From Chryseobacterium indicum (GTDB lineage Bacteria; Bacteroidota; Bacteroidia; Flavobacteriales; Weeksellaceae): a stretch of 64,000 nucleotides of DNA. Shown one piece after another: positions 1-64,000 of the stretch. The notes under the pieces were generated by a model. The model saw only the letters and a program-made list of their open reading frames with translations. It searched no databases and was not told the origin of the DNA. The stretch lies in contig NZ_JACSGT010000001.1 in the NCBI RefSeq assembly GCF_021504595.1, positions 248,001 to 312,000 on the forward strand, given 5' to 3'. The first letter of the stretch is position 1; each line of letters starts with the position of its first letter. The position numbers were made by a program, and so were the translations under genes.

Positions 1-41
1 AAAACCATCAGACAAAATATCAACTTTAAAATTTAAAAAAA

Positions 42-629
42 ATGAAATTATTCAATACTAAAAATATCATCAAATTATTAGCTGTTTTATTCATCGCTAT
101 CACCGTAGTTTCCTGTCAGAGAGACGGATCTGCGGCAGAAGACGATCTTCCTCAGGAAGACCTTACCAACATTATTTTGAATGTGAAAGATGTTGCGGCG
201 GGAACTACCCAAACGTACAATTACAGCATGGGAGCGGGAGGAGCTCAGGCGATTAAATTAACCGACGGAAAGACCTATCAGGTAACTGCCACGTTTAAAA
301 ACGGAAACGAAGATGCCACTCAGGAAATTAAGGATGCAAAAGACGAACACTTTTTAATCTTCAATTTCCCAAATTCAGATATTGTTTTAACGCGTACAGA
401 CGATGCTTCTTCTACAAGAGCAGACGGAAAACGGGTAGGATTAAAAACGGAATGGGTGGTCAACAAAGCCGTTAAAAATCCTTCTGCAACAAGCCAGTTG
501 ATTTTCACTTTATATCATGAACCGGCAAGTGTAACGGAAGATTCCCAGACAACCACAAACGGCGTGATCTACGGAGCTCAGGTTGGAGGAGAAACAGATG
601 CACAGGCAAACTATACTATTACGAATTAA
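42..629 (+). CDS. Putative lipoprotein of unknown function
   Basis: 195 aa. The N-terminus is a lipoprotein signal peptide: Lys/Asn-rich start, hydrophobic stretch, then lipobox V-V-S-C with Cys at about residue 25, followed by an acidic segment. The acidic residues after the Cys fit an outer-membrane or surface-exposed Bacteroidota lipoprotein. The rest looks beta-rich and has no motif I recognise. An intrinsic terminator follows, so this is the last gene of its transcript; its upstream partner lies before the window. Lipoprotein status is well supported, function is unknown. Confidence 0.8.
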   Translation: MKLFNTKNIIKLLAVLFIAITVVSCQRDGSAAEDDLPQEDLTNIILNVKDVAAGTTQTYNYSMGAGGAQAIKLTDGKTYQVTATFKNGNEDATQEIKDAKDEHFLIFNFPNSDIVLTRTDDASSTRADGKRVGLKTEWVVNKAVKNPSATSQLIFTLYHEPASVTEDSQTTTNGVIYGAQVGGETDAQANYTITN

Positions 630-657
630 AATAACCTTTTAATATCTTTAATCTTGT

Positions 658-696
658 TAGTAAAACCATCGGAAATTTTCCGGTGGTTTTTTAATT
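658..696 (+). terminator. Intrinsic terminator after the lipoprotein gene
   Basis: Inverted repeat with arms around AACCATCGGAAA and TTTCCGGTGGTT (one G-U pair), followed by a T-run. Confidence 0.75.
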
Positions 697-752
697 TAAC
701 AATATTTAGCTTTTAAGTTGATTTTAAATGAACGATTTTCATAAAATTTTTA

Positions 753-760
753 TATTTTTG
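753..760 (+). promoter_or_regulatory. Bacteroidota -7 element for tig
   Basis: TATTTTTG matches TAnnTTTG, 22 nt before the trigger factor start codon. Confidence 0.6.
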
Positions 761-782
761 CAACCTAAAATTTTAATCAATA

Positions 783-2117
783 ATGAAGGTTACTGCAAAA
801 AACCATGATGATGTAAGTGCATTGCTTACAGTGACATTGGAAAAATCTGACTATAAAGAAAAAGTTGATAAGCAATTGATTAATTATGCTAAAAATGCGC
901 AAGTTCCTGGTTTCAGAAAAGGAAAAGTGCCTTTGAGTATGGTTAGAAAACAATATGAAGCAGGTATTGCTTTTGAAGAAATCAACAAGCAGGTTTCTGA
1001 TGCTTTAAACAGCTACGTAAACGAAAACAAACTAAGATTAGTTGGTCAGCCGGTTCCACAGCCAGTAAACGAATTCGATTACAATGCGGATCAGCTTGAA
1101 GTTGCTTTTGAAGTAGGATTTGAGCCTGAATTCACTATTGACCTGGCTAAATATGAGGCTCCTCACTACAAAGTAGAGGCTTCTGAAAAAGAAATCAACA
1201 AAAGTATTGAGAACATGCAGAAGCGTTTCGCAGAGCAGGCTCCTCAAGAAAAAATCAATAAAGATTCTTACATCGCTTTAGAAATTTCTCAGGTTGTGGA
1301 AGAAGATGCTGAAGGAGAACACCACCACCATCCAAAGAACGTTACCATTACTGCTGAAAACAAAGAAGCTTTCAAATTGGTAAAATCTTTGAAAATGGAC
1401 GGTTCTGTAAAAGTTTCTAAAGAAACTCTTGCTGAAAACGAAGAACTGGCTAAAGAATTAGGATTCTCTAAAGAAGAAGTTGAGCATTTACACCACAACG
1501 AAGTGGAAGTAAAAGTAAAAGATTTCTACGGTCTTAACTTAGCTGAACTTAATCAGGAATTATTCGATAAAGTGTACGGAGAAGGAAACATTAAGTCTGA
1601 AGAAGAACTTAAGGAAAAAGTAAAATCTGAATTAGACGAATATTTCCAGCAAAATGCTGATGTTCACTTTGTGAATAAAGTATTGGAGCAGGTTTCTGAA
1701 AAAGAAGAAGTAAAACTTCCTGAAGCGTTCCTTGTAAAATGGTTAATGTTCTCTAACCAGAACATCCAGTCTGAAGAGCAGGCAAAAGAAATCCTTGAAT
1801 CTGAGAAAAACCAGTTGAAATATCAGATCATCGAAGGAAAATTGATGAGTGATAACGACATCAAATTAGATTATGCTGATGTTTTAGGACAGGCTGAACA
1901 ATTGGTAAGAAATCAATTGGCTATCTACGGAATCCACCATTTAGGAGACGAAGAAATACAAAAGTATGCTGTTGAAATGTTGAAAGATCAGGAGCAGGTA
2001 AGACAGATTTCTTCTGAAGTTGCGATGACGAAGCTGAAAGATGTAATCCTTGAAAAAGCAACGAAAAAAGAAACTGCTATTTCTCACGACGAGTTTTTGG
2101 AAGAGCTTAAAAAGTAA
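783..2117 (+). CDS. tig: Trigger factor
   Basis: 444 aa, the usual length for this ribosome-associated chaperone and peptidyl-prolyl isomerase. The N-terminal ribosome-binding domain (about residues 1-110) carries the signature GFRKGKVP at about 44-51, which docks on ribosomal protein L23. The middle region is the FKBP-like domain, here poorly conserved and containing a His-rich acidic insertion (four His in a row near residue 180). The C-terminal part is the long helical chaperone cradle, rich in Glu and Lys. It is a single-gene transcript with its own -7 element upstream and a strong terminator downstream. Assignment is secure; PPIase activity is doubtful because of the diverged middle domain. 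Confidence 0.95.
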   Translation: MKVTAKNHDDVSALLTVTLEKSDYKEKVDKQLINYAKNAQVPGFRKGKVPLSMVRKQYEAGIAFEEINKQVSDALNSYVNENKLRLVGQPVPQPVNEFDYNADQLEVAFEVGFEPEFTIDLAKYEAPHYKVEASEKEINKSIENMQKRFAEQAPQEKINKDSYIALEISQVVEEDAEGEHHHHPKNVTITAENKEAFKLVKSLKMDGSVKVSKETLAENEELAKELGFSKEEVEHLHHNEVEVKVKDFYGLNLAELNQELFDKVYGEGNIKSEEELKEKVKSELDEYFQQNADVHFVNKVLEQVSEKEEVKLPEAFLVKWLMFSNQNIQSEEQAKEILESEKNQLKYQIIEGKLMSDNDIKLDYADVLGQAEQLVRNQLAIYGIHHLGDEEIQKYAVEMLKDQEQVRQISSEVAMTKLKDVILEKATKKETAISHDEFLEELKK

Positions 2118-2139
2118 TTTATTTTACTATAAATATTTG

Positions 2140-2169
2140 AAAACCACTGTTTTTACAGTGGTTTTTTTA
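2140..2169 (+). terminator. Intrinsic terminator after tig
   Basis: Perfect 9-bp arms AACCACTGT / ACAGTGGTT with a 4-nt loop and a T-run. Confidence 0.85.
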
Positions 2170-2231
2170 TTGATAAAACATCTGTATTTATTTGTTTAAT
2201 ATTCCTATATTTACGATTATAAACTTTATTT

Positions 2232-2927
2232 ATGAAAAAGATCATCATTCCGTTTTTTTGCGCTGTGCTTTTTTCCACTTCGGTAGCTGCACAAAAAACT
2301 ACTGCTGCTCCCGCTAAAACGGAAGCGGTAAAATCTAAGCTTACTCCAAAAGAAGTTATCGATAAATATCTTACAGCACTTGGAGGAAAAGATAAACTTG
2401 AAGCGGTGAAATCTATTGTGATGGAAAATACAATTTCGGGGGCTGCGCTTCCGGGAGAAATCACGATGACGACCAAAAAACTGGGCAATAAGTTCAAATC
2501 TGAACAGTTTTTTATGGGACAGAAAGCCGCTTCTCAGTATTTTGACGGAGAAAAAGGATATAAGGAGCAGATGGGGAATAAAAGTGAAATTCCGGCAGAT
2601 AAACTGGAAGATTTAAAGAAAGGAAAAATTATTGATGCTTTAGGATACGATTATACGAAGTTCAAAGATGTTACTACGGAAAAAATCGACGGAAAAGATT
2701 ATAATGTATTAACTTCCGACAAAGGAAAATTCTATTTTGATGCTTCTACAGGTCTTTTATATAAAGCAGATGCAAAAGAAGGAACTGCCTTTACGAAAGA
2801 TTATTTAACGGTAGACGGAATTAAATTCCCATCACTAATTGAAGCACAGGGAGGAGGACAGACCATGACTATTAAAACGACAAAGGTTACTCTTAATGCA
2901 GGAGTTACAGATGCGGATTTTAAATAA
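2232..2927 (+). CDS. Secreted protein, LolA-like fold suspected
   Basis: 231 aa with a Sec signal peptide (cleavage expected at S-V-A-A-Q, about residue 20). A linker rich in Thr, Ala and Lys is followed by a segment of the type TPKEVIDKYLTALGG, then beta-strand-rich sequence ending in a region resembling outer-membrane lipoprotein-sorting (LolA-like) or DUF4292-like domains. Such domains are also found at the C-terminus of some Bacteroidota M16 peptidases, and an M16 gene lies just downstream, so a functional link is possible but unproven. It is bounded by terminators on both sides and is therefore monocistronic. No catalytic motif is visible. Confidence 0.6.
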   Translation: MKKIIIPFFCAVLFSTSVAAQKTTAAPAKTEAVKSKLTPKEVIDKYLTALGGKDKLEAVKSIVMENTISGAALPGEITMTTKKLGNKFKSEQFFMGQKAASQYFDGEKGYKEQMGNKSEIPADKLEDLKKGKIIDALGYDYTKFKDVTTEKIDGKDYNVLTSDKGKFYFDASTGLLYKADAKEGTAFTKDYLTVDGIKFPSLIEAQGGGQTMTIKTTKVTLNAGVTDADFK

Positions 2928-2950
2928 AACAACTTCAATTTAACATAATA

Positions 2951-2977
2951 AAATCGGGTTTTGCCCGATTTTTTTGT
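2951..2977 (+). terminator. Intrinsic terminator
   Basis: AAATCGGG / CCCGATTT hairpin followed by seven T. Confidence 0.85.
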
Positions 2978-3267
2978 TGATATACTATTTTTAACTAAAG
3001 TTTAACTAAAAAAAGAGATTCTTTACATTCTGAATTTATATTTTTGCGGTATATAAACACAAAAACATACTGATGAGAAAAGATGACATTACTTTGGCTT
3101 GGGCTTTCCCTTTTAAAGCTTTTCTCATTTTCTGAAATTCAAATCTTTTATCGGAAATTATTAACGATAATTAACTCAATTTTAACTTAAAATAATAATT
3201 TAAACATTTCCACGTTAAGTGAATAAATTATATTTTTGAACCTTAAAAATTAATAATCGAAACAACT
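2978..3267 (+). promoter_or_regulatory. Leader region upstream of the M16 peptidase with two -7 elements
   Basis: A gene-poor stretch of about 290 bp. It has two TAnnTTTG elements: TATTTTTG at 3039-3046 and TATTTTTG at 3231-3238, the latter about 30 nt before the M16 start codon. Between them is a 20-codon ORF (3073-3135) whose first bases and last bases form a perfect 10-bp inverted repeat (ATGAGAAAAG / CTTTTCTCAT). The downstream element is probably the M16 promoter; the upstream one would drive a short structured transcript. Confidence 0.45.
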
Positions 3268-6129
3268 ATGAAAAAAATGTTTTCGTCGCTTGCAGTTGTC
3301 GTTCTGATGTCTGCCAATGCATTTGCACAGAATATTCCAATGGATCCTTCTGTAAAGACCGGTACACTTCCAAACGGGATGAAGTACTACATCAGAAAAA
3401 ATACATTACCAGAAAAGAAAGTAGATTTCAGACTGGCAATTAATGCAGGATCTATTCTTGAGGATGAAAACCAAAGAGGACTGGCTCATTTCATGGAGCA
3501 CATGAACTTCAACGGAACAAAAAACTTTCCTGATAATAAACTTGTTGATTTTCTTCAGTCAATCGGAGTAAAATTCGGACAGCACTTAAACGCTTACACC
3601 AGCTTTGATGAAACGGTTTATATGCTTCCAGTTCCTTTAGACAAGCCCGGAAATCTGGATGCAGGTCTTAAAGTGATGGAAGACTGGGCATTTAACGCCA
3701 CACTTTCCGATGAGCAGATCAATAAAGAAAGAGGGGTTGTTCTTGAAGAATTAAGACTTGGTTTGGGAGCAGATAAAAGAATGTCGGATAAATACCTTCC
3801 GAAATTACTGTACAACTCTCAGTACGCCAACAGACTTCCGATCGGGAAGAAAGACGTTTTGGAAAACTTCAAACCGGATGTTATCAGACAGTTTCATAAA
3901 GACTGGTACAGACCGGATCTGATGGCAATTGTAGTGGTGGGAGACATCAATGTGGACGAAGTTGAAAAGAAAATTAAAGATAATTTCAGCAAATATAAAA
4001 ATCCTTCAAAACCAAGAGAAAGAAAGAGCTTCGATCTTCCGAACCACAAGGAAACTTTAGTGGCTATCGAAACAGATCCGGATGCTACAAGATCTATGGT
4101 ACAGTTCATCATGAAAGATTCTGAAGCATATCAGCCGGATGTTACGGTAGAGCAGTACAACCAGAGTCTAGTAGAACAGCTTGCTTCCACCATGCTGAAT
4201 AACAGACTGGGAGAATTGGTAAACTCTACAAATCCGCCTTTCACGTATGGATCTGTATATCACGGAGGAACTTACGCAAGAACAAAAGAAGCTTTTCAGG
4301 GGTTTGCAATGGTAAAAGACGGAAACCAGCTTAATGCGTTAAAAGTTCTTCTGGAAGAAACGGAAAGAGCGAAAAGATTCGGATTTACCCAGACAGAACT
4401 CGACAGGGCAAAAGCTCAGGTAATGTCTAATATCGAAAGAACGTACAACAACAGAGACAAAACAGAAAGTGATGTTTTGGTTGATGAATATGTAAGAAAC
4501 TTTCTGGAGCAGGAACCAATGCCGGGAATTGCATGGGAATATGAAGATACTAAGAAATTCTTACCTTCCGTAACGCTGGCTCAGACTAATGAAGTCATTA
4601 AAAAACTGGTAAAAGACGACAGCAGAGTAGTGGTAATCACCGGTCCTAAAAAAGACAATGTTCAGATGCCGACGGAAGCCATGGTATTGAATACTTTTGA
4701 AGGAGTGAAAATGGCAGATCTTAAGCCGTATCAGGAAAAAGCTACGATTAAAAATTTAGTAAAACCTTTCAAATCTGAAGGTACAATTGCTAAAACAGAA
4801 ACCGATGCCAAATTAGGAACCACAACATGGACACTGAGCAATGGCGCAAAAGTTACTTTCAAGAAAACAGACTTTAAAGACGATGAAATTGTTTTTGCAG
4901 CGAGAAGTCTGGGAGGAAGCTCAGTAATTAGTGATGCCGACTTTATTAAAACCCAGTTTGCTTTTCCTGCTTTATCGGAAGCCGGAGTTAATGGTTTCTC
5001 CAAAGCAGACCTTACCAATTATCTTGCAGGAAAGCAGGTAAATGTAAATCCGTCAATCGGAAACGTAACAGAAGGACTTTCCGGAAGAACAACCAGAAAA
5101 GATCTTGGAACAGCAATGGAATTAATGTATGCTTATTTTACAGGTTTGAATTACAATCCTGATGCATTTAATGCGTACAAAACGAAACAGTCTGCGATGA
5201 TGGATAACCTGTTGTCCAATCCTCAGTTTTATTTTTCCAGCGAGCATGCGAAATTCATGAATCAGAAAAACCCGAGATTCGTGGGAATAATCCCAATGGA
5301 GAAAGATTGGGCAAATACAGATTACAAAAAAGCATACGATATTTACAAAGAGAAATTCTCCAACGCCGGAAACTTCCAGTTCTATTTTGTAGGAAATATT
5401 GATGAGGCTACATTCAAAAATGAAGTGTTACAGTACATTGCGAGTCTTCCTTCAAACGGAAAAACGTCTACTTTTAAAGATACAGGATACAGACAGATAA
5501 CCGGAGATTATTCTAAGGTCTACAAAAAAGGAAAAGATCCTAAAAGTATGGTAACGATCTCCTATACCGGAGAAACGCCCTACAACGAAAAAGAAGCATT
5601 GGCATTAGAAGCTTTGGGAGAAGTTGCTACCATTAAAGTGATTGAAAAGCTGAGAGAGGACGAAAGCGGAATTTACGGAGGCGGAGCAAGAGGAGGAATG
5701 TACAAAGTTCCGTTCAGCAATTACAGTTTCAGCATCAATTTCCCTTGCGGACCTGAAAATGCTGAGAAGTTAACGAAAAGTGCAATTGCAGAGCTTCAGA
5801 AGTTAATTGATAAAGGACCTGAACAGAAAGACCTTGATAAATATAAGGAAGGAGAGTACAATGATGATAAAACCAATATGAAAGACAATATGTATTGGAT
5901 GAATGCGCTTACCAAAAACCAGCTGGACGGAAGCGATAAATATGAAATCCTTAACTATCAGGAAAAAGTAAAAGCTTTAACCGTAAAAGACCTTCAGGAT
6001 GTTGCTAAGAAATATCTTACAAAAGGCAGAATCGTGGCAACCCTGATGCCGGAAGACGGTTGGGAAAAAGCCAAAAAAGAAGAAGCTAAAGCTGAAACAG
6101 CAGTTATAAAAGCCGGAGCAGCAAAATAA
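3268..6129 (+). CDS. M16 family zinc metallopeptidase, periplasmic
   Basis: 953 aa with a signal peptide ending A-F-A-Q near residue 21. The inverted zinc motif HxxEH is present as H74-F-M-E77-H78, and the downstream acidic segment ERGVVLEE (154-161) supplies the third ligand. The second half (from about residue 510) is the inactive M16 C-terminal domain, giving the two-domain PqqL/pitrilysin-like layout. Such exported Bacteroidota peptidases are thought to degrade peptides or small proteins in the periplasm. It is monocistronic, with a -7 element upstream and a perfect hairpin terminator after it. The exact substrate cannot be predicted. Confidence 0.9.
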   Translation: MKKMFSSLAVVVLMSANAFAQNIPMDPSVKTGTLPNGMKYYIRKNTLPEKKVDFRLAINAGSILEDENQRGLAHFMEHMNFNGTKNFPDNKLVDFLQSIGVKFGQHLNAYTSFDETVYMLPVPLDKPGNLDAGLKVMEDWAFNATLSDEQINKERGVVLEELRLGLGADKRMSDKYLPKLLYNSQYANRLPIGKKDVLENFKPDVIRQFHKDWYRPDLMAIVVVGDINVDEVEKKIKDNFSKYKNPSKPRERKSFDLPNHKETLVAIETDPDATRSMVQFIMKDSEAYQPDVTVEQYNQSLVEQLASTMLNNRLGELVNSTNPPFTYGSVYHGGTYARTKEAFQGFAMVKDGNQLNALKVLLEETERAKRFGFTQTELDRAKAQVMSNIERTYNNRDKTESDVLVDEYVRNFLEQEPMPGIAWEYEDTKKFLPSVTLAQTNEVIKKLVKDDSRVVVITGPKKDNVQMPTEAMVLNTFEGVKMADLKPYQEKATIKNLVKPFKSEGTIAKTETDAKLGTTTWTLSNGAKVTFKKTDFKDDEIVFAARSLGGSSVISDADFIKTQFAFPALSEAGVNGFSKADLTNYLAGKQVNVNPSIGNVTEGLSGRTTRKDLGTAMELMYAYFTGLNYNPDAFNAYKTKQSAMMDNLLSNPQFYFSSEHAKFMNQKNPRFVGIIPMEKDWANTDYKKAYDIYKEKFSNAGNFQFYFVGNIDEATFKNEVLQYIASLPSNGKTSTFKDTGYRQITGDYSKVYKKGKDPKSMVTISYTGETPYNEKEALALEALGEVATIKVIEKLREDESGIYGGGARGGMYKVPFSNYSFSINFPCGPENAEKLTKSAIAELQKLIDKGPEQKDLDKYKEGEYNDDKTNMKDNMYWMNALTKNQLDGSDKYEILNYQEKVKALTVKDLQDVAKKYLTKGRIVATLMPEDGWEKAKKEEAKAETAVIKAGAAK

Positions 6130-6154
6130 TTTTCGATATAATAAAGTTCAATTA

Positions 6155-6192
6155 AAAACCGTTCTGTAAAATCTACAGAACGGTTTTGCTTT
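6155..6192 (+). terminator. Intrinsic terminator after the M16 gene
   Basis: AAACCGTTCTGTA / TACAGAACGGTTT perfect hairpin, T-rich tail. Confidence 0.85.
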
Positions 6193-6270
6193 ATTAATGT
6201 TAAGGCTGAATACAATTCAGTTAAAGTTGAAAAAAATATTAAAACCTAAAAACCTTACAACTCTAAACCC

Positions 6271-6318
6271 TCAAACTCTCAAACTCTCAAACTCTCAAAC
6301 TCTCAAACTCTCAAACCC
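6271..6318. repeat. 8-bp tandem microsatellite (TCAAACTC)n
   Basis: Five perfect TCAAACTC units (6271-6310) and a sixth imperfect one, preceded by related AAACCC sequence. It lies between convergent genes, so it probably has no coding consequence; its length may vary between strains. Confidence 0.9.
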
Positions 6319-6346
6319 TATAACTCTTTAAGCCTTTTACCCAAAA

Positions 6347-6931
6347 TTAAGAGCCATACTCCTTCTTCCATTCTTCAGCCACTTCACTCAGAACCTCGTA
6401 AAATTCTTCACCATATTTTCGGATCAAAGGCGTTTTCAGGAATTTATACACAGGAACCTGCAATTCTTTTCCTAAAGCACAGGCATCGCTGCAGATCTTC
6501 CAGACATCATAGTTCAATGCTTTGAAGGTAGAATATTCTTTAATACGGATTGGGTAGAGATGGCATGAGATCGGCTTTTGCCAGTCTACTGCGCCATCTT
6601 CATATGCCTTTTCAATACCACATTTTGTAATTCCTTTTTCATCAAAAGTTACGTATGCACATTCGCGGTTTTCCACCATTGGTGTAACGTACATTCCGTC
6701 CATCGGATCGGTCGTCCATGTTCCGATCTTTTCGATGGATTTAATGCCTTCTTCGGTAAGATAAGGCTTCACTTTCTCAAAAATAGAATCTAAAATTTCC
6801 AGTTCGTCCTTATCCAAAGGAGCACCTACATCTCCTTCCACACAACACGCACCTTTACATTTAGAAAGGTTACACACAAACTCTTCAGAAAAAATATCCT
6901 CAGAGATCAATTTATCGTCTATCTGAATCAT
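6347..6931 (-). CDS. DUF3109 family protein (Cys-rich, metal-binding suspected)
   Basis: 194 aa. The N-terminal cysteine cluster CNLSKCKGACC (about residues 20-30), and later Cys residues around 90-150 (including RECAYV, TKCG, SCHLYP and KICSDAC), match DUF3109/YkgJ-like proteins, proposed to chelate zinc or an iron-sulfur cluster. No signal peptide, so cytoplasmic. It lies 5 bp downstream of the membrane protein gene at 6937-7842 and is probably cotranscribed with it. The molecular role is unknown. Confidence 0.8.
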   Translation of the reverse strand: MIQIDDKLISEDIFSEEFVCNLSKCKGACCVEGDVGAPLDKDELEILDSIFEKVKPYLTEEGIKSIEKIGTWTTDPMDGMYVTPMVENRECAYVTFDEKGITKCGIEKAYEDGAVDWQKPISCHLYPIRIKEYSTFKALNYDVWKICSDACALGKELQVPVYKFLKTPLIRKYGEEFYEVLSEVAEEWKKEYGS

Positions 6932-6936
6932 AATCT

Positions 6937-7842
6937 TTAAAATAAATTAAAATAAGTTCCGGCTTTAAAACCGATTAAACTGAAAATAAGCAGCCATAAA
7001 CCAACTTCCTGCATCCAGTATTTCGGCAGAAATCTGAGCATTCTGCTGATGATAATAGTGGACGGAAAGGCAAGAAGAAGTAAATATTCATAATTTTTAT
7101 TCATGTAAAGAATAATCGTAATCAGCTGCGCCATCGAAAAAACGAGCAGAAAAGTATATTTATATCGGCTTATCGGGCTTTTTTTATTATAATTTCTGAA
7201 ATGGTCGTACACAGCGTAGATCAGCATACCAATCACCGGAATTAAAGGCAGAAGCTCTGTGTAATCTGTCATAGGTTTCATCTTTCCGAAAGGAAAATAA
7301 TCGATGTTCCAGCTTTTAAAATCAATAAAAAACATTACCGAAAAATAGCTGAGCACAATTAAGATAATCCCCAGCAAAAACCTGAAAATATTCAGACTGA
7401 TTCTCTCGGAAGTGGCAATGACGTGAATAATCACAAAAACCGCCATGGGCCATGTTGTGGGAAGAAAAATAAAATTCAGCGCAACAATAGAACCTACCAG
7501 AACGTAAGATTTCTTTCTGATATCTTCGTTCGTACTGGTTAAAAGCAGTAAAAGAAAAGAATTGGTAAGAAGAGCGACTGCGATTCCTATATCTAAATGT
7601 CCCGGATAAAGCCCGAAAACAAAAAAAGTATACAGAAATAACGGAAGGTGCGTCTGATAATTGAGTGCAATACTGTGAAAACAGAAATATCCCAGAGCAA
7701 TTCCCAGAAAAGTAATTCCGGCAATAATCCCCTCATAAGTGTTGAAATTCAATAAATTAAAAGTTATTACTATTAAAAGAAGAAAACCAATATAAACAGG
7801 AATTGAAAAAATATTGCTTTCTTTTGAAAGTAATTTAAACAT
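6937..7842 (-). CDS. Polytopic membrane protein (DUF6427-like)
   Basis: 301 aa with about 8-9 hydrophobic segments spread over the full length and short polar loops, so an inner-membrane protein. It resembles the flavobacterial family I know as DUF6427, often found near the small DUF6341 gene, which here is divergent and adjacent (starts at 7885). No transporter signature or catalytic residue is recognisable. It forms an operon with the DUF3109 gene downstream. Family name is from memory and tentative; membrane topology is clear. Confidence 0.6.
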   Translation of the reverse strand: MFKLLSKESNIFSIPVYIGFLLLIVITFNLLNFNTYEGIIAGITFLGIALGYFCFHSIALNYQTHLPLFLYTFFVFGLYPGHLDIGIAVALLTNSFLLLLLTSTNEDIRKKSYVLVGSIVALNFIFLPTTWPMAVFVIIHVIATSERISLNIFRFLLGIILIVLSYFSVMFFIDFKSWNIDYFPFGKMKPMTDYTELLPLIPVIGMLIYAVYDHFRNYNKKSPISRYKYTFLLVFSMAQLITIILYMNKNYEYLLLLAFPSTIIISRMLRFLPKYWMQEVGLWLLIFSLIGFKAGTYFNLF

Positions 7843-7856
7843 TTTTTATAAATTTG
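7823..7856 (+). promoter_or_regulatory. Promoter for the small membrane protein gene
   Basis: TTTG at 7823-7826 (-33) and TAAATTTG at 7849-7856 (-7), separated by 22 bp; matches the Bacteroidota consensus. Confidence 0.6.
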
Positions 7857-7884
7857 TACAAAGTTAATTTAAAAAAGGAAAATA

Positions 7885-8118
7885 ATGACGTCTTTCTTTC
7901 TATTCTTAAGCAAAGTTTTCAAATGGTCTTTCGGTTTCTTTGATGCTTTCGGTAATGTTTTGAACTGGATTCTGTTTATCGTTTGTTGCGTACTGTTCAC
8001 TTACTGGTGCTACGTTTTGGTAGTTACTCTGGGAGGTGATAAAGATAAAGACTACTATTCTCCAACGGAAGGTAAGCATCCTTACTACGATCCGAAAATC
8101 TACAAAAATGAAGGTTAA
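7885..8118 (+). CDS. Small membrane protein, DUF6341-like
   Basis: 77 aa. A hydrophobic N-terminal half with probably one or two membrane segments (about residues 1-50) is followed by a polar tail rich in Lys, Asp and Tyr (motif HPYYDPKIYKNEG at the end). It matches the short flavobacterial family DUF6341, sometimes mis-annotated by position as uracil phosphoribosyltransferase; no PRTase motif is present. Divergent from the DUF6427-like gene with a shared 42-bp gap. Function unknown. Confidence 0.7.
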   Translation: MTSFFLFLSKVFKWSFGFFDAFGNVLNWILFIVCCVLFTYWCYVLVVTLGGDKDKDYYSPTEGKHPYYDPKIYKNEG

Positions 8119-8135
8119 TTAATTGGTTATATAGT

Positions 8136-8175
8136 AAAAAGCCGATCAAATAATTTATTTGGTCGGCTTTTTTAT
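8136..8175. terminator. Bidirectional terminator between convergent genes
   Basis: AAAAAGCCGATCAAAT / ATTTGGTCGGCTTTTT hairpin, A-run on one side and T-run on the other. Confidence 0.85.
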
Positions 8176-8195
8176 TTAACGGTTAAAATTACTTT

Positions 8196-8633
8196 TTAGT
8201 CATGTATCGGAAGAACCAGAACAGGAACTTTAGAATCCTTCGTGATCCCTTTTGTTAAACTTCCCACGAAAACATCATAAATCCCGCTTCTTCCGTGTGA
8301 TCCCATCACGATAAAATCAGCTTTTTTATCTTCTGCATGTTCCAGAATAATATCTTTGGCGATTCCCTGTTTAAGAATATGTTCGCAGTCTACATCATGA
8401 GCCAGAATTCTCTGCTGAATCTTGTTCAGCTGAACAAGCTCTTCCCGGATCTCGTTTTCCTCAACTTCCGGAAAATACTGAAATCCCATATCTCCTATGG
8501 CAAAGCCGATATCCGATGGCGCAACGTGAATGATATAAATTCTGCCGTTAACCTGCTTAGCAAATTTTACGGCTCCTTCCAGAAGCTGTTCTGTTTTGTC
8601 CCCAAAATCTACGGGTAATACAATATTTACCAT
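8196..8633 (-). CDS. Universal stress protein, UspA family
   Basis: 145 aa, single Usp domain. The N-terminus MVNIVLPVDFGDKTEQLLEG has the Asp of the nucleotide pocket, and the C-terminus has the ATP-binding pattern G-x2-G-x9-G-S (GSHGRSGIYDVFVGS, about residues 120-135). Such proteins bind ATP and respond to starvation or stress. It stands alone, 59 bp downstream of the FAH gene on the same strand, and shares a terminator with the convergent gene. Confidence 0.92.
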   Translation of the reverse strand: MVNIVLPVDFGDKTEQLLEGAVKFAKQVNGRIYIIHVAPSDIGFAIGDMGFQYFPEVEENEIREELVQLNKIQQRILAHDVDCEHILKQGIAKDIILEHAEDKKADFIVMGSHGRSGIYDVFVGSLTKGITKDSKVPVLVLPIHD

Positions 8634-8692
8634 AACCTTTAATTTTGTTTACTAAAGATAGGAAAATTATGCCAGAAATTATGTTAAATTAC

Positions 8693-9298
8693 TTATAATA
8701 TTCGGATGTCAAGAACTTTTTCTTCTTCCAGATAAGCTTCCAGAATATCATTTTCTTCCACTTTACCTACCCCTTTCGGAGTTCCGGTGAAAATAAGATC
8801 TCCCACTCTTAAAGTAAAATACTGTGATACAAAAGCAATAATATCATCAATGGTGAACATCATGTCTTTCGTATTTCCATCCTGTACCTTTTCCTTGTTC
8901 TTCAGTAAAGAAAAATTCAGCGACTCCAGATTGAAATTTTCTTTTTTAAAGAAATTTCCCACTACAGCAGAACCGTCAAAACCTTTCGCCAGTTCCCAGG
9001 GCAGTCCTTTGGATTTCAGCTCACTCTGAAGATCTCTTGCCGTAAAATCAATTCCCAGCCCGATTTCCTCATAATGTTTGTGTGCCGTTTCTTTCTGAAT
9101 GTATTTTCCGCCTTTTGATATTTTTACAACAACCTCCAGTTCGTAATGCACATCCTCTGAAAACTCGGGAATGTAAAAATCATTTCCCTTCAAAACCGCT
9201 GTATCCGGCTTCATAAAAATAACCGGTCTTTCCGGGATTTCGTTGCCCAGTTCTTTTGCGTGTTCGCTGTAATTTCTTCCTATACAGATTATTTTCAT
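8693..9298 (-). CDS. Fumarylacetoacetate hydrolase family protein
   Basis: 201 aa, the length of the short FAH-fold enzymes (YcgM/FAHD1 type). It starts with the typical KIICIGRNYSEHAKEL and contains the metal-site segment HYELEVVV (Glu pair near residues 53-55), a downstream Asp and GDLIFTGTPKGVG near the C-terminus. Members hydrolyse acylpyruvates or decarboxylate oxaloacetate; the substrate here is not determined. Probably expressed with the Usp gene downstream or alone. Confidence 0.88.
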   Translation of the reverse strand: MKIICIGRNYSEHAKELGNEIPERPVIFMKPDTAVLKGNDFYIPEFSEDVHYELEVVVKISKGGKYIQKETAHKHYEEIGLGIDFTARDLQSELKSKGLPWELAKGFDGSAVVGNFFKKENFNLESLNFSLLKNKEKVQDGNTKDMMFTIDDIIAFVSQYFTLRVGDLIFTGTPKGVGKVEENDILEAYLEEEKVLDIRIL

Positions 9299-10168
9299 AC
9301 TCTTTTATTTTGTCATTGCGAGAATCGAATGCGACGAAACAATCTCATTCTCACATTATTTAATAAATTTTTATTTTCAACAATCGTAAACTTCCATTCT
9401 CCATCTTCCAACTTCCTTCTTTTTTAGGAGCTTTTTCCCGCTTTCCGCTGTATCTTTTGTTCAGCTTTGCTTCACAAAAGGATGCCGCTACAATCGAGGC
9501 TATGAGAAGGAAACGGTTAATTTCTACGAGTTAATCATGAACTTTCCAATATATAATATTTATTTGTAAAAGAAAATTCATTCCTCATCGATTAGAAATC
9601 ATCAATTATCAGTCATCACTTATCACTTATCACTTATCACTTATCACTTATCAATCATAATTAAAGACCACCCCGTCAAAAATTCATTCGAATTTTCGCC
9701 ACCCCTCCGGAGGAGGGGAATTGTTGCGGCTTTTTTCAATATTATCCTTATGATATAATAAGAATGACAAAGATACTGTCATTTGCTGAGTGAAACGCCT
9801 TTAGGAAAGGAAAATAAACACAATATTTTATTGTTTTCTTTTTTTTATTGATTTTTTGCTTTTCGCTGTATCTTTCAATCATCAATCATCAATCATCAAT
9901 CATCACTTATCACTTATCACTTATCACTTATCAATCATAATAAAAGACCACCCCGTCAAAAATTCATTCGAATTTTTGCCACCCCTCCAAAGGAGGGGAA
10001 TTGTTACGTCTTTTTCAACATTATCTTGTCGTACAAATACGGAGAACAAATATACTGTCATTTGCTGAGTAGAACGCCTTTGCGAACGGAAAATATCCGC
10101 AATACTTTCAAAAAGACATTGCGACCATTGCGTTAAAAAAAACATTTCACTTTCTAATTGTCTAGGTA
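9299..10168. repeat. Gene-free stretch with a duplicated repeat of about 220 bp
   Basis: No credible gene. Two copies of one block lie at about 9609-9828 and 9889-10108. Each copy starts with ACTTATC tandem units (four or more), then AGACCACCCCGTCAAAAATT, a hairpin CCCCTCC..GGAGGGG, and the shared segment ATACTGTCATTTGCTGAGT followed by AACGCCTTT. The copies differ at scattered positions. The CCCCTCC..GGAGGGG hairpin may act as a terminator-like or repeat-extragenic-palindrome structure. Confidence 0.75.
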
Positions 10169-10567
10169 TTAATGCGTAAACTCATTCCCGCAATAATAAC
10201 AGACAAATTTATGACTCGTTAAAATCGAAATTCCGAAAAAACTGGTCGCACTGTCGTCCCTGTAAATATGATTAGAACCACATTTCGGACAAACGAAATC
10301 AAATTCAGGATCTGCAATGGTGTGTTCCACTTCCAGAGAAAATTCTTCGTTTTCCCTGTAATCTTTCAATGCCTGATTGGCTTTTTCAAGATCCTCTTCA
10401 AAAACCTGCAACTGAATTCCGCCAACCGCCTGAGAAAGCAGCCAGTCCGACTGGATCAGTTGTTCGTTTGCAATAAAACTGTTGATGCCGCTTTCCGCAA
10501 GAATCTGTTTGTCCCGGTTCGCCTGAAGCGCCGTTTCATAAAATTTGAATTTAACCAGTTCACTCAT
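10169..10567 (-). CDS. DUF2007 domain protein with C-terminal zinc ribbon
   Basis: 132 aa. The first 70 residues match the DUF2007 (putative signal-transducing) domain: short ferredoxin-like unit with GIxSFIANEQ and VGGIQLQVFEEDLEKA segments. The C-terminal 45 residues hold a zinc ribbon, CPKCGSNH...CYYCGNEF. No signal peptide. Monocistronic, with repeats on both sides. Domain assignment is fairly secure, biochemical role unknown. Confidence 0.8.
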   Translation of the reverse strand: MSELVKFKFYETALQANRDKQILAESGINSFIANEQLIQSDWLLSQAVGGIQLQVFEEDLEKANQALKDYRENEEFSLEVEHTIADPEFDFVCPKCGSNHIYRDDSATSFFGISILTSHKFVCYYCGNEFTH

Positions 10568-11410
10568 CGTCTTTTTACTTTTTCCATCTTTTTTATAAAT
10601 ATAGTTATTTTTATTTTTTTAAGAATGAACTTACGCAACGTAATGTAAGCGCAACAGATTCCAATTTATTTTCTTATAAAATTTTAAACAAATCATTGTA
10701 AATCCAACCACCACCATGGGCTGAGCGGAGTCGAAGCGCACATCGTTGCCATCCCATTTTAAACAGATCATTGTTAATCACACCCGTCACCGTACGCTGA
10801 GCGGAGTCGAAGCACAAATCATCCTGAATTAACCATTCCAAAATTGTTTAAATCCGCAAAGGACGCAATATTTTTTAACACACTCTATCTGTTTAGGGCG
10901 CAAAGATTTTATCTCCGATAAAATTTTAATGAAGATATTTCTAAGGTAACCGTACGCTTCTGTTACGCTCTTTTTACTGCTGGGTTGATTTGTTTGCATG
11001 ACTGAATTTCTGAAATCTGTTTTTTGTTTGTTTTTAAAAGATGTTTTTTGATGAACGGAGTAAAATTACCACAGAAATGTCCATTTTCCGCCATCATAAA
11101 AAATTCTGACCGGTTTTGACTGCTTTTGACCGGTTTTGACCGGTTTGAAAACCCATTTCTTCGGATCATGTTCGGGTCTTCTTCGGATCGGCTTCGGAAA
11201 AATGGGATTTTTTCCGAAGGATTCCCGAACAACAGCCGAAGGCTTTCGGGAGAATTTTATGAAATATTTCTGCTTCATTGTACGCTTCGGCTCCGCTCAG
11301 CGTACTTCATTACCACTCCATTTTAAACAAATCATTGCAAACCACACCCACCACCGTGCGCTTCGGCTCCGCTCAGCGCACATCATTGCTACTTAATTTT
11401 AAACAAATCA

Positions 11411-11850
11411 TTGTACCCAAACCTGCCACCGTGCGCTGAGCGGAGCCGAAGCGCACAGTAAATAAAATTTGCCGTTGAAAAATATTTTGTCTAATTTCGT
11501 TTCCGGATTATAACGGGAAAATGGGAAGCTCCACGCTTCTTTTTTTTCGATTAATTTCCAACCTTTTTAAAAATTTTTGCATCTTTAAAATAAAACGACA
11601 CCTTTTGTCGTTACAGGGATGTAACTTTGCAGAAGATAAAAAGACTAAAAGCTTTTTACCATTCTGATTTTAAAAAAAACTAAAAAACAGGCTGTCAAAA
11701 GCCGATAAAAAACAAAAACCATGAATACAACAAATGATTTTCGAGCAGATTCTATCCGGAATACATTTTTAAGAATGAGGGTTTCCTTATTTTTTTAACC
11801 CGTTCTATTCTTAATTTCACCTTTACAATAACGTTAAAATTACACTAAGT
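11411..11850 (+). promoter_or_regulatory. Conserved leader of RHS locus 1
   Basis: Nearly identical to 31121-31562 ahead of locus 2. It holds a -7-like AATTTTTG (11572-11579), then a perfect hairpin AACGACA-CCTTT-TGTCGTT (11594-11612), then the short ORF at 11721-11798. The long (about 265 nt) structured leader suggests post-transcriptional control of the operon, but no known riboswitch is recognised. Confidence 0.5.
11721..11798 (+). CDS. Short leader ORF, 25 aa
   Basis: Starts MNTTNDFRADSIRNTF and ends RMRVSLFF. Its counterpart before locus 2 (31433-31510) has the same length and differs by only one synonymous (Arg) and one conservative (Val/Ile) change, while flanking leader sequence has several indels. 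This suggests selection on the reading frame. It lies 52 nt before the first operon gene. Function unknown; translation unproven. Confidence 0.4.
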   Translation: MNTTNDFRADSIRNTFLRMRVSLFF

Positions 11851-13452
11851 ATGAAAAAACTCAGCATGAGTGTGTTCACTCTGTGCAGCATTCTGGGGGT
11901 GTATGCCCAGGAAGTGGTCTGGCAGAAAGACATCCGGTCTTCTACGCAGGACTTTCTCTCACAGGTCACCACGACCATCGATCAGCAGTATTTAATTACC
12001 GGAAGCAGCATCCATTCTGACAACCAACAACCATCATCCGGCAGCCAAAAGCAGAACAACGGTTACGATTTTCATCTGGTAAAACTTAACCAGCAGGGCG
12101 AAGAGGTCTGGGAAAAATATTTCTCAGGGAAAAACCATGACTTTTTGTCGGCAACGGTCAACACACAGGAAGGCGGATTTCTTCTTGCCGGAACTTCCTA
12201 CAGCGGAAAAGGACTGGATAAAAAAGACGATTCCAAAGGCGGATCGGATTTCTGGCTCATCCGCATCAACGAATTCGGCGATGAATTATGGCAGAAAACC
12301 ATAGGCAGTGCTGCAGATGAAGAAGCAAGGGCGGTGATTCAGACCACGGATATGGGGTTCTTTGTCACTGGCAATGTGCAGAACTCACCGAAAGGCTACG
12401 GCTCCAAAGATGTTTTGGTAGTACGACTGGATAAAAACGGGAAGGAATTATCCCAATTGCTATTAGGAGGTAGAGGCTTGGATGAAGTGGAAAAGATGAT
12501 TCCCACCAAAGACGGGGGAGCCTTGTTAGGGATCTATTCGAGAAGCGGGGCTTTGGTAGGAAGCGGGAAGGCAGAGGCTGGAAGTAAAGCCAAGCAGACA
12601 GAAAATTATGGCGAAGGCGATTACTGGATCGTGAAACTTTCGAAAGACGGAAAAGTGGAATGGGAAAAGAACTTTGGCGGAAAAGGCGACGATCATCTAA
12701 GAACGCTGGCACTGACTTCAACAGGCTATCTGATCGGTGGAGAATCCAGATCGGAAAGATCGGGAAACAAATCCGTAGGTATTGAAGAGGGAACCGACCT
12801 TTGGTTACTCTCCATTGATGAAAGGGGTGAAGAACTCTGGCAGAAATCCTACAGCTTTAAAAACAGGGATGTTCTGATGGGGATGAGTGTGATTGCCGGG
12901 AAGCAGGAAGACGGAAGCGGGAAGTCTAAAGGCATCCTGCTGGGCGGTTACACACAGGCGGAAGGCAGGATTGAAAATGATGACGAGACTTTCTGGATGC
13001 TGTATCTCGACCAGAACGGAAATGAACAGTGGAGAAAGCACGTAAAAGGAGAATCCCGAAAAAAAGAAGAGAGATTATCTGATATTAAGCTGAACCGTGA
13101 CGGATCGATTGTTCTCGCAGGAACCAGCGCAGAGGAACTGGGAAAAGAAAACTGGAAGATCGTTAAGCTGGGTGACAAACAGGTTGACCAGCTGATCGAA
13201 AAGCAGGACATCAGGATCTACCCGAACCCGGTAACTGATTATGTGTATGTGGAGCTTGGATTTGAGGGCTTGAGAGAAGGAGCGTTTGAAGCTGAAATTG
13301 CAGTGTATGATATGGGCGGAAGAAAGCTTGAAACGGTAAAGACAAAAAATAAGATCACCAAGATCAATACCCAACCACTGATTCAGGGGGCATATCTGGT
13401 GGTGGTGAAAACCAATGACAAAACGGCGAATGCCAAATTGATTAAAAAATAA
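11851..13452 (+). CDS. T9SS-sorted propeller-like secreted protein (RHS locus 1)
   Basis: 533 aa. Signal peptide ends at V-Y-A-Q (about residue 20). The middle (about 21-440) contains repeated units with the pattern DFWLIRINEFGDELWQKTIG, DYWIVKLSKDGKVEWEKNFGG and DLWLLSIDERGEELWQKSYS, each followed by a Gly/Asp segment, as in beta-propeller-like repeats. The C-terminus (about 450-533) is a type A T9SS sorting domain: IYPNPVTDYVYVEL, then VYDMGGRKLETVKT and a GAYLVVVKT strand with a Lys end. Type IX export and surface attachment are expected. It is the first gene of a tight operon (5-nt gap to RHS-A). A paralogue, most positions identical, begins locus 2. Inferred role: surface anchor or carrier for the RHS proteins. 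Confidence 0.8.
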   Translation: MKKLSMSVFTLCSILGVYAQEVVWQKDIRSSTQDFLSQVTTTIDQQYLITGSSIHSDNQQPSSGSQKQNNGYDFHLVKLNQQGEEVWEKYFSGKNHDFLSATVNTQEGGFLLAGTSYSGKGLDKKDDSKGGSDFWLIRINEFGDELWQKTIGSAADEEARAVIQTTDMGFFVTGNVQNSPKGYGSKDVLVVRLDKNGKELSQLLLGGRGLDEVEKMIPTKDGGALLGIYSRSGALVGSGKAEAGSKAKQTENYGEGDYWIVKLSKDGKVEWEKNFGGKGDDHLRTLALTSTGYLIGGESRSERSGNKSVGIEEGTDLWLLSIDERGEELWQKSYSFKNRDVLMGMSVIAGKQEDGSGKSKGILLGGYTQAEGRIENDDETFWMLYLDQNGNEQWRKHVKGESRKKEERLSDIKLNRDGSIVLAGTSAEELGKENWKIVKLGDKQVDQLIEKQDIRIYPNPVTDYVYVELGFEGLREGAFEAEIAVYDMGGRKLETVKTKNKITKINTQPLIQGAYLVVVKTNDKTANAKLIKK

Positions 13453-13457
13453 TACAA

Positions 13458-16400
13458 ATGAGAAAAATAACTGGTATAAATAAAACAATAACAACCTTAA
13501 TGCTTGTTTTATTTATTGTACAAAAAGGATGGTCACAGGAACCCTCGATGCCTTCTGTGGTAAAACCCTCTCCAAATGCTGCAGCGTTAGGCAAATACGG
13601 AGAATATCCTGTCAGCAACTATACAGGTACTCCTGGCATTAGTATTCCTATTTATACCGTAAGATCTGGTGAAATAGAATTACCGATTTCTTTATCTTAT
13701 CATGCTTCTGGTATAAAAGTTAATGAAGAATCTAGCTGGGTGGGATTAGGATGGTCTCTTAACACAGGAGGCGTTATCTCAAGACAAGTGATGAAAATCG
13801 ATGATTTTAAAGAAAATACAGGATATGTTATGGGTGGATATTCCTATCCTCAAATTGGAGGAGATAATACGGCATATGGCAATTACTACCCAAGTGCAGC
13901 ATCCGCTGTTGGCTTTCCTGCACCATATACTTATCCTGAGACTGAATTTATGTATGGCGGAACTTCAGGAAAAGATACAGAACCTGACATTTATTCATAC
14001 AACTTTTTTGGTTACTCCGGTAAATTAATAATCAAGGTGATAGAAAATGGGATAATACGAGCTGTACCCACTGATCAGAATAATTTGAATTTTATCTACC
14101 ACCAAGATATTAAACAATGGGAAGTAATTGATGTAAAAGGATGGAAATATTTTTTTGGCACCACGGAACTCTCTAAAACATCTACAATTTCTGTAAATTC
14201 ATATGATACAGAAGCTGTAGAAACCGCATGGTATATAGATAAGGTGATTACTCCCAAAGGTGATAAAATAGATTTTTTGTATTTTAAGAATAATGGATAT
14301 GTAAATAATTTTGGAGGGATTAGTGAAGATAAAAGTTTTGAGACCCCATGTGGAATGTATCCGTTGGTTTATAATGCAAATATATCCAGTAACACTAATA
14401 ACCTACTAACTAAAAGTTATGGAAAAACAAAGGAGGTATATCCGTATAAAATAATATTCAATGATGGATCATTGACATTCAATAGGAATGGAGAAGAACG
14501 TTTAGACAGAACCTATGAGCTGCAGGCTAGCCCTCCGCAAGCATTGAACAACATAATAATAGAAGATTCAAATAATCATAAAATAGAAGACATTTTTTTT
14601 AAAACAAGTTATTTTAATTCCCAACAAAGCTCACTTTCGGATAAGGAAATGTATTTACGTCTGAAATTAAATGAAGTAGTTTTTTATCCACTTTCAAATA
14701 ATCCTCAATCTTATAAATTCCAATACAATTCTGTTTCCTTACCTAAAAAGGATTCATATTCTATAGACCAATGGGGATATTATAATGGAGCCAACAATAC
14801 CAGTTTACAGCCTTATGAAAATGTAGTTGCCGGTATGGACTTATATGGTCCTGTCAATGAATCTAACACAGGGCTATTTTCTACTATGGTTCCGTTTTAC
14901 TATAATAATGCAAATGGATTCTTGGTCATTGGAGCAGACCGAGAAACCAACAAAGATTTCATTCAGGCAGGATTGCTGAACTCAATATCATTCCCTACAG
15001 GCGGAAAAACTAAATTTGAATACGAACCTAATGAATTTCGAACAAAAACAGGTTATTATGCGGTTGCCCCGGAAATCGTATCAACAACTTCAGCAGGTAC
15101 CATTGAAAGCTCTTTTACATTAACCAGAAAGACGTTTGTATTACTGAACTATTCTTATGATAATGCTGCAACATATGAAAGCGATCCTTTCATATACAAC
15201 AAAGTCTTGAACACAAATGTGGTTCTCGAAAAGCAAGATGGAACTAAAATATTAAAATTTTTCCCTTCAAAAAAGAATAATTCAGCTTACTTCAATAATA
15301 CAACCAAAAAATATGCATCAATTCTTTTGGAGCCGGGAGTATATAAAATCAAGTCAGATAATGGAGGCTTTACTTATTTTAATATACAGCTTACCGCGAA
15401 AATTTTAAAGGATGGTATAGGTCAAACTACTAAAATAGGAGGAGGAGTACGCATAAAATCTATACAGAATTATGATGGATCAGGAAATCTTTATAAAAAG
15501 AGTTTTACATATCTAAATGATGATGGAACCACATCAGGAAAAATGATGGCGGATATTTTTAATTTTTATAATGAAACTCAATTGATTAAATATTTTGGAA
15601 AAACCTACACTCCGAATTATATATGGGACGCAGAAGAGACTTTATTAAATTCGATCTCTAATTTGAACCAAACCTCATGCTGGCCTGATATTGATGGGGG
15701 TGCAGGGCGCTGGCGAAATATTAAAGCTTTCAGCAGTAGTGTTATTCCAGAAGGGTCTTCCGCTGGCGGTCGTGCTATAGGTTATTCTCAGGTAACTGTT
15801 GCAGAGACAAATCCTATTCCATTTTCTCAAGTTCCTAATCTTGGAAAGTCAGTCTATCAGTATAAAAATCAGCCAGATACTCAGTTAGGGTGGTTTTTAC
15901 CTAATCTCAAGGAATATGAACATGATGATAACGGGCAGTTAATTTCCGAGAAATATTACGACGGAGGAAATAATATTCTGAAAGAAAAAACTACAGAATA
16001 CACTCCTGGTGCAACATATAGCCAAAAAGGATTTAGGGTTATCAGCGGAAATTTTGCTAAATATTGTAGTTATGCTGTTCAGGGAGCCTGTAATCCCAGC
16101 ACTGATATTCCATTCAACCGTTTCTATAAGAAAGATGTAACCTGGTGGTATACCAGTAAAATAATTGAAAAAGATTATACATCTGTGGGAGGCGCACCTA
16201 TTATCACTACAAAAAACTTTTTTTATGATAATTCCAGCCATAAACAACTAACGAAGGAAGAAACTGTTTTTCCACAATCAACTACACAAAAGACATACAG
16301 GTATGCAGACGAAGAAGTAAATCAGCTAATGAAATCAAAAAACATGATTGGTATTCCATTGGTCAGTTCAACCCAAAAAACCATTGACGGAACAACAAAG

Positions 16401-17594
16401 ACTTTGCAAAAAGTAGAAACCTATTTCCCCAAAACTTTGGCAGAGACTTCTGCTACCAATGGGCTTTTATTGCCATTATCTACAAAAACATATGCATTAG
16501 ACAACCTTGCTTCTCCTAATAATTTTGTAACATATGATAAATATGATTCTAACGGAAATATCCTTCAATATTCAGAAAAAGGCATTAATCCCGTCTCGTT
16601 TATCTGGGGGTACAATAAAACTCTTCCTATCGCAAAGATTGAAGGGGTCAGCTATGATGCTTTAATGGGGATTTCCGGGATCAGCAGCTTAGTAGATGAT
16701 TTGGTTTCCAAATCAAATCAAGATACTGATATAAACTCTGAAAATCTTCTAATCCAGAAGCTAGATGCTTTCCGAAGCAATCCGAATCTTTCCAATTATC
16801 AAATCAGTACCTATACTTATAATCCTTTAATTGGTCTTACAAGTGTAACACCACCAAACGGGATTCGCGAAATGTATGTATATGATGATAATAACCGTTT
16901 GAAGCAGGTAGTTGATTTAAATGGGAATATTTTGAAAGAAAATAAATATAATTATACTAACAGTGTTTTGAACGATACCTTTATTGCAGGAATTACAGGA
17001 TCTGAAAACATATCATTATCTGTTAATAATACAAGCATACAGTCCATATATACATTTACAATGCCTAATATGCCTAATGATCTTCATTATTATTGGTCAA
17101 TTAACCCAACTACAGGTGCCAGTTATCCCGTTTCGAATGATAGTCCTTCAATAAATATCACTTTTACAAATCCTGGAGTTTATACTCTTAATCTATATGC
17201 TGTCAGATCTTCAACCGGAGAATCGGTAAGCTTCTCAAAGACGATAAATGTGGCTTCTTATTCTCCATCCTACAATGGTTCTAACTTTGAAGCAATAGCT
17301 CCTACCGTATTTCAAACGAGTGGTCTATATCTTAATGGAAACAATGTATCTGGATATTTTGTATTCAGACCCGGGATTTTTACGGGAACAAAAGATATCG
17401 CTCTTATTCCTTCAGATAAAATTCCTTTAACAGACAGAACAGTAAGTTATTCTGAAATAAACTCAGCTGCGGGGATTAACAGACAGTGGACGTTCACATT
17501 TAAAAACACAGGAGTTTTGAGTGCATCTTACAATGGTACACCACTTACCAGTACCACAGATGTAACAATTAACTCTTTCCAATATCAAAAATAA
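13458..17594 (+). CDS. RHS-A1: large secreted YD-repeat protein with C-terminal extension
   Basis: 1378 aa, signal peptide ending near G-W-S-Q (about residue 27). The N-terminal region has the SpvB/TcB-like segment with ISIPIYTVRSGEIELPISLSYHASGIKV and WVGLGWSLNTGGVISR motifs. The body holds YD-type repeats, ending in FIWGYNKTLPIAKIEG and TYTYNPLIGLTSVTPPNG...MYVYDDNNRLKQV at about 1050-1160. Unlike its locus-2 counterpart it continues for about 190 residues with a PKD-like Ig domain (YYWSINPTTG..., NPGVYTLNLYAV) and a final beta-rich domain. It carries no RHS core and no toxin tip. It probably forms the first half of a split RHS cocoon with the next gene, 6 nt away. Confidence 0.8.
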   Translation: MRKITGINKTITTLMLVLFIVQKGWSQEPSMPSVVKPSPNAAALGKYGEYPVSNYTGTPGISIPIYTVRSGEIELPISLSYHASGIKVNEESSWVGLGWSLNTGGVISRQVMKIDDFKENTGYVMGGYSYPQIGGDNTAYGNYYPSAASAVGFPAPYTYPETEFMYGGTSGKDTEPDIYSYNFFGYSGKLIIKVIENGIIRAVPTDQNNLNFIYHQDIKQWEVIDVKGWKYFFGTTELSKTSTISVNSYDTEAVETAWYIDKVITPKGDKIDFLYFKNNGYVNNFGGISEDKSFETPCGMYPLVYNANISSNTNNLLTKSYGKTKEVYPYKIIFNDGSLTFNRNGEERLDRTYELQASPPQALNNIIIEDSNNHKIEDIFFKTSYFNSQQSSLSDKEMYLRLKLNEVVFYPLSNNPQSYKFQYNSVSLPKKDSYSIDQWGYYNGANNTSLQPYENVVAGMDLYGPVNESNTGLFSTMVPFYYNNANGFLVIGADRETNKDFIQAGLLNSISFPTGGKTKFEYEPNEFRTKTGYYAVAPEIVSTTSAGTIESSFTLTRKTFVLLNYSYDNAATYESDPFIYNKVLNTNVVLEKQDGTKILKFFPSKKNNSAYFNNTTKKYASILLEPGVYKIKSDNGGFTYFNIQLTAKILKDGIGQTTKIGGGVRIKSIQNYDGSGNLYKKSFTYLNDDGTTSGKMMADIFNFYNETQLIKYFGKTYTPNYIWDAEETLLNSISNLNQTSCWPDIDGGAGRWRNIKAFSSSVIPEGSSAGGRAIGYSQVTVAETNPIPFSQVPNLGKSVYQYKNQPDTQLGWFLPNLKEYEHDDNGQLISEKYYDGGNNILKEKTTEYTPGATYSQKGFRVISGNFAKYCSYAVQGACNPSTDIPFNRFYKKDVTWWYTSKIIEKDYTSVGGAPIITTKNFFYDNSSHKQLTKEETVFPQSTTQKTYRYADEEVNQLMKSKNMIGIPLVSSTQKTIDGTTKTLQKVETYFPKTLAETSATNGLLLPLSTKTYALDNLASPNNFVTYDKYDSNGNILQYSEKGINPVSFIWGYNKTLPIAKIEGVSYDALMGISGISSLVDDLVSKSNQDTDINSENLLIQKLDAFRSNPNLSNYQISTYTYNPLIGLTSVTPPNGIREMYVYDDNNRLKQVVDLNGNILKENKYNYTNSVLNDTFIAGITGSENISLSVNNTSIQSIYTFTMPNMPNDLHYYWSINPTTGASYPVSNDSPSINITFTNPGVYTLNLYAVRSSTGESVSFSKTINVASYSPSYNGSNFEAIAPTVFQTSGLYLNGNNVSGYFVFRPGIFTGTKDIALIPSDKIPLTDRTVSYSEINSAAGINRQWTFTFKNTGVLSASYNGTPLTSTTDVTINSFQYQK

Positions 17595-17600
17595 TAAAAG

Positions 17601-20600
17601 ATGAAAAAAATATTAATCCCCATAGGAACACTCTTTTTATCAGGACTGGCTTACAGCCAGAATCAGGCAAGTTCCGCAGAAAACTATGTCTACAGCAAGA
17701 CCTACCTGGAAGCTGTTACCACAAGCAGTGCTACAGCGAAACAGACTGAAACCGTCCAGTATTTTGACGGTCTGGGAAGACCAAAGCAGGTGGTGAATGT
17801 AAAAGCCTCTCCGGGCGGAAAAGATGTCGTGACCTATATCGAATATGACGGTTTCGGAAGACAGGTGAAAGATTACCTTCCCATTCCCCAGCAGGGAACC
17901 CAGAACGGAGCGATCTATACTTCTCCCTTGAGCAACGCTACCCAGCCTGCCCTATATGGTGCTGAGAAAATCTATTCTGAAAAGATATTGGAAAACTCTC
18001 CTTTAGACCGTATTTTACAACAAAAGCAGGTAGGTAATGCATGGGATGGCAAACCTGTAAATTTCGGGTATGATGCCAATACCACTGCCGATGCCGTTAA
18101 AAAATATACTACGGTAACAACATGGGTAAACGGAGCCACAAATTCCGTCGTAAGCCAGTCGGTTAACTATGGAGCAGCACAGCTGTATAAAAATACGGTA
18201 ACGGATGAAGACGGGAATATCACTATAGAGTTTAAAAACGGAGAAGGACAGGTTGTGCTGGTTAGAAAAATGAACGGGGCACAAAGCGTAGATACGTACT
18301 ATGTGTACAATGAATACAACCAGCTTGCGTATGTGATTCCGCCGCTGGCTTCCGTTTCAGGGGCTGTGGATGATATTACCCTGAATAACCTCTGCTACCA
18401 GTATAAATATGACGGCAGAAACCGTTTGATTGAAAAAAAGCTTCCCGGCAAAGGATGGGAGTATATGCTCTTTGATAAGCAGGACAGGCAGGTAGGTTAT
18501 CAGGATGCAGGTTTAAGGGGGCAGAATAAATGGCTTTGTACAAAATATGACCAATATGGAAGAGTGGTTTATACCTGTATACTGACTTATGGTGAAAGCC
18601 GTGCTTTCTTCCAGAATATTCTGGATACCGAGGTCAACAATCCGTCCAATAATGAACAGAGAAGCGCAACGGGATTTAACAAATCAGGGATCCAGATTTA
18701 TTATACCACCGCAGCTTTTCCGGGATTGGGAGCCAATGACCCGATTCTTACAGTAAACTATTACGATACCTATCCTACAGGCACGCCTGCTATTCCTACC
18801 CAGATTTTGGGACAGGATGTTTTGTCTCAGGATGCTCAAAATTCATCTGTAAGCACAAAAAGTCTTCCTGTTGCTTCTTATGTGAAAAATATTGAGGATG
18901 ATAACTGGACAAAAAACTATACCTGGTATGATAAAAAAGGAAGGGCGATTGGAACCCACTCCATCAATCATTTGGGAGGATATACCAAAACGGAATCTTT
19001 ACTCGATTTTGCAGGGACTGTACAGAAAAACAACATTTATCATCTCAGAAAGCAGGGAGAAACCGGGGTGTTTGTAACGGAAAGGTTTGTCTATGACGGA
19101 CAAAACAGGCTGCTGCAGCATTATCACCAGGTAGATAACAAGCCCGAGGTTCTTTTGGCGGAAAACACGTACAATGAACTTTCCCAGCTTAGTAATAAAA
19201 AAGTAGGAAATAATCTGCAAAGCATAGATTACACCTACAATATCCGCGGGTGGATGACAGATATCAATAAAGACCAGATGGCGGTTCCTAATCTTGACGG
19301 AAAGCTGTTTGCCTATAAAATAAGATATAACGAAAGACTGGGGATCATAAATCCTGATCCTTCACTGTTTTCGGGAAAAGATGTAGAGGCAAAATATAAT
19401 GGCAATATTGCAGAAGTGGACTGGAGAACTGTAGAAAACATTGGAAATAATCCATCTACAACTCCCAAAAGATACAGTTATGCCTACGATAAGCTCAACA
19501 GACTGACCGCAGGATATTACCAGAATCCGCAAAACCCGGGAAGTAAAGAAAATACAGAATCCATAGATTATGACCTGAACGGGAATATTACCAATCTTTA
19601 CAGGACATCTGTAATAGAGTCTGGAAACACTCCTACCGTAATCGATAAGCTTGTATACACGTATGAAAATTCAAACAAAAGCAACAGGCTGGCAAAAATT
19701 ATTGATGATGCGCAAAATACAACAGGCTATGAAGGCGGAGGACAAACCATCGGTTATGATGCAAACGGAAATATGACATCCATTCCCGACAAAGCCACGA
19801 ACATACAGTATAATTACCTGAACCTGCCTTCTACGGTGAATATGCTGATGGGTTTCCCGTTTGACATGGAATACCTGTATAGAGCTGACGGAGTAAAGCT
19901 AAAGAAAAAAACCATCAATATAGTTACAGGATATTATACAACCACTACTACAATAAACAATTCTGATTATCTGGATGGGTTTCAGTATAACAACAAAACC
20001 TCTACAACTCAGGGTGGCGGCGGTCCCGTAGATCCTCCGATGGAAGCCATGATGATGATGGCTCCCCAAAGCAGGGCTATGGAGATGCAGGCATTTAGTC
20101 CTGATGAAGTCATAAATTTTGGACCTGTTGGTACACTTGACATCTTGAAAACTCCTGACCTAGAGTTTTTCCCAACCGCAGAAGGATTTTATGATTACAA
20201 AAAAGATCAGTATATTTACCAGTACAAAGATCATTTGGGAAATACGAGGGTAAGTTTCGGAAGAAACAGCGCAGGCGCTCTTGAAATTATAGATGTAAAT
20301 GATTATTACCCTTTTGGAATGAATCATTTGAAGAGTGGAAATTCTTTCTTTGGGGCGAGTTCGTATAAAAATTATAAATACAACGGAAAGGAACTGCAGG
20401 AATCTGGCATGTATGATTACGGAGCAAGGATGTATATGGCAGATATCGGACGCTGGGGCGTCGTAGATCCGCTCGCGGAGAAGTACAGAAGGCATTCTGT
20501 TTATAATTACGCTGTAAACAATCCTATTCGATTTATTGATCCGGATGGAAGAGATATTAGATTTGGTGATAATGTTTATTCATATCAAAAAGATCGGGAT

Positions 20601-21179
20601 TATAGTAAAATTGAAAATGACTTTGATAGAAATACTTATCAAGCATTGGACAAGTTATATTCTTCAGGTGCACTAAATGTTACTATTGGAGAGGGTAAAG
20701 AAGCTAGAACAGTTAATATGCTGGATGTATTGATTAATGATTCTAAAAATACAGTTACTATAAATGAACAAACTGAAAGTGGAAAATCTAACGAATTCAA
20801 TGCAAATGATAATTCAATTAATTTTAACCCATCGGAAGGAATATCATTTAGAAAAGATGCAACTAAATCTACATTAGAAGAGGGTAATAAAGGATATAAT
20901 AGTCCAACATCTAGATTAGGACATGAGCTAATTCATGGCTATAATAAATTTAATGATAAGCAATATGCAACTCGAAAGAAGGATGAATCAACAAAAGGAG
21001 ACAAATCAATGATCACACCAGATGGTAGAGATTTATCATTTAAAAATAAAGAAGAAGTTTATACAATTGGTATTGCAAATCAAATGAATGACAAATTAGG
21101 TGAAGATAAAAGAACAAACTATGGAGTTATTCCTTATACTGTAGAAAATGTTACATCAACAAAGAAAAAGACACCATGA
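17601..21179 (+). CDS. RHS-B1: DUF6443 RHS core with metallopeptidase-like toxin tip
   Basis: 1192 aa. Signal peptide ends at A-Y-S-Q (about residue 20). Residues about 35-160 are DUF6443 (ETVQYFDGLGRPKQVV, YIEYDGFGRQVKDYLP). YD repeats follow, then the RHS core from about 870 (YQYKDHLGNTRVSFGRN, YYPFGMNHL, YKYNGKELQESGMYDYGAR, DIGRWGVVDPLAE) ending in FIDPDG (to residue 983). The tip (984-1192) is AT-rich and has G-H-E-L-I-H (HExxH at 1108-1112) and a downstream NKEEVYTIG segment, the layout of M91/NleD-like peptidase effectors. The first 860 residues are almost identical to RHS-B2 at DNA level. The stop overlaps the ATG of the immunity gene. Toxin activity is inferred. Confidence 0.85.
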   Translation: MKKILIPIGTLFLSGLAYSQNQASSAENYVYSKTYLEAVTTSSATAKQTETVQYFDGLGRPKQVVNVKASPGGKDVVTYIEYDGFGRQVKDYLPIPQQGTQNGAIYTSPLSNATQPALYGAEKIYSEKILENSPLDRILQQKQVGNAWDGKPVNFGYDANTTADAVKKYTTVTTWVNGATNSVVSQSVNYGAAQLYKNTVTDEDGNITIEFKNGEGQVVLVRKMNGAQSVDTYYVYNEYNQLAYVIPPLASVSGAVDDITLNNLCYQYKYDGRNRLIEKKLPGKGWEYMLFDKQDRQVGYQDAGLRGQNKWLCTKYDQYGRVVYTCILTYGESRAFFQNILDTEVNNPSNNEQRSATGFNKSGIQIYYTTAAFPGLGANDPILTVNYYDTYPTGTPAIPTQILGQDVLSQDAQNSSVSTKSLPVASYVKNIEDDNWTKNYTWYDKKGRAIGTHSINHLGGYTKTESLLDFAGTVQKNNIYHLRKQGETGVFVTERFVYDGQNRLLQHYHQVDNKPEVLLAENTYNELSQLSNKKVGNNLQSIDYTYNIRGWMTDINKDQMAVPNLDGKLFAYKIRYNERLGIINPDPSLFSGKDVEAKYNGNIAEVDWRTVENIGNNPSTTPKRYSYAYDKLNRLTAGYYQNPQNPGSKENTESIDYDLNGNITNLYRTSVIESGNTPTVIDKLVYTYENSNKSNRLAKIIDDAQNTTGYEGGGQTIGYDANGNMTSIPDKATNIQYNYLNLPSTVNMLMGFPFDMEYLYRADGVKLKKKTINIVTGYYTTTTTINNSDYLDGFQYNNKTSTTQGGGGPVDPPMEAMMMMAPQSRAMEMQAFSPDEVINFGPVGTLDILKTPDLEFFPTAEGFYDYKKDQYIYQYKDHLGNTRVSFGRNSAGALEIIDVNDYYPFGMNHLKSGNSFFGASSYKNYKYNGKELQESGMYDYGARMYMADIGRWGVVDPLAEKYRRHSVYNYAVNNPIRFIDPDGRDIRFGDNVYSYQKDRDYSKIENDFDRNTYQALDKLYSSGALNVTIGEGKEARTVNMLDVLINDSKNTVTINEQTESGKSNEFNANDNSINFNPSEGISFRKDATKSTLEEGNKGYNSPTSRLGHELIHGYNKFNDKQYATRKKDESTKGDKSMITPDGRDLSFKNKEEVYTIGIANQMNDKLGEDKRTNYGVIPYTVENVTSTKKKTP

Positions 21180-21577
21180 TTAGATTTGCAGTTTACATAA
21201 TTATTTCACTACTTTTTTTATCCTGTAGTTCGAAATATCAGGTAACAATGTATCATTACAAAAGTTCCACAGGGGCTGATTCGCAAGTTCTTGCTTCTGA
21301 TTTAAAGGTCTTCTTTAAGAATGGAAATGATATACATTCGTTTTTAATAAATGATAAAAAAATAGGAAAACAACTTACTAAAATAAAAGAAAAAATTCAG
21401 TTAGTAAGGAATAATATTGAACCAGATGATAGTTATTATGAATATGCATTTGTATTTAAAAATGATACTGTATATACTGATTACAGATTAGAATTTTGGA
21501 GATATAAAAATTTAGGAACTACTTATAGATTAAATAGTACTATGGATGCAAAAATTAAAAATTTGGATAAAAATTAA
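21176..21577 (+). CDS. Candidate immunity lipoprotein for RHS-B1
   Basis: 133 aa. Lipobox L-F-L-S-C at about residues 13-17 after a hydrophobic stretch, so a lipoprotein. The ATG overlaps the toxin stop (ATGA), giving translational coupling, the typical place for a cognate immunity gene. Polar, Lys- and Asp-rich, no known family recognised. AT-rich like the toxin tip, unlike the RHS core. Immunity role is inferred from position. Confidence 0.65.
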   Translation: MIRFAVYIIISLLFLSCSSKYQVTMYHYKSSTGADSQVLASDLKVFFKNGNDIHSFLINDKKIGKQLTKIKEKIQLVRNNIEPDDSYYEYAFVFKNDTVYTDYRLEFWRYKNLGTTYRLNSTMDAKIKNLDKN

Positions 21578-21611
21578 TTGATTTAAATATCCGATGACGC
21601 GGATTTGTAAC

Positions 21612-21710
21612 CCAGATGGCTATAGAACAGGAAGTGCTGGTATATTTAAAGGAACTGCAGGTCTTCCTTTTTCTTGGGCAAAAACGAAAACTTGGGTAAG
21701 TGGAAAATAA
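21612..21710 (+). pseudogene. Detached RHS toxin tip fragment, copy 1
   Basis: In-frame remnant of 32 codons starting P-D-G-Y-R-T-G-S and ending T-W-V-S-G-K-stop. The initial P-D-G fits the DPDG junction that ends the RHS core, so this is the start and end of a (possibly very short or deleted) toxin tip without its core. It follows directly on the boundary element (CGCGGATTTGTAA) after immunity gene 1. A copy lies at 28450-28548 with an identical sequence. Confidence 0.6.
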
Positions 21711-21720
21711 AATTATTAAG

Positions 21721-22053
21721 ATGAATAATAGTACTAAAAATATTCTAATCCTTTTTGCTTTATTTATATCTGTAATTATTTTAATAATTTCCTTGACAAA
21801 AACGACAAAAGATAGTTTAACAGATTATCAGATGTTCGCGAAAGTTATTAATATTTATAGAGATAAAAATGAACATAATTTTTTATTTGTAAAATATTCA
21901 AATGGTGTAGTAGAATTGTTAGATTATCCATATAAAGTAGGTGATTCTATATCTAAAAAAAAAGGCGATTCGATAGAATATATTTTTAGAGGAAATAGAA
22001 TTATTCAAAATAATTTATTTGAGCAAGCTAGAAAGGAAAAGACACTTAGATAG
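21721..22053 (+). CDS. Orphan immunity-like membrane protein, copy 1
   Basis: 111 aa from the ATG at 21721; an in-frame GTG at 21700 would overlap the toxin fragment and is less likely. One N-terminal membrane helix (about residues 6-25, rich in Ile and Leu) then a polar domain. It lies 10 nt after the detached toxin tip. It is part of a 488-bp block repeated at 28450-28936 where the same gene is frameshifted. Likely an immunity protein anchored in the membrane; no family recognised. Confidence 0.55.
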   Translation: MNNSTKNILILFALFISVIILIISLTKTTKDSLTDYQMFAKVINIYRDKNEHNFLFVKYSNGVVELLDYPYKVGDSISKKKGDSIEYIFRGNRIIQNNLFEQARKEKTLR

Positions 22054-22065
22054 ATCTCACATGAT

Positions 22066-22132
22066 CTCGCGGATTTATAATCCGTGAGCAATAATAAAGA
22101 ACCCACCGCAATTGCGGTGGGTTTTGTGTTTT
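22066..22132 (+). terminator. Boundary element and terminator, copy 1
   Basis: The palindrome CGCGGATTTATAATCCGTG is followed after AGCAATAATAAAGA by the hairpin ACCCACCGCAATTGCGGTGGGT and a T-rich tail. The same arrangement occurs at 23714-23778 and 40973-41032, and truncated at 28904-28936. Confidence 0.8.
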
Positions 22133-22221
22133 AATAGTGCCCTCATTTTATTAAAGAGGCCTTAAAATTTTTAGCAGTGAGCATTATTTTTTATGTTAAT
22201 AAATTTTGCAAAAAGAATTGA

Positions 22222-23214
22222 TATATTTACCAGTACAAAGATCATTTGGGAGATACGAGGGTAAGTTTCGGAAGAAACAGCGCAGGCGCTCTTGAAATTA
22301 TAGATGTAAATGATTATTACCCTTTTGGAATGAATCATTTGAAGAGTGGGAATTCTTTCTTCGAAGCGGGTTCGTATAAAAATTACAAGTACAACGGGAA
22401 GGAACTTCAGGAATCCGGCATGTATGATTATGGCGCGAGATTTTATATGCCTGACATCGGACGTTGGGGTGTCGTTGATCCGCTCGCGGAAACTTCACGT
22501 CGTTGGTCTCCATATAATTATGCTTATAATAATCCTGCTTTTTTTATTGATCCTGACGGAATGTTGTCCGTAGGTTCTATCCAAGAAATGTGGGATAATA
22601 CTTCTAGTTCTAGTACATGGACTAATAACGGAGATGGTACCTTTGATGGTGGTGAAGATGATCCTAAAAAGAAAAATCCTAGAAAAGCAGGTTCTAAACC
22701 AGCTAATATGTCGGAAGAAGAGTCACTTAAAGAAATTGTGACAATCAATGGGAAAAAATATCATAAAAATACTACCGATAATATAAGTGTTGGTTTAAAT
22801 TGGCTAAATAGTTTAGTCGGAGGTGATGATGATTATTTTGTAGAGCACAAAGATTATGATTCTGCATTAGATAATCAACTTCATACGGGAGCAGAAGTTG
22901 GCTCTTATTTTATAGGAGGTATAGGAGGTAAGGCTGGAGTAAGAATTTTTACGGAAAAAATGTTCGTAAATAATTTGAAAAAAATAGGATTTAAAGAATT
23001 ACAAACCGTAGTTAAAAGCTATTCTGCAGAAATGAATGCTTTTTTTAAATCTGGAGGAAAAGAAATTGTTAGTAAAAAAGCTCTACAAGCATATAAAGAA
23101 TTAGCAACTAGAATAGTGAATGGAACAGGTGGTGCTCCCGCCGAAAAAGCTACTGAAACAGCAGTTAAAGTACAAGTTCAAAGACTCGAAATGATTAACA
23201 AAGCTTTAAAATAG
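22222..23214 (+). pseudogene. Promoterless RHS core fragment with toxin tip (cassette B)
   Basis: The sequence from 22222 matches the RHS core in frame (YIYQYKDHLGDTRVSFGRN to FIDPDG, about residues 1-113), then a distinct AT-rich tip of about 215 residues. An in-frame TGA stands directly before the homology block (22219-22221), there is no signal peptide and no proper start except a TTG at 22246, so it is a silent cassette. The tip has an acidic/Ser-rich spacer (SSSSTWTNNGDG), a middle with GSYFIGGIGGKAGVR and a Lys-rich C-terminus ending RIVNGTGGAPAEKATETAVK. I do not recognise its activity. It is followed 3 nt later by a SUKH immunity gene. Confidence 0.7.
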
Positions 23215-23217
23215 AAT

Positions 23218-23691
23218 ATGGATAGTAATGAACAGATAAGTTTGCTTAAGAAGCATTTCATAAATGAAGGGATATATGAGTTTACACCAGTTAATGAATT
23301 GAAAATAATTGAATTTGAAAATAATAATGATGTACTAATTCCTTCTGATCTAAAACAATATTTTACACTAATAAATGGAAGTGGCGATGTTCCATTAGAT
23401 AATTTGTATGAGTTTTATAATATTAAAAGATTCAATAAAATATTTGATGAATTTAAAGATTGGGAGGGAATACCAGACTATAGTCAATTGGATTATAAAA
23501 AATTCGATAATGTTTTTGTCTTTGGTAATTACGAATTTAATTTTTATTCTTTTGGAATAGAATTATTTAAATCACATAAATTTACAAACAGGGTTTTTAT
23601 TTTTTGTGGAGGAGAGTATAGAATCATTGCCGATAGTTTTTACTCTTTTATAGATGTTTATTTAAATCACCCCGATGAAATATTTATTTAA
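23218..23691 (+). CDS. SMI1/KNR4 (SUKH) family immunity protein
   Basis: 157 aa. It has the SUKH pattern: IPSDLKQYFTLINGSGD early (about residues 40-56), VFVFGNYEFNFYSFGIEL in the middle, and a C-terminal IADSFYSFIDVYLNHPDEIF helix. SUKH proteins are the best-known immunity family for polymorphic toxins. It lies 3 nt after the cassette-B toxin tip, so it is the probable cognate immunity protein. No signal peptide, so protection is cytoplasmic, suggesting a toxin acting in the cytoplasm. A terminator follows. Confidence 0.8.
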   Translation: MDSNEQISLLKKHFINEGIYEFTPVNELKIIEFENNNDVLIPSDLKQYFTLINGSGDVPLDNLYEFYNIKRFNKIFDEFKDWEGIPDYSQLDYKKFDNVFVFGNYEFNFYSFGIELFKSHKFTNRVFIFCGGEYRIIADSFYSFIDVYLNHPDEIFI

Positions 23692-23713
23692 TTGTAATAG
23701 CCAATACCCGATA

Positions 23714-23778
23714 ACGCGGATTTGTAATCCGTGAGCAACAATAAAGAACCCACCGCAAAGCGGTGGGTTTTGTGTTTT
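23714..23778 (+). terminator. Boundary element and terminator, copy 2
   Basis: CGCGGATTTGTAATCCGTG palindrome, then ACCCACCGC-AAA-GCGGTGGGT hairpin with T-rich tail. The sequence continues into TTATAGCGTAGC, where an IS is inserted. Confidence 0.85.
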
Positions 23779-23854
23779 ATAGCGTAGCTGTAAGTCTCCC
23801 CGAAGGTTGGACAGAATTATACCCTCATTTTGTTTTGTAAAACTATAAAATATT

Positions 23855-24751
23855 TCATTGCGGTGATGTTGGTGTTGAATGATTTTGTTGGAAAGGAGAA
23901 AACTCGGAGATGGAATTCTGTTTAGACGAGTTTTCCTTTTTCAACAAATATTGCATTGGAGAAAGATTCTGTAAACTTTCGTGTGGTCTTTTGTTATTAT
24001 AATGTTCCACCCATTCCGTGGTAATTTCTCGTACTTCTACTAAATTGTTGAAAATTCTGGCATCCAAAACTTCGGTGCGGTAGCTACGATTGAATCTCTC
24101 AATAAAAGCATTCTGTGTAGGTTTTCCAGGTTGAATATATCGGATTTCAATCCTATGCCTGTGGCACCAATTTGTGAAAACACTACTCGTAAACTCTGGA
24201 CCATTATCAGTTCGAATTGCTTTGGGTTTTCCTCTTTCTTTCACAATCCATTCCAACAAATCCGTCATATGAATCGCTCCGATGGAAAGCCCAATCTCAA
24301 TCCAAATTGATTCGCGGTTGTAATCATCAATGATATTCAATGTTCTAAATCTTCTCGAATTGAAAAGCGCATCACTCATAAAATCGATACTCCAAACTTC
24401 ATTGTAGTTTCTTGGAACTTCCAGATTTTTTCGTTCTCTCGAAGCCAATCTTCTCTTGCGTTTCCTTAAAAGATTCAATCCTAATTTTTTGTAAATACGA
24501 TACACTTTCTTGTGATTACAAGAAAAACCTTGATTCCTCAGACTATGAAATATTTTCTTGAATCCATAGCTAGGATGTTTCTCTGAAAGTTCATTCAGGC
24601 AACCAATGAGTTCTGTGTCTTCCTTTCTTTGGGGCTGATAATAATAACTGCTCCTTTCCAAATTAAGAGATTTACACGCCTGCCGGATGTTTATCGAATA
24701 TTCTGACACAAGGTAATTCACAACTTCTCGTTTCGTAGCAGGCTTTACCAC
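23855..24751 (-). CDS. IS3-family transposase OrfB (DDE integrase domain)
   Basis: 298 aa with an HTH_21-like N-terminus, the integrase core DDE residues in VWSIDFMSDAL, RTDNGPEF and NAFIERFNRS, and the usual HYNNKRPHESL end. It overlaps OrfA by 7 bp at an A6G slippery run (AAAAAAG), the standard site for -1 frameshifting that makes the OrfAB transposase. It appears full length and probably active. Confidence 0.92.
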   Translation of the reverse strand: MVKPATKREVVNYLVSEYSINIRQACKSLNLERSSYYYQPQRKEDTELIGCLNELSEKHPSYGFKKIFHSLRNQGFSCNHKKVYRIYKKLGLNLLRKRKRRLASRERKNLEVPRNYNEVWSIDFMSDALFNSRRFRTLNIIDDYNRESIWIEIGLSIGAIHMTDLLEWIVKERGKPKAIRTDNGPEFTSSVFTNWCHRHRIEIRYIQPGKPTQNAFIERFNRSYRTEVLDARIFNNLVEVREITTEWVEHYNNKRPHESLQNLSPMQYLLKKENSSKQNSISEFSPFQQNHSTPTSPQ

Positions 24752-25014
24752 TTTTTTGACAAAACGTCCTTCAATGCTTCATGTTCCAAGCTCAAATTGG
24801 CAAACATCTTCTTCAAACGATTGTTCTCAGATTCCAGTTCCTTGATTTTCTGTAGTTCTTTGGTAGAAGTTATCCCACCAAATTTCTTTTTCCAATCGTG
24901 TAAGGTTTGGTAGTGGAAACCGTATTTTCGAGACAATTCTCTTGCGGTCTGCCCTGATTCATACTCTTTCAAAATTGCCAAAATTTGGCTGTCTGTAAAT
25001 TTGCTCGTTCTCAT
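24745..25014 (-). CDS. IS3-family transposase OrfA (HTH protein)
   Basis: 89 aa, typical OrfA: HTH_Tnp_1 domain (SKFTDSQILAILKEYESG-type start, SRKYGFHYQTLHDWKKKFGG) and a C-terminal leucine-zipper helix (LESENNRLKKMFANLSLEHEAL) used for dimerisation. Frameshifts into OrfB at the A6G run near its 3' end. Confidence 0.9.
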   Translation of the reverse strand: MRTSKFTDSQILAILKEYESGQTARELSRKYGFHYQTLHDWKKKFGGITSTKELQKIKELESENNRLKKMFANLSLEHEALKDVLSKKW

Positions 25015-25080
25015 AGCCTAAAATTAATTGTTTTTTCTCGTTAATCTTAGGGTTATAAATTGTCCAGTTTTTTGGGAGAC

Positions 25081-25227
25081 TTACATAGCTGCGTTTTTGG
25101 CAAAAAAATCTTTAAACTTTTTATTGGTAAGCATTTTTTCCACGAGTCGGAAAATGGTTTGCTTGTCTTCCTCTTCGAGCTGTTGTACTAATCTGATCTG
25201 CTCTAGTTCCGTTTTATCTTCCAAAAT
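25081..25227 (-). pseudogene. C-terminal remnant of a small regulator-like gene, copy 1
   Basis: Encodes about 48 residues with LEDKTELEQIRLVQQ and DKQTIFRLVEKMLTNKKF, helical and charged, reminiscent of the C-terminal helices of some Bacteroidota XRE regulators (tentative). The IS has changed its last codons (ends A-A-M-stop) and RHS cassette C is fused to its other side at CTTCCAAAA|TTATCC. A second decayed copy lies at 41031-41252. The apparent N-terminal G-S-H-H-H-H in this frame is antisense to the RHS gene. Confidence 0.5.
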
Positions 25228-25228
25228 T

Positions 25229-26070
25229 ATCCGATGGAAGCCATGATGATGATGGCTCCCCAAAGCAGGGCTATGGAAATGCAGGCATTTAGTCCTGATG
25301 AAGTCATAAATTTTGGACCTGTTGGTACACTTGACATCGTAAAAACTCCTGACTTAGAGTTTTTCCCGACGGCAGAAGGATTGTATGATTACAAAAAAGA
25401 TCAGTATATTTACCAGTACAAAGATCATTTGGGAAATACAAGGGTAAGTTTCGGAAGAAACAGCGCAGGCGCTCTTGAAATTATAGATGTAAATGATTAT
25501 TATCCATTTGGTATGAATCATTTGAAGAGTGGAAATTCTTTCTTTGGGGCGAGTTCGTATAAAAATTATAAATATAACGGAAAGGAACTGCAGGAATCTG
25601 GCATGTATGATTACGGTGCAAGGTTTTATATGGCAGATATAGGACGTTGGGGCGTCGTTGATCCGATGGCGGAGAAAATGAGAAGATGGTCGCCTTATAC
25701 GTATGCATTTGATAATCCGATAAGGTTTATTGACCCTGATGGAAGACAAGGTAAAGACATAATTTATCTTATTCGTGATTCTCAAGGGAATGTTACAGAA
25801 CAATGGAAGTATTCTAACGGAAGTTTTCGACGTTGGGAAAATGGAAAGTTAGGCGCTAAATATGATGGAAGGACACATACAGGTAGTCCAACTCTATTTA
25901 AATTAGCGGTTGCTTATCGAAAAATTGAAAATTCAGGAAATAAAGAACTTCAAGGAATGTTACATACTTTAGAAAATAGTGATAAAACACATTGGATCGA
26001 AAGTGGGAATAGTGGAAGTAAGGTACTTCCAGATGGTAATGGAGCTGTATTAGTGGATATGCAAATAGAA
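25229..26070 (+). pseudogene. RHS core fragment with truncated toxin tip (cassette C)
   Basis: From the ATG at 25234 the frame matches RHS-B residues about 813 onward (MEAMMMMAPQSRAMEMQAFS...), through the core to FIDPDGRQ, then a new tip: GKDIIYLIRDSQGNVTEQW, TLFKLAVAYRKI and MLHTLENSDKTHWIE. The tip start resembles the pre-HExxH part of M91-like tips (weak). It is cut by the IS3 element; the last residues and the stop at 26080-26082 come from the IS end. No signal peptide, so not exported as it stands. Confidence 0.65.
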
Positions 26071-26089
26071 ATTCCAGTATAAGTTAAGC

Positions 26090-26912
26090 TACATTTTGAT
26101 AAATTTTGTTTTGATTTGTTAAACTCTTCAATAGTTTGGTAATTCAACGCACTATGCCTTCTTTTTTTGTTGTACCAGATTTCAATGTATTCAAAAATTT
26201 CCAACTCCATTTTTTCTTTTGAAATCAGCTTGTTTCCATAAATGAGTTCCGTTTTCAAGGATTTAAAAAAGCTTTCAGCCACGGCATTATCTCAGCAATT
26301 TCCTCTACGGCTCATACTTCTTGTAATACTATAAAATTCCAAAGTATTTGCAAATTTTCTGCTTGCGTATTGAACACCTCGGTCGCTATGAAAAATTAGA
26401 CTTTCCCCTATTTTCCTGTTTTTGAAAGCCATTTTCCAAGCTGCAAGGCTTGTTTTCTCCGTACTCATCCCTTTACTCAAACTCCATCCAATAATTTTCC
26501 GATCATATAAATCAATCACTGTTGTCAAATATAAAAATCCTTCTTTGGTTTGAATATAGGTAATATCAGAAACCCAGACTTGCGAAGGTTTCTCGGCAAT
26601 AAAATGCCTGTCCAACACATTTTCTGCTACCAGGTAATTGTGTTTAGAATTCGTAGTTACTTTAAATTTCTTGCTCAGTTTACTTCTCAGACCCAGCTCT
26701 TTCATATATTTTGCAACAGTTATTCTGGAGATTTTATAACCTAAAGAATTTAATTCAAAAGTAATCCTTGGACTTCCATAACGTTGTTTTGATGAGAAAT
26801 AAATTGAAGTGATTTGCTGTTTTATTTTTTCTTTCAAAAGCAATCTTTTGCCACTCGACCTGTTTTTCCATTTGTAATAACCGCTGGAACTTAGCTGTAA
26901 AATCTGACACAT
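26090..26912 (-). pseudogene. IS3-family transposase OrfB, broken by a nonsense codon
   Basis: HTH_21-like start (LQLSSSGYYKWKNR), integrase core with VWVSDITYIQ (Asp) and FHSDRGVQYAS (Asp), and a downstream AVAESFFKSLKTEL with the Glu. Between them, the normally conserved SRRGNCWDNA motif reads SRRGNC-stop-DNA: TGG has become TGA at 26292-26294. The frame is otherwise open, so one base change separates it from an intact enzyme. The true C-terminus lies near the IS end. Confidence 0.85.
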
Positions 26913-26944
26913 CTTTTCAATCGTGAATACAGATTCATTATTTT

Positions 26945-27259
26945 TTATGAATTATATTTCATCGACCGCTCTTGGAGAAGATGCCGATTGCTTTTTTTTA
27001 ATATATCGCGTTCCTGTTCCACATCTTTCAGCTTTTTTTCCAGCTCATGAATCTTTTCCTGTTCGGGTGTTAGTTTTAAATTTCCATTTCCCGGGAAACT
27101 TCCTTCCCTAAATTCTTCATACTCTTTACGCCATTTGTAAAGTAGCGTGACTGCGATTCCCAGTTCCTTTGCGAGTTCCGAAACATTAGTCCGTTCTTTA
27201 CTTAGCTGAACAGCCTTGGTTTTAAAAGCAGGAGCGTAGATTTTTCTCTCTCGTTTCAT
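26945..27259 (-). CDS. IS3-family transposase OrfA of the second element
   Basis: 104 aa: HTH_Tnp_1 domain (PAFKTKAVQLSKERTNVSELAKELGI region, LLYKWRKEYEEF) and a coiled-coil end (EKIHELEKKLKDVEQERDIL). An A6 run close to the stop is a possible frameshift site into OrfB. Confidence 0.88.
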   Translation of the reverse strand: MKRERKIYAPAFKTKAVQLSKERTNVSELAKELGIAVTLLYKWRKEYEEFREGSFPGNGNLKLTPEQEKIHELEKKLKDVEQERDILKKSNRHLLQERSMKYNS

Positions 27260-27301
27260 AAGTTAAAATTAAGGTTTTATGCTTAACTTTAACTGGACAC
27301 T

Positions 27302-28006
27302 AAATTAGTACATCCAATTAAAGGTAGTGACAAAAAAGAATGGAGAATTAAGACAGCGGGGGACGATGTTGTGTTTAATGTTCCTTTTGCTCTTAAAAAT
27401 AATGCAACTTTAGATATTGGAGCAGGAAATGTTGATCCAGGAAGATTTGCAGTAGGTTTTACAGTGCAAGGAGATCTAGGTGGAGGATTGGCACTAGGTG
27501 GTGCCGATGGGTTAGAAATGTCAGTAGTCCGATTTACAGACAGTAAGTATAGCTGGTATAATTATGTATACGCAGGTGCACACGAACAATTTTCTGCAGG
27601 AGTTCAAGCTAATGTTTCAGGATCTGTTGGAGGTAGTGTTTCTATTGCTTACAATAAATCAAAAGATAAAATTGATCCAATTACTTATGCAGGGGTTACC
27701 ACTTCAGCAGGGGTATCGGCAGATGTTAAATTTATAGCAGGAGGAGGAGTTAATGTAAATGCGTTTTCAGGATCAGGTAAAATGGCTGGTTGGAGAGGCG
27801 TTTCGTTAGGAGTAAGTGTAGGAGTTGGAGCTGGTGCAAATGTAGGTTCTGGAAATATAACTTTATCTAAAACATGGCTGCTGAACGATGTAAAACCAAC
27901 TGCTCAAAGAAGCTTTATAGACAGAGCTGTAAACTTTGCTAATCCGGTGGGGTCAGCTATCGCAACGGGAACATTAGATAAAATAAGACAATACAGAAAG
28001 AAATAA
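27302..28006 (+). pseudogene. Toxin-tip fragment, Gly-rich (cassette D)
   Basis: The frame is open from the IS junction (KLVHPIKGSDKKEW...) through a GTG at 27371 to the stop at 28004-28006, about 234 codons. It is rich in Gly, Ala and Val with alternating beta-type stretches (GVQANVSGSVGGSVSIAY, GVSLGVSVGVGAGANVG), then an end with RSFIDRAVNFANPVG. No core or start of its own. It is the 3' part of an RHS-type tip, whose 5' part was lost or displaced at the IS. Whether it belongs with the cassette-C tip is unclear. I do not recognise an enzymatic fold. Confidence 0.55.
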
Positions 28007-28449
28007 TGTTGAAATATTTAAAATATATTATTCTACTCGTTTTTTTAGTAGTTGTAGTCATTTATTACAATAAAAGTTCGGACGCTGAAATGAAACAATC
28101 GTCTGAATATCTTCATAATAATGTAGAATTTGAGGGATATGTAAGTGGATTTAAACAATCAGATAACCACGCTTTTGGGATTATTTATTTGAAGCTAACT
28201 AAAAGTAATGTACAGGAATTTGATAAGACACTAAAAAGAGGTATTTATCCTTACAAAATTAAAGGAAATATTGCAGAGTTATATTGTACTGTTTCGGTTG
28301 AAAGAAAAAAAGGAGATATTGTTAAATTAATATCCAATAAAGAAACAATATATTATAATCCTCAAAATAGTAAGGAAGAAGGCAGTCTCTTCATTATTGT
28401 AGATCCATATAATATTGATTTTGTTAAAGAACATACAATGTTTAAATAA
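28006..28449 (+). CDS. Membrane-anchored candidate immunity protein (cassette D)
   Basis: 147 aa. One N-terminal membrane helix (about residues 5-22, Leu/Val rich), then a soluble beta-rich domain. The start overlaps the toxin stop (TAATG), giving translational coupling. It is similar in layout, not in clear sequence, to the membrane immunity protein at 21721. It ends exactly where the 488-bp duplicated block begins. Immunity role inferred from position. Confidence 0.6.
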   Translation: MLKYLKYIILLVFLVVVVIYYNKSSDAEMKQSSEYLHNNVEFEGYVSGFKQSDNHAFGIIYLKLTKSNVQEFDKTLKRGIYPYKIKGNIAELYCTVSVERKKGDIVKLISNKETIYYNPQNSKEEGSLFIIVDPYNIDFVKEHTMFK

Positions 28450-28548
28450 CCAGATGGCTATAGAACAGGAAGTGCTGGTATATTTAAAGGAACTGCAGGT
28501 CTTCCTTTTTCTTGGGCAAAAACGAAAACTTGGGTAAGTGGAAAATAA
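28450..28548 (+). pseudogene. Detached RHS toxin tip fragment, copy 2
   Basis: Identical in translation to the fragment at 21612-21710 (P-D-G-Y-R-T-G-S ... W-V-S-G-K-stop). It starts directly after the stop codon of the cassette-D immunity gene. Confidence 0.6.
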
Positions 28549-28558
28549 AATTATTAAG

Positions 28559-28890
28559 ATGAATAATAGTACTAAAAATATTCTAATCCTTTTTGCTTTA
28601 TTTATATCTGTAATTATTTTAATAATTTCCTTGACAAAAACGACAAAAGATAGTTTAACAGATTATCAGATGTTCGCGAAAGTTATTAATATTTATAGAG
28701 ATAAAAATGAACATAATTTTTTATTTGTAAAATATTCAAATGGTGTAGTAGAATTGTTAGATTATCCATATAAAGTAGGTGATTCTATATCTAAAAAAAA
28801 GGCGATTCGATAGAATATATTTTTAGAGGAAATAGAATTATTCAAAATAATTTATTTGAGCAAACTAGAAAGGAAAAGACACTTAGATAG
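28559..28890 (+). pseudogene. Orphan immunity gene copy 2, frameshifted in a poly-A run
   Basis: Same gene as 21721-22053 but an A-run of nine is eight here (28793-28800), giving an early stop at 28811-28813 (ends S-K-K-K-A-I-R). The downstream part remains recognisable to 28890. Only one other base difference was seen in the 488-bp block, so the duplication is recent. Confidence 0.8.
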
Positions 28891-28903
28891 ATCTCACATG
28901 ATC

Positions 28904-28936
28904 TCGCGGATTTATAATCCGTGAGCAATAATAAAG
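28904..28936 (+). repeat. Boundary element, truncated by IS1182-type insertion
   Basis: CGCGGATTTATAATCCGTG and AGCAATAATAAAG are present, but the usual GC-rich terminator hairpin is replaced by the IS end. Confidence 0.75.
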
Positions 28937-30662
28937 AGAAGCCGTCTCATTTCCATGAGGCGTTTTTTTTATTAAACTTTTCAGATTGGATTTTTTGGCT
29001 GATTTTAAAAATAAAATGTGGATCTTACGCCACTTTCTTTCTTAAATTATGTGCTAAAGCATGTAATCCGAACTCGATTTCTACTTTTTTGATGGATTTG
29101 AGCATAAATCGTTTAAAATGGTGATTGTGTTTCAGATGTGCAAACACAGGTTCCACATCGCAGCATCTTTTTTTACGTTTTTGTATTCCTTCTTCGCTTT
29201 TCAGTCGTTTTCGGGCGAGTTCTTTGTGGCGTTCCAGATTGTGATTCCTTTCTATACTGCGGTTTTCTTTGGACTGATGGCACCTGCTTCTCAACGGGCA
29301 ACCACTACAGTTTTTGGCTTGGTAATGCGATTGTTTTTGTATAAAACCATTTTTCGTTTTGGTGGTACTTTCATGGGTTTTCTCCATTTTTTGTCCCATC
29401 GGACAAACGTAAAAATCCTGTTCCCGATTGTAATGTAAATGCTCTTTGCTAAAGGTTTTGTGCTTGTTTTGATAATGCTCATCCTGTTCTTTATCAAAGG
29501 TATTGTACTTTACGAAAGCTTCTATCTTAAGTTCTTCTAACAATTGATAATTTTCTTCACTCCCGTAACCCGCATCTGCGGTGAGTGATTCTATTGCAGA
29601 GAAGACTTCTTGTCCATAACTTTCTTTAAAATTATCTAAATGCGACACTAAAGTCGTTGTATCCGTGGGATTTTGATGAAGCGTGTAATTAAGAATAAAC
29701 TGATTCTCTGTAGAAATCTGCGCATTGTAAGCGGGTTTGAGCTGTCCGTTCTTCATATGATCTTCCTTCATTCTCATAAAGGTCGCATCCGTATCGGTCT
29801 TGCTGTAAGAGCCTCTTTCTTTCAAAATTTCCTCCTGCAGCTCATACTTTTCAAGGTTTTTCTCAAAGTTGTTTTTGATATAATTCAGCTTCGCTTTTGC
29901 TTTGGTTTTTCCTTTGTCCGAAGTAGTTTTTCCGCTTAGTTTTTGATTAATATTTTCAACGGTCTGCCGGATTTTTTCTTTACTGATTTCTTTAAATTCC
30001 GGCGGCTGCGGATCTGTATCTTCATCCGAAGCGATGCTTTGGGCATAAGTCCAAAGTTCTTCAAGTTGTTGAAGCATTTTTTCTTTATTGGTTTGGATGG
30101 ATTTTCCCCAAACAAAAGTATAACGGTTGGCTTGTGCTTCTATCTTTGTACCGTCCGTGTAGACTTGCTTTAAAGTAATCAATCCTTCTTCTGCCAAAAG
30201 CAAAACCACCTGGGTAAAAATATCCTTGAAAGCGGACTGCAATTTCTGACTTCTGAATCTTGCAATAGTGTTATGATCAGCAATATTCATATTGGAAAGC
30301 CACATAAAAAGAACATTTTCACGCATCGCCTTTTCTATTTTTCTTGACGAATAAATGTTTTCCATATATGCAAAAACCATCACCTTAAGCATCATTACCG
30401 GATGGTAACTCGGATTGCCTTCTTTACGGTAAGCACTCAATAATTTGGAAATATTAATCTTCTCTAAGACATCATTGACGATGCGGACAGGATGTTCCGA
30501 TGAAATTAAATCCTCAAAAGTATGAGGAAACAAAACCAACTGATTTTGATTGTAATGCTAAATCCCATATATGTTATTGATTAACAAATAAATATACAAA
30601 ACAACAGTCAATCTTACAAATGTTTTAATCAAAGAAACCGCCTCAGTTGTGAGACGGCTTCT
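28937..30662 (-). mobile_element. IS1182-family insertion sequence
   Basis: About 1.73 kb, terminal inverted repeats starting AGAAGCCGTCTCA on both sides. Each end also forms an internal GC hairpin (CGTCTCAT/ATGAGGCG on the left) followed by a T-run, so it can act as a terminator for incoming transcripts. No target duplication was found, so recombination or deletion after insertion is likely. Confidence 0.85.
29025..30539 (-). CDS. IS1182-family transposase
   Basis: 504 aa. N-terminal DUF772 domain (SYHPVMMLKVMVFAYMENIYSSRKIE), DDE core with VYTDGTKIEA and LTADAGYGSEENY, then a zinc-binding region C-x2-C (SGCPLRSRC) and the C-terminal VEPVFAHLKHNHHFKRF segment with the Glu. Length and domain order match the family. 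The frame is intact. Confidence 0.92.
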   Translation of the reverse strand: MVLFPHTFEDLISSEHPVRIVNDVLEKINISKLLSAYRKEGNPSYHPVMMLKVMVFAYMENIYSSRKIEKAMRENVLFMWLSNMNIADHNTIARFRSQKLQSAFKDIFTQVVLLLAEEGLITLKQVYTDGTKIEAQANRYTFVWGKSIQTNKEKMLQQLEELWTYAQSIASDEDTDPQPPEFKEISKEKIRQTVENINQKLSGKTTSDKGKTKAKAKLNYIKNNFEKNLEKYELQEEILKERGSYSKTDTDATFMRMKEDHMKNGQLKPAYNAQISTENQFILNYTLHQNPTDTTTLVSHLDNFKESYGQEVFSAIESLTADAGYGSEENYQLLEELKIEAFVKYNTFDKEQDEHYQNKHKTFSKEHLHYNREQDFYVCPMGQKMEKTHESTTKTKNGFIQKQSHYQAKNCSGCPLRSRCHQSKENRSIERNHNLERHKELARKRLKSEEGIQKRKKRCCDVEPVFAHLKHNHHFKRFMLKSIKKVEIEFGLHALAHNLRKKVA

Positions 30663-31562
30663 ATCTTTAGAAAATATATCGTATTTAAGATATCAATCCT
30701 ATGGATTGACTGACGGATTTATTCTTATTTCTACACAGATTCTGCTCCTAAAGGAGCAAACTCTTTTACTTTAAACAACTTCATGCTGTATGTATTAAGG
30801 CGCAAAGATTTTATCTCCGATAAAATTTTGATGCGGATATTTTCCGCTTCGGCTCTGCAAATCGTACATCATTACTACATCAATTTAAACAAATCATTGT
30901 AACGCAAACCTGTCACTGTGGGCTGAGCGGAGCCGAAGCACACATCATTGCCACCCCATTTTAAACAAATCATTGTAACGCAAACCTGTCACTGTGGGCT
31001 GAGCGGAGCCGAAGCACACATCATTGCCACCCCATTTTAAGCAAATCATTGTAACGAAAACCTGCCACTGTAGGCTGAGCGGAGCCGAAGCACACATCAT
31101 TGCCACCCCATTTTAAACAGATCATTGTACCCAAACCTGCCACCGTGCGCTGAGCGGAGCCGAAGCGCACAGTAAATAAACTTTGCGTTGAAAAATATTT
31201 TCTCTAATTTCGTTTCCGGATTATAACGGGAAAATGGGAAGCTCCACGCTTTCTTTTTTTTCGATTAATTTCCAACCTTTTTAAAAATTTTTGCATCTTT
31301 AAAATAAAACGACACCTTTTGTCGTTACAGGGGTGTAACTTTGCAGAAGATAAAAAGACTAAAAGCTTTTTACCATTCTGATTTAAAAAAAACTAAAACA
31401 GGCTGTCAAAAGCCGATAAAAAAACAAAGACCATGAATACAACAAATGATTTTCGAGCAGATTCTATCCGGAATACATTTTTAAGAATGCGGATTTCCTT
31501 ATTTTTTTAACCCGTTCTATTCTTAATTTCACCTTTACAATAACGTTAAAATTACACTAAGT
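30663..31562 (+). repeat. Repeat array and leader before RHS locus 2
   Basis: No gene except the 25-aa leader ORF (31433-31510). A segment shared with 10899 lies at about 30812-30835. Four copies of a 76-bp unit follow (cores GCTGAGCGGAGCCGAAGC at 30922, 30998, 31074 and 31149), all cores in the same orientation, unlike locus 1. From about 31121 the sequence repeats 11411-11850: -7-like AATTTTTG, AACGACA/TGTCGTT hairpin and the leader ORF. Confidence 0.8.
31433..31510 (+). CDS. Short leader ORF, 25 aa, locus 2 copy
   Basis: Same length as the locus 1 copy at 11721; ends RMRISLFF. See that entry for the conservation argument. Translation unproven. Confidence 0.4.
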   Translation: MNTTNDFRADSIRNTFLRMRISLFF

Positions 31563-33224
31563 ATGAAAAAACTCAGCATGAGTGTGTTCACTCTGTGCAG
31601 CATTCTGGGGGTATCTGCCCAGGAAGTGGTCTGGCAGAAAGACATCCGGTCTTCTACGCAGGACTTTCTCTCACAGGTCACCACGACCATCGATCAGCAG
31701 TATCTAATTACCGGAAGCAGCATCCGTACTGACAACCAGCAACCATCATCCGGCAGCCAAAAGCAGAACAACGGTTACGATTTCCATCTGGTAAAACTTA
31801 ACCAGCAGGGCGAAGAGGTCTGGGAAAAATATTTCTCAGGGAAAAACCATGACTTTCTTTCAGCAACGGTTAATACGCAGGAAGGAGGGTTTCTTCTGGC
31901 GGGTTCCAGCTATTCAGGGAAAGGGCTGGATAAAAAAGACGATTCCAAAGGCGGGTCGGATTTCTGGCTGATCAGAATCAACGAATTCGGCGATGAATTA
32001 TGGCAGAAAACCATAGGCAGTGCTGCAGATGAAGAAGCAAGGGCGGTGATTCAGACCACGGATATGGGATTCTTTGTAGCGGGGAATACAACCCTTCCCT
32101 TCGGCTCCGCTCAGGGTAAACAGGCTCAGGATCCAAAAATGAGAGGTTATGGTTCAAAAGATGTTTTAGTCGTAAGATTAGACAAAAACGGAAAAGAATT
32201 ATCCCAATTGATTTTAGGCGGAAAAGGATTGGATGAAGTGGAAAAAATGATCCCCACCAAAGATGGTGGAGCCTTGTTAGGGATCTACTCCAGAAGCGGG
32301 GCTCTGGCAGGAAACGGGACGACGGAGGCCGGAAGTAGTAAAACCATCAACTATCAGCCAAAAACAAGCAACAATTATGGCGAAGGCGATTACTGGATCG
32401 TGAAACTTTCGAAAGACGGAAAAATGGAATGGGAAAAGAACTTTGGCGGAAAAGGCGACGATCATCTAAGAACGCTGGCACTGACTTCAACAGGCTACCT
32501 GATCGGAGGGGAATCCAGATCGGAAAGATCGGGAAACAAATCCGTTGGGATTGAAGAGGGAACAGACCTCTGGTTACTCTCCATTGATGAAAGAGGCGAA
32601 GAACTCTGGCAGAAATCCTACAGCTTCAAAAACAGGGATGTTCTGATGGGGATGAGTGTGATTGCCGGGAAGCAGGAAGACGGAGGCGGGAAGTCTAAAG
32701 GGATTCTCTTGGGCGGTTACACACAGGCGGAAGGCAGGATTGAAAATGATGATGAGACTTTCTGGATGTTGTATCTCGACCAGAACGGAAACGAACAGTG
32801 GAGAAAGCACGTAAAAGGAGAATCCCGAAAGAAAGAGGAACGATTATCTGATATTAAGCTGAACCGTGACGGATCGATTGTACTTGCAGGAACCAGCGCA
32901 GAGGAGTTAGGCAAAGAAAACTGGAAGATTGTGAAGCTGGGCGACAGACAGGTTGACCAGCTGATCGAAAAGCAGGACATTAAGATCTACCCAAACCCGG
33001 TAACGGATTATGTGTATGTGGAGCTTGGGTTTGAGGGCTTGAGAGAAGGCGCGTTTGAAGCTGAAATTGCAGTGTATGATATGGGCGGAAGAAAGCTTGA
33101 AACGGTAAAAACAAAAAATAAGATCACCAAGATCAATACCCAGCCTTTGATTCAGGGGGCGTATCTGGTGGTTATCAAGACGGATACAGATAAAACAGCT
33201 AGTGCAAAACTTATAAAGAAATAA
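31563..33224 (+). CDS. T9SS-sorted propeller-like secreted protein (RHS locus 2)
   Basis: 553 aa, paralogue of 11851-13452 with the same signal peptide, repeated DxWLxxIDxxGxExWQK units and C-terminal type A sorting domain (IYPNPVTDYVYVEL ... GAYLVVIKT). It differs mainly in two linkers. In one, around residues 178-196, it has gained a segment with LPFGSAQGKQAQDPKM that is the in-frame translation of the dispersed repeat core CTTCGGCTCCGCTCAG found in the intergenic arrays. The other variable linker is at about 255-275 (SSKTINYQPKTSNN). First gene of the locus 2 operon, 6 nt before RHS-A2. Confidence 0.8.
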   Translation: MKKLSMSVFTLCSILGVSAQEVVWQKDIRSSTQDFLSQVTTTIDQQYLITGSSIRTDNQQPSSGSQKQNNGYDFHLVKLNQQGEEVWEKYFSGKNHDFLSATVNTQEGGFLLAGSSYSGKGLDKKDDSKGGSDFWLIRINEFGDELWQKTIGSAADEEARAVIQTTDMGFFVAGNTTLPFGSAQGKQAQDPKMRGYGSKDVLVVRLDKNGKELSQLILGGKGLDEVEKMIPTKDGGALLGIYSRSGALAGNGTTEAGSSKTINYQPKTSNNYGEGDYWIVKLSKDGKMEWEKNFGGKGDDHLRTLALTSTGYLIGGESRSERSGNKSVGIEEGTDLWLLSIDERGEELWQKSYSFKNRDVLMGMSVIAGKQEDGGGKSKGILLGGYTQAEGRIENDDETFWMLYLDQNGNEQWRKHVKGESRKKEERLSDIKLNRDGSIVLAGTSAEELGKENWKIVKLGDRQVDQLIEKQDIKIYPNPVTDYVYVELGFEGLREGAFEAEIAVYDMGGRKLETVKTKNKITKINTQPLIQGAYLVVIKTDTDKTASAKLIKK

Positions 33225-33230
33225 ACAAAG

Positions 33231-36200
33231 ATGAAGAAAACAACGATTGCTATTGTTTTATTAGCATCACTCAACAATATATCTGGTCAGGGAAATCAAA
33301 GTCAATATAATCCTAGCGCCAAAAATGTTCCAACTTCACCTGAAGTTGCCCTATTGGGAAGATTTGGTGATATACCTATTGGACATTACACAGGAACGGC
33401 AGAAGTATCGGTTCCTTTATATAATTTGAAGGTAGACAATATTGATATACCGCTTGCACTGAGTTATCATACCTCTGGGATAAAGGTAGCTGATGAAGCA
33501 ACGTGGGTAGGATTGGGCTGGAACTTTATGCCTGAAGGGACGATTACCCAGGAGATTAGAGGCAGAGAAGACAATCCATATGGAGGAGACGGGTTTAATA
33601 CACTATCGGGATACAATGCTTTTAAAAGCAATTTTACAACTCTGAATAGCGAAAATCCATATTACAGGTTAAGTATGGGATGGCAACAGACTAATGATGG
33701 ACTTTCATTTATTAGTCCGCAACCAACAGATGATGCTTATGATGTTATTATAGCTCTAAAAGCAAAAAAAGGACAACCGGATATTTTTACCTATAACTTT
33801 TATGGTTATTCAGGTAAGTTTTTTTATAATCCCGAAAACAATAATGAAATTCTTTTTTTAGAAAGTAATCAGGATGTAAAATTTGTAAGAAATTTTGACG
33901 GCTGGCTAGCGACAACCAATAAAGGTGATAAATTCTTTTTCTATGTAGTTGAAAAATCAAGAACTAATCAAACGGATTATACAGATATTGGAATAACGTT
34001 TAAAGTTTCTAAGATTCAACTTGCCAGTGGAAAAATTATCAATTTTACTTATCTTGATGAAAGTACCTATCAGGAATACCCCGCTGAAGTTGCCCGATTT
34101 CCAAGTTTTGGACAGAACCAAAGTGTTACGACCAATTATAATGCAACAATAAACAATAAGAAAACATTAATTGGCATTGAAACTGAAGATACACAAATAA
34201 ATTTTAATTTAGATAACAGAGATGACATTAAACCATACTCTGCATCAATTCCAGTTAAAAAATTAGCTTCTATAGATATTAAATCAAAATATCCTAACAG
34301 AAAGATTAAAAGCTTTTTATTTAATACTTCTTATTTTCCAACAGTTTCGTTTAGTGGTGTTGAAGAAGGATATAAAAACAAAAGATTAAAATTAAATTCC
34401 ATACAGGAGGTCAACTATAATGAAGCGGGAACTGCTGTTCAGAATATTCCTCCGTATGCTTTTGAGTATAATACAACCTTTATAATGCCTTCAAAACTAT
34501 CAAGTTCGGATTTTTATGGATATTACAATGGTTCTAATGGTGGTACATTACTTCCGGATCTTACATTTTTTGATTACTTAAACACTCCACCATATAAAAA
34601 CTATGGGCTGAATGTAAATTATCCGTATAATGGAGCAAATAGATATACAAATTCTGATTATGCAGTAACAAACATTTTAAACAAAATATCGTATCCTACA
34701 GGAGCACGTACGGAGTTTGAATATGAATCCAATACTTTTACCAATCAGTTTATTCCTACTGCTCAACAGGTAGCATCGGCTAATAAGGATGTAAGCGTTA
34801 CGCATAGAGGAGCTTCAACAGTTCCCGGAGGATATTATTTTTTGAAAAGTCAGCCATTCAAGCTTACAAAAGAGATGAAAATCAACTTTTCAAATACGAT
34901 ATTTGACGGTTATATGGGACCTAATTATCCGCAGACCCATTATGATTATTATCAGATGCTTAACTGTAACATAGTACTGCATAAAACCAAAACGGTTAAC
35001 GGTCAATATGTTGATACAATCCTTAAAGAATGGAAAATTGATGTTGCAGGCAGTGTTTTTGAGCAGACTCATCAACAAAAATGGGATGAAGATTTTATAG
35101 TTCCTTTGGATACCGACCCATCTACAGAATATTATGTCTATGTTTCAAACGGGATTCAGTATAACAGCAACGACGGAATTCATTTTGCCGTGGTCTCTAG
35201 TCATTTTAAATATTATGATGATTCGGGAATTGACAAATCAATTTCTTATGGAAGCGGTGTCAGAGTAAAATCGATTAAGAATTATGAAAACAATACTTTA
35301 TTATCACATAAAACGTATACTTATTCTGGTGGAAAACTGATATATAAATTTGAGCCTATTGGTCTCATTAGAGAAGCAACTTATAAATCACAACCTACTG
35401 TTCAAAATGGTGGATGTTATACAGAATATATATCGATTTTCAATGATTTATCTGTAAATTCAAGTGATTTTGGCATCAGTGGTAATAAGCCATTTGGATA
35501 TAGTGAGGTTACTGAAAAAGATGTGGATGTATTTAATGGAACTTATAAAGGATTTACAAAATATGGATTTAGTAACACCGAATCTCAGGATTCATTCATT
35601 GCATTTAAAGGGATACCTAAACGAGAAATTCCATCCAATGGAGAAAATGTGTATATAGAAAAATATGACCAGAATCAAAATAAAGTTTTCAACCAGACTA
35701 ACTTTTACTCAAATCTTCCTAATACATATGGAATTTATCCGCAATTTTATATTACAGATACTTCAACGGGTATATATGATCCTTCATATGCTTCGTATCC
35801 TATAGTTTTGCAAGGGTGTGGTAGTGGAAATAATTGGGTTATTGGAACTTCTTACACAGGAAGTACTTTTAGTAATTCAAGTCCAGTTTCTAAATATCGA
35901 TTTGTATTCAATCCTTTAATAACTGGTAAGCGGCGATTAATGAGAACAATCGATACCAGCTATTTGAATGGAAACAGTATGGTAGAGAAGAGAGAAATGA
36001 GCTATACTGCTTCAGGAGATTTGGATATCAGTACCACTACCACGAGTGAGGGTAAAATTGTGACAACGGATTACGATTATGCTTATGACGTTAACAATAC
36101 TCGTTTGGTGAATAAAGGAATGACAGGAATTCCATTAGATGTAGAAACGACATCTGGTAGTAAAACGCTCAGCCATACTGAAACAAAATATGACAATCTA

Positions 36201-36689
36201 AATAATTATCTTCCGTCATCGGTCATTTCTTATAACCTTCAAACAAATAGTTTGGATACCGAGGTTACTTATAACAAATATGATGCAAAAGGGAATCTTT
36301 TAGAGTACACTACCAAGGATGGAATTCCTGTAGCTTTAATCTGGGGTTATAATAATACAAAGCCTATTGCAAAGATTGAAGGTATTACTTATGATTCGGC
36401 TATGGCACTTGCTGGAGCTTCAGAAATAGTGAGCAAATCCAATGAGGATGTTGATACTGCCACTCAGGATCAACTTATTGATAAATTGGATCTTTTCCGT
36501 AAAAATAATGTAATACTATTCATAACAACTTATACGTATGATCCTTTAATTGGTGTTACCAGCATTACTCCGCCGTCAGGAATCAGGGAAGTGTATCTCT
36601 ACGATTCTGCCAACAGGCTGAAAGAGATCAGGGAGAACAGCCAGACAGGCAATATCCTGAAAGAATTTAAGTATAATTACAAAAACTAA
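33231..36689 (+). CDS. RHS-A2: large secreted YD-repeat protein
   Basis: 1152 aa, signal peptide ending I-S-G-Q near residue 20. It shares the N-terminal plan of RHS-A1: LLGRFGDIPIGHYTGTAEVS, IDIPLALSYHTSGIKV, TWVGLGWNFMPEG. The C-terminal region has ALIWGYNNTKPIAKIEG, TYTYDPLIGVTSITPPSG and EVYLYDSANRLKEI, ending right after it, without the PKD-like extension of RHS-A1. Overall sequence is much more diverged from RHS-A1 than the flanking genes are from theirs. No toxin tip. Probably the first half of a split RHS shell with RHS-B2, 6 nt away. Confidence 0.8.
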   Translation: MKKTTIAIVLLASLNNISGQGNQSQYNPSAKNVPTSPEVALLGRFGDIPIGHYTGTAEVSVPLYNLKVDNIDIPLALSYHTSGIKVADEATWVGLGWNFMPEGTITQEIRGREDNPYGGDGFNTLSGYNAFKSNFTTLNSENPYYRLSMGWQQTNDGLSFISPQPTDDAYDVIIALKAKKGQPDIFTYNFYGYSGKFFYNPENNNEILFLESNQDVKFVRNFDGWLATTNKGDKFFFYVVEKSRTNQTDYTDIGITFKVSKIQLASGKIINFTYLDESTYQEYPAEVARFPSFGQNQSVTTNYNATINNKKTLIGIETEDTQINFNLDNRDDIKPYSASIPVKKLASIDIKSKYPNRKIKSFLFNTSYFPTVSFSGVEEGYKNKRLKLNSIQEVNYNEAGTAVQNIPPYAFEYNTTFIMPSKLSSSDFYGYYNGSNGGTLLPDLTFFDYLNTPPYKNYGLNVNYPYNGANRYTNSDYAVTNILNKISYPTGARTEFEYESNTFTNQFIPTAQQVASANKDVSVTHRGASTVPGGYYFLKSQPFKLTKEMKINFSNTIFDGYMGPNYPQTHYDYYQMLNCNIVLHKTKTVNGQYVDTILKEWKIDVAGSVFEQTHQQKWDEDFIVPLDTDPSTEYYVYVSNGIQYNSNDGIHFAVVSSHFKYYDDSGIDKSISYGSGVRVKSIKNYENNTLLSHKTYTYSGGKLIYKFEPIGLIREATYKSQPTVQNGGCYTEYISIFNDLSVNSSDFGISGNKPFGYSEVTEKDVDVFNGTYKGFTKYGFSNTESQDSFIAFKGIPKREIPSNGENVYIEKYDQNQNKVFNQTNFYSNLPNTYGIYPQFYITDTSTGIYDPSYASYPIVLQGCGSGNNWVIGTSYTGSTFSNSSPVSKYRFVFNPLITGKRRLMRTIDTSYLNGNSMVEKREMSYTASGDLDISTTTTSEGKIVTTDYDYAYDVNNTRLVNKGMTGIPLDVETTSGSKTLSHTETKYDNLNNYLPSSVISYNLQTNSLDTEVTYNKYDAKGNLLEYTTKDGIPVALIWGYNNTKPIAKIEGITYDSAMALAGASEIVSKSNEDVDTATQDQLIDKLDLFRKNNVILFITTYTYDPLIGVTSITPPSGIREVYLYDSANRLKEIRENSQTGNILKEFKYNYKN

Positions 36690-36695
36690 TGCACG

Positions 36696-39600
36696 ATGAA
36701 AAAAATATTAATCCCCATAGGAACACTCTTTTTATCAGGACTGGCTTACAGCCAGAATCAGGCAAGTTCCGCAGAAAACTATGTCTACAGCAAGACCTAC
36801 CTGGAAGCTGTTACCACAAGCAGTGCTACAGCGAAACAGACTGAAACCGTCCAGTATTTTGACGGTCTGGGAAGACCAAAGCAGGTGGTGAATGTAAAAG
36901 CCTCTCCGGGCGGAAAAGATGTCGTGACCTATATCGAATATGACGGTTTCGGAAGACAGGTGAAAGATTACCTTCCCATTCCCCAGCAGGGAACCCAGAA
37001 CGGAGCGATCTATACTTCTCCCTTGAGCAACGCTACCCAGCCTGCCCTATATGGTGCTGAGAAAATCTATTCTGAAAAGATATTGGAAAACTCTCCTTTA
37101 GACCGTATTTTACAACAAAAGCAGGTAGGTAATGCATGGGATGGCAAACCTGTAAATTTCGGGTATGATGCCAATACCACTGCCGATGCCGTTAAAAAAT
37201 ATACTACGGTAACAACATGGGTAAACGGAGCCACAAATTCCGTCGTAAGCCAGTCGGTTAACTATGGAGCAGCACAGCTGTATAAAAATACGGTAACGGA
37301 TGAAGACGGGAATATCACTATAGAGTTTAAAAACGGAGAAGGACAGGTTGTGCTGGTTAGAAAAATGAACGGGGCACAAAGCGTAGATACGTACTATGTG
37401 TACAATGAATACAACCAGCTTGCGTATGTGATTCCGCCGCTGGCTTCCGTTTCAGGGGCTGTGGATGATATTACCCTGAATAACCTCTGCTACCAGTATA
37501 AATATGACGGCAGAAACCGTTTGATTGAAAAAAAGCTTCCCGGCAAAGGATGGGAGTATATGCTCTTTGATAAGCAGGACAGGCAGGTAGGTTATCAGGA
37601 TGCAGGTTTAAGGGGGCAGAATAAATGGCTTTGTACAAAATATGACCAATATGGAAGAGTGGTTTATACCTGTATACTGACTTATGGTGAAAGCCGTGCT
37701 TTCTTCCAGAATATTCTGGATACCGAGGTCAACAATCCGTCCAATAATGAACAGAGAAGCGCAACGGGATTTAACAAATCAGGGATCCAGATTTATTATA
37801 CCACCGCAGCTTTTCCGGGATTGGGAGCCAATGACCCGATTCTTACAGTAAACTATTACGATACCTATCCTACAGGCACGCCTGCTATTCCTACCCAGAT
37901 TTTGGGACAGGATGTTTTGTCTCAGGATGCTCAAAATTCATCTGTAAGCACAAAAAGTCTTCCTGTTGCTTCTTATGTGAAAAATATTGAGGATGATAAC
38001 TGGACAAAAAACTATACCTGGTATGATAAAAAAGGAAGGGCGATTGGAACCCACTCCATCAATCATTTGGGAGGATATACCAAAACGGAATCTTTACTCG
38101 ATTTTGCAGGGACTGTACAGAAAAACAACATTTATCATCTCAGAAAGCAGGGAGAAACCGGGGTGTTTGTAACGGAAAGGTTTGTCTATGACGGACAAAA
38201 CAGGCTGCTGCAGCATTATCACCAGGTAGATAACAAGCCCGAGGTTCTTTTGGCGGAAAACACGTACAATGAACTTTCCCAGCTTAGTAATAAAAAAGTA
38301 GGAAATAATCTGCAAAGCATAGATTACACCTACAATATCCGCGGGTGGATGACAGATATCAATAAAGACCAGATGGCGGTTCCTAATCTTGACGGAAAGC
38401 TGTTTGCCTATAAAATAAGATATAACGAAAGACTGGGGATCATAAATCCTGATCCTTCACTGTTTTCGGGAAAAGATGTAGAGGCAAAATATAATGGCAA
38501 TATTGCAGAAGTGGACTGGAGAACTGTAGAAAACATTGGAAATAATCCATCTACAACTCCCAAAAGATACAGTTATGCCTACGATAAGCTCAACAGACTG
38601 ACCGCAGGATATTACCAGAATCCGCAAAACCCGGGAAGTAAAGAAAATACAGAATCCATAGATTATGACCTGAACGGGAATATTACCAATCTTTACAGGA
38701 CATCTGTAATAGAGTCTGGAAACACTCCTACCGTAATCGATAAGCTTGTATACACGTATGAAAATTCAAACAAAAGCAACAGGCTGGCAAAAATTATTGA
38801 TGATGCGCAAAATACAACAGGCTATGAAGGCGGAGGACAAACCATCGGTTATGATGCAAACGGAAATATGACATCCATTCCCGACAAAGCCACGAACATA
38901 CAGTATAATTACCTGAACCTGCCTTCTACGGTGAATATGCTGATGGGTTTCCCGTTTGACATGGAATACCTGTATAGAGCTGACGGAGTAAAGCTAAAGA
39001 AAAAAACCATCAATATAGTTACAGGATATTATACAACCACTACTACAATAAACAATTCTGATTATCTGGATGGGTTTCAGTATAACAACAAAACCTCTAC
39101 AACTCAGGGTGGCGGCGGTCCCGTAGATCCTCCGATGGAAGCCATGATGATGATGGCTCCCCAAAGCAGGGCTATGGAGATGCAGGCATTTAGTCCTGAT
39201 GAAGTCATAAATTTTGGACCTGTTGGTACACTTGACATCTTGAAAACTCCTGACCTGGAGTTTTTCCCAACCGCAGAAGGATTTTATGATTACAAAAAAG
39301 ATCAGTATATTTACCAGTACAAAGATCATTTGGGAAATACAAGGGTAAGTTTCGGAAGAAACAGCGCAGGCGCTCTTGAAATTATAGATGTAAATGATTA
39401 TTACCCTTTTGGAATGAACCATTTGAAGAGTGGGAATTCTTTCTTCGGAGCGAGTTCGTATAAGAATTATAAATACAACGGAAAAGAGTTGCAGGAGTCC
39501 GGCATGTATGATTACGGAGCAAGGTTTTATATGCCTGACATCGGACGTTGGGGAGTCGTAGATCCGCTCGCGGAGAAAAACAGAAGATTTACACCTTATA

Positions 39601-40328
39601 ACTATGCTGCCAATAATCCTGTTAGATTTATTGATCCAGATGGAAGATCAGAATCAGACTGGATCAGGAAAGATGGGACATGGCAATATGATGCTAAGGT
39701 TACAACGCTTGAACAAGCACAAAAAATAAAAGGAGTAGACGGTTTTGCAAAGAACGGGACGGTACTTGCAAATGTAAGTGTAGACGGAGGAGCCGAATCT
39801 GCTTATGCGCAATTAAATGAGGGTGGTTCAATCACAAAGCTTGCTGCAGATGATGCAGCTTCTATGAATGCGATTGTAGATATGTTACCAATGTCATTAG
39901 GTGGTTCTTGGGCAACTTGGACTCAAGAAACATTCCAGATTTTTACAGGGGGAGCTAATGAAACAGATCCAGAAACAATGAAAAAAGTTTTGCCGGGAGA
40001 TAAGCTGGAAACAAATAATATGTTTGAGTATATTATCAATGGGTATAATAGATCCAGAACTCCGGCTGGTGAAGATGGTCTTTATCAATTTGGTATTGAC
40101 ATACAATCACTTAATCCTTTTAGTAATAAAAGTGATAGCATTACTTTGACAGAACAAGTATTTGCGTCTCCATATTCGTATCCTGAAGATACAGTAAAAT
40201 TGACAACTCCTAAAAACAAATATATTGATAGTGCACGTTTCCATAATGCTGTTAAAAATGTAAATGATAGAAATACAAATAATTTTTATAATAGAACGAA
40301 TTTTTTAGGAAAATCAACTTGGAAATAG
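36696..40328 (+). CDS. RHS-B2: DUF6443 RHS core with uncharacterised toxin tip
   Basis: 1210 aa. The first 860 or so residues are the same as RHS-B1 (signal peptide, DUF6443, YD repeats), the core ends in FIDPDG at residue 983, and the tip (984-1210) is unrelated to that of RHS-B1. The tip starts SESDWIRKDGTWQYDAKVTT, has a middle with DMLPMSLGGSWATWTQETFQ and GDKLETNNMFEYIINGYN, and ends with NNFYNRTNFLGKSTWK. I recognise no catalytic motif. An immunity-type lipoprotein gene follows 4 nt later. Full-length with signal peptide, so probably the expressed toxin of locus 2. Confidence 0.85.
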   Translation: MKKILIPIGTLFLSGLAYSQNQASSAENYVYSKTYLEAVTTSSATAKQTETVQYFDGLGRPKQVVNVKASPGGKDVVTYIEYDGFGRQVKDYLPIPQQGTQNGAIYTSPLSNATQPALYGAEKIYSEKILENSPLDRILQQKQVGNAWDGKPVNFGYDANTTADAVKKYTTVTTWVNGATNSVVSQSVNYGAAQLYKNTVTDEDGNITIEFKNGEGQVVLVRKMNGAQSVDTYYVYNEYNQLAYVIPPLASVSGAVDDITLNNLCYQYKYDGRNRLIEKKLPGKGWEYMLFDKQDRQVGYQDAGLRGQNKWLCTKYDQYGRVVYTCILTYGESRAFFQNILDTEVNNPSNNEQRSATGFNKSGIQIYYTTAAFPGLGANDPILTVNYYDTYPTGTPAIPTQILGQDVLSQDAQNSSVSTKSLPVASYVKNIEDDNWTKNYTWYDKKGRAIGTHSINHLGGYTKTESLLDFAGTVQKNNIYHLRKQGETGVFVTERFVYDGQNRLLQHYHQVDNKPEVLLAENTYNELSQLSNKKVGNNLQSIDYTYNIRGWMTDINKDQMAVPNLDGKLFAYKIRYNERLGIINPDPSLFSGKDVEAKYNGNIAEVDWRTVENIGNNPSTTPKRYSYAYDKLNRLTAGYYQNPQNPGSKENTESIDYDLNGNITNLYRTSVIESGNTPTVIDKLVYTYENSNKSNRLAKIIDDAQNTTGYEGGGQTIGYDANGNMTSIPDKATNIQYNYLNLPSTVNMLMGFPFDMEYLYRADGVKLKKKTINIVTGYYTTTTTINNSDYLDGFQYNNKTSTTQGGGGPVDPPMEAMMMMAPQSRAMEMQAFSPDEVINFGPVGTLDILKTPDLEFFPTAEGFYDYKKDQYIYQYKDHLGNTRVSFGRNSAGALEIIDVNDYYPFGMNHLKSGNSFFGASSYKNYKYNGKELQESGMYDYGARFYMPDIGRWGVVDPLAEKNRRFTPYNYAANNPVRFIDPDGRSESDWIRKDGTWQYDAKVTTLEQAQKIKGVDGFAKNGTVLANVSVDGGAESAYAQLNEGGSITKLAADDAASMNAIVDMLPMSLGGSWATWTQETFQIFTGGANETDPETMKKVLPGDKLETNNMFEYIINGYNRSRTPAGEDGLYQFGIDIQSLNPFSNKSDSITLTEQVFASPYSYPEDTVKLTTPKNKYIDSARFHNAVKNVNDRNTNNFYNRTNFLGKSTWK

Positions 40329-40332
40329 TATT

Positions 40333-40959
40333 ATGAGAAATATAATTTTATTTATAATGATATTCGTTCTTTTTGCATGTAGAAAAGAACAAGAGAAAAT
40401 TAAATTATCAGATATCACTAATGAAAGTAATTATAAAATTACCAGTAAAAAAGAAAATGATTCGATTATTCGAATTAATGGAAAAAATGATAGATATACT
40501 TTAGAAGGTTATAAAGACATAAAAAATAATGTAAAAGTTGGCTGGTGGGAAATACATGATATAAAGAAGGATTATCTTTATAAAATTGAGTATATATCTT
40601 TGGGTAAAAACAAGGAAAATCAGGTGAAATTTTTTGAAAAAGGTCATTTAATAACTCATTTTAGTCAATACTATGAAGCTATATATAATAATAATGGGTA
40701 TTTATTCAAGTTTTACTTTCCACTCGACATTAATGAGGATGCAAAAGTAGAATTTGATTATATAACAACTGATGGTACTGTCCCTCCAATGAAAAAAACA
40801 ATTAAATGTAAAAAAGAGAATAATTATTATATCTGCTTTGTGCCAGTTAAAGATAAAAATCAGCTAATTGCTGGAACTGTAAACAAATTTTCATCAAGAG
40901 ATAAAGGAAATAATAATATTTTACTTTCATCAACGAGTATGTATGTATATAATCAATAA
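40333..40959 (+). CDS. Candidate immunity lipoprotein for RHS-B2
   Basis: 208 aa. Lipobox V-L-F-A-C at about residues 12-16. A charged, Lys- and Asn-rich body with KIEYISLGKNKENQ and several Tyr-rich strands. Start is 4 nt after the toxin stop, so cotranscribed. Base composition is as AT-rich as the tip. No family recognised; immunity role inferred from position and from the analogous lipoprotein in locus 1. Confidence 0.65.
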   Translation: MRNIILFIMIFVLFACRKEQEKIKLSDITNESNYKITSKKENDSIIRINGKNDRYTLEGYKDIKNNVKVGWWEIHDIKKDYLYKIEYISLGKNKENQVKFFEKGHLITHFSQYYEAIYNNNGYLFKFYFPLDINEDAKVEFDYITTDGTVPPMKKTIKCKKENNYYICFVPVKDKNQLIAGTVNKFSSRDKGNNNILLSSTSMYVYNQ

Positions 40960-40972
40960 CCCGCTCTCGCGG

Positions 40973-41032
40973 ATTTGTAATCCGTGAGCAACAATAAATA
41001 ACCCACCGCTTTTGCGGTGGGTTTTGTGTTTT
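40973..41032 (+). terminator. Boundary element and terminator, copy 3 (end of RHS region)
   Basis: CGCGGATTTGTAATCCGTG palindrome, then ACCCACCGC-TTTT-GCGGTGGGT hairpin with T-rich tail, then the uninterrupted sequence GCGTAGCTGCG (empty IS site). Confidence 0.85.
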
Positions 41033-41252
41033 ATAGCGTAGCTGCGTTTTTGGCAAAAAAATCTTTAAACTTATTATTGGTAAGCATTTTTTCCACGAGC
41101 CGGAAAATGGTTTGCTTGTCTTCCTCTTCGAGCTGCTGTATTATCTGATCTGTTCGAGTTCCGTTTTATCTTCCAAAACTACTTCTTTAGGAATGGAACC
41201 GTCATAATCAATCGCTCATTAAAGCATCTTTTTTAACAAGCTCACTCATCAT
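41031..41252 (-). pseudogene. Decayed small regulator-like gene, copy 2
   Basis: Begins ATG ATG directly after the exonuclease stop (TAAATGATG), reads M-M-S-E-L-V-K-K-D-A-L-M-S-D then stops; the frame resumes as DGSIPKEVVLEDKTELEQI, shifts again, and ends with DKQTIFRLVEKMLTNNKF and F-F-A-K-N-A-A. At least two frame changes. Homologous to the remnant at 25081-25227. Confidence 0.6.
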
Positions 41253-42017
41253 TTAAAACTTGCTTGATAATTGGATTTTCGTGAAAACCTTTTTGGTATA
41301 CAATGGGAAATCAGCGTTCTGAAGCCATCCGTAATAACCCAGATCTTTTTGGAAAACAGATTTTACCGTTTGTCCCTTATATTTTCCGAAAGCAAAAATT
41401 TCCTGTCCGTTTTCGTTGAAGTGAATCATTCCGGCAAGATCTGCAAATTTATTCTGAGACGAAAAATTGCTTAATTCTGCGATTTCGTTCGGTACATCAT
41501 CGTATTTTCCGACCTGCGCATCAAGTACTTCGAAAGTTGCCATAACGTCGGCTTCCGCAGAATGGGCGTTTTCCAGTGTTTTTCCACAATAAAACTGATA
41601 GGCAGCTCCCAAATTTCGGGGTTCTTTTTTAAAGAAAATGGTCTGTGCATCAACCAGTTTGAATTTGTTCAAATCAAAATCAAACTCGGCACGAAGCAGC
41701 TCTTCCGCTAACAACGGAACATCGAATCTGTTGGAATTGAAACCTCCCAAATCCGCACCCGTAATCATTTCCATCACTTTTGGAGCAATTTCTTTAAAGG
41801 TGGGCGCATCTTTTACGTCTTCATCATAAATACCGTGGATTTCGCTGCATTCTTTCGGGATCGGCATTTCAGGATTTACCCTCCATGTTTTGCTCTCTCT
41901 CGACGCATCCGGATTTACTTTTAAAATACAGATTTCAACAATACGGTCTTTGCCGATGTTGGTTCCTGTGGTTTCCAGATCAAAAATGCAGAGCGGTTTA
42001 TGTAGTTTTAAATTCAT
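41253..42017 (-). CDS. DEDDh 3'-5' exonuclease (DNA polymerase III epsilon-like)
   Basis: 254 aa. Exonuclease motifs: ExoI FDLETTG (D-x-E, about residues 13-19), ExoII NSNRFDVPLL (Asp near 99), ExoIII HSAEADVMAT (His and Asp near 152-157), so the DEDDh subclass. A C-terminal extension of about 65 residues (FAFGKYKGQTVKSV, GYYGWLQNADFP) is the DUF3820-like unit seen in flavobacterial members. Probably removes 3' nucleotides in repair or proofreading; whether it serves the replicase is unknown. Cotranscription with pssA upstream is possible. Confidence 0.88.
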   Translation of the reverse strand: MNLKLHKPLCIFDLETTGTNIGKDRIVEICILKVNPDASRESKTWRVNPEMPIPKECSEIHGIYDEDVKDAPTFKEIAPKVMEMITGADLGGFNSNRFDVPLLAEELLRAEFDFDLNKFKLVDAQTIFFKKEPRNLGAAYQFYCGKTLENAHSAEADVMATFEVLDAQVGKYDDVPNEIAELSNFSSQNKFADLAGMIHFNENGQEIFAFGKYKGQTVKSVFQKDLGYYGWLQNADFPLYTKKVFTKIQLSSKF

Positions 42018-42091
42018 TTTTTATAATTTGAAAATTTGAGAATGTGGTAATTTGAAAATGGATTTAAACGTCCATTATTCAACACATAAAT

Positions 42092-42805
42092 TTATTTTAG
42101 TTGTTTTTGAAATATAATTGAGATTAAAATATAATAAAGAATCACCATCGGGATTCCGACAGATCTAAATATGATTAAAATAATAACAGAACCAACCAAT
42201 AACGCAATTTTAGGATAATTGTCCTGCAGTTTCATCGATTTGAATTTCATCGCGATCATTTTTATCGGCGAGATTAAAAGCCAGGAAGAAATTACGGTTA
42301 AAACAATCAATGCAAATTCATTATTCAGGAGAAATTCAAAACTCTGATTTTCTTTGAAAGCGTAAAACAGTCCGAAAATTAAAATTGTGTTTGATGGGGT
42401 ATTCAATCCTTTAAAATAATATTTCTGATCTTCATCCAGATTAAAAATGGCAAGTCTTAAACAGGAAAACAATGTAATCAGCAATCCGAAATATTGAATC
42501 CCAAACGGTAAGGTCATACCAAAAAGATCCGTTCCAAACGGTTCAAGCATTTTAAACATCGTCAGTCCCGGAACCAGTCCAAAGCTCACCATATCTGCCA
42601 AAGAATCCAGTTGGGTTCCGAGATTGGAGTTTGCCTTTAACGCTCTTGCCGTAAAACCATCAAAGAAATCCAGGACCAGAGAAAGTACGATGCAAACCGC
42701 AGTCGTGTGATAATCTCCTGAAATAAGATGAATGGCGCCGATACATCCGGAAAGCAGATTTCCTAGCGTTATCGCGTTGGCAAGATTATTTTTAATAAAA
42801 TTCAT
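42092..42805 (-). CDS. pssA: CDP-diacylglycerol-serine O-phosphatidyltransferase
   Basis: 237 aa from the ATG at 42805; an in-frame GTG 6 nt upstream is less likely. CDP-alcohol phosphotransferase signature D-x2-D-G-x2-A-R-x8-G-x3-D-x3-D is complete: DFFDGFTARALKANSNLG then TQLDSLAD (about residues 46-71). About 6-7 membrane segments. It makes phosphatidylserine, the precursor of phosphatidylethanolamine, in the inner membrane. The exonuclease gene follows on the same strand. Confidence 0.92.
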   Translation of the reverse strand: MNFIKNNLANAITLGNLLSGCIGAIHLISGDYHTTAVCIVLSLVLDFFDGFTARALKANSNLGTQLDSLADMVSFGLVPGLTMFKMLEPFGTDLFGMTLPFGIQYFGLLITLFSCLRLAIFNLDEDQKYYFKGLNTPSNTILIFGLFYAFKENQSFEFLLNNEFALIVLTVISSWLLISPIKMIAMKFKSMKLQDNYPKIALLVGSVIILIIFRSVGIPMVILYYILISIIFQKQLK

Positions 42806-42918
42806 AGGCACAAAATTAATAAATTAAAGTAACAAAGCATTAATTAAACGGCGCATCAATTATTGTGGATTGATAAGCCGTTACAGGGAGATATTGTTAA
42901 ATTAATTCGAATTTAATG

Positions 42919-42926
42919 TAAATTTG
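42919..42926 (+). promoter_or_regulatory. -7 element 4 bp before the start codon
   Basis: TAAATTTG matches the consensus; the predicted transcription start is at or within 1-2 nt of the ATG (42931), so the mRNA is probably leaderless. Confidence 0.55.
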
Positions 42927-42930
42927 CAGC

Positions 42931-44862
42931 ATGAAATTGTTTAAAGAATTTAGAAAACAGGAAGTTCTGGTGCTTTTGTACAGAATTTTTTTAGCCTATT
43001 TTTTCTATCAGATCGCAAGATTTTTATTCTGGTACTTTAATAAAGACTTAATAAAAATCGATTCTGTTTCAGATTATTTCAGTCTGTCTTTTCATGGGAT
43101 TGCGTTCGATACAACGGCGATTTTATATGTAAATGCCCTTTTTATTCTTTTGAGCATCATTCCTGTCATCATCAATACTAAAAAAAGTTACCAGAAATTT
43201 CTTTTCTGGCTGTATTTTATCACCAACGGAATTGCCTATGCAATGAATTTCGGAGATATGGTGTATTTCAGGTTTTCGCAGATGAGGCTTACTTCTGCCG
43301 CGTTGCAGGTTGCGCAGCACGAAAGCAATATTTTTAAGGTCTTTACGACTTCCGTTGCTCAGAATCCTTTTGTTTTGATCGGATTTATAGCTTTGATGAT
43401 CCTTTGGATTTTTCTTTATAAAAAAGTAATAATTCAGGAAGACAAGCCTGAAAGACTGGTTCCGTATTTTATTTGGTCTGTAATAACGCTTTGCATAACG
43501 GCTGTTTTGGCTGTCGGTGGAATTCGCGGAGACTTCAAGCACAGCACAAGACCCATCAATCTGGTGGATGCCAATCGTTTTGTAAAAATTCCTGCGCAGG
43601 GAAATGTGGTTTTGAACAGTACGTTTTCCTTTTTCCGAACTTTAAATACGAATAATTTTAAGGAAGTTTATTTTGTAGATGAAAAATTTATTGAACAGAA
43701 CATTCATCCTTATAAAGTATACAACAGAGAAGTCGCAGAAAAACCAAATATTGTTATTTTTATTGTAGAATCCTTCGGAAGAGAATATTCAGGAGCATTC
43801 AATAAAGACAAAAATATCAAAGATTACGTTTCTTACACTCCGTTTATTGACAGTTTGGCGGGGCAGAGTCTTATTTTTCCGAACACTTTTGCCAACGGAA
43901 GACAGTCGATTCACGGGATGAGTTCCGTTCTTGCCGGAATTCCGAGTTTAACCGACGCTTTTACAAGTTCGCCGTATTCCAACCAGAAAATCCAGTCCAT
44001 TGTTTCTGTCTGCAACGAAATGGGATATGATACTTCTTTCTATCACGGCGCTCCGAATGGTTCAATGGGGTTTTTAGGCTTTGGAAACATCTTAGGCTTC
44101 AAACATTATTTTGGAAAGACCGAATATAATAATGATAATGATTTCGATGGAATCTGGGCAATCTGGGATGAACCTTTTTTACAGTATTTTGCGAAAAATG
44201 TAGGGAAAAAGCTGCCTTTCATGGCAACCGTATTCACGGCATCTTCACATCATCCGTTTAAAATCCCTGAGAAATACAACGGAAAATTTAAAAAAGGAAA
44301 AATTGAGATGCATGAACCAATTCAATATACGGATTATGCGATCAGAAAGTATTTCGAAACGGCTAAAAAACAGCCCTGGTTCAATAATACCATCTTTGTT
44401 TTTACGGGAGATCATACCAACGAAATTTATTATCCCGAATACGATAAAACAATGAATCGTTTCGCAGTGCCTTTAATCTTTTATTCACCAAATCCTGCAT
44501 ACAATTTAAAAGGCGTAAATCCTGAACTCGCGCAGCAGATTGATATTTATCCTACGCTGGCGGATTTAATCGGTTATCATAAAAAAATCAGAAGCTGGGG
44601 AAGAAGTCTGGTGAGCGAAAGACAGTATTCGCCCATTATTGCCAATTCGGATGGAACGGTGGAGCAGTTTATCATCGGGAAATACATCTACCGTTTCGAT
44701 GGAAAAGAGATTGTAGGGATCTTTGATCAGTCTGATTTAGGATTAGAAAAAAATCTGATGGATCAGTTGAGATCTGATCCGGAAGCGCAAAAAGGAAAAC
44801 AAATTGCCAAAGCCTGGTATCAGGATTATATGGATCGGGTGATAAACAGAAAAATGAATTAA
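42931..44862 (+). CDS. LTA synthase-like membrane phosphotransferase (sulfatase fold)
   Basis: 643 aa. Five N-terminal membrane segments (to about residue 200), then an extracytoplasmic sulfatase/alkaline-phosphatase-type domain with FIVESFGREYSG (metal ligand Glu near 280), NGRQSIHGMSS carrying the likely nucleophile Ser, ASSHHPF and FTGDHTNE (Asp-His metal ligands). Gram-negative bacteria lack LTA, and homologues in Bacteroidota are of unknown substrate, possibly phosphoglycerol or phosphoethanolamine transfer to envelope glycans. Alone on its transcript, divergent from pssA. Confidence 0.85.
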   Translation: MKLFKEFRKQEVLVLLYRIFLAYFFYQIARFLFWYFNKDLIKIDSVSDYFSLSFHGIAFDTTAILYVNALFILLSIIPVIINTKKSYQKFLFWLYFITNGIAYAMNFGDMVYFRFSQMRLTSAALQVAQHESNIFKVFTTSVAQNPFVLIGFIALMILWIFLYKKVIIQEDKPERLVPYFIWSVITLCITAVLAVGGIRGDFKHSTRPINLVDANRFVKIPAQGNVVLNSTFSFFRTLNTNNFKEVYFVDEKFIEQNIHPYKVYNREVAEKPNIVIFIVESFGREYSGAFNKDKNIKDYVSYTPFIDSLAGQSLIFPNTFANGRQSIHGMSSVLAGIPSLTDAFTSSPYSNQKIQSIVSVCNEMGYDTSFYHGAPNGSMGFLGFGNILGFKHYFGKTEYNNDNDFDGIWAIWDEPFLQYFAKNVGKKLPFMATVFTASSHHPFKIPEKYNGKFKKGKIEMHEPIQYTDYAIRKYFETAKKQPWFNNTIFVFTGDHTNEIYYPEYDKTMNRFAVPLIFYSPNPAYNLKGVNPELAQQIDIYPTLADLIGYHKKIRSWGRSLVSERQYSPIIANSDGTVEQFIIGKYIYRFDGKEIVGIFDQSDLGLEKNLMDQLRSDPEAQKGKQIAKAWYQDYMDRVINRKMN

Positions 44863-45058
44863 ATCATAATGAATTGATTTTCATTACTAAATGTTGTGCT
44901 GGATATTGCATTTTACCACTTTTTGTCCTGATTTTTTGGTATATATCTTGTAATCTATGTGAAGGATAATAATATTTTTTGTTGTTTTAAAATTAATTTA
45001 TATTTTTAGCAATAATAGACAACGAAATTATTTTATTGAAATTAAAACTATAAGAAAT

Positions 45059-45475
45059 ATGAGAAAATTATTGTTAACCTTCGCGCTTTCATTATTCGGA
45101 GTAATGTCTTTTGCGCAGATCGAAGGAAAATGGAAAACCATAGATGACGAAACAAAACAGGCTAAATCTATTGTTGAGATCTATAAAAAAGGAGATCAGT
45201 ATTTCGGGAGAATTTCCCAGTTGCTGATAAAACCGGCTAACCCGAACTGTACGGAATGTAAAGACGACAGAAAAAACAAGCCTATTCAGGGAATGGAAAT
45301 CATCAGAAACCTAAAAAAGGATGGGGATGAATTTACAGGAGGAACCATTACAGATCCTAAAACAGGAAAAACGTACAAGTGTACGATCACAAGAAGCGGC
45401 GATAACCTGAATGTGAGAGGATATATTGGTTTATCTTTCATCGGAAGATCACAGACCTGGCAGAAAGTTAATTAA
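45059..45475 (+). CDS. DUF2147 secreted protein
   Basis: 138 aa, signal peptide ending S-F-A-Q (about residue 20). The mature part fits DUF2147: IEGKWKTIDDETKQAKSIVE, then GRISQLLIKP, two Cys in N-C-T-E-C-K-D-D, and RGYIGLSFIGRSQTWQKV at the end. A small periplasmic lipocalin-like domain is likely. Monocistronic, with a hairpin terminator at 45501-45531. Role unknown. Confidence 0.85.
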   Translation: MRKLLLTFALSLFGVMSFAQIEGKWKTIDDETKQAKSIVEIYKKGDQYFGRISQLLIKPANPNCTECKDDRKNKPIQGMEIIRNLKKDGDEFTGGTITDPKTGKTYKCTITRSGDNLNVRGYIGLSFIGRSQTWQKVN

Positions 45476-45500
45476 CCGGAATTAAATAAAAATTAATAAG

Positions 45501-45531
45501 CGGCATTTCATTAAATGAAATGTCGTTTTTG
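45501..45531 (+). terminator. Intrinsic terminator after the DUF2147 gene
   Basis: CGGCATTTCAT / ATGAAATGTCG hairpin (one G-U pair), five T. Confidence 0.85.
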
Positions 45532-45562
45532 TTATGTAAATAATAAAAAAACACTACTTTTG
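45528..45562 (+). promoter_or_regulatory. Promoter for pdhB
   Basis: TTTG at 45528-45531 and TACTTTTG at 45555-45562, 23 bp apart. Confidence 0.55.
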
Positions 45563-45585
45563 TACTCTAAATTTTTCAAATAAAT

Positions 45586-46566
45586 ATGGCAGAATATACT
45601 TTTCGTGAGGTAATTGCACAGGCAATGAGCGAGGAAATGCGTAAAGACGAATCCATCTATTTAATGGGGGAGGAAGTTGCAGAATATAACGGTGCATATA
45701 AGGCTTCAAAAGGAATGCTGGATGAATTTGGTGCTAAAAGAGTAATCGATACACCAATTGCTGAGCTTGGTTTCGCAGGGATTTCTGTGGGAGCTGCAAT
45801 GAATGGTAACAGACCGATCGTAGAATTTATGACGTTCAACTTCTCTCTGGTGGGGATTGATCAGATTATCAATAATGCTGCAAAAATCCGTCAGATGAGT
45901 GGAGGACAGTGGAACTGCCCGATCGTTTTCCGTGGTCCTACAGCTTCTGCAGGTCAGTTAGGAGCAACGCACTCTCAGGCTTTCGAAAGCTGGTATGCCA
46001 ACTGTCCGGGATTAAAAGTGGTGGTTCCTTCAAACCCTTACGATGCGAAAGGATTGCTGAAAACAGCTATTCAGGATAATGATCCGGTAATTTTCATGGA
46101 ATCTGAGCAGATGTACGGAGACAAAATGGAAATTCCTGAAGAAGAATATTATTTACCAATCGGAAAAGCAGATATCAAAAGAGAAGGATCTGATGTAACG
46201 CTGGTTTCTTTCGGAAAAATCATGAAGCTTGCCATTCAGGCTGCTGAAGATTTGGCTAAAGAAGGTATTTCTGTAGAAGTTATCGATCTTAGAACCGTTC
46301 GTCCGTTGGATTATGATACTGTTTTGGCATCCGTTAAAAAGACAAACAGACTGGTTGTTTTGGAAGAAGCGTGGCCATTTGGTTCTGTTGCATCTGAAAT
46401 TACTTACATGGTACAGCAGAAAGCATTCGATTATCTGGATGCTCCAATTAAGAGAATTACAACTCCTGATGCTCCTGCTCCTTACTCCGCAGCTTTATTT
46501 GCAGAGTGGTTCCCGAAACTTGAAAAAGTAAAAGAAGAGATCAAAAAAGCAATGTACGTTAAGTAA
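45586..46566 (+). CDS. pdhB: Pyruvate dehydrogenase E1 component, beta subunit
   Basis: 326 aa, usual length. Transketolase pyrimidine-binding domain at the N-terminus (TFREVIAQAMSEEMRKDESI, MGEEVAEYNGAYK with the catalytic-type Glu, DTPIAELGFAGI) and the C-terminal domain from about 200 (VTLVSFGKIMKLAIQAAEDL, VIDLRTVRPLD, VVLEEAWPFGSV). With the alpha subunit it decarboxylates pyruvate using thiamine diphosphate, making acetyl groups for the dihydrolipoamide acyltransferase. The alpha and E2 genes are not in this window. Own promoter and terminator. Confidence 0.93.
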   Translation: MAEYTFREVIAQAMSEEMRKDESIYLMGEEVAEYNGAYKASKGMLDEFGAKRVIDTPIAELGFAGISVGAAMNGNRPIVEFMTFNFSLVGIDQIINNAAKIRQMSGGQWNCPIVFRGPTASAGQLGATHSQAFESWYANCPGLKVVVPSNPYDAKGLLKTAIQDNDPVIFMESEQMYGDKMEIPEEEYYLPIGKADIKREGSDVTLVSFGKIMKLAIQAAEDLAKEGISVEVIDLRTVRPLDYDTVLASVKKTNRLVVLEEAWPFGSVASEITYMVQQKAFDYLDAPIKRITTPDAPAPYSAALFAEWFPKLEKVKEEIKKAMYVK

Positions 46567-46580
46567 TTACACGATTATAG

Positions 46581-46608
46581 AAAAAAACTTCCGAAAGGAA
46601 GTTTTTTC
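46581..46608 (+). terminator. Intrinsic terminator after pdhB
   Basis: AAAAAACTTCC-GAAA-GGAAGTTTTTT hairpin. Confidence 0.85.
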
Positions 46609-46655
46609 ATTTATTATATTCATGAAGAAAAATTCATGGGGATGTAAATTTGGCT

Positions 46656-46663
46656 TAAATTTG
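46656..46663 (+). promoter_or_regulatory. -7 element for kup
   Basis: TAAATTTG, 26 nt before the start codon. Confidence 0.55.
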
Positions 46664-46689
46664 CGCGTTTAAAAATTAAATTAGCTGGT

Positions 46690-48684
46690 ATGGCAGAAGT
46701 TACAGAAGGCGGTCATCATTTTGACATCAAAAAGCTTTCTTTCATTGGAATTTTAGTATCACTCGGAATTGTATTCGGAGATATCGGTACTTCCCCGCTT
46801 TACGTTATGAAAGCGATTGTTAACGCAAGAGGAGAAGGAAGTACGATGCCTTTCAATGAGTATATCGAAGGGGCGTTGTCCTGTATTATCTGGACACTTA
46901 CACTTCAGACAACAATTAAATATGTGATCATTGCTCTTAGAGCAGACAACAAAGGAGAAGGGGGAATTTTAGCATTGTTTTCTCTGGTTAAAAATCTTAA
47001 AAAAGGCTGGCTCTATCTTATTGCTATCGTAGGAGCTGCCGCACTTATTGCAGACGGAGTAATCACACCTTCGCTTACGGTAATGTCTGCAATTGAAGGT
47101 CTTGAAATTTATAATCCGGATACTCCGGTTGTTCCGATCACCATTGCTATTCTTATTATGATCTTCGTGGTTCAGCAGTTTGGTACGAGCTTTATCGGGA
47201 AATTCTTCGGACCTGTAATGGTAATCTGGTTCCTCGTTTTGGGAGGTTTGGGATTGTCTCATTTGAGCGAAAATCTTGAAATTTTAAGATCTTTCAATCC
47301 TTACTATGCCTATAAACTTATTGCCAATTCTCCGAGCGCAATTGTAATTTTAGGAGCGGTTTTCCTTTGTACAACCGGAGCGGAAGCGCTTTATTCCGAC
47401 TTAGGACACTGCGGTGCCAAAAATATCCGTGTAAGCTGGGCATTTGTAAAAATCATGCTGATCTTAAATTATTTGGGACAGGGAGCGTGGCTTTTAACCA
47501 ATTACGGTAAACCGGGCTTTTCGGTAATAAATCCTTTCTTCGGAATCATGGAAGAATGGATGGTGGTTCCGGGAGTTATTCTGGCTACAGCCGCTGCAAT
47601 TATTGCCAGTCAGGCTTTAATTACAGGATCATTTACCATTTTCTCAGAGGCAATGTCCTTAAATTTATGGCCTAACCAGAAAATTGATTATCCTTCCGGA
47701 GTAAAAGGTCAGATGTACATCCCGAGAATTAACTGGGGGCTTTTACTATTCTGTATTGTGGTGGTTCTTCACTTCAAAGAATCAGGAAAAATGGAAGCGG
47801 CTTACGGTTTATCTATTACGGTAACCATGTTAATGACCACGGTTCTTTTAGTTTATTGGTTATTAAAACATAGAGTAAACAAAGCGTTAATCCTTGTTTT
47901 TGCGTTTGTTTATATGGCAATCGAATTAGGTTTCTTCAGTGCAAACGTAATCAAATTTATGGAAGGAGGATGGATTACAGTTGTATTGGCTGGCTCTATC
48001 GGAGTTTGTATGTATGCTTGGTACAATGGTAGATTAATCAAGACCAAATTTATCAAGTTCATTAAGCTGGCGAATTATATTCCGATCATTAAAGATATGA
48101 AGCTGGATGAGACGATTCCTAAATATGCGACTAACTTGGCATATCTAAGCCGTGCCAAAAGAAATGATGAGATCGAATCGAAAATTATTTATTCAATCAT
48201 TAAAAAACAGCCGAAAAGAGCCGATCATTATTTCATATTAAGCATTACCAATCAAGAAGATCCGTATACTTTCAAATATGCGGTAGACGAAGTTCTTCCG
48301 GGAACGATCTATAAAATTAACTTCATGTTAGGATTTAAGATAGACCGAAGAATTAACGATTATTTCGATATGGTTCTCAGAGATTTAATGGCAGACGGAA
48401 CAATTCCTTCAAGAAGCAGCCATCCTTCATTAAGAGCGCATAATATTCCGCCGGATCTGAAATATGTGATTATAGACAATACCTATATCAACGATATTCT
48501 TCTTACGGTTAAAGAAAAAATCATTCTTAATATTTATAATTTTGTTAAATATATCGGAAGCGACGACTTTAAAGCGTGGGGAATCACTTCACACAACGTT
48601 GTGGTAGAATCTGCGCCTATGACGGAAGACTGCGTCGGAAAATCCAAAATAGAGCAGTGCGAATTTATCCGCCACAAAGGTTAA
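46690..48684 (+). CDS. kup: KUP-family potassium uptake protein
   Basis: 664 aa, full length. The N-terminal K+ transporter domain starts GIVFGDIGTSPLYVMKAI (about residues 24-41), with about 12 membrane segments up to residue 455, including GALFLCTTGAEALYSDLGHCG-type motif around 220-240. The C-terminal 200 residues are a cytoplasmic domain. Proton-coupled K+ uptake across the inner membrane is expected. A Fur-family gene follows on the same strand with its own promoter. Confidence 0.92.
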   Translation: MAEVTEGGHHFDIKKLSFIGILVSLGIVFGDIGTSPLYVMKAIVNARGEGSTMPFNEYIEGALSCIIWTLTLQTTIKYVIIALRADNKGEGGILALFSLVKNLKKGWLYLIAIVGAAALIADGVITPSLTVMSAIEGLEIYNPDTPVVPITIAILIMIFVVQQFGTSFIGKFFGPVMVIWFLVLGGLGLSHLSENLEILRSFNPYYAYKLIANSPSAIVILGAVFLCTTGAEALYSDLGHCGAKNIRVSWAFVKIMLILNYLGQGAWLLTNYGKPGFSVINPFFGIMEEWMVVPGVILATAAAIIASQALITGSFTIFSEAMSLNLWPNQKIDYPSGVKGQMYIPRINWGLLLFCIVVVLHFKESGKMEAAYGLSITVTMLMTTVLLVYWLLKHRVNKALILVFAFVYMAIELGFFSANVIKFMEGGWITVVLAGSIGVCMYAWYNGRLIKTKFIKFIKLANYIPIIKDMKLDETIPKYATNLAYLSRAKRNDEIESKIIYSIIKKQPKRADHYFILSITNQEDPYTFKYAVDEVLPGTIYKINFMLGFKIDRRINDYFDMVLRDLMADGTIPSRSSHPSLRAHNIPPDLKYVIIDNTYINDILLTVKEKIILNIYNFVKYIGSDDFKAWGITSHNVVVESAPMTEDCVGKSKIEQCEFIRHKG

Positions 48685-48706
48685 ATTCTTTAACACAGTA
48701 AGACAA

Positions 48707-48736
48707 TTTGTATTTAAATAAAAATCAATAAATTTG
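48707..48736 (+). promoter_or_regulatory. Promoter for the Fur-family gene
   Basis: TTTG at 48707-48710, 18 bp, TAAATTTG at 48729-48736; TSS expected near 48742, 10 nt before the ATG. Confidence 0.6.
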
Positions 48737-48751
48737 TAGATAAATTTTTTG

Positions 48752-49225
48752 ATGGATACGATACAAAAAGAAAAAAATATTGCGCTGATAAAGGATGTTT
48801 TAAGAAACTATTTATTGGAAAAAGGTTTCAGAAACACGCCTGAAAGATATACAATACTTGAGGAAATATACGGTATGGATCATCACTTCAATGTGGATGA
48901 TCTGTACCTTTTAATGTTGCAGAAAAAATACCATGTCTCCAAAGCAACAATTTACAATACAATTGAAATTTTCCTTGATGCAGGACTCATCCGTAAGCAT
49001 CAGTTCGGGGAAAAAACACTTACTTCTTCCTCTTACGAAAAATCTTATTTTGATAAACAGCACGATCATTTGGTGGTGTATAAAAAAGATTCAGATAAGG
49101 AGATTGAAGAGATCATCGAGTTTTGTGATCCGAGAATTCAAGGAATAAAAGAAGCAATTGAACAGGCATTTGGCGTAAAAATTGATTCCCATTCGCTGTA
49201 TTTTTATGGCACAAAGAATGATTAA
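48752..49225 (+). CDS. Fur-family transcriptional regulator
   Basis: 157 aa from the ATG at 48752 (a TTG three bases earlier is unlikely). Winged-helix domain with RNTPERYTILEEIYGMDHHFNVDDLY (about 28-53) and recognition helix KYHVSKATIYNTIEIFLDAGL. The dimerisation part has KQHDHLVVYKKD, but the structural zinc CxxC pairs common in Fur and PerR are missing; no Cys near HDHLV. It is therefore more like the Cys-poor Bacteroidota branch. Which metal it senses is unknown. It overlaps the OstA-like gene by 8 bp. Confidence 0.88.
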   Translation: MDTIQKEKNIALIKDVLRNYLLEKGFRNTPERYTILEEIYGMDHHFNVDDLYLLMLQKKYHVSKATIYNTIEIFLDAGLIRKHQFGEKTLTSSSYEKSYFDKQHDHLVVYKKDSDKEIEEIIEFCDPRIQGIKEAIEQAFGVKIDSHSLYFYGTKND

Positions 49226-50972
49226 TCAATTCATGAGACTATTTGCTTTATTCCTAGTCTCTGTTTCAACGTTTTTATTTGCACAGAACCAGCCGAAAAC
49301 TCTGCAAAAAGATCCTTATTTTACCAATACGACTCCTCAAAAGAATTCTCCGCCTGCTGAAAAGGTGAAGCACATCCATTCTGATGAATTAAGAAAGGAT
49401 GATAAATACGACGGAAATAATTATTTCGTGGGGAATGTACAGTTTTCGCATCAGGGTTCTTTGCTGAATGCGGATCTTGTGATTGTGTATGAAGAACAGA
49501 ATTTCATTAAAGCCATCGGAAATGTAAAACTGCAAAACGCCGATGGTTCAGTAATTACAGCCGATGAAATGGAGTACGACGGAAATACACAAAAAGGAAT
49601 TGCCCGAAAAAATGTAGTTCTTACCGATCCGAAAGGAACGGTGATAAAAACTGAAACCATGTATTACGACCGGCTTTCCAATCAGGCGTATTACAACACC
49701 GGAGGAACCATTAACGACGGAAAAAGTACAACGTATTCCAAAACAGCAACGTATTTTCTGACAACCAGAACGATCGATCTTTCCGGAAGAGTGAAAATAG
49801 AAGATGCTCAGTACATTCTGGAAGGAGATAATGTGGTTCAGAATCAGAATACAAACATCGTAAACATCAACGGACCGACGACGATCATCAACAAGAAAAA
49901 TCCTAAAAACCGAATCGTTACCGATAAAGGAAATTACAATACAAATACGAAAGAAGCTTTTTTATACAAAAATTCCAGAGTGTATTACAACGATAAAATC
50001 CTTACCGGAGATGAAATGTACTATAACCAGTTATCCGGATTCGGAAAAGCGACAGGAAATGTAACACTGGATGATCCGAACGAAAGAAGATTTATAAAAG
50101 GAGGTTACGGAGAAATTTACGAAAAGAAAGATTCTGCCATGATGACCAAAAATCCGTATGCAGTAAAAGCTCTGGAAAAAGATTCGATGTACTTTGCGGC
50201 AGAAAAAATTATTTCTTTTCAAAAACCGGATCCTGAAGATATCAAGGTGAAGAAAAGTTTTCTGAGAGCATACAGAAAAGGACGTTTTTATAAATCCAAT
50301 GCGCAGGGAAGAGCAGATTCCATCGCTTTCAATGAAACAGACGGAGTTCTTCACATGTACACTAATCCAATCCTTTGGAGCAACGGAAAACAGGTAACCG
50401 GAGATAAAGTTGAAGCGTATTTTAATACCCAAAAAGAAAATATAGATTCCTTAAAAGTTATCGGAAATGCTTTTGCCATCAGTAAAGTCGATTCTCTGAA
50501 TATGAAAGACGAATTTAATCAGGTAAAAGGGAAACTGATGACGGTTTATTACGGAGAAGATAACAACATCAAAGAAGCAAAAGTAATCGGAAATGCTCAG
50601 GCAATTACCTATTCCGATGATGAAAATGAGCAGACAAAGGAAAAAGAAAGAATAGGGATTTCTCTTACTTCATGTGGTATTATTGATGCTGTTTTTGAGG
50701 AAAAAATGCTGTATGTTGTTGCCTGTAATATTGGTGCGGCATCAGACACGTATCCTATGAGTATGATAGAACCCGAAAGGCGGAAGTTTCCGGATTTTAA
50801 CTGGAATACCAAAGACCGGATATTGAAATGGCGGGATATCCTAGTGGATACACCGAATTATGAGGAAGTGAAATACGAAGCCGACAATACACTTTATAAT
50901 AAAGCTCAGGAAGCAGTAGAAAAAGCTAAAGCCAAAGAAGAAGCGAAAAAGCCGAAACGTGTAAGAAGATAA
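49218..50972 (+). CDS. OstA-like (LptA/LptD N-terminal type) envelope protein
   Basis: About 584 aa from the ATG at 49218, chosen because it gives a proper signal peptide (MRLFALFLVSVSTFLFAQ within the first 24 residues) and overlaps the Fur stop for coupling; an ATG at 49233 is also possible. Repeated OstA beta-jellyroll units: NYFVGNVQFSHQGSLLNADL, IGNVKLQNADGSVITADEME, SGRVKIEDAQYILEGD, TGNVTLDDPNERRF. C-terminal tail is Lys/Ala rich. OstA domains move LPS to the outer membrane; this Bacteroidota type may belong to the Lpt system. Why it is coupled to a Fur regulator is unknown. Confidence 0.82.
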   Translation: MINQFMRLFALFLVSVSTFLFAQNQPKTLQKDPYFTNTTPQKNSPPAEKVKHIHSDELRKDDKYDGNNYFVGNVQFSHQGSLLNADLVIVYEEQNFIKAIGNVKLQNADGSVITADEMEYDGNTQKGIARKNVVLTDPKGTVIKTETMYYDRLSNQAYYNTGGTINDGKSTTYSKTATYFLTTRTIDLSGRVKIEDAQYILEGDNVVQNQNTNIVNINGPTTIINKKNPKNRIVTDKGNYNTNTKEAFLYKNSRVYYNDKILTGDEMYYNQLSGFGKATGNVTLDDPNERRFIKGGYGEIYEKKDSAMMTKNPYAVKALEKDSMYFAAEKIISFQKPDPEDIKVKKSFLRAYRKGRFYKSNAQGRADSIAFNETDGVLHMYTNPILWSNGKQVTGDKVEAYFNTQKENIDSLKVIGNAFAISKVDSLNMKDEFNQVKGKLMTVYYGEDNNIKEAKVIGNAQAITYSDDENEQTKEKERIGISLTSCGIIDAVFEEKMLYVVACNIGAASDTYPMSMIEPERRKFPDFNWNTKDRILKWRDILVDTPNYEEVKYEADNTLYNKAQEAVEKAKAKEEAKKPKRVRR

Positions 50973-51412
50973 TTCGTATTTTTTTAAGCTAAAAAGCCGA
51001 AAAATATAAATAGTCACCATTTTATTCATTTAAAATGGTGATTTATTTTTATAAAACTCCCTGAAACAAGTCGGTATCTCATATTTTCTTTAAAAAAATT
51101 AAACTTTTTTAAAGTGTTTTATTCAAAAATCTGTGAAGCGGAAAGCCTCATGAATATTCGGTTTTTCAATTAGTAAATTTTCATGGTTTGTTGAATTGAT
51201 TTGCGATGTTGTTACTGAATGTAAATATTTTTTATTGAATGTGTATTTTAATTGTTTTTTTTCTATATATTTACCTAAGAATATATGAAACTATATTAAT
51301 ATTTTGTGATTTGGTGGTATTGCCCGCAGTTTTCTGCGGGCAATTTTTTATTCTGTCCGTTTCATTTCGGTGTTTGCCGAATCTTTTATAGTTTTGCTAA
51401 AATTTTGGAACA
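50973..51412 (+). other. Gene-free region with two terminators
   Basis: A 440-bp stretch without a credible gene. A perfect 10-bp hairpin CACCATTTTA/TAAAATGGTG at 51015-51040 ends the OstA transcript. A second strong hairpin ATTGCCCGCAG-TTTT-CTGCGGGCAAT with T-run lies at 51319-51350, about 60 bp before the aminotransferase start, with no gene between the two. Weak -7-like TATATTTA lies at about 51264-51274. The second terminator may end a small RNA or act as an attenuator. Confidence 0.6.
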
Positions 51413-52594
51413 ATGGAAATGCAAAAGGATTTTTTTATATATCAGGCTCAGACGACAAAGTTTGCTGCTGGTTTTGAAGTAGAGAAGGCTGAAGGAAGCT
51501 ATATTTATGGCAAAGACGGAAGACGATATCTGGATTTTGTAGCGGGAGTTTCTGCCAATACTTTAGGACATTCCCATCCAAAAGTAGTTGATGCCATTAA
51601 GGAACAGGCTGAAAAATATCTTCACGTCATGGTTTACGGAGAATATGCACAGGAAAAGCCGGTAGCTTTATGTAAACTGTTGGCAGAAGCTACTCCCGAT
51701 CCTTTAGAAATTACTTACCTGGTAAACAGCGGCGCAGAAGCCATCGACGGAAGTCTGAAACTGGCAAAAAGATATACCGGAAGAGAAGAAATTGTTTCAT
51801 TCAAAAACTCTTACCACGGAAATACACACGGTGCGTTAAGTGTATCCGGAAACGAATTTCATAAAAGAGAATTTCGTCCGTTATTGCCAATGGTTTCGTT
51901 CATTGAATTTAACAGCGAAAAAGATTTCGATAAAATTACCGAGAAAACAGCCTGTGTTATTTTAGAAACCATTCAGGGTGCAGCAGGATTTTTAGTTCCT
52001 AATGATGATTATTTAATTAAACTAAAAAAGAGATGTGAAGAAGTCGGCGCATTGTTAATTCTGGATGAAATTCAGCCGGGATTCGGAAGAACCGGAAAGC
52101 TTTTTTCTTTTGAGCATTTCGGTATCGTTCCGGATATTCTTGTTATGGGAAAAGGAATGGGAGGCGGAGTTCCTGTAGGAGCTTTTATGAGTTCACGGGA
52201 AATTATGGAAACACTTTCGCATTCTCCGAAATTAGGGCACATCACAACTTTCGGTGGAAATCCGCTTATCGCTGCTTCAAGCTATGCAACTTTAAAGGAA
52301 GTTCTGGAAAGCGGTCTGATGAATGAAGTGGAAGAAAAAGAACAACTATACAGAAGTCTTCTGGTTCATCCCAAAATAAAAAATATTAACGGTAAAGGTC
52401 TCATGTTAGCGGTAAATCTGGGATCTCCGGAGTATACTTTAGACGTAGCGAAAAGATGTATGGAAAAAGGACTGATTGTTTTCTGGCAGCTTTACAGAAA
52501 TGAATATTTGAGAATTTCCCCTCCGCTTACCATTTCTAAAGAAGAAATAGCAGAAGGATGCAAAATTATTCTTGACGTATTAAATAATTTGTAG
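51413..52594 (+). CDS. Class III aminotransferase (aspartate aminotransferase family)
   Basis: 393 aa. PLP class III motifs: YIYGKDGRRYLDFVAGVSANTLGHSHP at the start, NSGAEAIDGSLKLAKRYTGR (cofactor phosphate site, about 105-125), and ILDEIQPGFGRTGKLFSFEHFGIVPDILVMGKGMGGGVP with the PLP Lys near 237, then TTFGGNPLIAA. Members include acetylornithine and 4-aminobutyrate transaminases; I cannot choose. No arginine or GABA genes nearby. Short gap to the next gene. Confidence 0.88.
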   Translation: MEMQKDFFIYQAQTTKFAAGFEVEKAEGSYIYGKDGRRYLDFVAGVSANTLGHSHPKVVDAIKEQAEKYLHVMVYGEYAQEKPVALCKLLAEATPDPLEITYLVNSGAEAIDGSLKLAKRYTGREEIVSFKNSYHGNTHGALSVSGNEFHKREFRPLLPMVSFIEFNSEKDFDKITEKTACVILETIQGAAGFLVPNDDYLIKLKKRCEEVGALLILDEIQPGFGRTGKLFSFEHFGIVPDILVMGKGMGGGVPVGAFMSSREIMETLSHSPKLGHITTFGGNPLIAASSYATLKEVLESGLMNEVEEKEQLYRSLLVHPKIKNINGKGLMLAVNLGSPEYTLDVAKRCMEKGLIVFWQLYRNEYLRISPPLTISKEEIAEGCKIILDVLNNL

Positions 52595-52644
52595 GAAACA
52601 AAAATTATTTTTACTTTCGCACCGTTTTAAAAAAATAATAACTA

Positions 52645-53709
52645 ATGAAAAAAATTATTCTCGTTGCAGGACTAGGGTTTGCAACAATCATGGGAACTCA
52701 GTCTTGCAGTTCTTCTACGGATGATTCTATCCACACCACGACCGTTAATGAAGATAAAGCTAACATTAAAAAAACAATCGACGGTTTTTACAGCAAACTG
52801 AATACAATGGATGATGGAGATCTTTCAAAATTCATTTTGTACTCAATGTTTAACAATACCGCTCAGGAATTTGATGACAGTTATCTGAACAATGTTGTAG
52901 AAGGCTGGGAAAATCAGTTTGGAGAAGCGCTTATCAATAACAAGCTTCAGTTTGCCAACAGATTAGGAACTTATACTTACAACAATGCAAACGGAACCTG
53001 GACAAAAATTGCCAATTCTTCTAATGTTGTGTTGAAATTTCCGTCCGTAGCCAATTCTTCTGTAATCGATAGTGAATTAACTCTTTCGTCGTACACAGAT
53101 ATTCAGACAAGTTACAATTCTGAAGTAATATGGTTGCCTAAAACCTTTAATCTTGTATTGAAAAGAAGCGGAAATACAGTGTTTAGTATGGATTTATCCA
53201 ATGTAACATTTGATAACAGTACGAATTTCAGTATGCCGATTAGTGCAAATATTCAGATTTTTGCTTCACCAATGACGCAGAATATTGTATGGACAAGAAA
53301 CAGTGCTAAAGATTTCCAGTTTAAGTATAACAATACAATTCCTCAGGGATCTTCAAGCGAAGTGATTGCCAATGTAATCTTAAAACATTCTGATTACGCC
53401 AATATCTCTTCAAAAGATGATTTTAAAACCATTTCAGGTTCTATTAAAGAAGGAGATCTTAAAATTGTTGCAACCATGAATGTTGAAGCTCTTGCTCCGC
53501 TTGCAGATCCTACCGATGCGCAGATTAATAATAATACAAAAGGAGAAGTATTTTATTTAGGGCAAAAAATCGGAGATCTTGTTTACAAAACAGTGAATGG
53601 AGAAGGAGAGTTCTTTATTGTATATTTCGATGGATCATCGGAAAATACAGATGTTTACATCGGTGATTTCGAGCAAAAAGTTAAAGCTATTTTTGCTAAT
53701 TATCTTTAA
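52645..53709 (+). CDS. Putative lipoprotein of unknown function
   Basis: 354 aa. Lipobox G-T-Q-S-C at about residues 17-21, then Ser/Asp-rich linker (SSSTDDS). The body has repeated beta-strand patterns, such as TSYNSEVIWLPKTFNLVLKR and ANVILKHSDYANISSKDDFK. Mature part is acidic and likely surface or periplasmic. A TACTTTCG element lies about 40 nt upstream. No family recognised. Confidence 0.75.
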   Translation: MKKIILVAGLGFATIMGTQSCSSSTDDSIHTTTVNEDKANIKKTIDGFYSKLNTMDDGDLSKFILYSMFNNTAQEFDDSYLNNVVEGWENQFGEALINNKLQFANRLGTYTYNNANGTWTKIANSSNVVLKFPSVANSSVIDSELTLSSYTDIQTSYNSEVIWLPKTFNLVLKRSGNTVFSMDLSNVTFDNSTNFSMPISANIQIFASPMTQNIVWTRNSAKDFQFKYNNTIPQGSSSEVIANVILKHSDYANISSKDDFKTISGSIKEGDLKIVATMNVEALAPLADPTDAQINNNTKGEVFYLGQKIGDLVYKTVNGEGEFFIVYFDGSSENTDVYIGDFEQKVKAIFANYL

Positions 53710-53729
53710 TAATTAATACAAAAAACATA

Positions 53730-53768
53730 CATCTCAAAGGTTTCATCAGATCTTTGAGATGTTTTTTA
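53730..53768 (+). terminator. Intrinsic terminator after the lipoprotein gene
   Basis: ACATCTCAAAG / CTTTGAGATGT hairpin with T-run; it contains the false upstream start at 53759 of the next ORF. Confidence 0.8.
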
Positions 53769-53770
53769 TT

Positions 53771-54334
53771 ATGAAACGAATTATTTCAATTTTTTTGCTG
53801 GTACTTTCTGCTTCAGTTTTTGCACAGGCTCAAAATGATAGTTTATTTGCTATTCCGAGAAATCAGGTCGGAATTAGTCTCAATAAATTCATTAAATCTG
53901 TATTTGCTTCCGATGATAACGCAATGATTATTAATTATCGGTATTCGGGGAAAAACAAATGGTCTTACAGAACCGGATTTGATTTTAAGAATGACGACAG
54001 TGAAGGCGGATATTCTCAATTCGCTTTTAAACTTGGGATCGACAGAAATCTGAAAAGATACAGAAGATGGAATTTTTACTACGGAGCAGATTACTTTTTC
54101 AGATATTCCAATTACAAAAACATCAATAAACCGCAATATGATAATGGTTTAGGCGTGTTTTTAGGAGTACAGTATTTTCTTTCTCCTCATTTCTCCCTTT
54201 CTACGGAACCCATGTTGTATTACAAATATATTTATGTAGTAGACCGTTCGAGTTTTCAGAAAGATAATAAAACGGCATGGTCAGAAACAGGATTCGGGAG
54301 AATAGGTTTTGTGGAACTCAATTTTCATTTTTAA
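53771..54334 (+). CDS. Small outer-membrane beta-barrel-like protein
   Basis: 187 aa from the ATG at 53771, because the earlier ATG at 53759 lies inside the terminator hairpin. Signal peptide ends S-V-F-A-Q. The mature part alternates aromatic and polar residues (YSQFAFKLGIDRN, RRWNFYYGADYFFRYS, FLGVQYFLSPHFSLSTEPML) and ends in F-x-F with a terminal Phe (ELNFHF), as for outer-membrane barrels. About 8 strands are plausible. Function unknown. Confidence 0.75.
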   Translation: MKRIISIFLLVLSASVFAQAQNDSLFAIPRNQVGISLNKFIKSVFASDDNAMIINYRYSGKNKWSYRTGFDFKNDDSEGGYSQFAFKLGIDRNLKRYRRWNFYYGADYFFRYSNYKNINKPQYDNGLGVFLGVQYFLSPHFSLSTEPMLYYKYIYVVDRSSFQKDNKTAWSETGFGRIGFVELNFHF

Positions 54335-54524
54335 AATAATACAGCTCTTCATCCGAAGAGTTTTTTTATGCCTTTAAAATAGAGTTATTATGTTAAAAGA
54401 ATAATTAAACATCTATTTAAAAATCTCTGACAAATATCATGAAGATTGTGCAAAAAAGTAAACACATTTTTGTGTAATAAAAAAATTAATTTATATATTG
54501 CGGAACGATTAAAACAAAGATTAT

Positions 54525-54911
54525 ATGGCGAAACATAAAGTCCATTACGAATTCCCAATGCATTGTTTATCAGAGATTTTATATGAATATCTGGCAACGG
54601 CGGAAGGGTTGTCTGAATGGTTTGCAGATGATGTGACAGAGAAAGGTGATGACTTCTTTTTCAGCTGGGGTGGAGGTCCTTCTGAGAAGGCTACTTTAAT
54701 AAGATATAAGCCTGAAGGTTTCGTACGTTTCCGATGGGAAGAAGATGAAGGAACAAAGAATTTCTTTGAAATGACGATCACAATTGATGACATTACGGAA
54801 GACCTGTCTCTGAACATTACAGATTTCTGTGAAGAAGGGGATGAAGAAGAAAATGCGATGTACTGGGAAAATCTTATCGAAAATCTTAGAATTAAATTAG
54901 GGGCAGCCTAA
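54525..54911 (+). CDS. START-like (SRPBCC) domain protein
   Basis: 128 aa, single SRPBCC/AHSA1-like domain with a hydrophobic ligand cavity: EGLSEWFADDVTEKGDDFFFSWG (about residues 29-51), VRFRWEEDEGTKNFFEM, and a C-terminal helix WENLIENLRIKLG. Cytoplasmic. Very conserved in flavobacteria, role unknown. The class IV aminotransferase-like gene follows 75 nt later on the same strand. Confidence 0.85.
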   Translation: MAKHKVHYEFPMHCLSEILYEYLATAEGLSEWFADDVTEKGDDFFFSWGGGPSEKATLIRYKPEGFVRFRWEEDEGTKNFFEMTITIDDITEDLSLNITDFCEEGDEEENAMYWENLIENLRIKLGAA

Positions 54912-54986
54912 ACGTAGGCACGCTGAATTATAAAACTGATGAACGATTTATCGTTCATTATTTTTTTGTAAATAAATCAGATTACA

Positions 54987-55796
54987 GTGGAAAATCAATA
55001 TTTTACATCAGACGAAATCAATGTGAAAAACAGAGCCTTTCTTTCGGGGGATGCCGTGAAGGTTTCTTTTTTTATCAGAAACGGAAAATTAATCATGGAT
55101 GAAGAATGCTATTTCTTCCTGATGGCTTCCATGAGAAAATTGAGACTGAATATTCCTTTAACCTACACACTTGAATTTTTTCAGACCTTATTTCAGAAAG
55201 AAGTTATTGAAGGAAAAAGCATTCAGAATGCGGTCATTAATTTTCAGGTTTTCAGAAATTCAGACGGAATTACCCTTTCCAAATCCTCAGTTTCTTACTT
55301 TTATGAAGTTACAGAAACCCAAGATCTGTTAGCATTGCATGAAAGAAATCTGGAACTTGATTTAATTAAGGAAATAAACGTTAATAACAACCTTTTAAGC
55401 AATATCAGGGTTCATAGTCCGGAAAATATTTACGGCGAAATTTATGCGCAGGAAAACGATCTTGATGATGTCATTCTTCTCAATCCGAATAAAAGAATTG
55501 CGCGTACAACTTTCGGGAATCTCTTGTTTCTGGAAGGTGATGTGATCAAAATCCCAAAACAGACAGAAGGAGCCTACATTTCGCCGCTTATGGAGAATTT
55601 TGTAACCTTTTTACACAGAAATAATCTTGCGGATATACAGGAACATGAGATTATTGCATTTGAGTCTCAGAAAGCTGAAGAAATACTCTTAATTTCGGAT
55701 GAAAAAGGAATATTTTCTGTAGGTAAAATAAGAAATAAAACTTTTGGAAACCAGCGGTTCACGGAACTTATTAAAAACTGGAAAGAAAGTTTCTAG
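54987..55796 (+). CDS. Class IV aminotransferase-like protein with altered active site
   Basis: 269 aa, GTG start. Fold-type IV pattern: FLSGDAVKVSFFIRNGKLI, then LLSNIRVHSPENIYGEIYAQENDLDDVILLNPNKRIARTTFGNLLF in about 131-180 (compare PabC GLKTLNRL and the E-x-x-x-x-N-I-F motif). The PLP Lys position reads Arg (S-N-I-R), and the conserved Glu of the next motif reads Ala. So it is probably not a normal PLP transaminase or aminodeoxychorismate lyase. It may be a pseudoenzyme or my alignment may be off by a few residues. Perfect terminator follows. Confidence 0.7.
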   Translation: MENQYFTSDEINVKNRAFLSGDAVKVSFFIRNGKLIMDEECYFFLMASMRKLRLNIPLTYTLEFFQTLFQKEVIEGKSIQNAVINFQVFRNSDGITLSKSSVSYFYEVTETQDLLALHERNLELDLIKEINVNNNLLSNIRVHSPENIYGEIYAQENDLDDVILLNPNKRIARTTFGNLLFLEGDVIKIPKQTEGAYISPLMENFVTFLHRNNLADIQEHEIIAFESQKAEEILLISDEKGIFSVGKIRNKTFGNQRFTELIKNWKESF

Positions 55797-55810
55797 ATAA
55801 AAATTGACAA

Positions 55811-55854
55811 ACCCGGTAAACAACAAAGTTCCGAAAGTCCTTTACCGGGTTTTT
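55811..55854 (+). terminator. Intrinsic terminator after the class IV gene
   Basis: ACCCGGTAAA / TTTACCGGGT perfect arms with a longer loop, T-run. Confidence 0.8.
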
Positions 55855-56116
55855 ATTCTGATAAATCAGAATTTGTATCTTTATCTATTGTTCTCTGAAA
55901 ATTTCAGAAAATTTATCAGCAATTTGTTTTTGACTTTTCTCGTTGGTCAAATTGTTAAACTTTAATCTATTGATCCTGTTTTATTTAGTATCATCATTTG
56001 TTCCTTTTATATCAAAGAGATTTAGTTTACCAGATAACGTAAATCTTTGCTTAAAATTGGTTAACGTTTTCTTAAAATTTGTTAAATATTTAAATAATAT
56101 TAATGAATTTCTCTTG
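55855..56116. other. Gene-free AT-rich gap
   Basis: Short inverted repeats around TCTGATAAATCAGA and TCTGAAAATTTCAGA. A 60-codon frame at 55943 has no RBS, no family and AT-rich hydrophobic content; not considered a gene. Confidence 0.5.
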
Positions 56117-56665
56117 CTAGTTTAAAGAAATATTTTCCGGAGAATTTGCCCATAAAAGAAATTCGCCACCAAGATTCTGCATGATCGATTTCCAGAGGGT
56201 TTGATCGTTTGGCAAGGTGTAATCCAGATTGTAAACATCTACCACAGTCCATAATTTTCTCTGGATTTCTTCCTCAAGCTGTAAAGCTGACCATCCGGAA
56301 TAGCCGGAAAATATTTTGACATTATTGATGTCCAGTTCGCCGCTGAGAACAGCGCTTATGATGTTTTCAATATCTTCGGTAAGATAAAATTCCGGGGTAA
56401 TTTCTGTATACATTTCAGTTACTTTTTCCCCTTTTACAATAAAAAAAACTTTGTCATTTCCTACAGGACCGCCGTCGTAAACTTCAATTCTGAAATCGAA
56501 AAAATCTTTGAATTTACCGCTCATCTGGTTATTTTTTTTATTTAATATTAAACCAAATGCACCACTTTCATTATGTTCAATAATCAAGACAACAGATCTG
56601 GAAAAAATATCGCCGGAAATGTCGGGTGTGGAAATTAATATTTTACCTTTGTAAGAGTAATTCAT
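56117..56665 (-). CDS. YqgE/AlgH family protein
   Basis: 182 aa from the ATG at 56665; an upstream in-frame extension would overlap pdxH and is not used. Typical start KGKILISTPDISGDIFSRSVVLIIEHNESGAFGLILNK, then YDGGPVGNDKVFFIVKG and IFSGYSGWSALQLEEEIQRKLW. DUF179 family; AlgH/YqgE roles remain unclear. Divergent from pdxH with a 24-bp gap. Confidence 0.9.
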   Translation of the reverse strand: MNYSYKGKILISTPDISGDIFSRSVVLIIEHNESGAFGLILNKKNNQMSGKFKDFFDFRIEVYDGGPVGNDKVFFIVKGEKVTEMYTEITPEFYLTEDIENIISAVLSGELDINNVKIFSGYSGWSALQLEEEIQRKLWTVVDVYNLDYTLPNDQTLWKSIMQNLGGEFLLWANSPENISLN

Positions 56666-56689
56666 ACTCAAATTTAATAAAAAATATTT

Positions 56690-57334
56690 ATGGAAAACCT
56701 GCACGACAAAAGAAAAGTGTACGAGAAATCCCAACTTATTGAAAGTGAGATAAAACAAAATCCTATTGAACAGTTTCGGGACTGGTTTACGGAAGCCAGC
56801 GAAAATCCGAACATCTCTGAAGCGAATGCAATGGCACTTTCTACACTGGAAAACGACGGATGTCCGCGTACAAGAATGGTGTTGTTAAAGGCTTATACAT
56901 ACGAAGGATTTATTTTTTACACCAATTATGACAGCAGAAAAGGAAAATCCATAGAGAAGACACACAAAGCCTGTCTTCATTTTTTCTGGCCCAATCTGGA
57001 AAGGCAGATCATTATTAAAGCTGAGATGGAACGTATTGCAGAAAACCTGAGTGACGGATATTTCCATTCCAGACCAAAAGGAAGTCAGTTAGGAGCTGTA
57101 GTTTCTCCTCAAAGTGAAGAAATTCCGAACCGTGAATTTTTGGAAGACAAGCTTCAGCAACTGGAAGAAAAGTATGCAGACACAGAAATTCCAAGACCTG
57201 AAAACTGGGGCGGGTATATTGCAAAGCCTTATGAAATAGAATTCTGGCAGGGGAGACCAAACCGTCTGCACGATAGAATTGTTTATGAATTGGTTGATGG
57301 TCTCGATTGGAAAATTGCAAGATTAGCTCCTTAA
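56690..57334 (+). CDS. pdxH: Pyridoxamine 5'-phosphate oxidase
   Basis: 214 aa, normal length. FMN and substrate motifs: NAMALSTLENDGCPRTRMVLLK (about residues 44-65), FIFYTNYDSRKGKSIE, HFFWPNLERQI, GSQLGAVVSPQSEEI, and the C-terminal PENWGGYIAKPYEIEFWQGRPNRLHDRIVY. It oxidises PNP/PMP to PLP, the cofactor used by the aminotransferases in this window. Ends in a bidirectional terminator. Confidence 0.95.
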   Translation: MENLHDKRKVYEKSQLIESEIKQNPIEQFRDWFTEASENPNISEANAMALSTLENDGCPRTRMVLLKAYTYEGFIFYTNYDSRKGKSIEKTHKACLHFFWPNLERQIIIKAEMERIAENLSDGYFHSRPKGSQLGAVVSPQSEEIPNREFLEDKLQQLEEKYADTEIPRPENWGGYIAKPYEIEFWQGRPNRLHDRIVYELVDGLDWKIARLAP

Positions 57335-57346
57335 AATAGATGAAAT

Positions 57347-57381
57347 AAAAAAACCTCATCATCCGATGAGGTTTTATTTTT
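57347..57381. terminator. Bidirectional terminator between pdxH and HU gene
   Basis: AAAACCTCATC / GATGAGGTTTT hairpin, A-run and T-run on the two sides. Confidence 0.85.
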
Positions 57382-57397
57382 TCTTTAATCTGAGTGA

Positions 57398-57709
57398 TTA
57401 TTTTTTCTTTTTACCCGGAGCAGGAGCATTAGCTGAAGCAACAGCTGCAGAAAGGTCTGCACCAGCTTTGAATTTAGCAACAGTCTTAGCTTCGATGTTA
57501 ATTGGCTTTTTAGTTGCAGGGTTGATTCCTTGTCTTGCAGCTCTTTCAGCTACTGAGAAAGTTCCAAACCCTACTAAAGAAACTTTTCCGTCTTTTTTCT
57601 TTAAAGTAGTAGTAACGTTAGAGATAAATGATTCTAAAGCAGCTTTAGCTGCAACTTTAGTGATGCCGGCATCTTTGGCGATTGCGTCGATTAATTCAGA
57701 CTTGTTCAT
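57398..57709 (-). CDS. HU family DNA-binding protein
   Basis: 103 aa. MNKSELIDAIAKDAGITKVAAKAAL start, VSLVGFGTFSVAERAARQGINPATKKPI (the DNA-binding arm with the Pro at its tip), then an Ala/Lys-rich tail ending PGKKKK. It bends and compacts DNA. Convergent with pdxH. The 400 bp upstream has no gene and probably holds its promoter. Confidence 0.95.
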   Translation of the reverse strand: MNKSELIDAIAKDAGITKVAAKAALESFISNVTTTLKKKDGKVSLVGFGTFSVAERAARQGINPATKKPINIEAKTVAKFKAGADLSAAVASANAPAPGKKKK

Positions 57710-58096
57710 AATTTTTAATATTAAAGTTAGTTCGTTATAATAGCAAATATAATACTATTTTCTAAATGTGCAATTTTTTTGCAAAAAAATAAATAAATTT
57801 TTTGATTTTAGGTAAAATTGGTTAAAATATGATAATTCAGCTTTTTACGAAAAATCTACGTTACACGTTACTAAAATCATGCCAATTGCTTATCTGTATT
57901 GACTTTACCAAAAATGCAATATTATTTTTTGTATTTATTAAATCCTGAATTGTGTAGTAAGTATTGATGGTTTTCAGGATATGTTTATAAATTCTGTAAA
58001 TAAAATCTTTAAAAATTACGTTTAATAAAATTAAAGTTCTGGGTTTCTGCTGGTTTTAAATTCATTTTAAAAGACGGTTTTATAAATTATTATTAA
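57710..58096. other. Gene-free region between divergent HU and panD genes
   Basis: Very AT-rich, no ORF with coding signs. It must contain the HU promoter on the minus strand. No further structure was recognised. Confidence 0.5.
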
Positions 58097-58104
58097 TAAA
58101 TTTG
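58097..58104 (+). promoter_or_regulatory. -7 element 4 bp before panD
   Basis: TAAATTTG; predicted transcript starts at the panD ATG, so leaderless. Confidence 0.6.
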
Positions 58105-58108
58105 CACC

Positions 58109-58459
58109 ATGTTAATAGAAGTTTTTAAGTCTAAGATTCACAGGGTGAGAGTTACGGCTTCTGACCTTAATTATATTGGGAGTATTACGATAGATGAAGA
58201 CCTTATTGAAGCTGCAGGTTTGGTAGTGGGAGAAAGAGTTTATATCGTAAATGTGAATAACGGAGAGCGTTTCGACACTTATGTTATTAAAGGTAAAAGA
58301 AAATCGGGAGAAGTTTGTCTTAACGGTCCTGCGGCGAGAAAAGTACAGAGAGATGATATCATTATTATTATCGCTTATGCACAGATGACTCCGGAAGAGG
58401 CGCAGAATTTCCAGCCGAAGATTGTTTTCCCCGACGAAAAAACAAACCTTTTAACGTAA
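58109..58459 (+). CDS. panD: Aspartate 1-decarboxylase
   Basis: 116 aa. The self-cleavage site is Y-I-G-S (Gly24-Ser25), which makes the pyruvoyl group on Ser25. Other motifs: [43 protein letters not shown]. It makes beta-alanine for coenzyme A synthesis. The membrane protein gene starts 4 nt later, so cotranscribed. Confidence 0.95.
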
Positions 58460-58463
58460 CCGG

Positions 58464-59546
58464 ATGGAGAAGAACTCAAAAAATCCTCTGAAATCCATTC
58501 TTACGATAGTGATCTCGCTTGCTTTTGCAGGCTTTTTTTTATGGTTTGCTTTAAAGGGGCTGGATTTTAAAGTGATCCAGAAATCCATTGAAAGAGCAAA
58601 TTATACCTGGGTCTTTATTGCAGGAATCTTTGGTTTGTTAGCATATTGGCTGCGTGCAATACGGTGGAATATTCTTCTCGAACCGATGGGATATAAAATT
58701 TCCAATGCAAATGCTTTCTGGACCATATCTTTTGGATATTTAATGAATCTTACGATTCCGAGAAGTGGGGAACTGGCAAGATCTACAGCATTGTATGGTG
58801 TAGAAGACGTTCCTGTTGATAAATCTTTCGGAACTATTATTTTAGAAAGAGTTGTAGACCTAATCTGTATGATAGGTTTTCTGGGGCTTACCATCATTTT
58901 TAAATATGATGCTATTCTTTCGTTCTATGATATTGCAACCGGACAGAAAGAGGAAAAGGTAAAAGTGGAGCATGGCTTTTTTGAAAAATTTCTAATGAAA
59001 ATAGGAATTGTAGATTTTACTGCTTTTTATTTCTATATGAAGATTTCTCTTTTCCTGCTGGCAATCGTAGGATTAATTATTTTGTTCAAATACAAAAAAG
59101 ATAAACTTATAGGATTTGCCAAAGGAATTTTACAGGGCTTAACCACAATATTCAAGCTCAGACAAAAAGGAAAATTCATTCTTTATACAATAGGAATCTG
59201 GATATGTTATTTTCTTGCCGCATATCTTGTATGTTTTTCCCTTCCCGAAACATCAGATTTTACCATAGGAGACGGCTTTTTTATTATTACAGTGGGAACT
59301 TTCGGAATGATTGTGCCGGCAAGCGGAGGAATTGGCGCTTTCAATCTGGCGATGAAGTACGGCTTTATGGCTCTTTTTATTTCTGCAGGTAAAAATGCTG
59401 TAACAGGCGGTGAAATGGGATTAATATACTCTTTTATATCTCTGCCCTTACAGTTTCTGCTCACAATTATTACCGGATTGCTTTCAATTCCTGCTTTAGC
59501 AAGGGCAAGAAACAAAAATGTGGTCAAAAAAGAATTTACAGAATAA
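58464..59546 (+). CDS. UPF0104/lysylphosphatidylglycerol synthase TM-domain protein
   Basis: 360 aa with about 8-9 membrane segments. Typical YWLRAIRWNILLEPMGYKIS, FWTISFGYLMNLTIPRSGELARSTALYGVEDVPVDKSFGTI and PASGGIGAFNLAMKYGF motifs. Only the TM (flippase-like) domain is present, no aminoacyl-transferase domain, so it does not make lysyl-PG itself; the family is sometimes linked to lipid flipping. In operon with panD. Confidence 0.85.
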   Translation: MEKNSKNPLKSILTIVISLAFAGFFLWFALKGLDFKVIQKSIERANYTWVFIAGIFGLLAYWLRAIRWNILLEPMGYKISNANAFWTISFGYLMNLTIPRSGELARSTALYGVEDVPVDKSFGTIILERVVDLICMIGFLGLTIIFKYDAILSFYDIATGQKEEKVKVEHGFFEKFLMKIGIVDFTAFYFYMKISLFLLAIVGLIILFKYKKDKLIGFAKGILQGLTTIFKLRQKGKFILYTIGIWICYFLAAYLVCFSLPETSDFTIGDGFFIITVGTFGMIVPASGGIGAFNLAMKYGFMALFISAGKNAVTGGEMGLIYSFISLPLQFLLTIITGLLSIPALARARNKNVVKKEFTE

Positions 59547-59739
59547 TCTATCTTTTAATTAAATCTTTTGAAAATATAAAATCCGGTCATAACGATTGGA
59601 TTTTTTTAGGCTTAATTTTTAATGAATTTCAAAATTTTATGTTTTGCAATTTACATAATTTTTTGTCACAAAATTTTTTGGAAATTTACTAAAACCGCCA
59701 TAACTTCGATAAACAATACATAAAACACATATCATTATT

Positions 59740-60315
59740 ATGGCAATTAATTTACAGAAAGGGCAAAGAATTGATCTTGGATTTACAAAAATGACCATCG
59801 GTCTCGGATGGGATCCAAATGAAGGAATGGGATATGATTTTGACCTTGATGCCTCCGCAATTATGATTGATGCGGAACGAAAACTGGTGAGTGAAGAATA
59901 TTTTGTTTTTTATAATAACCTGCATTCGCCGGATGGTGCACTTACACATACAGGAGATGACCCGAGTGGAAAAAACAGCGACGGAGATGATGATGAAGCC
60001 ATCATTATTGATCTCGAAAAAGTAGACGAAAGAGTTCAGGAAATTCTTTTTGTTGTTACCATCGAAGATTTTGATAGGAGAAAGCAGAATTTCGGACAGG
60101 TAAGAAATTCTTACATCAGAATTGTAGACAATAATACCAATATGGAAATTGCCAAATACGAACTGGATGAAGATTTTTCCATAGAAACCGGAATTGAATT
60201 CGGAAGACTGTACAAACGTGGCGGAAGCTGGAAATTTGAAGCTTCGGGAATCGGCTACAGAGCAGATCTGGGTTTCTTTCTTGAAAAATATTATAAAGGA
60301 CAAATCATAAAATAA
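59740..60315 (+). CDS. TerD family protein 1
   Basis: 191 aa. TerD/CABP fold: INLQKGQRIDLGF, LGWDPNE, DFDLDASAIMID and SDGDDDEAIIIDLEKV, where the Asp clusters bind Ca2+, then FEFGRLYKRGGSWKFEASGIGY. Role in tellurite/phage/colicin resistance is known for E. coli-type ter operons; here only two terD genes without terB/C/Z are seen. Second TerD gene follows 2 nt after. Confidence 0.9.
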   Translation: MAINLQKGQRIDLGFTKMTIGLGWDPNEGMGYDFDLDASAIMIDAERKLVSEEYFVFYNNLHSPDGALTHTGDDPSGKNSDGDDDEAIIIDLEKVDERVQEILFVVTIEDFDRRKQNFGQVRNSYIRIVDNNTNMEIAKYELDEDFSIETGIEFGRLYKRGGSWKFEASGIGYRADLGFFLEKYYKGQIIK

Positions 60316-60317
60316 AA

Positions 60318-60992
60318 ATGGCTATCAACTTACAAAAAGGTCAGACCATCAATCTCCGCAAAAATGAACAGGGAGAAGATGCATATGATCTGTCATCTGT
60401 AACCATAGGTTTAGGATGGGATGTTAGAAGATCCGGTGGTTTTTTCAACCGTCTTTTCGGGACAAGTGACGGTGCGGAATATGATCTGGATGCCATTGCT
60501 TTTCTTTTGGATAAAAACGGAAAGGTTGCGGATCTCGGAATGACGGTTCCCGGAAGAAACGGAAGAGAGATTGCTCTGTATAAAAGCGACGTAATCTATT
60601 TCAATTCTATGCGGCATCCCAGCGGAAAAATATGGCTGACCGGAGATAACAGAACCGGAGCCGGAGATGGCGACGATGAGCAGATTATTGTATTGCTGGA
60701 TCAGCTGGATGAGCGCTATCAGAAAATTGTGTTTGTAGTTTCAATTTATCAGGGATTGTTCAACAGACAACATTTCGGAATGATAGAAAATGCATTTATC
60801 CGTGCGGTAGATGCAAGAGGAAGGGAAATTACAAAATTCAGTCTTTCAGGTGACGCAAGTATGAACGGAATGTGTTCTATGGTTTTTGCAGAAGTTTACC
60901 GCCACAACGGCGACTGGAAATTCCGGGCCATTGGGGAACCGCACAAAACAGATAATTTTATTGAAGTTCTCGTACCTTATACCTATAAGTAA
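60318..60992 (+). CDS. TerD family protein 2
   Basis: 224 aa. INLQKGQTINLRKNEQGED, GLGWDVRRSGGFFNRLFG, YDLDAIAFLLDKNGK, GDDEQIIVLLDQLDERYQKI and FAEVYRHNGDWKFRAIGEP. It is diverged from its upstream neighbour and has an extra loop near residues 40-50. Two nt separate the genes, so an operon. Ends just before a convergent gene; the hairpin AAAAAGTATGC...GCATACTTTTT (60992-61021) is the terminator. Confidence 0.9.
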   Translation: MAINLQKGQTINLRKNEQGEDAYDLSSVTIGLGWDVRRSGGFFNRLFGTSDGAEYDLDAIAFLLDKNGKVADLGMTVPGRNGREIALYKSDVIYFNSMRHPSGKIWLTGDNRTGAGDGDDEQIIVLLDQLDERYQKIVFVVSIYQGLFNRQHFGMIENAFIRAVDARGREITKFSLSGDASMNGMCSMVFAEVYRHNGDWKFRAIGEPHKTDNFIEVLVPYTYK

Positions 60993-61022
60993 AAAAGTAT
61001 GCTGAAAATGCATACTTTTTTC

Positions 61023-61685
61023 TTAAAGAATTTTATTTAAACTCTCATTTAATAAATTTCTTATTTTCTTGCCAATATGAGATTCCTGATACTTAATTCC
61101 ACTTTTTTCATACGGAATTAAACTATTTTTGTAAGCTGTTTCTAGAGCATCATAATATTTTTGAGTTATCAATCCCGTAAAAATATAATTTTCATAAAGA
61201 TTTTCTAAAATATGTTTTATGGATCTTTCATTAATAAAATGATTTAAATCTATAATGTTAGTTTTATTAATACAATTTACAGCTCTTATAAAATCATCAT
61301 AATGTAGATTCTTATTTATAAATTCTTTATACAATTTTCCAATATATTCTGCTTTTTCAGAATCATCAGCTTCATTAATTATAAACAATAACTTCTCACC
61401 GACTTTTGTTCTGTAATTTGGATCGTTATCAATTTTCTCTGTTTCTCTTTTTCTATCTTCATTTGATGTTTGTTCTAACTGTTTTAGAAATGTAAAAAGT
61501 TTCTTTATGAAAAATTTGTCTTGAATAGTGGAGATTAAATTTTTACCCTTAAAAAGTAAACCGAAAATTGGAATATCTTTAAGTACACTATCATCAAGAA
61601 TTGAATCTAAAATTGTTTCATTTACATCTGATATTAAATCATTAAAGTCTTTACTTTTAATTATTTGTGTTAATTCCGATTTCAT
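61023..61685 (-). CDS. Hypothetical helical protein
   Basis: 220 aa, no signal peptide. Rich in Lys, Asn, Ile and predicted helices; a hydrophobic segment VLKDIPIFGLLFKGKNLIS at about 34-52, and LLFIINEADDSEKAEYIGKLYKEF around 99-122. More AT-rich than its neighbours, which may point to recent transfer. I do not recognise it. Same strand as the exonuclease gene 7 nt upstream, so perhaps cotranscribed. Confidence 0.6.
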   Translation of the reverse strand: MKSELTQIIKSKDFNDLISDVNETILDSILDDSVLKDIPIFGLLFKGKNLISTIQDKFFIKKLFTFLKQLEQTSNEDRKRETEKIDNDPNYRTKVGEKLLFIINEADDSEKAEYIGKLYKEFINKNLHYDDFIRAVNCINKTNIIDLNHFINERSIKHILENLYENYIFTGLITQKYYDALETAYKNSLIPYEKSGIKYQESHIGKKIRNLLNESLNKIL

Positions 61686-61692
61686 AAACTTT

Positions 61693-62214
61693 CTATTTCA
61701 ATCCGATTTTCAGTCCCATTTCCTTTTTCATATACAGCAAAACTTCTGCATTTCCTTTTGCGTCATCAACGGGATGATGGGTGTGCTTAGTTTTTCGTAG
61801 ATGTTTCCACTGGGCAAAAGTGTCCTTTTCCAGTCCGCAATACAGATCCGCAAGTCTTCTGGATGAAAAACCGAATGGATTTCTCCCGATGAAATGATGA
61901 AAATACCAACAGATAAACATCCAGTCGAAGCCGTTGTTATCACTGATGAAAACAGGTCTTCCTTTAGAATTTTCTTTAATCCATTCTTCAAATTTCAGCA
62001 TCACTTCTTCAGGATCATCAAAATCCAATGTTTCTTCCCGCGAAAAACCGGAAACAGCCAAAGCATCGGGATTGAATTTCTCTGAAACAGGCTTCAGTTT
62101 TCCGTAAAATGTGGTTTCCAGATTTTCGTCTACTAAAACTGCTCCAAAACAGACCATTGAAAAATCTCCGGGAATCGGTCCGTCCGATTCTATATCGACC
62201 ATAATGTAGCTCAT
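61693..62214 (-). CDS. DEDDh exonuclease-like protein
   Basis: 173 aa. Motifs MVDIESDGPIPGDFSM (D-x-E, ExoI), FISDNNGFDWMF (ExoII Asp) and HHPVDDAKGNAEV (ExoIII His and Asp), the DEDDh order. Short single-domain member, similar to bacterial 3'-5' exoribonuclease family proteins. Substrate (RNA or DNA) unknown. Cotranscribed with the hypothetical gene downstream. Confidence 0.85.
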   Translation of the reverse strand: MSYIMVDIESDGPIPGDFSMVCFGAVLVDENLETTFYGKLKPVSEKFNPDALAVSGFSREETLDFDDPEEVMLKFEEWIKENSKGRPVFISDNNGFDWMFICWYFHHFIGRNPFGFSSRRLADLYCGLEKDTFAQWKHLRKTKHTHHPVDDAKGNAEVLLYMKKEMGLKIGLK

Positions 62215-62279
62215 GCGATTGTGTTTCTATTTTAAAATTTTCTGAACGAATATATTGAAAAAAATCTCAAATTCAATGT

Positions 62280-63479
62280 TTACAAAAGTTCAAAAAAACT
62301 TCTTTTTCCGATCTTAATTTTTATTCCTTTCTCTAATTTAATCTCTTCATTCGGATCTGTTAATTTGATATTGTTGATCTGAATTCCACCGTTTTCAATC
62401 AGTCTTCGGATGAAAGATTTACTTTCGTTACATTTCAGCTGATGGCATAATTCCGATAAGACTATTTTGTGCTGAATATGGTGGAGAGAGTCAATGAAAA
62501 CCGGTTCAAAAACTTTTTCTTCAAAATTTTTACTCTGGAACTGGTTCATGAAAAATAACTCGGCATTTTCAGCTGATTCTGCATCATGATATTGTGTGAT
62601 AATATTTTTAGCGATCAGCTTTTTAATATTCATCGGGTTTTGACCATCATTGATGTTTTGTTTTAAACGTTCTTTCTCTTCGGAAGAAAAATCCGTGGTA
62701 AGATCAATAAATTCGTCAATCAAAGAATCCGGAATGGACATCGTTTTCCCAAACATTTCATTCGGCTCGTCGGTTAATCCGATAATGTTGTTTAAAGATT
62801 TGCTCATCTTTTCCTTTCCGTCAAGACCTTTCAGCAAAGGCATACACATCACAATCTGCGGAGATTTTCCGTGACTTTCCTGCAATTGTCGCCCCATCGT
62901 ACAGTTGAAAAGCTGGTCGGTTCCGCCCATTTCAATGTCACAATTAATCTGTACAGAATCAAAACCCTGCAAAATAGGGTATACAAGTTCGTGCATGGCA
63001 ATGGGAGTGTTTTCAGAAAACCTTTTACTGAAATCATTTCTGTGCATCAGTTGTGCAACTGTCACTTTTGACATCAGTTGGATCACTTCCGAAAAATTCA
63101 GCGCATCCAGCCATTCAGAGTTAAAGACAATTTTTGTTTTTTCAACATTAATAACTTTGGAGAGCTGACTGATGTATGTTTCTGCATTATGATGAACTTC
63201 TTCAGCGGTTAAAGGTTTTCTCGCCTTGTTTTTTCCTGTAGGATCGCCGATTCTTGCCGTAAAACTTCCGACAATAATTACAATCTGATGTCCCAGATCC
63301 TGAAACTGTTTCAGTTTTTTCAAAACAACTGCGTGTCCAAGATGCAGATCCGGAGCAGTGGGATCAAACCCAAGTTTGATGATTAATTTTCTGTTTTCTT
63401 TTTCGGCTTGCTGAATTTTCTCTTCCAGTCCGTTTTCCGGCAGAATAATTTCTGCATTCTCTTTTAATTTTCTGATCAT
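62280..63479 (-). CDS. tyrS: Tyrosine-tRNA ligase
   Basis: 399 aa. Class I signatures: HLGHAVVLKKL (HIGH motif) near residues 47-57 and KMSKSLNN (KMSKS) near 224-231. Specificity region with MGGTDQLFNCTMGRQLQ. The C-terminal S4 RNA-binding domain (from about 335: KSFIRRLIENGGIQINNIKL) is present. Upstream (minus strand) are a promoter, a Tyr-rich leader ORF and a terminator-type hairpin that end 20 nt before the start codon, so its expression is probably controlled by attenuation. Confidence 0.95.
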   Translation of the reverse strand: MIRKLKENAEIILPENGLEEKIQQAEKENRKLIIKLGFDPTAPDLHLGHAVVLKKLKQFQDLGHQIVIIVGSFTARIGDPTGKNKARKPLTAEEVHHNAETYISQLSKVINVEKTKIVFNSEWLDALNFSEVIQLMSKVTVAQLMHRNDFSKRFSENTPIAMHELVYPILQGFDSVQINCDIEMGGTDQLFNCTMGRQLQESHGKSPQIVMCMPLLKGLDGKEKMSKSLNNIIGLTDEPNEMFGKTMSIPDSLIDEFIDLTTDFSSEEKERLKQNINDGQNPMNIKKLIAKNIITQYHDAESAENAELFFMNQFQSKNFEEKVFEPVFIDSLHHIQHKIVLSELCHQLKCNESKSFIRRLIENGGIQINNIKLTDPNEEIKLEKGIKIKIGKRSFFELL

Positions 63480-63498
63480 TTTTTTAATTTTTAAGCAT

Positions 63499-63528
63499 GA
63501 AAAAACCCGAACAAAAACTGTCCGGGTT
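63499..63528 (-). terminator. Terminator hairpin in the tyrS leader (attenuator)
   Basis: On the minus strand: AACCCGGACA-loop-TGTTCGGGTT, 10 bp with one G-U pair, then a T-run, ending about 20 nt before the tyrS ATG. Because tyrS follows directly, it is read as a conditional terminator. Confidence 0.75.
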
Positions 63529-63565
63529 CTATGATATTTTTAGATTAAATTTCTACTGAATATGG

Positions 63566-63649
63566 TTATAGAAGTCTTCCCGAACGATCATCCGGGTAAT
63601 AATAATTGCTGAAAAAAGGAAGACGCAATAGGTTATTTAAGTGCTTCAT
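63566..63649 (-). CDS. Tyrosine-rich leader peptide of tyrS
   Basis: 27 codons, MKHLNNLLRLPFF, S-N, then three Tyr codons (TAT TAT TAC, residues 16-18 at 63596-63604), then P-D-D-R-S-G-R-L-L and stop at 63566-63568. The hairpin CCCGGA..TTCGGG (63578-63595) lies directly after the Tyr codons, within the ORF. The promoter element TATATTTG ends 5 nt before the ATG. Together with the downstream terminator this is the classic form of an attenuation leader for Tyr supply. Confidence 0.7.
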   Translation of the reverse strand: MKHLNNLLRLPFFSNYYYPDDRSGRLL

Positions 63650-63654
63650 GAGTG

Positions 63655-63662
63655 CAAATATA
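63655..63662 (-). promoter_or_regulatory. -7 element for the tyrS leader transcript
   Basis: TATATTTG on the minus strand, 5 nt before the leader ATG; the leader peptide mRNA would be leaderless or nearly so. Confidence 0.65.
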
Positions 63663-63671
63663 GAATTTTTA

Positions 63672-64000
63672 TTAAAAAATCATTTGTTTTTTCTTTAGAA
63701 AATCTTCAACTTTTCTTTCAAAATCATGGAAATTCTGTACAAGAAAGGCACCGCTTCTTTTGTCTGAAAATTCTTTATCATTAAGCAGTAAATAAGTCTT
63801 TTTCAATTGAAGGTAACACAGCAAAACAAATTGTTTTATTTTAATTTCGAACTGTATTTCCAGTTTAAAATTCAACTGTCCTCCGTAAGATTCTTCAAAA
63901 TCATATACAGAAATAATTGCTTTATGCTGTTTATCCTTTATTCGTTTTATTTCAAATTTGCATCCTCCCGGTTCGTTGTACCAGATAAATTCAGTTTCCC
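63672..64000 (-). CDS. Partial hypothetical protein, 5' end outside the window
   Basis: The frame stays open from the window edge to the stop at 63672 (at least 109 codons). Visible segments include YNEPGGCKFEIKRIKDKQHK, VYDFEESYGGQLNFKLEIQ and, near the end, KEFSDKRSGAFLVQNFHDFE. No motif recognised. The apparent TTG start at 63873 is internal and should not be used. Confidence 0.6.
   Translation of the reverse strand, partial: ETEFIWYNEPGGCKFEIKRIKDKQHKAIISVYDFEESYGGQLNFKLEIQFEIKIKQFVLLCYLQLKKTYLLLNDKEFSDKRSGAFLVQNFHDFERKVEDFLKKKQMIF

Follow-up and report, generated by a model that had tools for sequence, protein, structure and literature searches.

The trp, his, pheA and pheST attenuators of Escherichia coli are built from control codons, a 1:2, 2:3 and 3:4 helix logic and a terminator that lies before the gene. 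The leader described here, which precedes the accessory tyrosyl-tRNA synthetase (TyrRS) gene tyrS2 of Chryseobacterium indicum, shares the control codons and the terminator placement of these systems and, in most loci, probably also the helix logic, but differs from them in that its target is an accessory synthetase, its 5′ UTR is predicted to be near-absent, and the N-terminus of its leader is conserved as protein. The arrest peptide TnaC is another point of comparison, with conserved residues before its stall site. In the accessible part of the TnaC literature, translation of the leader stalls ribosomes and controls the downstream operon, as is proposed for the tyrS2 leader; the tyrS2 leader differs in that its control codons correspond to the enzyme under regulation, and it has no known ligand.

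Closest in purpose is the auxiliary TrpRS1 of Streptomyces coelicolor, likewise an auxiliary synthetase whose gene, as far as the accessible part of its description goes, is under ribosome-mediated transcriptional attenuation (Vecchione and Sello 2010). Its leader reportedly has Trp codons. The two leaders differ in amino acid and in phylum (Trp and Actinomycetota in S. coelicolor, Tyr and Bacteroidota here). The tyrZ gene of Bacillus subtilis is also a second TyrRS gene and, in the text open to us, is controlled through an RNA that binds tRNA instead of through translation of a leader; the available part of a review states that TyrZ protects B. subtilis against D-Tyr through higher selectivity (PMC9437257).

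Within Bacteroidota, leader-peptide attenuation is suspected in general terms in the accessible part of one paper (PMC7366714). For Flavobacterium psychrophilum, the accessible portion of another reports “strong clues” for such attenuation before amino-acid biosynthesis operons, and structured 5′ UTRs in aminoacyl-tRNA synthetase mRNAs, the latter given there without detail (PMC9723704). These candidates, reported in that portion for biosynthesis operons, belong to the same bacterial class as the tyrS2 leader, and they weaken the remark, made in the initial annotation of the window (the whole 64,000-nt stretch of C. indicum DNA analyzed), that no described case was known in Bacteroidota. By title and abstract we found no printed description of the tyrS2 leader; subscription papers and supplements were beyond reach. 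Judging from the sequence and its relatives, the tyrS2 leader is very probably a trp-type ribosome-mediated transcription attenuator that senses Tyr-tRNA charging and controls the accessory TyrRS. The trp-leader logic that had been proposed for the locus is supported by two conserved Tyr codons (16 and 17) and by alternative pairing.

Results

Layout of the locus

The features of the system lie on the minus strand (Table 1). The −7 box, the 27-codon ORF, the Tyr codons 16 to 18, hairpin 1 and the terminator 20 nt before the synthetase gene were all found where the initial annotation had put them. The antiterminator GTTCGGG/CCCGGAC that it proposed was also recovered over 7 bp, one of them G-U. 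This layout is not due to chance, because it recurred in 144 distinct leader-to-terminator strings (genome and named loci combined).

The TATATTTG box is separated from the leader ORF by 5 nt, and in 103 of 111 loci a TAnnTT[TAG] box lay no more than 40 nt ahead of the leader ATG. According to the accessible part of PMC9723704, Bacteroidota differ in their promoters and do not depend on Shine-Dalgarno sequences, and the TAnnTTTG box of F. psychrophilum occupies −12 to −5; by this rule the predicted +1 falls at approximately 63650, one base before the leader ATG. From this predicted start we infer that the tyrS2 message is nearly leaderless, with a 5′ UTR of approximately 1 nt.

Hairpin 1 (CCCGGAT/GTTCGGG) has 7 bp and a 4-nt loop (−7.9 kcal/mol). 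The terminator stem GAACCCGGACAG/TTGTTCGGGTTT, which is followed by a T-run, has 12 bp and a 3-nt loop according to the stem scorer and 11 bp and a 5-nt loop according to RNAfold (−14.8 kcal/mol). The gap between the terminator and the tyrS2 ATG (63479) is 20 nt here and averaged 23 nt, measured from the stem end, over 111 loci. Since a gap of approximately 20 nt leaves no room for a promoter, expression of tyrS2 from here would require readthrough.

Directly downstream of tyrS2 lies the gene for a Rv2179c-like 3′-5′ exoribonuclease (PF16473; 61693-62214, minus strand); 54 of 150 loci have a relative in their flanks. Elsewhere in the window are a TerD-domain protein (PF02342; 60318-60992, plus strand) and a Flavo-1 RNA (RF01705, 63.7 bits; 9430-9505, minus strand), the latter being the sole hit in the window to pass an Rfam gathering threshold.

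Table 1 Features of the tyrS2 leader region, with coordinates in the window
Feature	Position	Strand	Basis or remark
−7 promoter element TATATTTG	63655..63662	-	sigma-A type of Bacteroidota; read from sequence
Leader peptide ORF, 27 codons + stop, MKHLNNLLRLPFFSNYYYPDDRSGRLL	63566..63649	-	translation
Region 1, GUCUUCC, inside leader codons 9-11	63618..63624	-	pairs with region 2
Control codons Tyr 16 and 17 (conserved) and 18 (not conserved)	63596..63604	-	TAT TAT TAC
Hairpin 1, 5′ arm, CCCGGAU	63590..63596	-	stem search and RNAfold
Region 2, GUUCGGGAAGAC	63574..63585	-	GUUCGGG + GGAAGAC, partner of region 1
GUUCGGG of region 2: antiterminator 5′ strand, doubling as 3′ arm of hairpin 1	within 63574..63585	-	
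Region 3, CCCGGAC: antiterminator 3′ strand and terminator 5′ arm	63520..63526	-	pairing, alignment
Intrinsic terminator hairpin (regions 3:4)	63503..63529	-	U-run to 63500
tyrS2, accessory tyrosyl-tRNA synthetase, 399 aa, regulated gene	62280..63479	-	TIGR00234, PF00579, S4

Identity and distribution of tyrS2

The tyrS2 product scored 358.4 bits against TIGR00234 (cut-off, 113.8) and contains PF00579 and S4 domains. The genome encodes two TyrRS, and tyrS2 is 27% identical to the other copy; the gene behind the leader is the accessory copy and not the main tyrS. Read by eye, the region upstream of the other TyrRS gene has a −7 box, 27 nt from box to ATG, and no leader. The structure relatives of TyrS2 included 6bqy (E 2e-97) and 1h3e (1e-95), far ahead of 1jii (1e-31) and 2ts1 (2e-29); the 6bqy/1h3e group presumably includes B. 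subtilis TyrZ.

Within the genus, tyrS2 was found in 83 of 118 Chryseobacterium genomes (whole in 81, interrupted by a contig end in one and truncated after 87 codons in another), and some TyrRS match was found in all 118. An intact leader precedes the truncated copy (loci L154 and L084, G112:C3), and the truncation points to dispensability of the gene. Outside the genus, the gene was found in 18 genomes of the family sample (197 genomes) and in 8 of 249 genomes of genus g35, which belongs to the same order. The best 80 of 141 named loci came from Chryseobacterium, Weeksella, Faecalibacter, Vaginella, Empedobacter, Flavobacterium, Arenibacter, Gelidibacter, Gynurincola and some MAG records; F. 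hibernum is one of the Flavobacterium holders. Overall, tyrS2 is patchy in other Flavobacteriia and is also held by Gynurincola, a member of another class (Chitinophagia, order Chitinophagales), and by two unplaced MAG records. The closest named relatives among the matches listed were Chryseobacterium sp. ZHDP1 (98% identity) and C. mucoviscidosis (96%).

An order-wide search of 395 sampled genomes yielded 22 holders (E ≤ 1e-60), none outside the genus; this search was undersampled, since later scans found holders in Flavobacterium, Arenibacter, Gelidibacter and g35. Sorting the longest open stretches upstream of tyrS2 at 145 loci gave 39 clusters, of which the largest had 52 members. Together, the patchy spread and the varied neighbors suggest horizontal movement or frequent loss.

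TyrRS of the tyrS2 type were common in other orders (a match at E ≤ 1e-70 in 272 of 395 genomes, including three genus members), and Weeksellaceae genomes mainly carry the other TyrRS type. Identity of the other-order relatives (e.g., L246-L272) was 43–48% in the 27 loci compared. No short ORF bearing YY or PFF was found within 260 nt upstream of 27 such relatives in the phylum (27 listed; 272 genomes matched), as judged from automatically chosen start codons.

Coupling of the leader to tyrS2

The leader was present in 111 genome loci (112 minus one that was cut off) and in all 80 named loci (best 80 of 141). A profile built from 28 of the 111 leaders matched the C. indicum genome at 63566..63649 (E 2e-14), with no other match at E ≤ 0.01. 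Strong matches (E ≤ 2.2e-11) were obtained in 82 of the 118 genus genomes, which comprise the 81 that have whole tyrS2 plus the genome that has the truncated gene; the 83rd holder, which had no strong match, is the one whose tyrS2 is cut by a contig end. Four more genus genomes showed weak matches, all of them without tyrS2. In one of these four, G109, a relic was observed (L153; G109:C1:540409-540495, minus strand): a decayed leader with LLLTFSP at the core position, which keeps a remnant of the terminator 5′ arm.

Across the phylum, where scoring was limited to 20 candidates per genome, the profile matched 11 of 395 genomes at E ≤ 0.01. Three of these matches were strong, all in genus members, and the remaining eight were weak (E 6e-4 to 9e-3). 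A codon-pattern scan of the C. indicum genome for [LF]R[LF]PFF gave 11 matches, of which, by eye, only the known leader qualified. A later search added 8 loci: six with the leader core, one with HLTFF instead of RLPFF (L238) and one with no core (L242). The last also lacks the GUUCGG strand and keeps the Tyr pair at codons 16-17 and the terminator.

Tyr codons and the leader peptide

Tyr 16 was present in 144/144 and Tyr 17 in 142/144 distinct strings. Counted by locus, codon 16 was TAT in 150/150, codon 17 was a Tyr codon in 148/150 (TAT, 85; TAC, 63) and codon 18 was a Tyr codon in 45/150. The initial annotation had named three consecutive Tyr codons and proposed a check for conserved YYY in related upstream regions; the first two Tyr codons and the alternative pairing proved to be conserved (144/144 for the pairing, with UA and CG forms of one pair), but the third Tyr did not. 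Both conserved elements were kept in Chryseobacterium, Weeksella, Empedobacter, Flavobacterium, Arenibacter, Gelidibacter and Gynurincola. The leader consensus is ILR-L/V/F-P-F/Y-F-x-x-Y-Y, with the Tyr pair fixed at residues 16-17 and the first Tyr always encoded by UAU. In L024 and L113, the second Tyr codon is replaced (Asp and Leu, respectively) and only the first Tyr is kept. Codon use inside tyrS2 (TAC, 242; TAT, 201) does not explain the invariant TAT at codon 16 (63604-63602).

Changes in codons and amino acids were counted on the enzyme tree (FastTree, 110 tips). Leader codons 2-17 showed 229 codon changes and 60 amino-acid changes (ratio 0.26), whereas codons 18-25 showed 181 and 159 (ratio 0.88); the ratio for the whole TyrS2 enzyme was 0.30. 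Leader residues 2-17 are under purifying selection at the amino-acid level, approximately as strong as that on the enzyme, and it does not extend beyond the Tyr pair. From its leader, a classical attenuator requires no more than the control codons, so the conservation of residues 2-17 suggests that the nascent chain may contribute.

It is accordingly conceivable, although we consider it unlikely, that the nascent chain MKHLNSILRLPFFSxYY interacts with the exit tunnel and either causes or modulates stalling on the Tyr pair, perhaps in answer to a ligand or drug instead of, or besides, tRNA charging. Such a stall would be a variant of the trp-type attenuator and not its opposite, because the RNA switch downstream would be the same. 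Besides the difference in ratio, the position counts agree with it: set against a simple neutral expectation, K2/L4/I7/L8, which lie outside the described helices, had 5 amino-acid changes of 55 (36 expected) and F12/F13 had 1 of 18 (15 expected), and codons 18-25 had 159 (131 expected). The start codon was exactly 7 codons ahead of the LRLPFF block in 111/111 loci, and the core was retained in Gynurincola. Thus, amino-acid conservation before a fixed, predicted stall site was found, with two exceptions among the 8 later loci. Those exceptions, L238 and L242, keep the Tyr pair and the terminator and speak against a strict need for the peptide core. The positions H3/N5/S6 (28 of 56; 46 expected) and S14/E15 (21 of 39; 32 expected) were much freer, codons 9-11 are constrained by pairing too, and the codons at the predicted stall site are Tyr codons ahead of a tyrosyl-tRNA synthetase gene, all of which count against a role of the chain.

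Alternative pairing

An antiterminator of at least 6 bp and a terminator stem of at least 7 bp were present in 144/144 strings. In 111/111 loci the antiterminator strand G[TC]TCGG started 12–16 nt after the second Tyr codon, and the six core pairs were formed, the second pair being UA in 95, CG in 15 and UG in one. On the tree, exchange between UA and CG needed 3 changes in one strand and 4 in the opposite one, so that it represents few events. Helix statistics were calculated from a 63-sequence alignment, chosen from 94 representatives, and 500 shuffles. In the antiterminator, 95.7% of 441 cells were paired and 24 cells were changed on both sides, and 0/500 shuffles were as high; slid controls were 2–54% paired. 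Two of the five antiterminator measures did not exceed the shuffles (both-side-changed pairs: 2, 232/500; pair types: 6, 233/500). The terminator was paired in 97.0% of cells, with 60 cells changed on both sides (reached by 0/500 shuffles) and both-side changes in 7 of its 11 pairs.

Two loci, L060 and L061, have indels that put the codons behind the Tyr pair out of frame and leave the antiterminator strand intact; it is the RNA, not the peptide, that is kept there. A functional small protein encoded by the leader ORF, with the terminator serving for constitutive damping only, is a highly improbable alternative: it would account for the purifying selection on residues 2-17, but not for the end of that selection at the Tyr pair, the two leaders that are frame-shifted after it or the co-variation of the antiterminator strands.

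Helix 1:2, a candidate anti-antiterminator, would join leader codons 9-11 (GUCUUCC) to the GGAAGAC just after the antiterminator strand, and all seven pairs were present in 76/111 loci. Of its cells, 82% were paired in the 63 sequences (slid controls, 33–69%); this percentage was matched by 7/500 shuffles, and the number of both-side-changed pairs was matched by 485/500. Codon choice in the helix ranked in the best tenth of random synonymous versions in 100/150 loci and in 40/78 distinct strand pairs, and its energy (−10.1) was close to that with swapped partners (−8.8). The helix was poor in some subclades (L004, L006 and L008 types). These patterns suggest that helix 1:2 would give trp-like logic in most loci and would be weak in some subclades.

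The inner hairpin was of the CCCGG/CGGG class in 109/150 loci and a Tyr-codon hairpin in 29; neither was found in 12, of which 11 came from the Empedobacter group. For hairpin 1, 75.7% of cells were paired in the 63 sequences (matched by 3/500 shuffles, against 498/500 for both-side-changed pairs), and sliding it by −1 column gave a nearly equal covariation score. The proposed hairpin 1 is present here, but as CCCGG/CGGG it is mainly a Chryseobacterium form, one of several clade-specific forms, and the candidate helix 1:2 comes in addition. In the Empedobacter-type loci L125, L131 and L136, the bases after the Tyr codons (CGUACAA etc.) fold with bases beyond the leader stop (5–7 bp), which may be a possible substitute for hairpin 1.

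Folding with and without a ribosome

The ribosome footprint in folding was 16 nt from the P-site codon. With a ribosome at codon 16 and the RNA cut just downstream of region 3, an antiterminator of at least 5 bp was predicted in 111/111 loci. The complete RNA without a ribosome gave the terminator in 109/111 and the antiterminator in 2/111. When the RNA was truncated after region 3, the minimum free energy structure without a ribosome still contained the antiterminator in 52/111, indicating that the anti-antiterminator is weak or variable.

Other explanations of the terminator

A T box or a protein-controlled terminator would follow the example of B. subtilis tyrZ, which is under a T box and a MarR regulator in the accessible part of its literature. 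We regard this as very unlikely at the present locus. No Rfam family matched the leader at gathering score, the best sub-threshold scores being 27.7 bits for His_leader (gathering score, 49) and 21.4 bits for Leu_leader (gathering score, 50), and the T box was absent from the six matches up to E 1; moreover, a T box would leave the conserved Tyr-codon ORF unexplained. The least probable reading of all, that the hairpin terminates an upstream gene, starts from a same-strand ORF that ends at 63672, but is already contradicted by the locus comparison, because that ORF is in the flanks of only 4/150 loci and the terminator is in all, and because the promoter and the leader lie between.

Discussion

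In the trp-type attenuator that we favor, RNA polymerase would start a few nucleotides upstream of the short leader ORF. When Tyr-tRNA is plentiful, ribosomes would pass Tyr codons 16-17 and leave, so that region 1 pairs with region 2 and the inner hairpin folds. With region 2 occupied, region 3 would pair with region 4, and transcription would stop before tyrS2. When charged tRNA-Tyr is scarce, for instance through low tyrosine or because the main TyrRS is blocked, a ribosome would stall at codon 16 or 17, and the nucleotides under its footprint would include the inner hairpin's 5′ arm together with some of region 1. Pairing of region 2 with region 3 would follow, the terminator could not form, and tyrS2 would be made.

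More tentatively, and with less than even confidence, we suggest a hybrid regulator, in which a trp-type attenuator is joined to a conserved nascent-chain leader. The peptide in the tunnel and tRNA charging would together set the stall, and the unit would have spread through Bacteroidota together with the accessory TyrRS gene, an inducible backup.

That the leader is conserved at the amino-acid level poses a question outside classical attenuation, namely, whether the nascent chain tunes the stall. If an inhibitor of the main TyrRS affected TyrS2 less, the leader could, speculatively, be a natural sensor of such compounds. For Bacteroidota, the locus provides a concrete, very probable ribosome-mediated attenuator with comparative support, tied to a backup synthetase, and through it a single reporter would suffice to test tRNA-charging control in this phylum.
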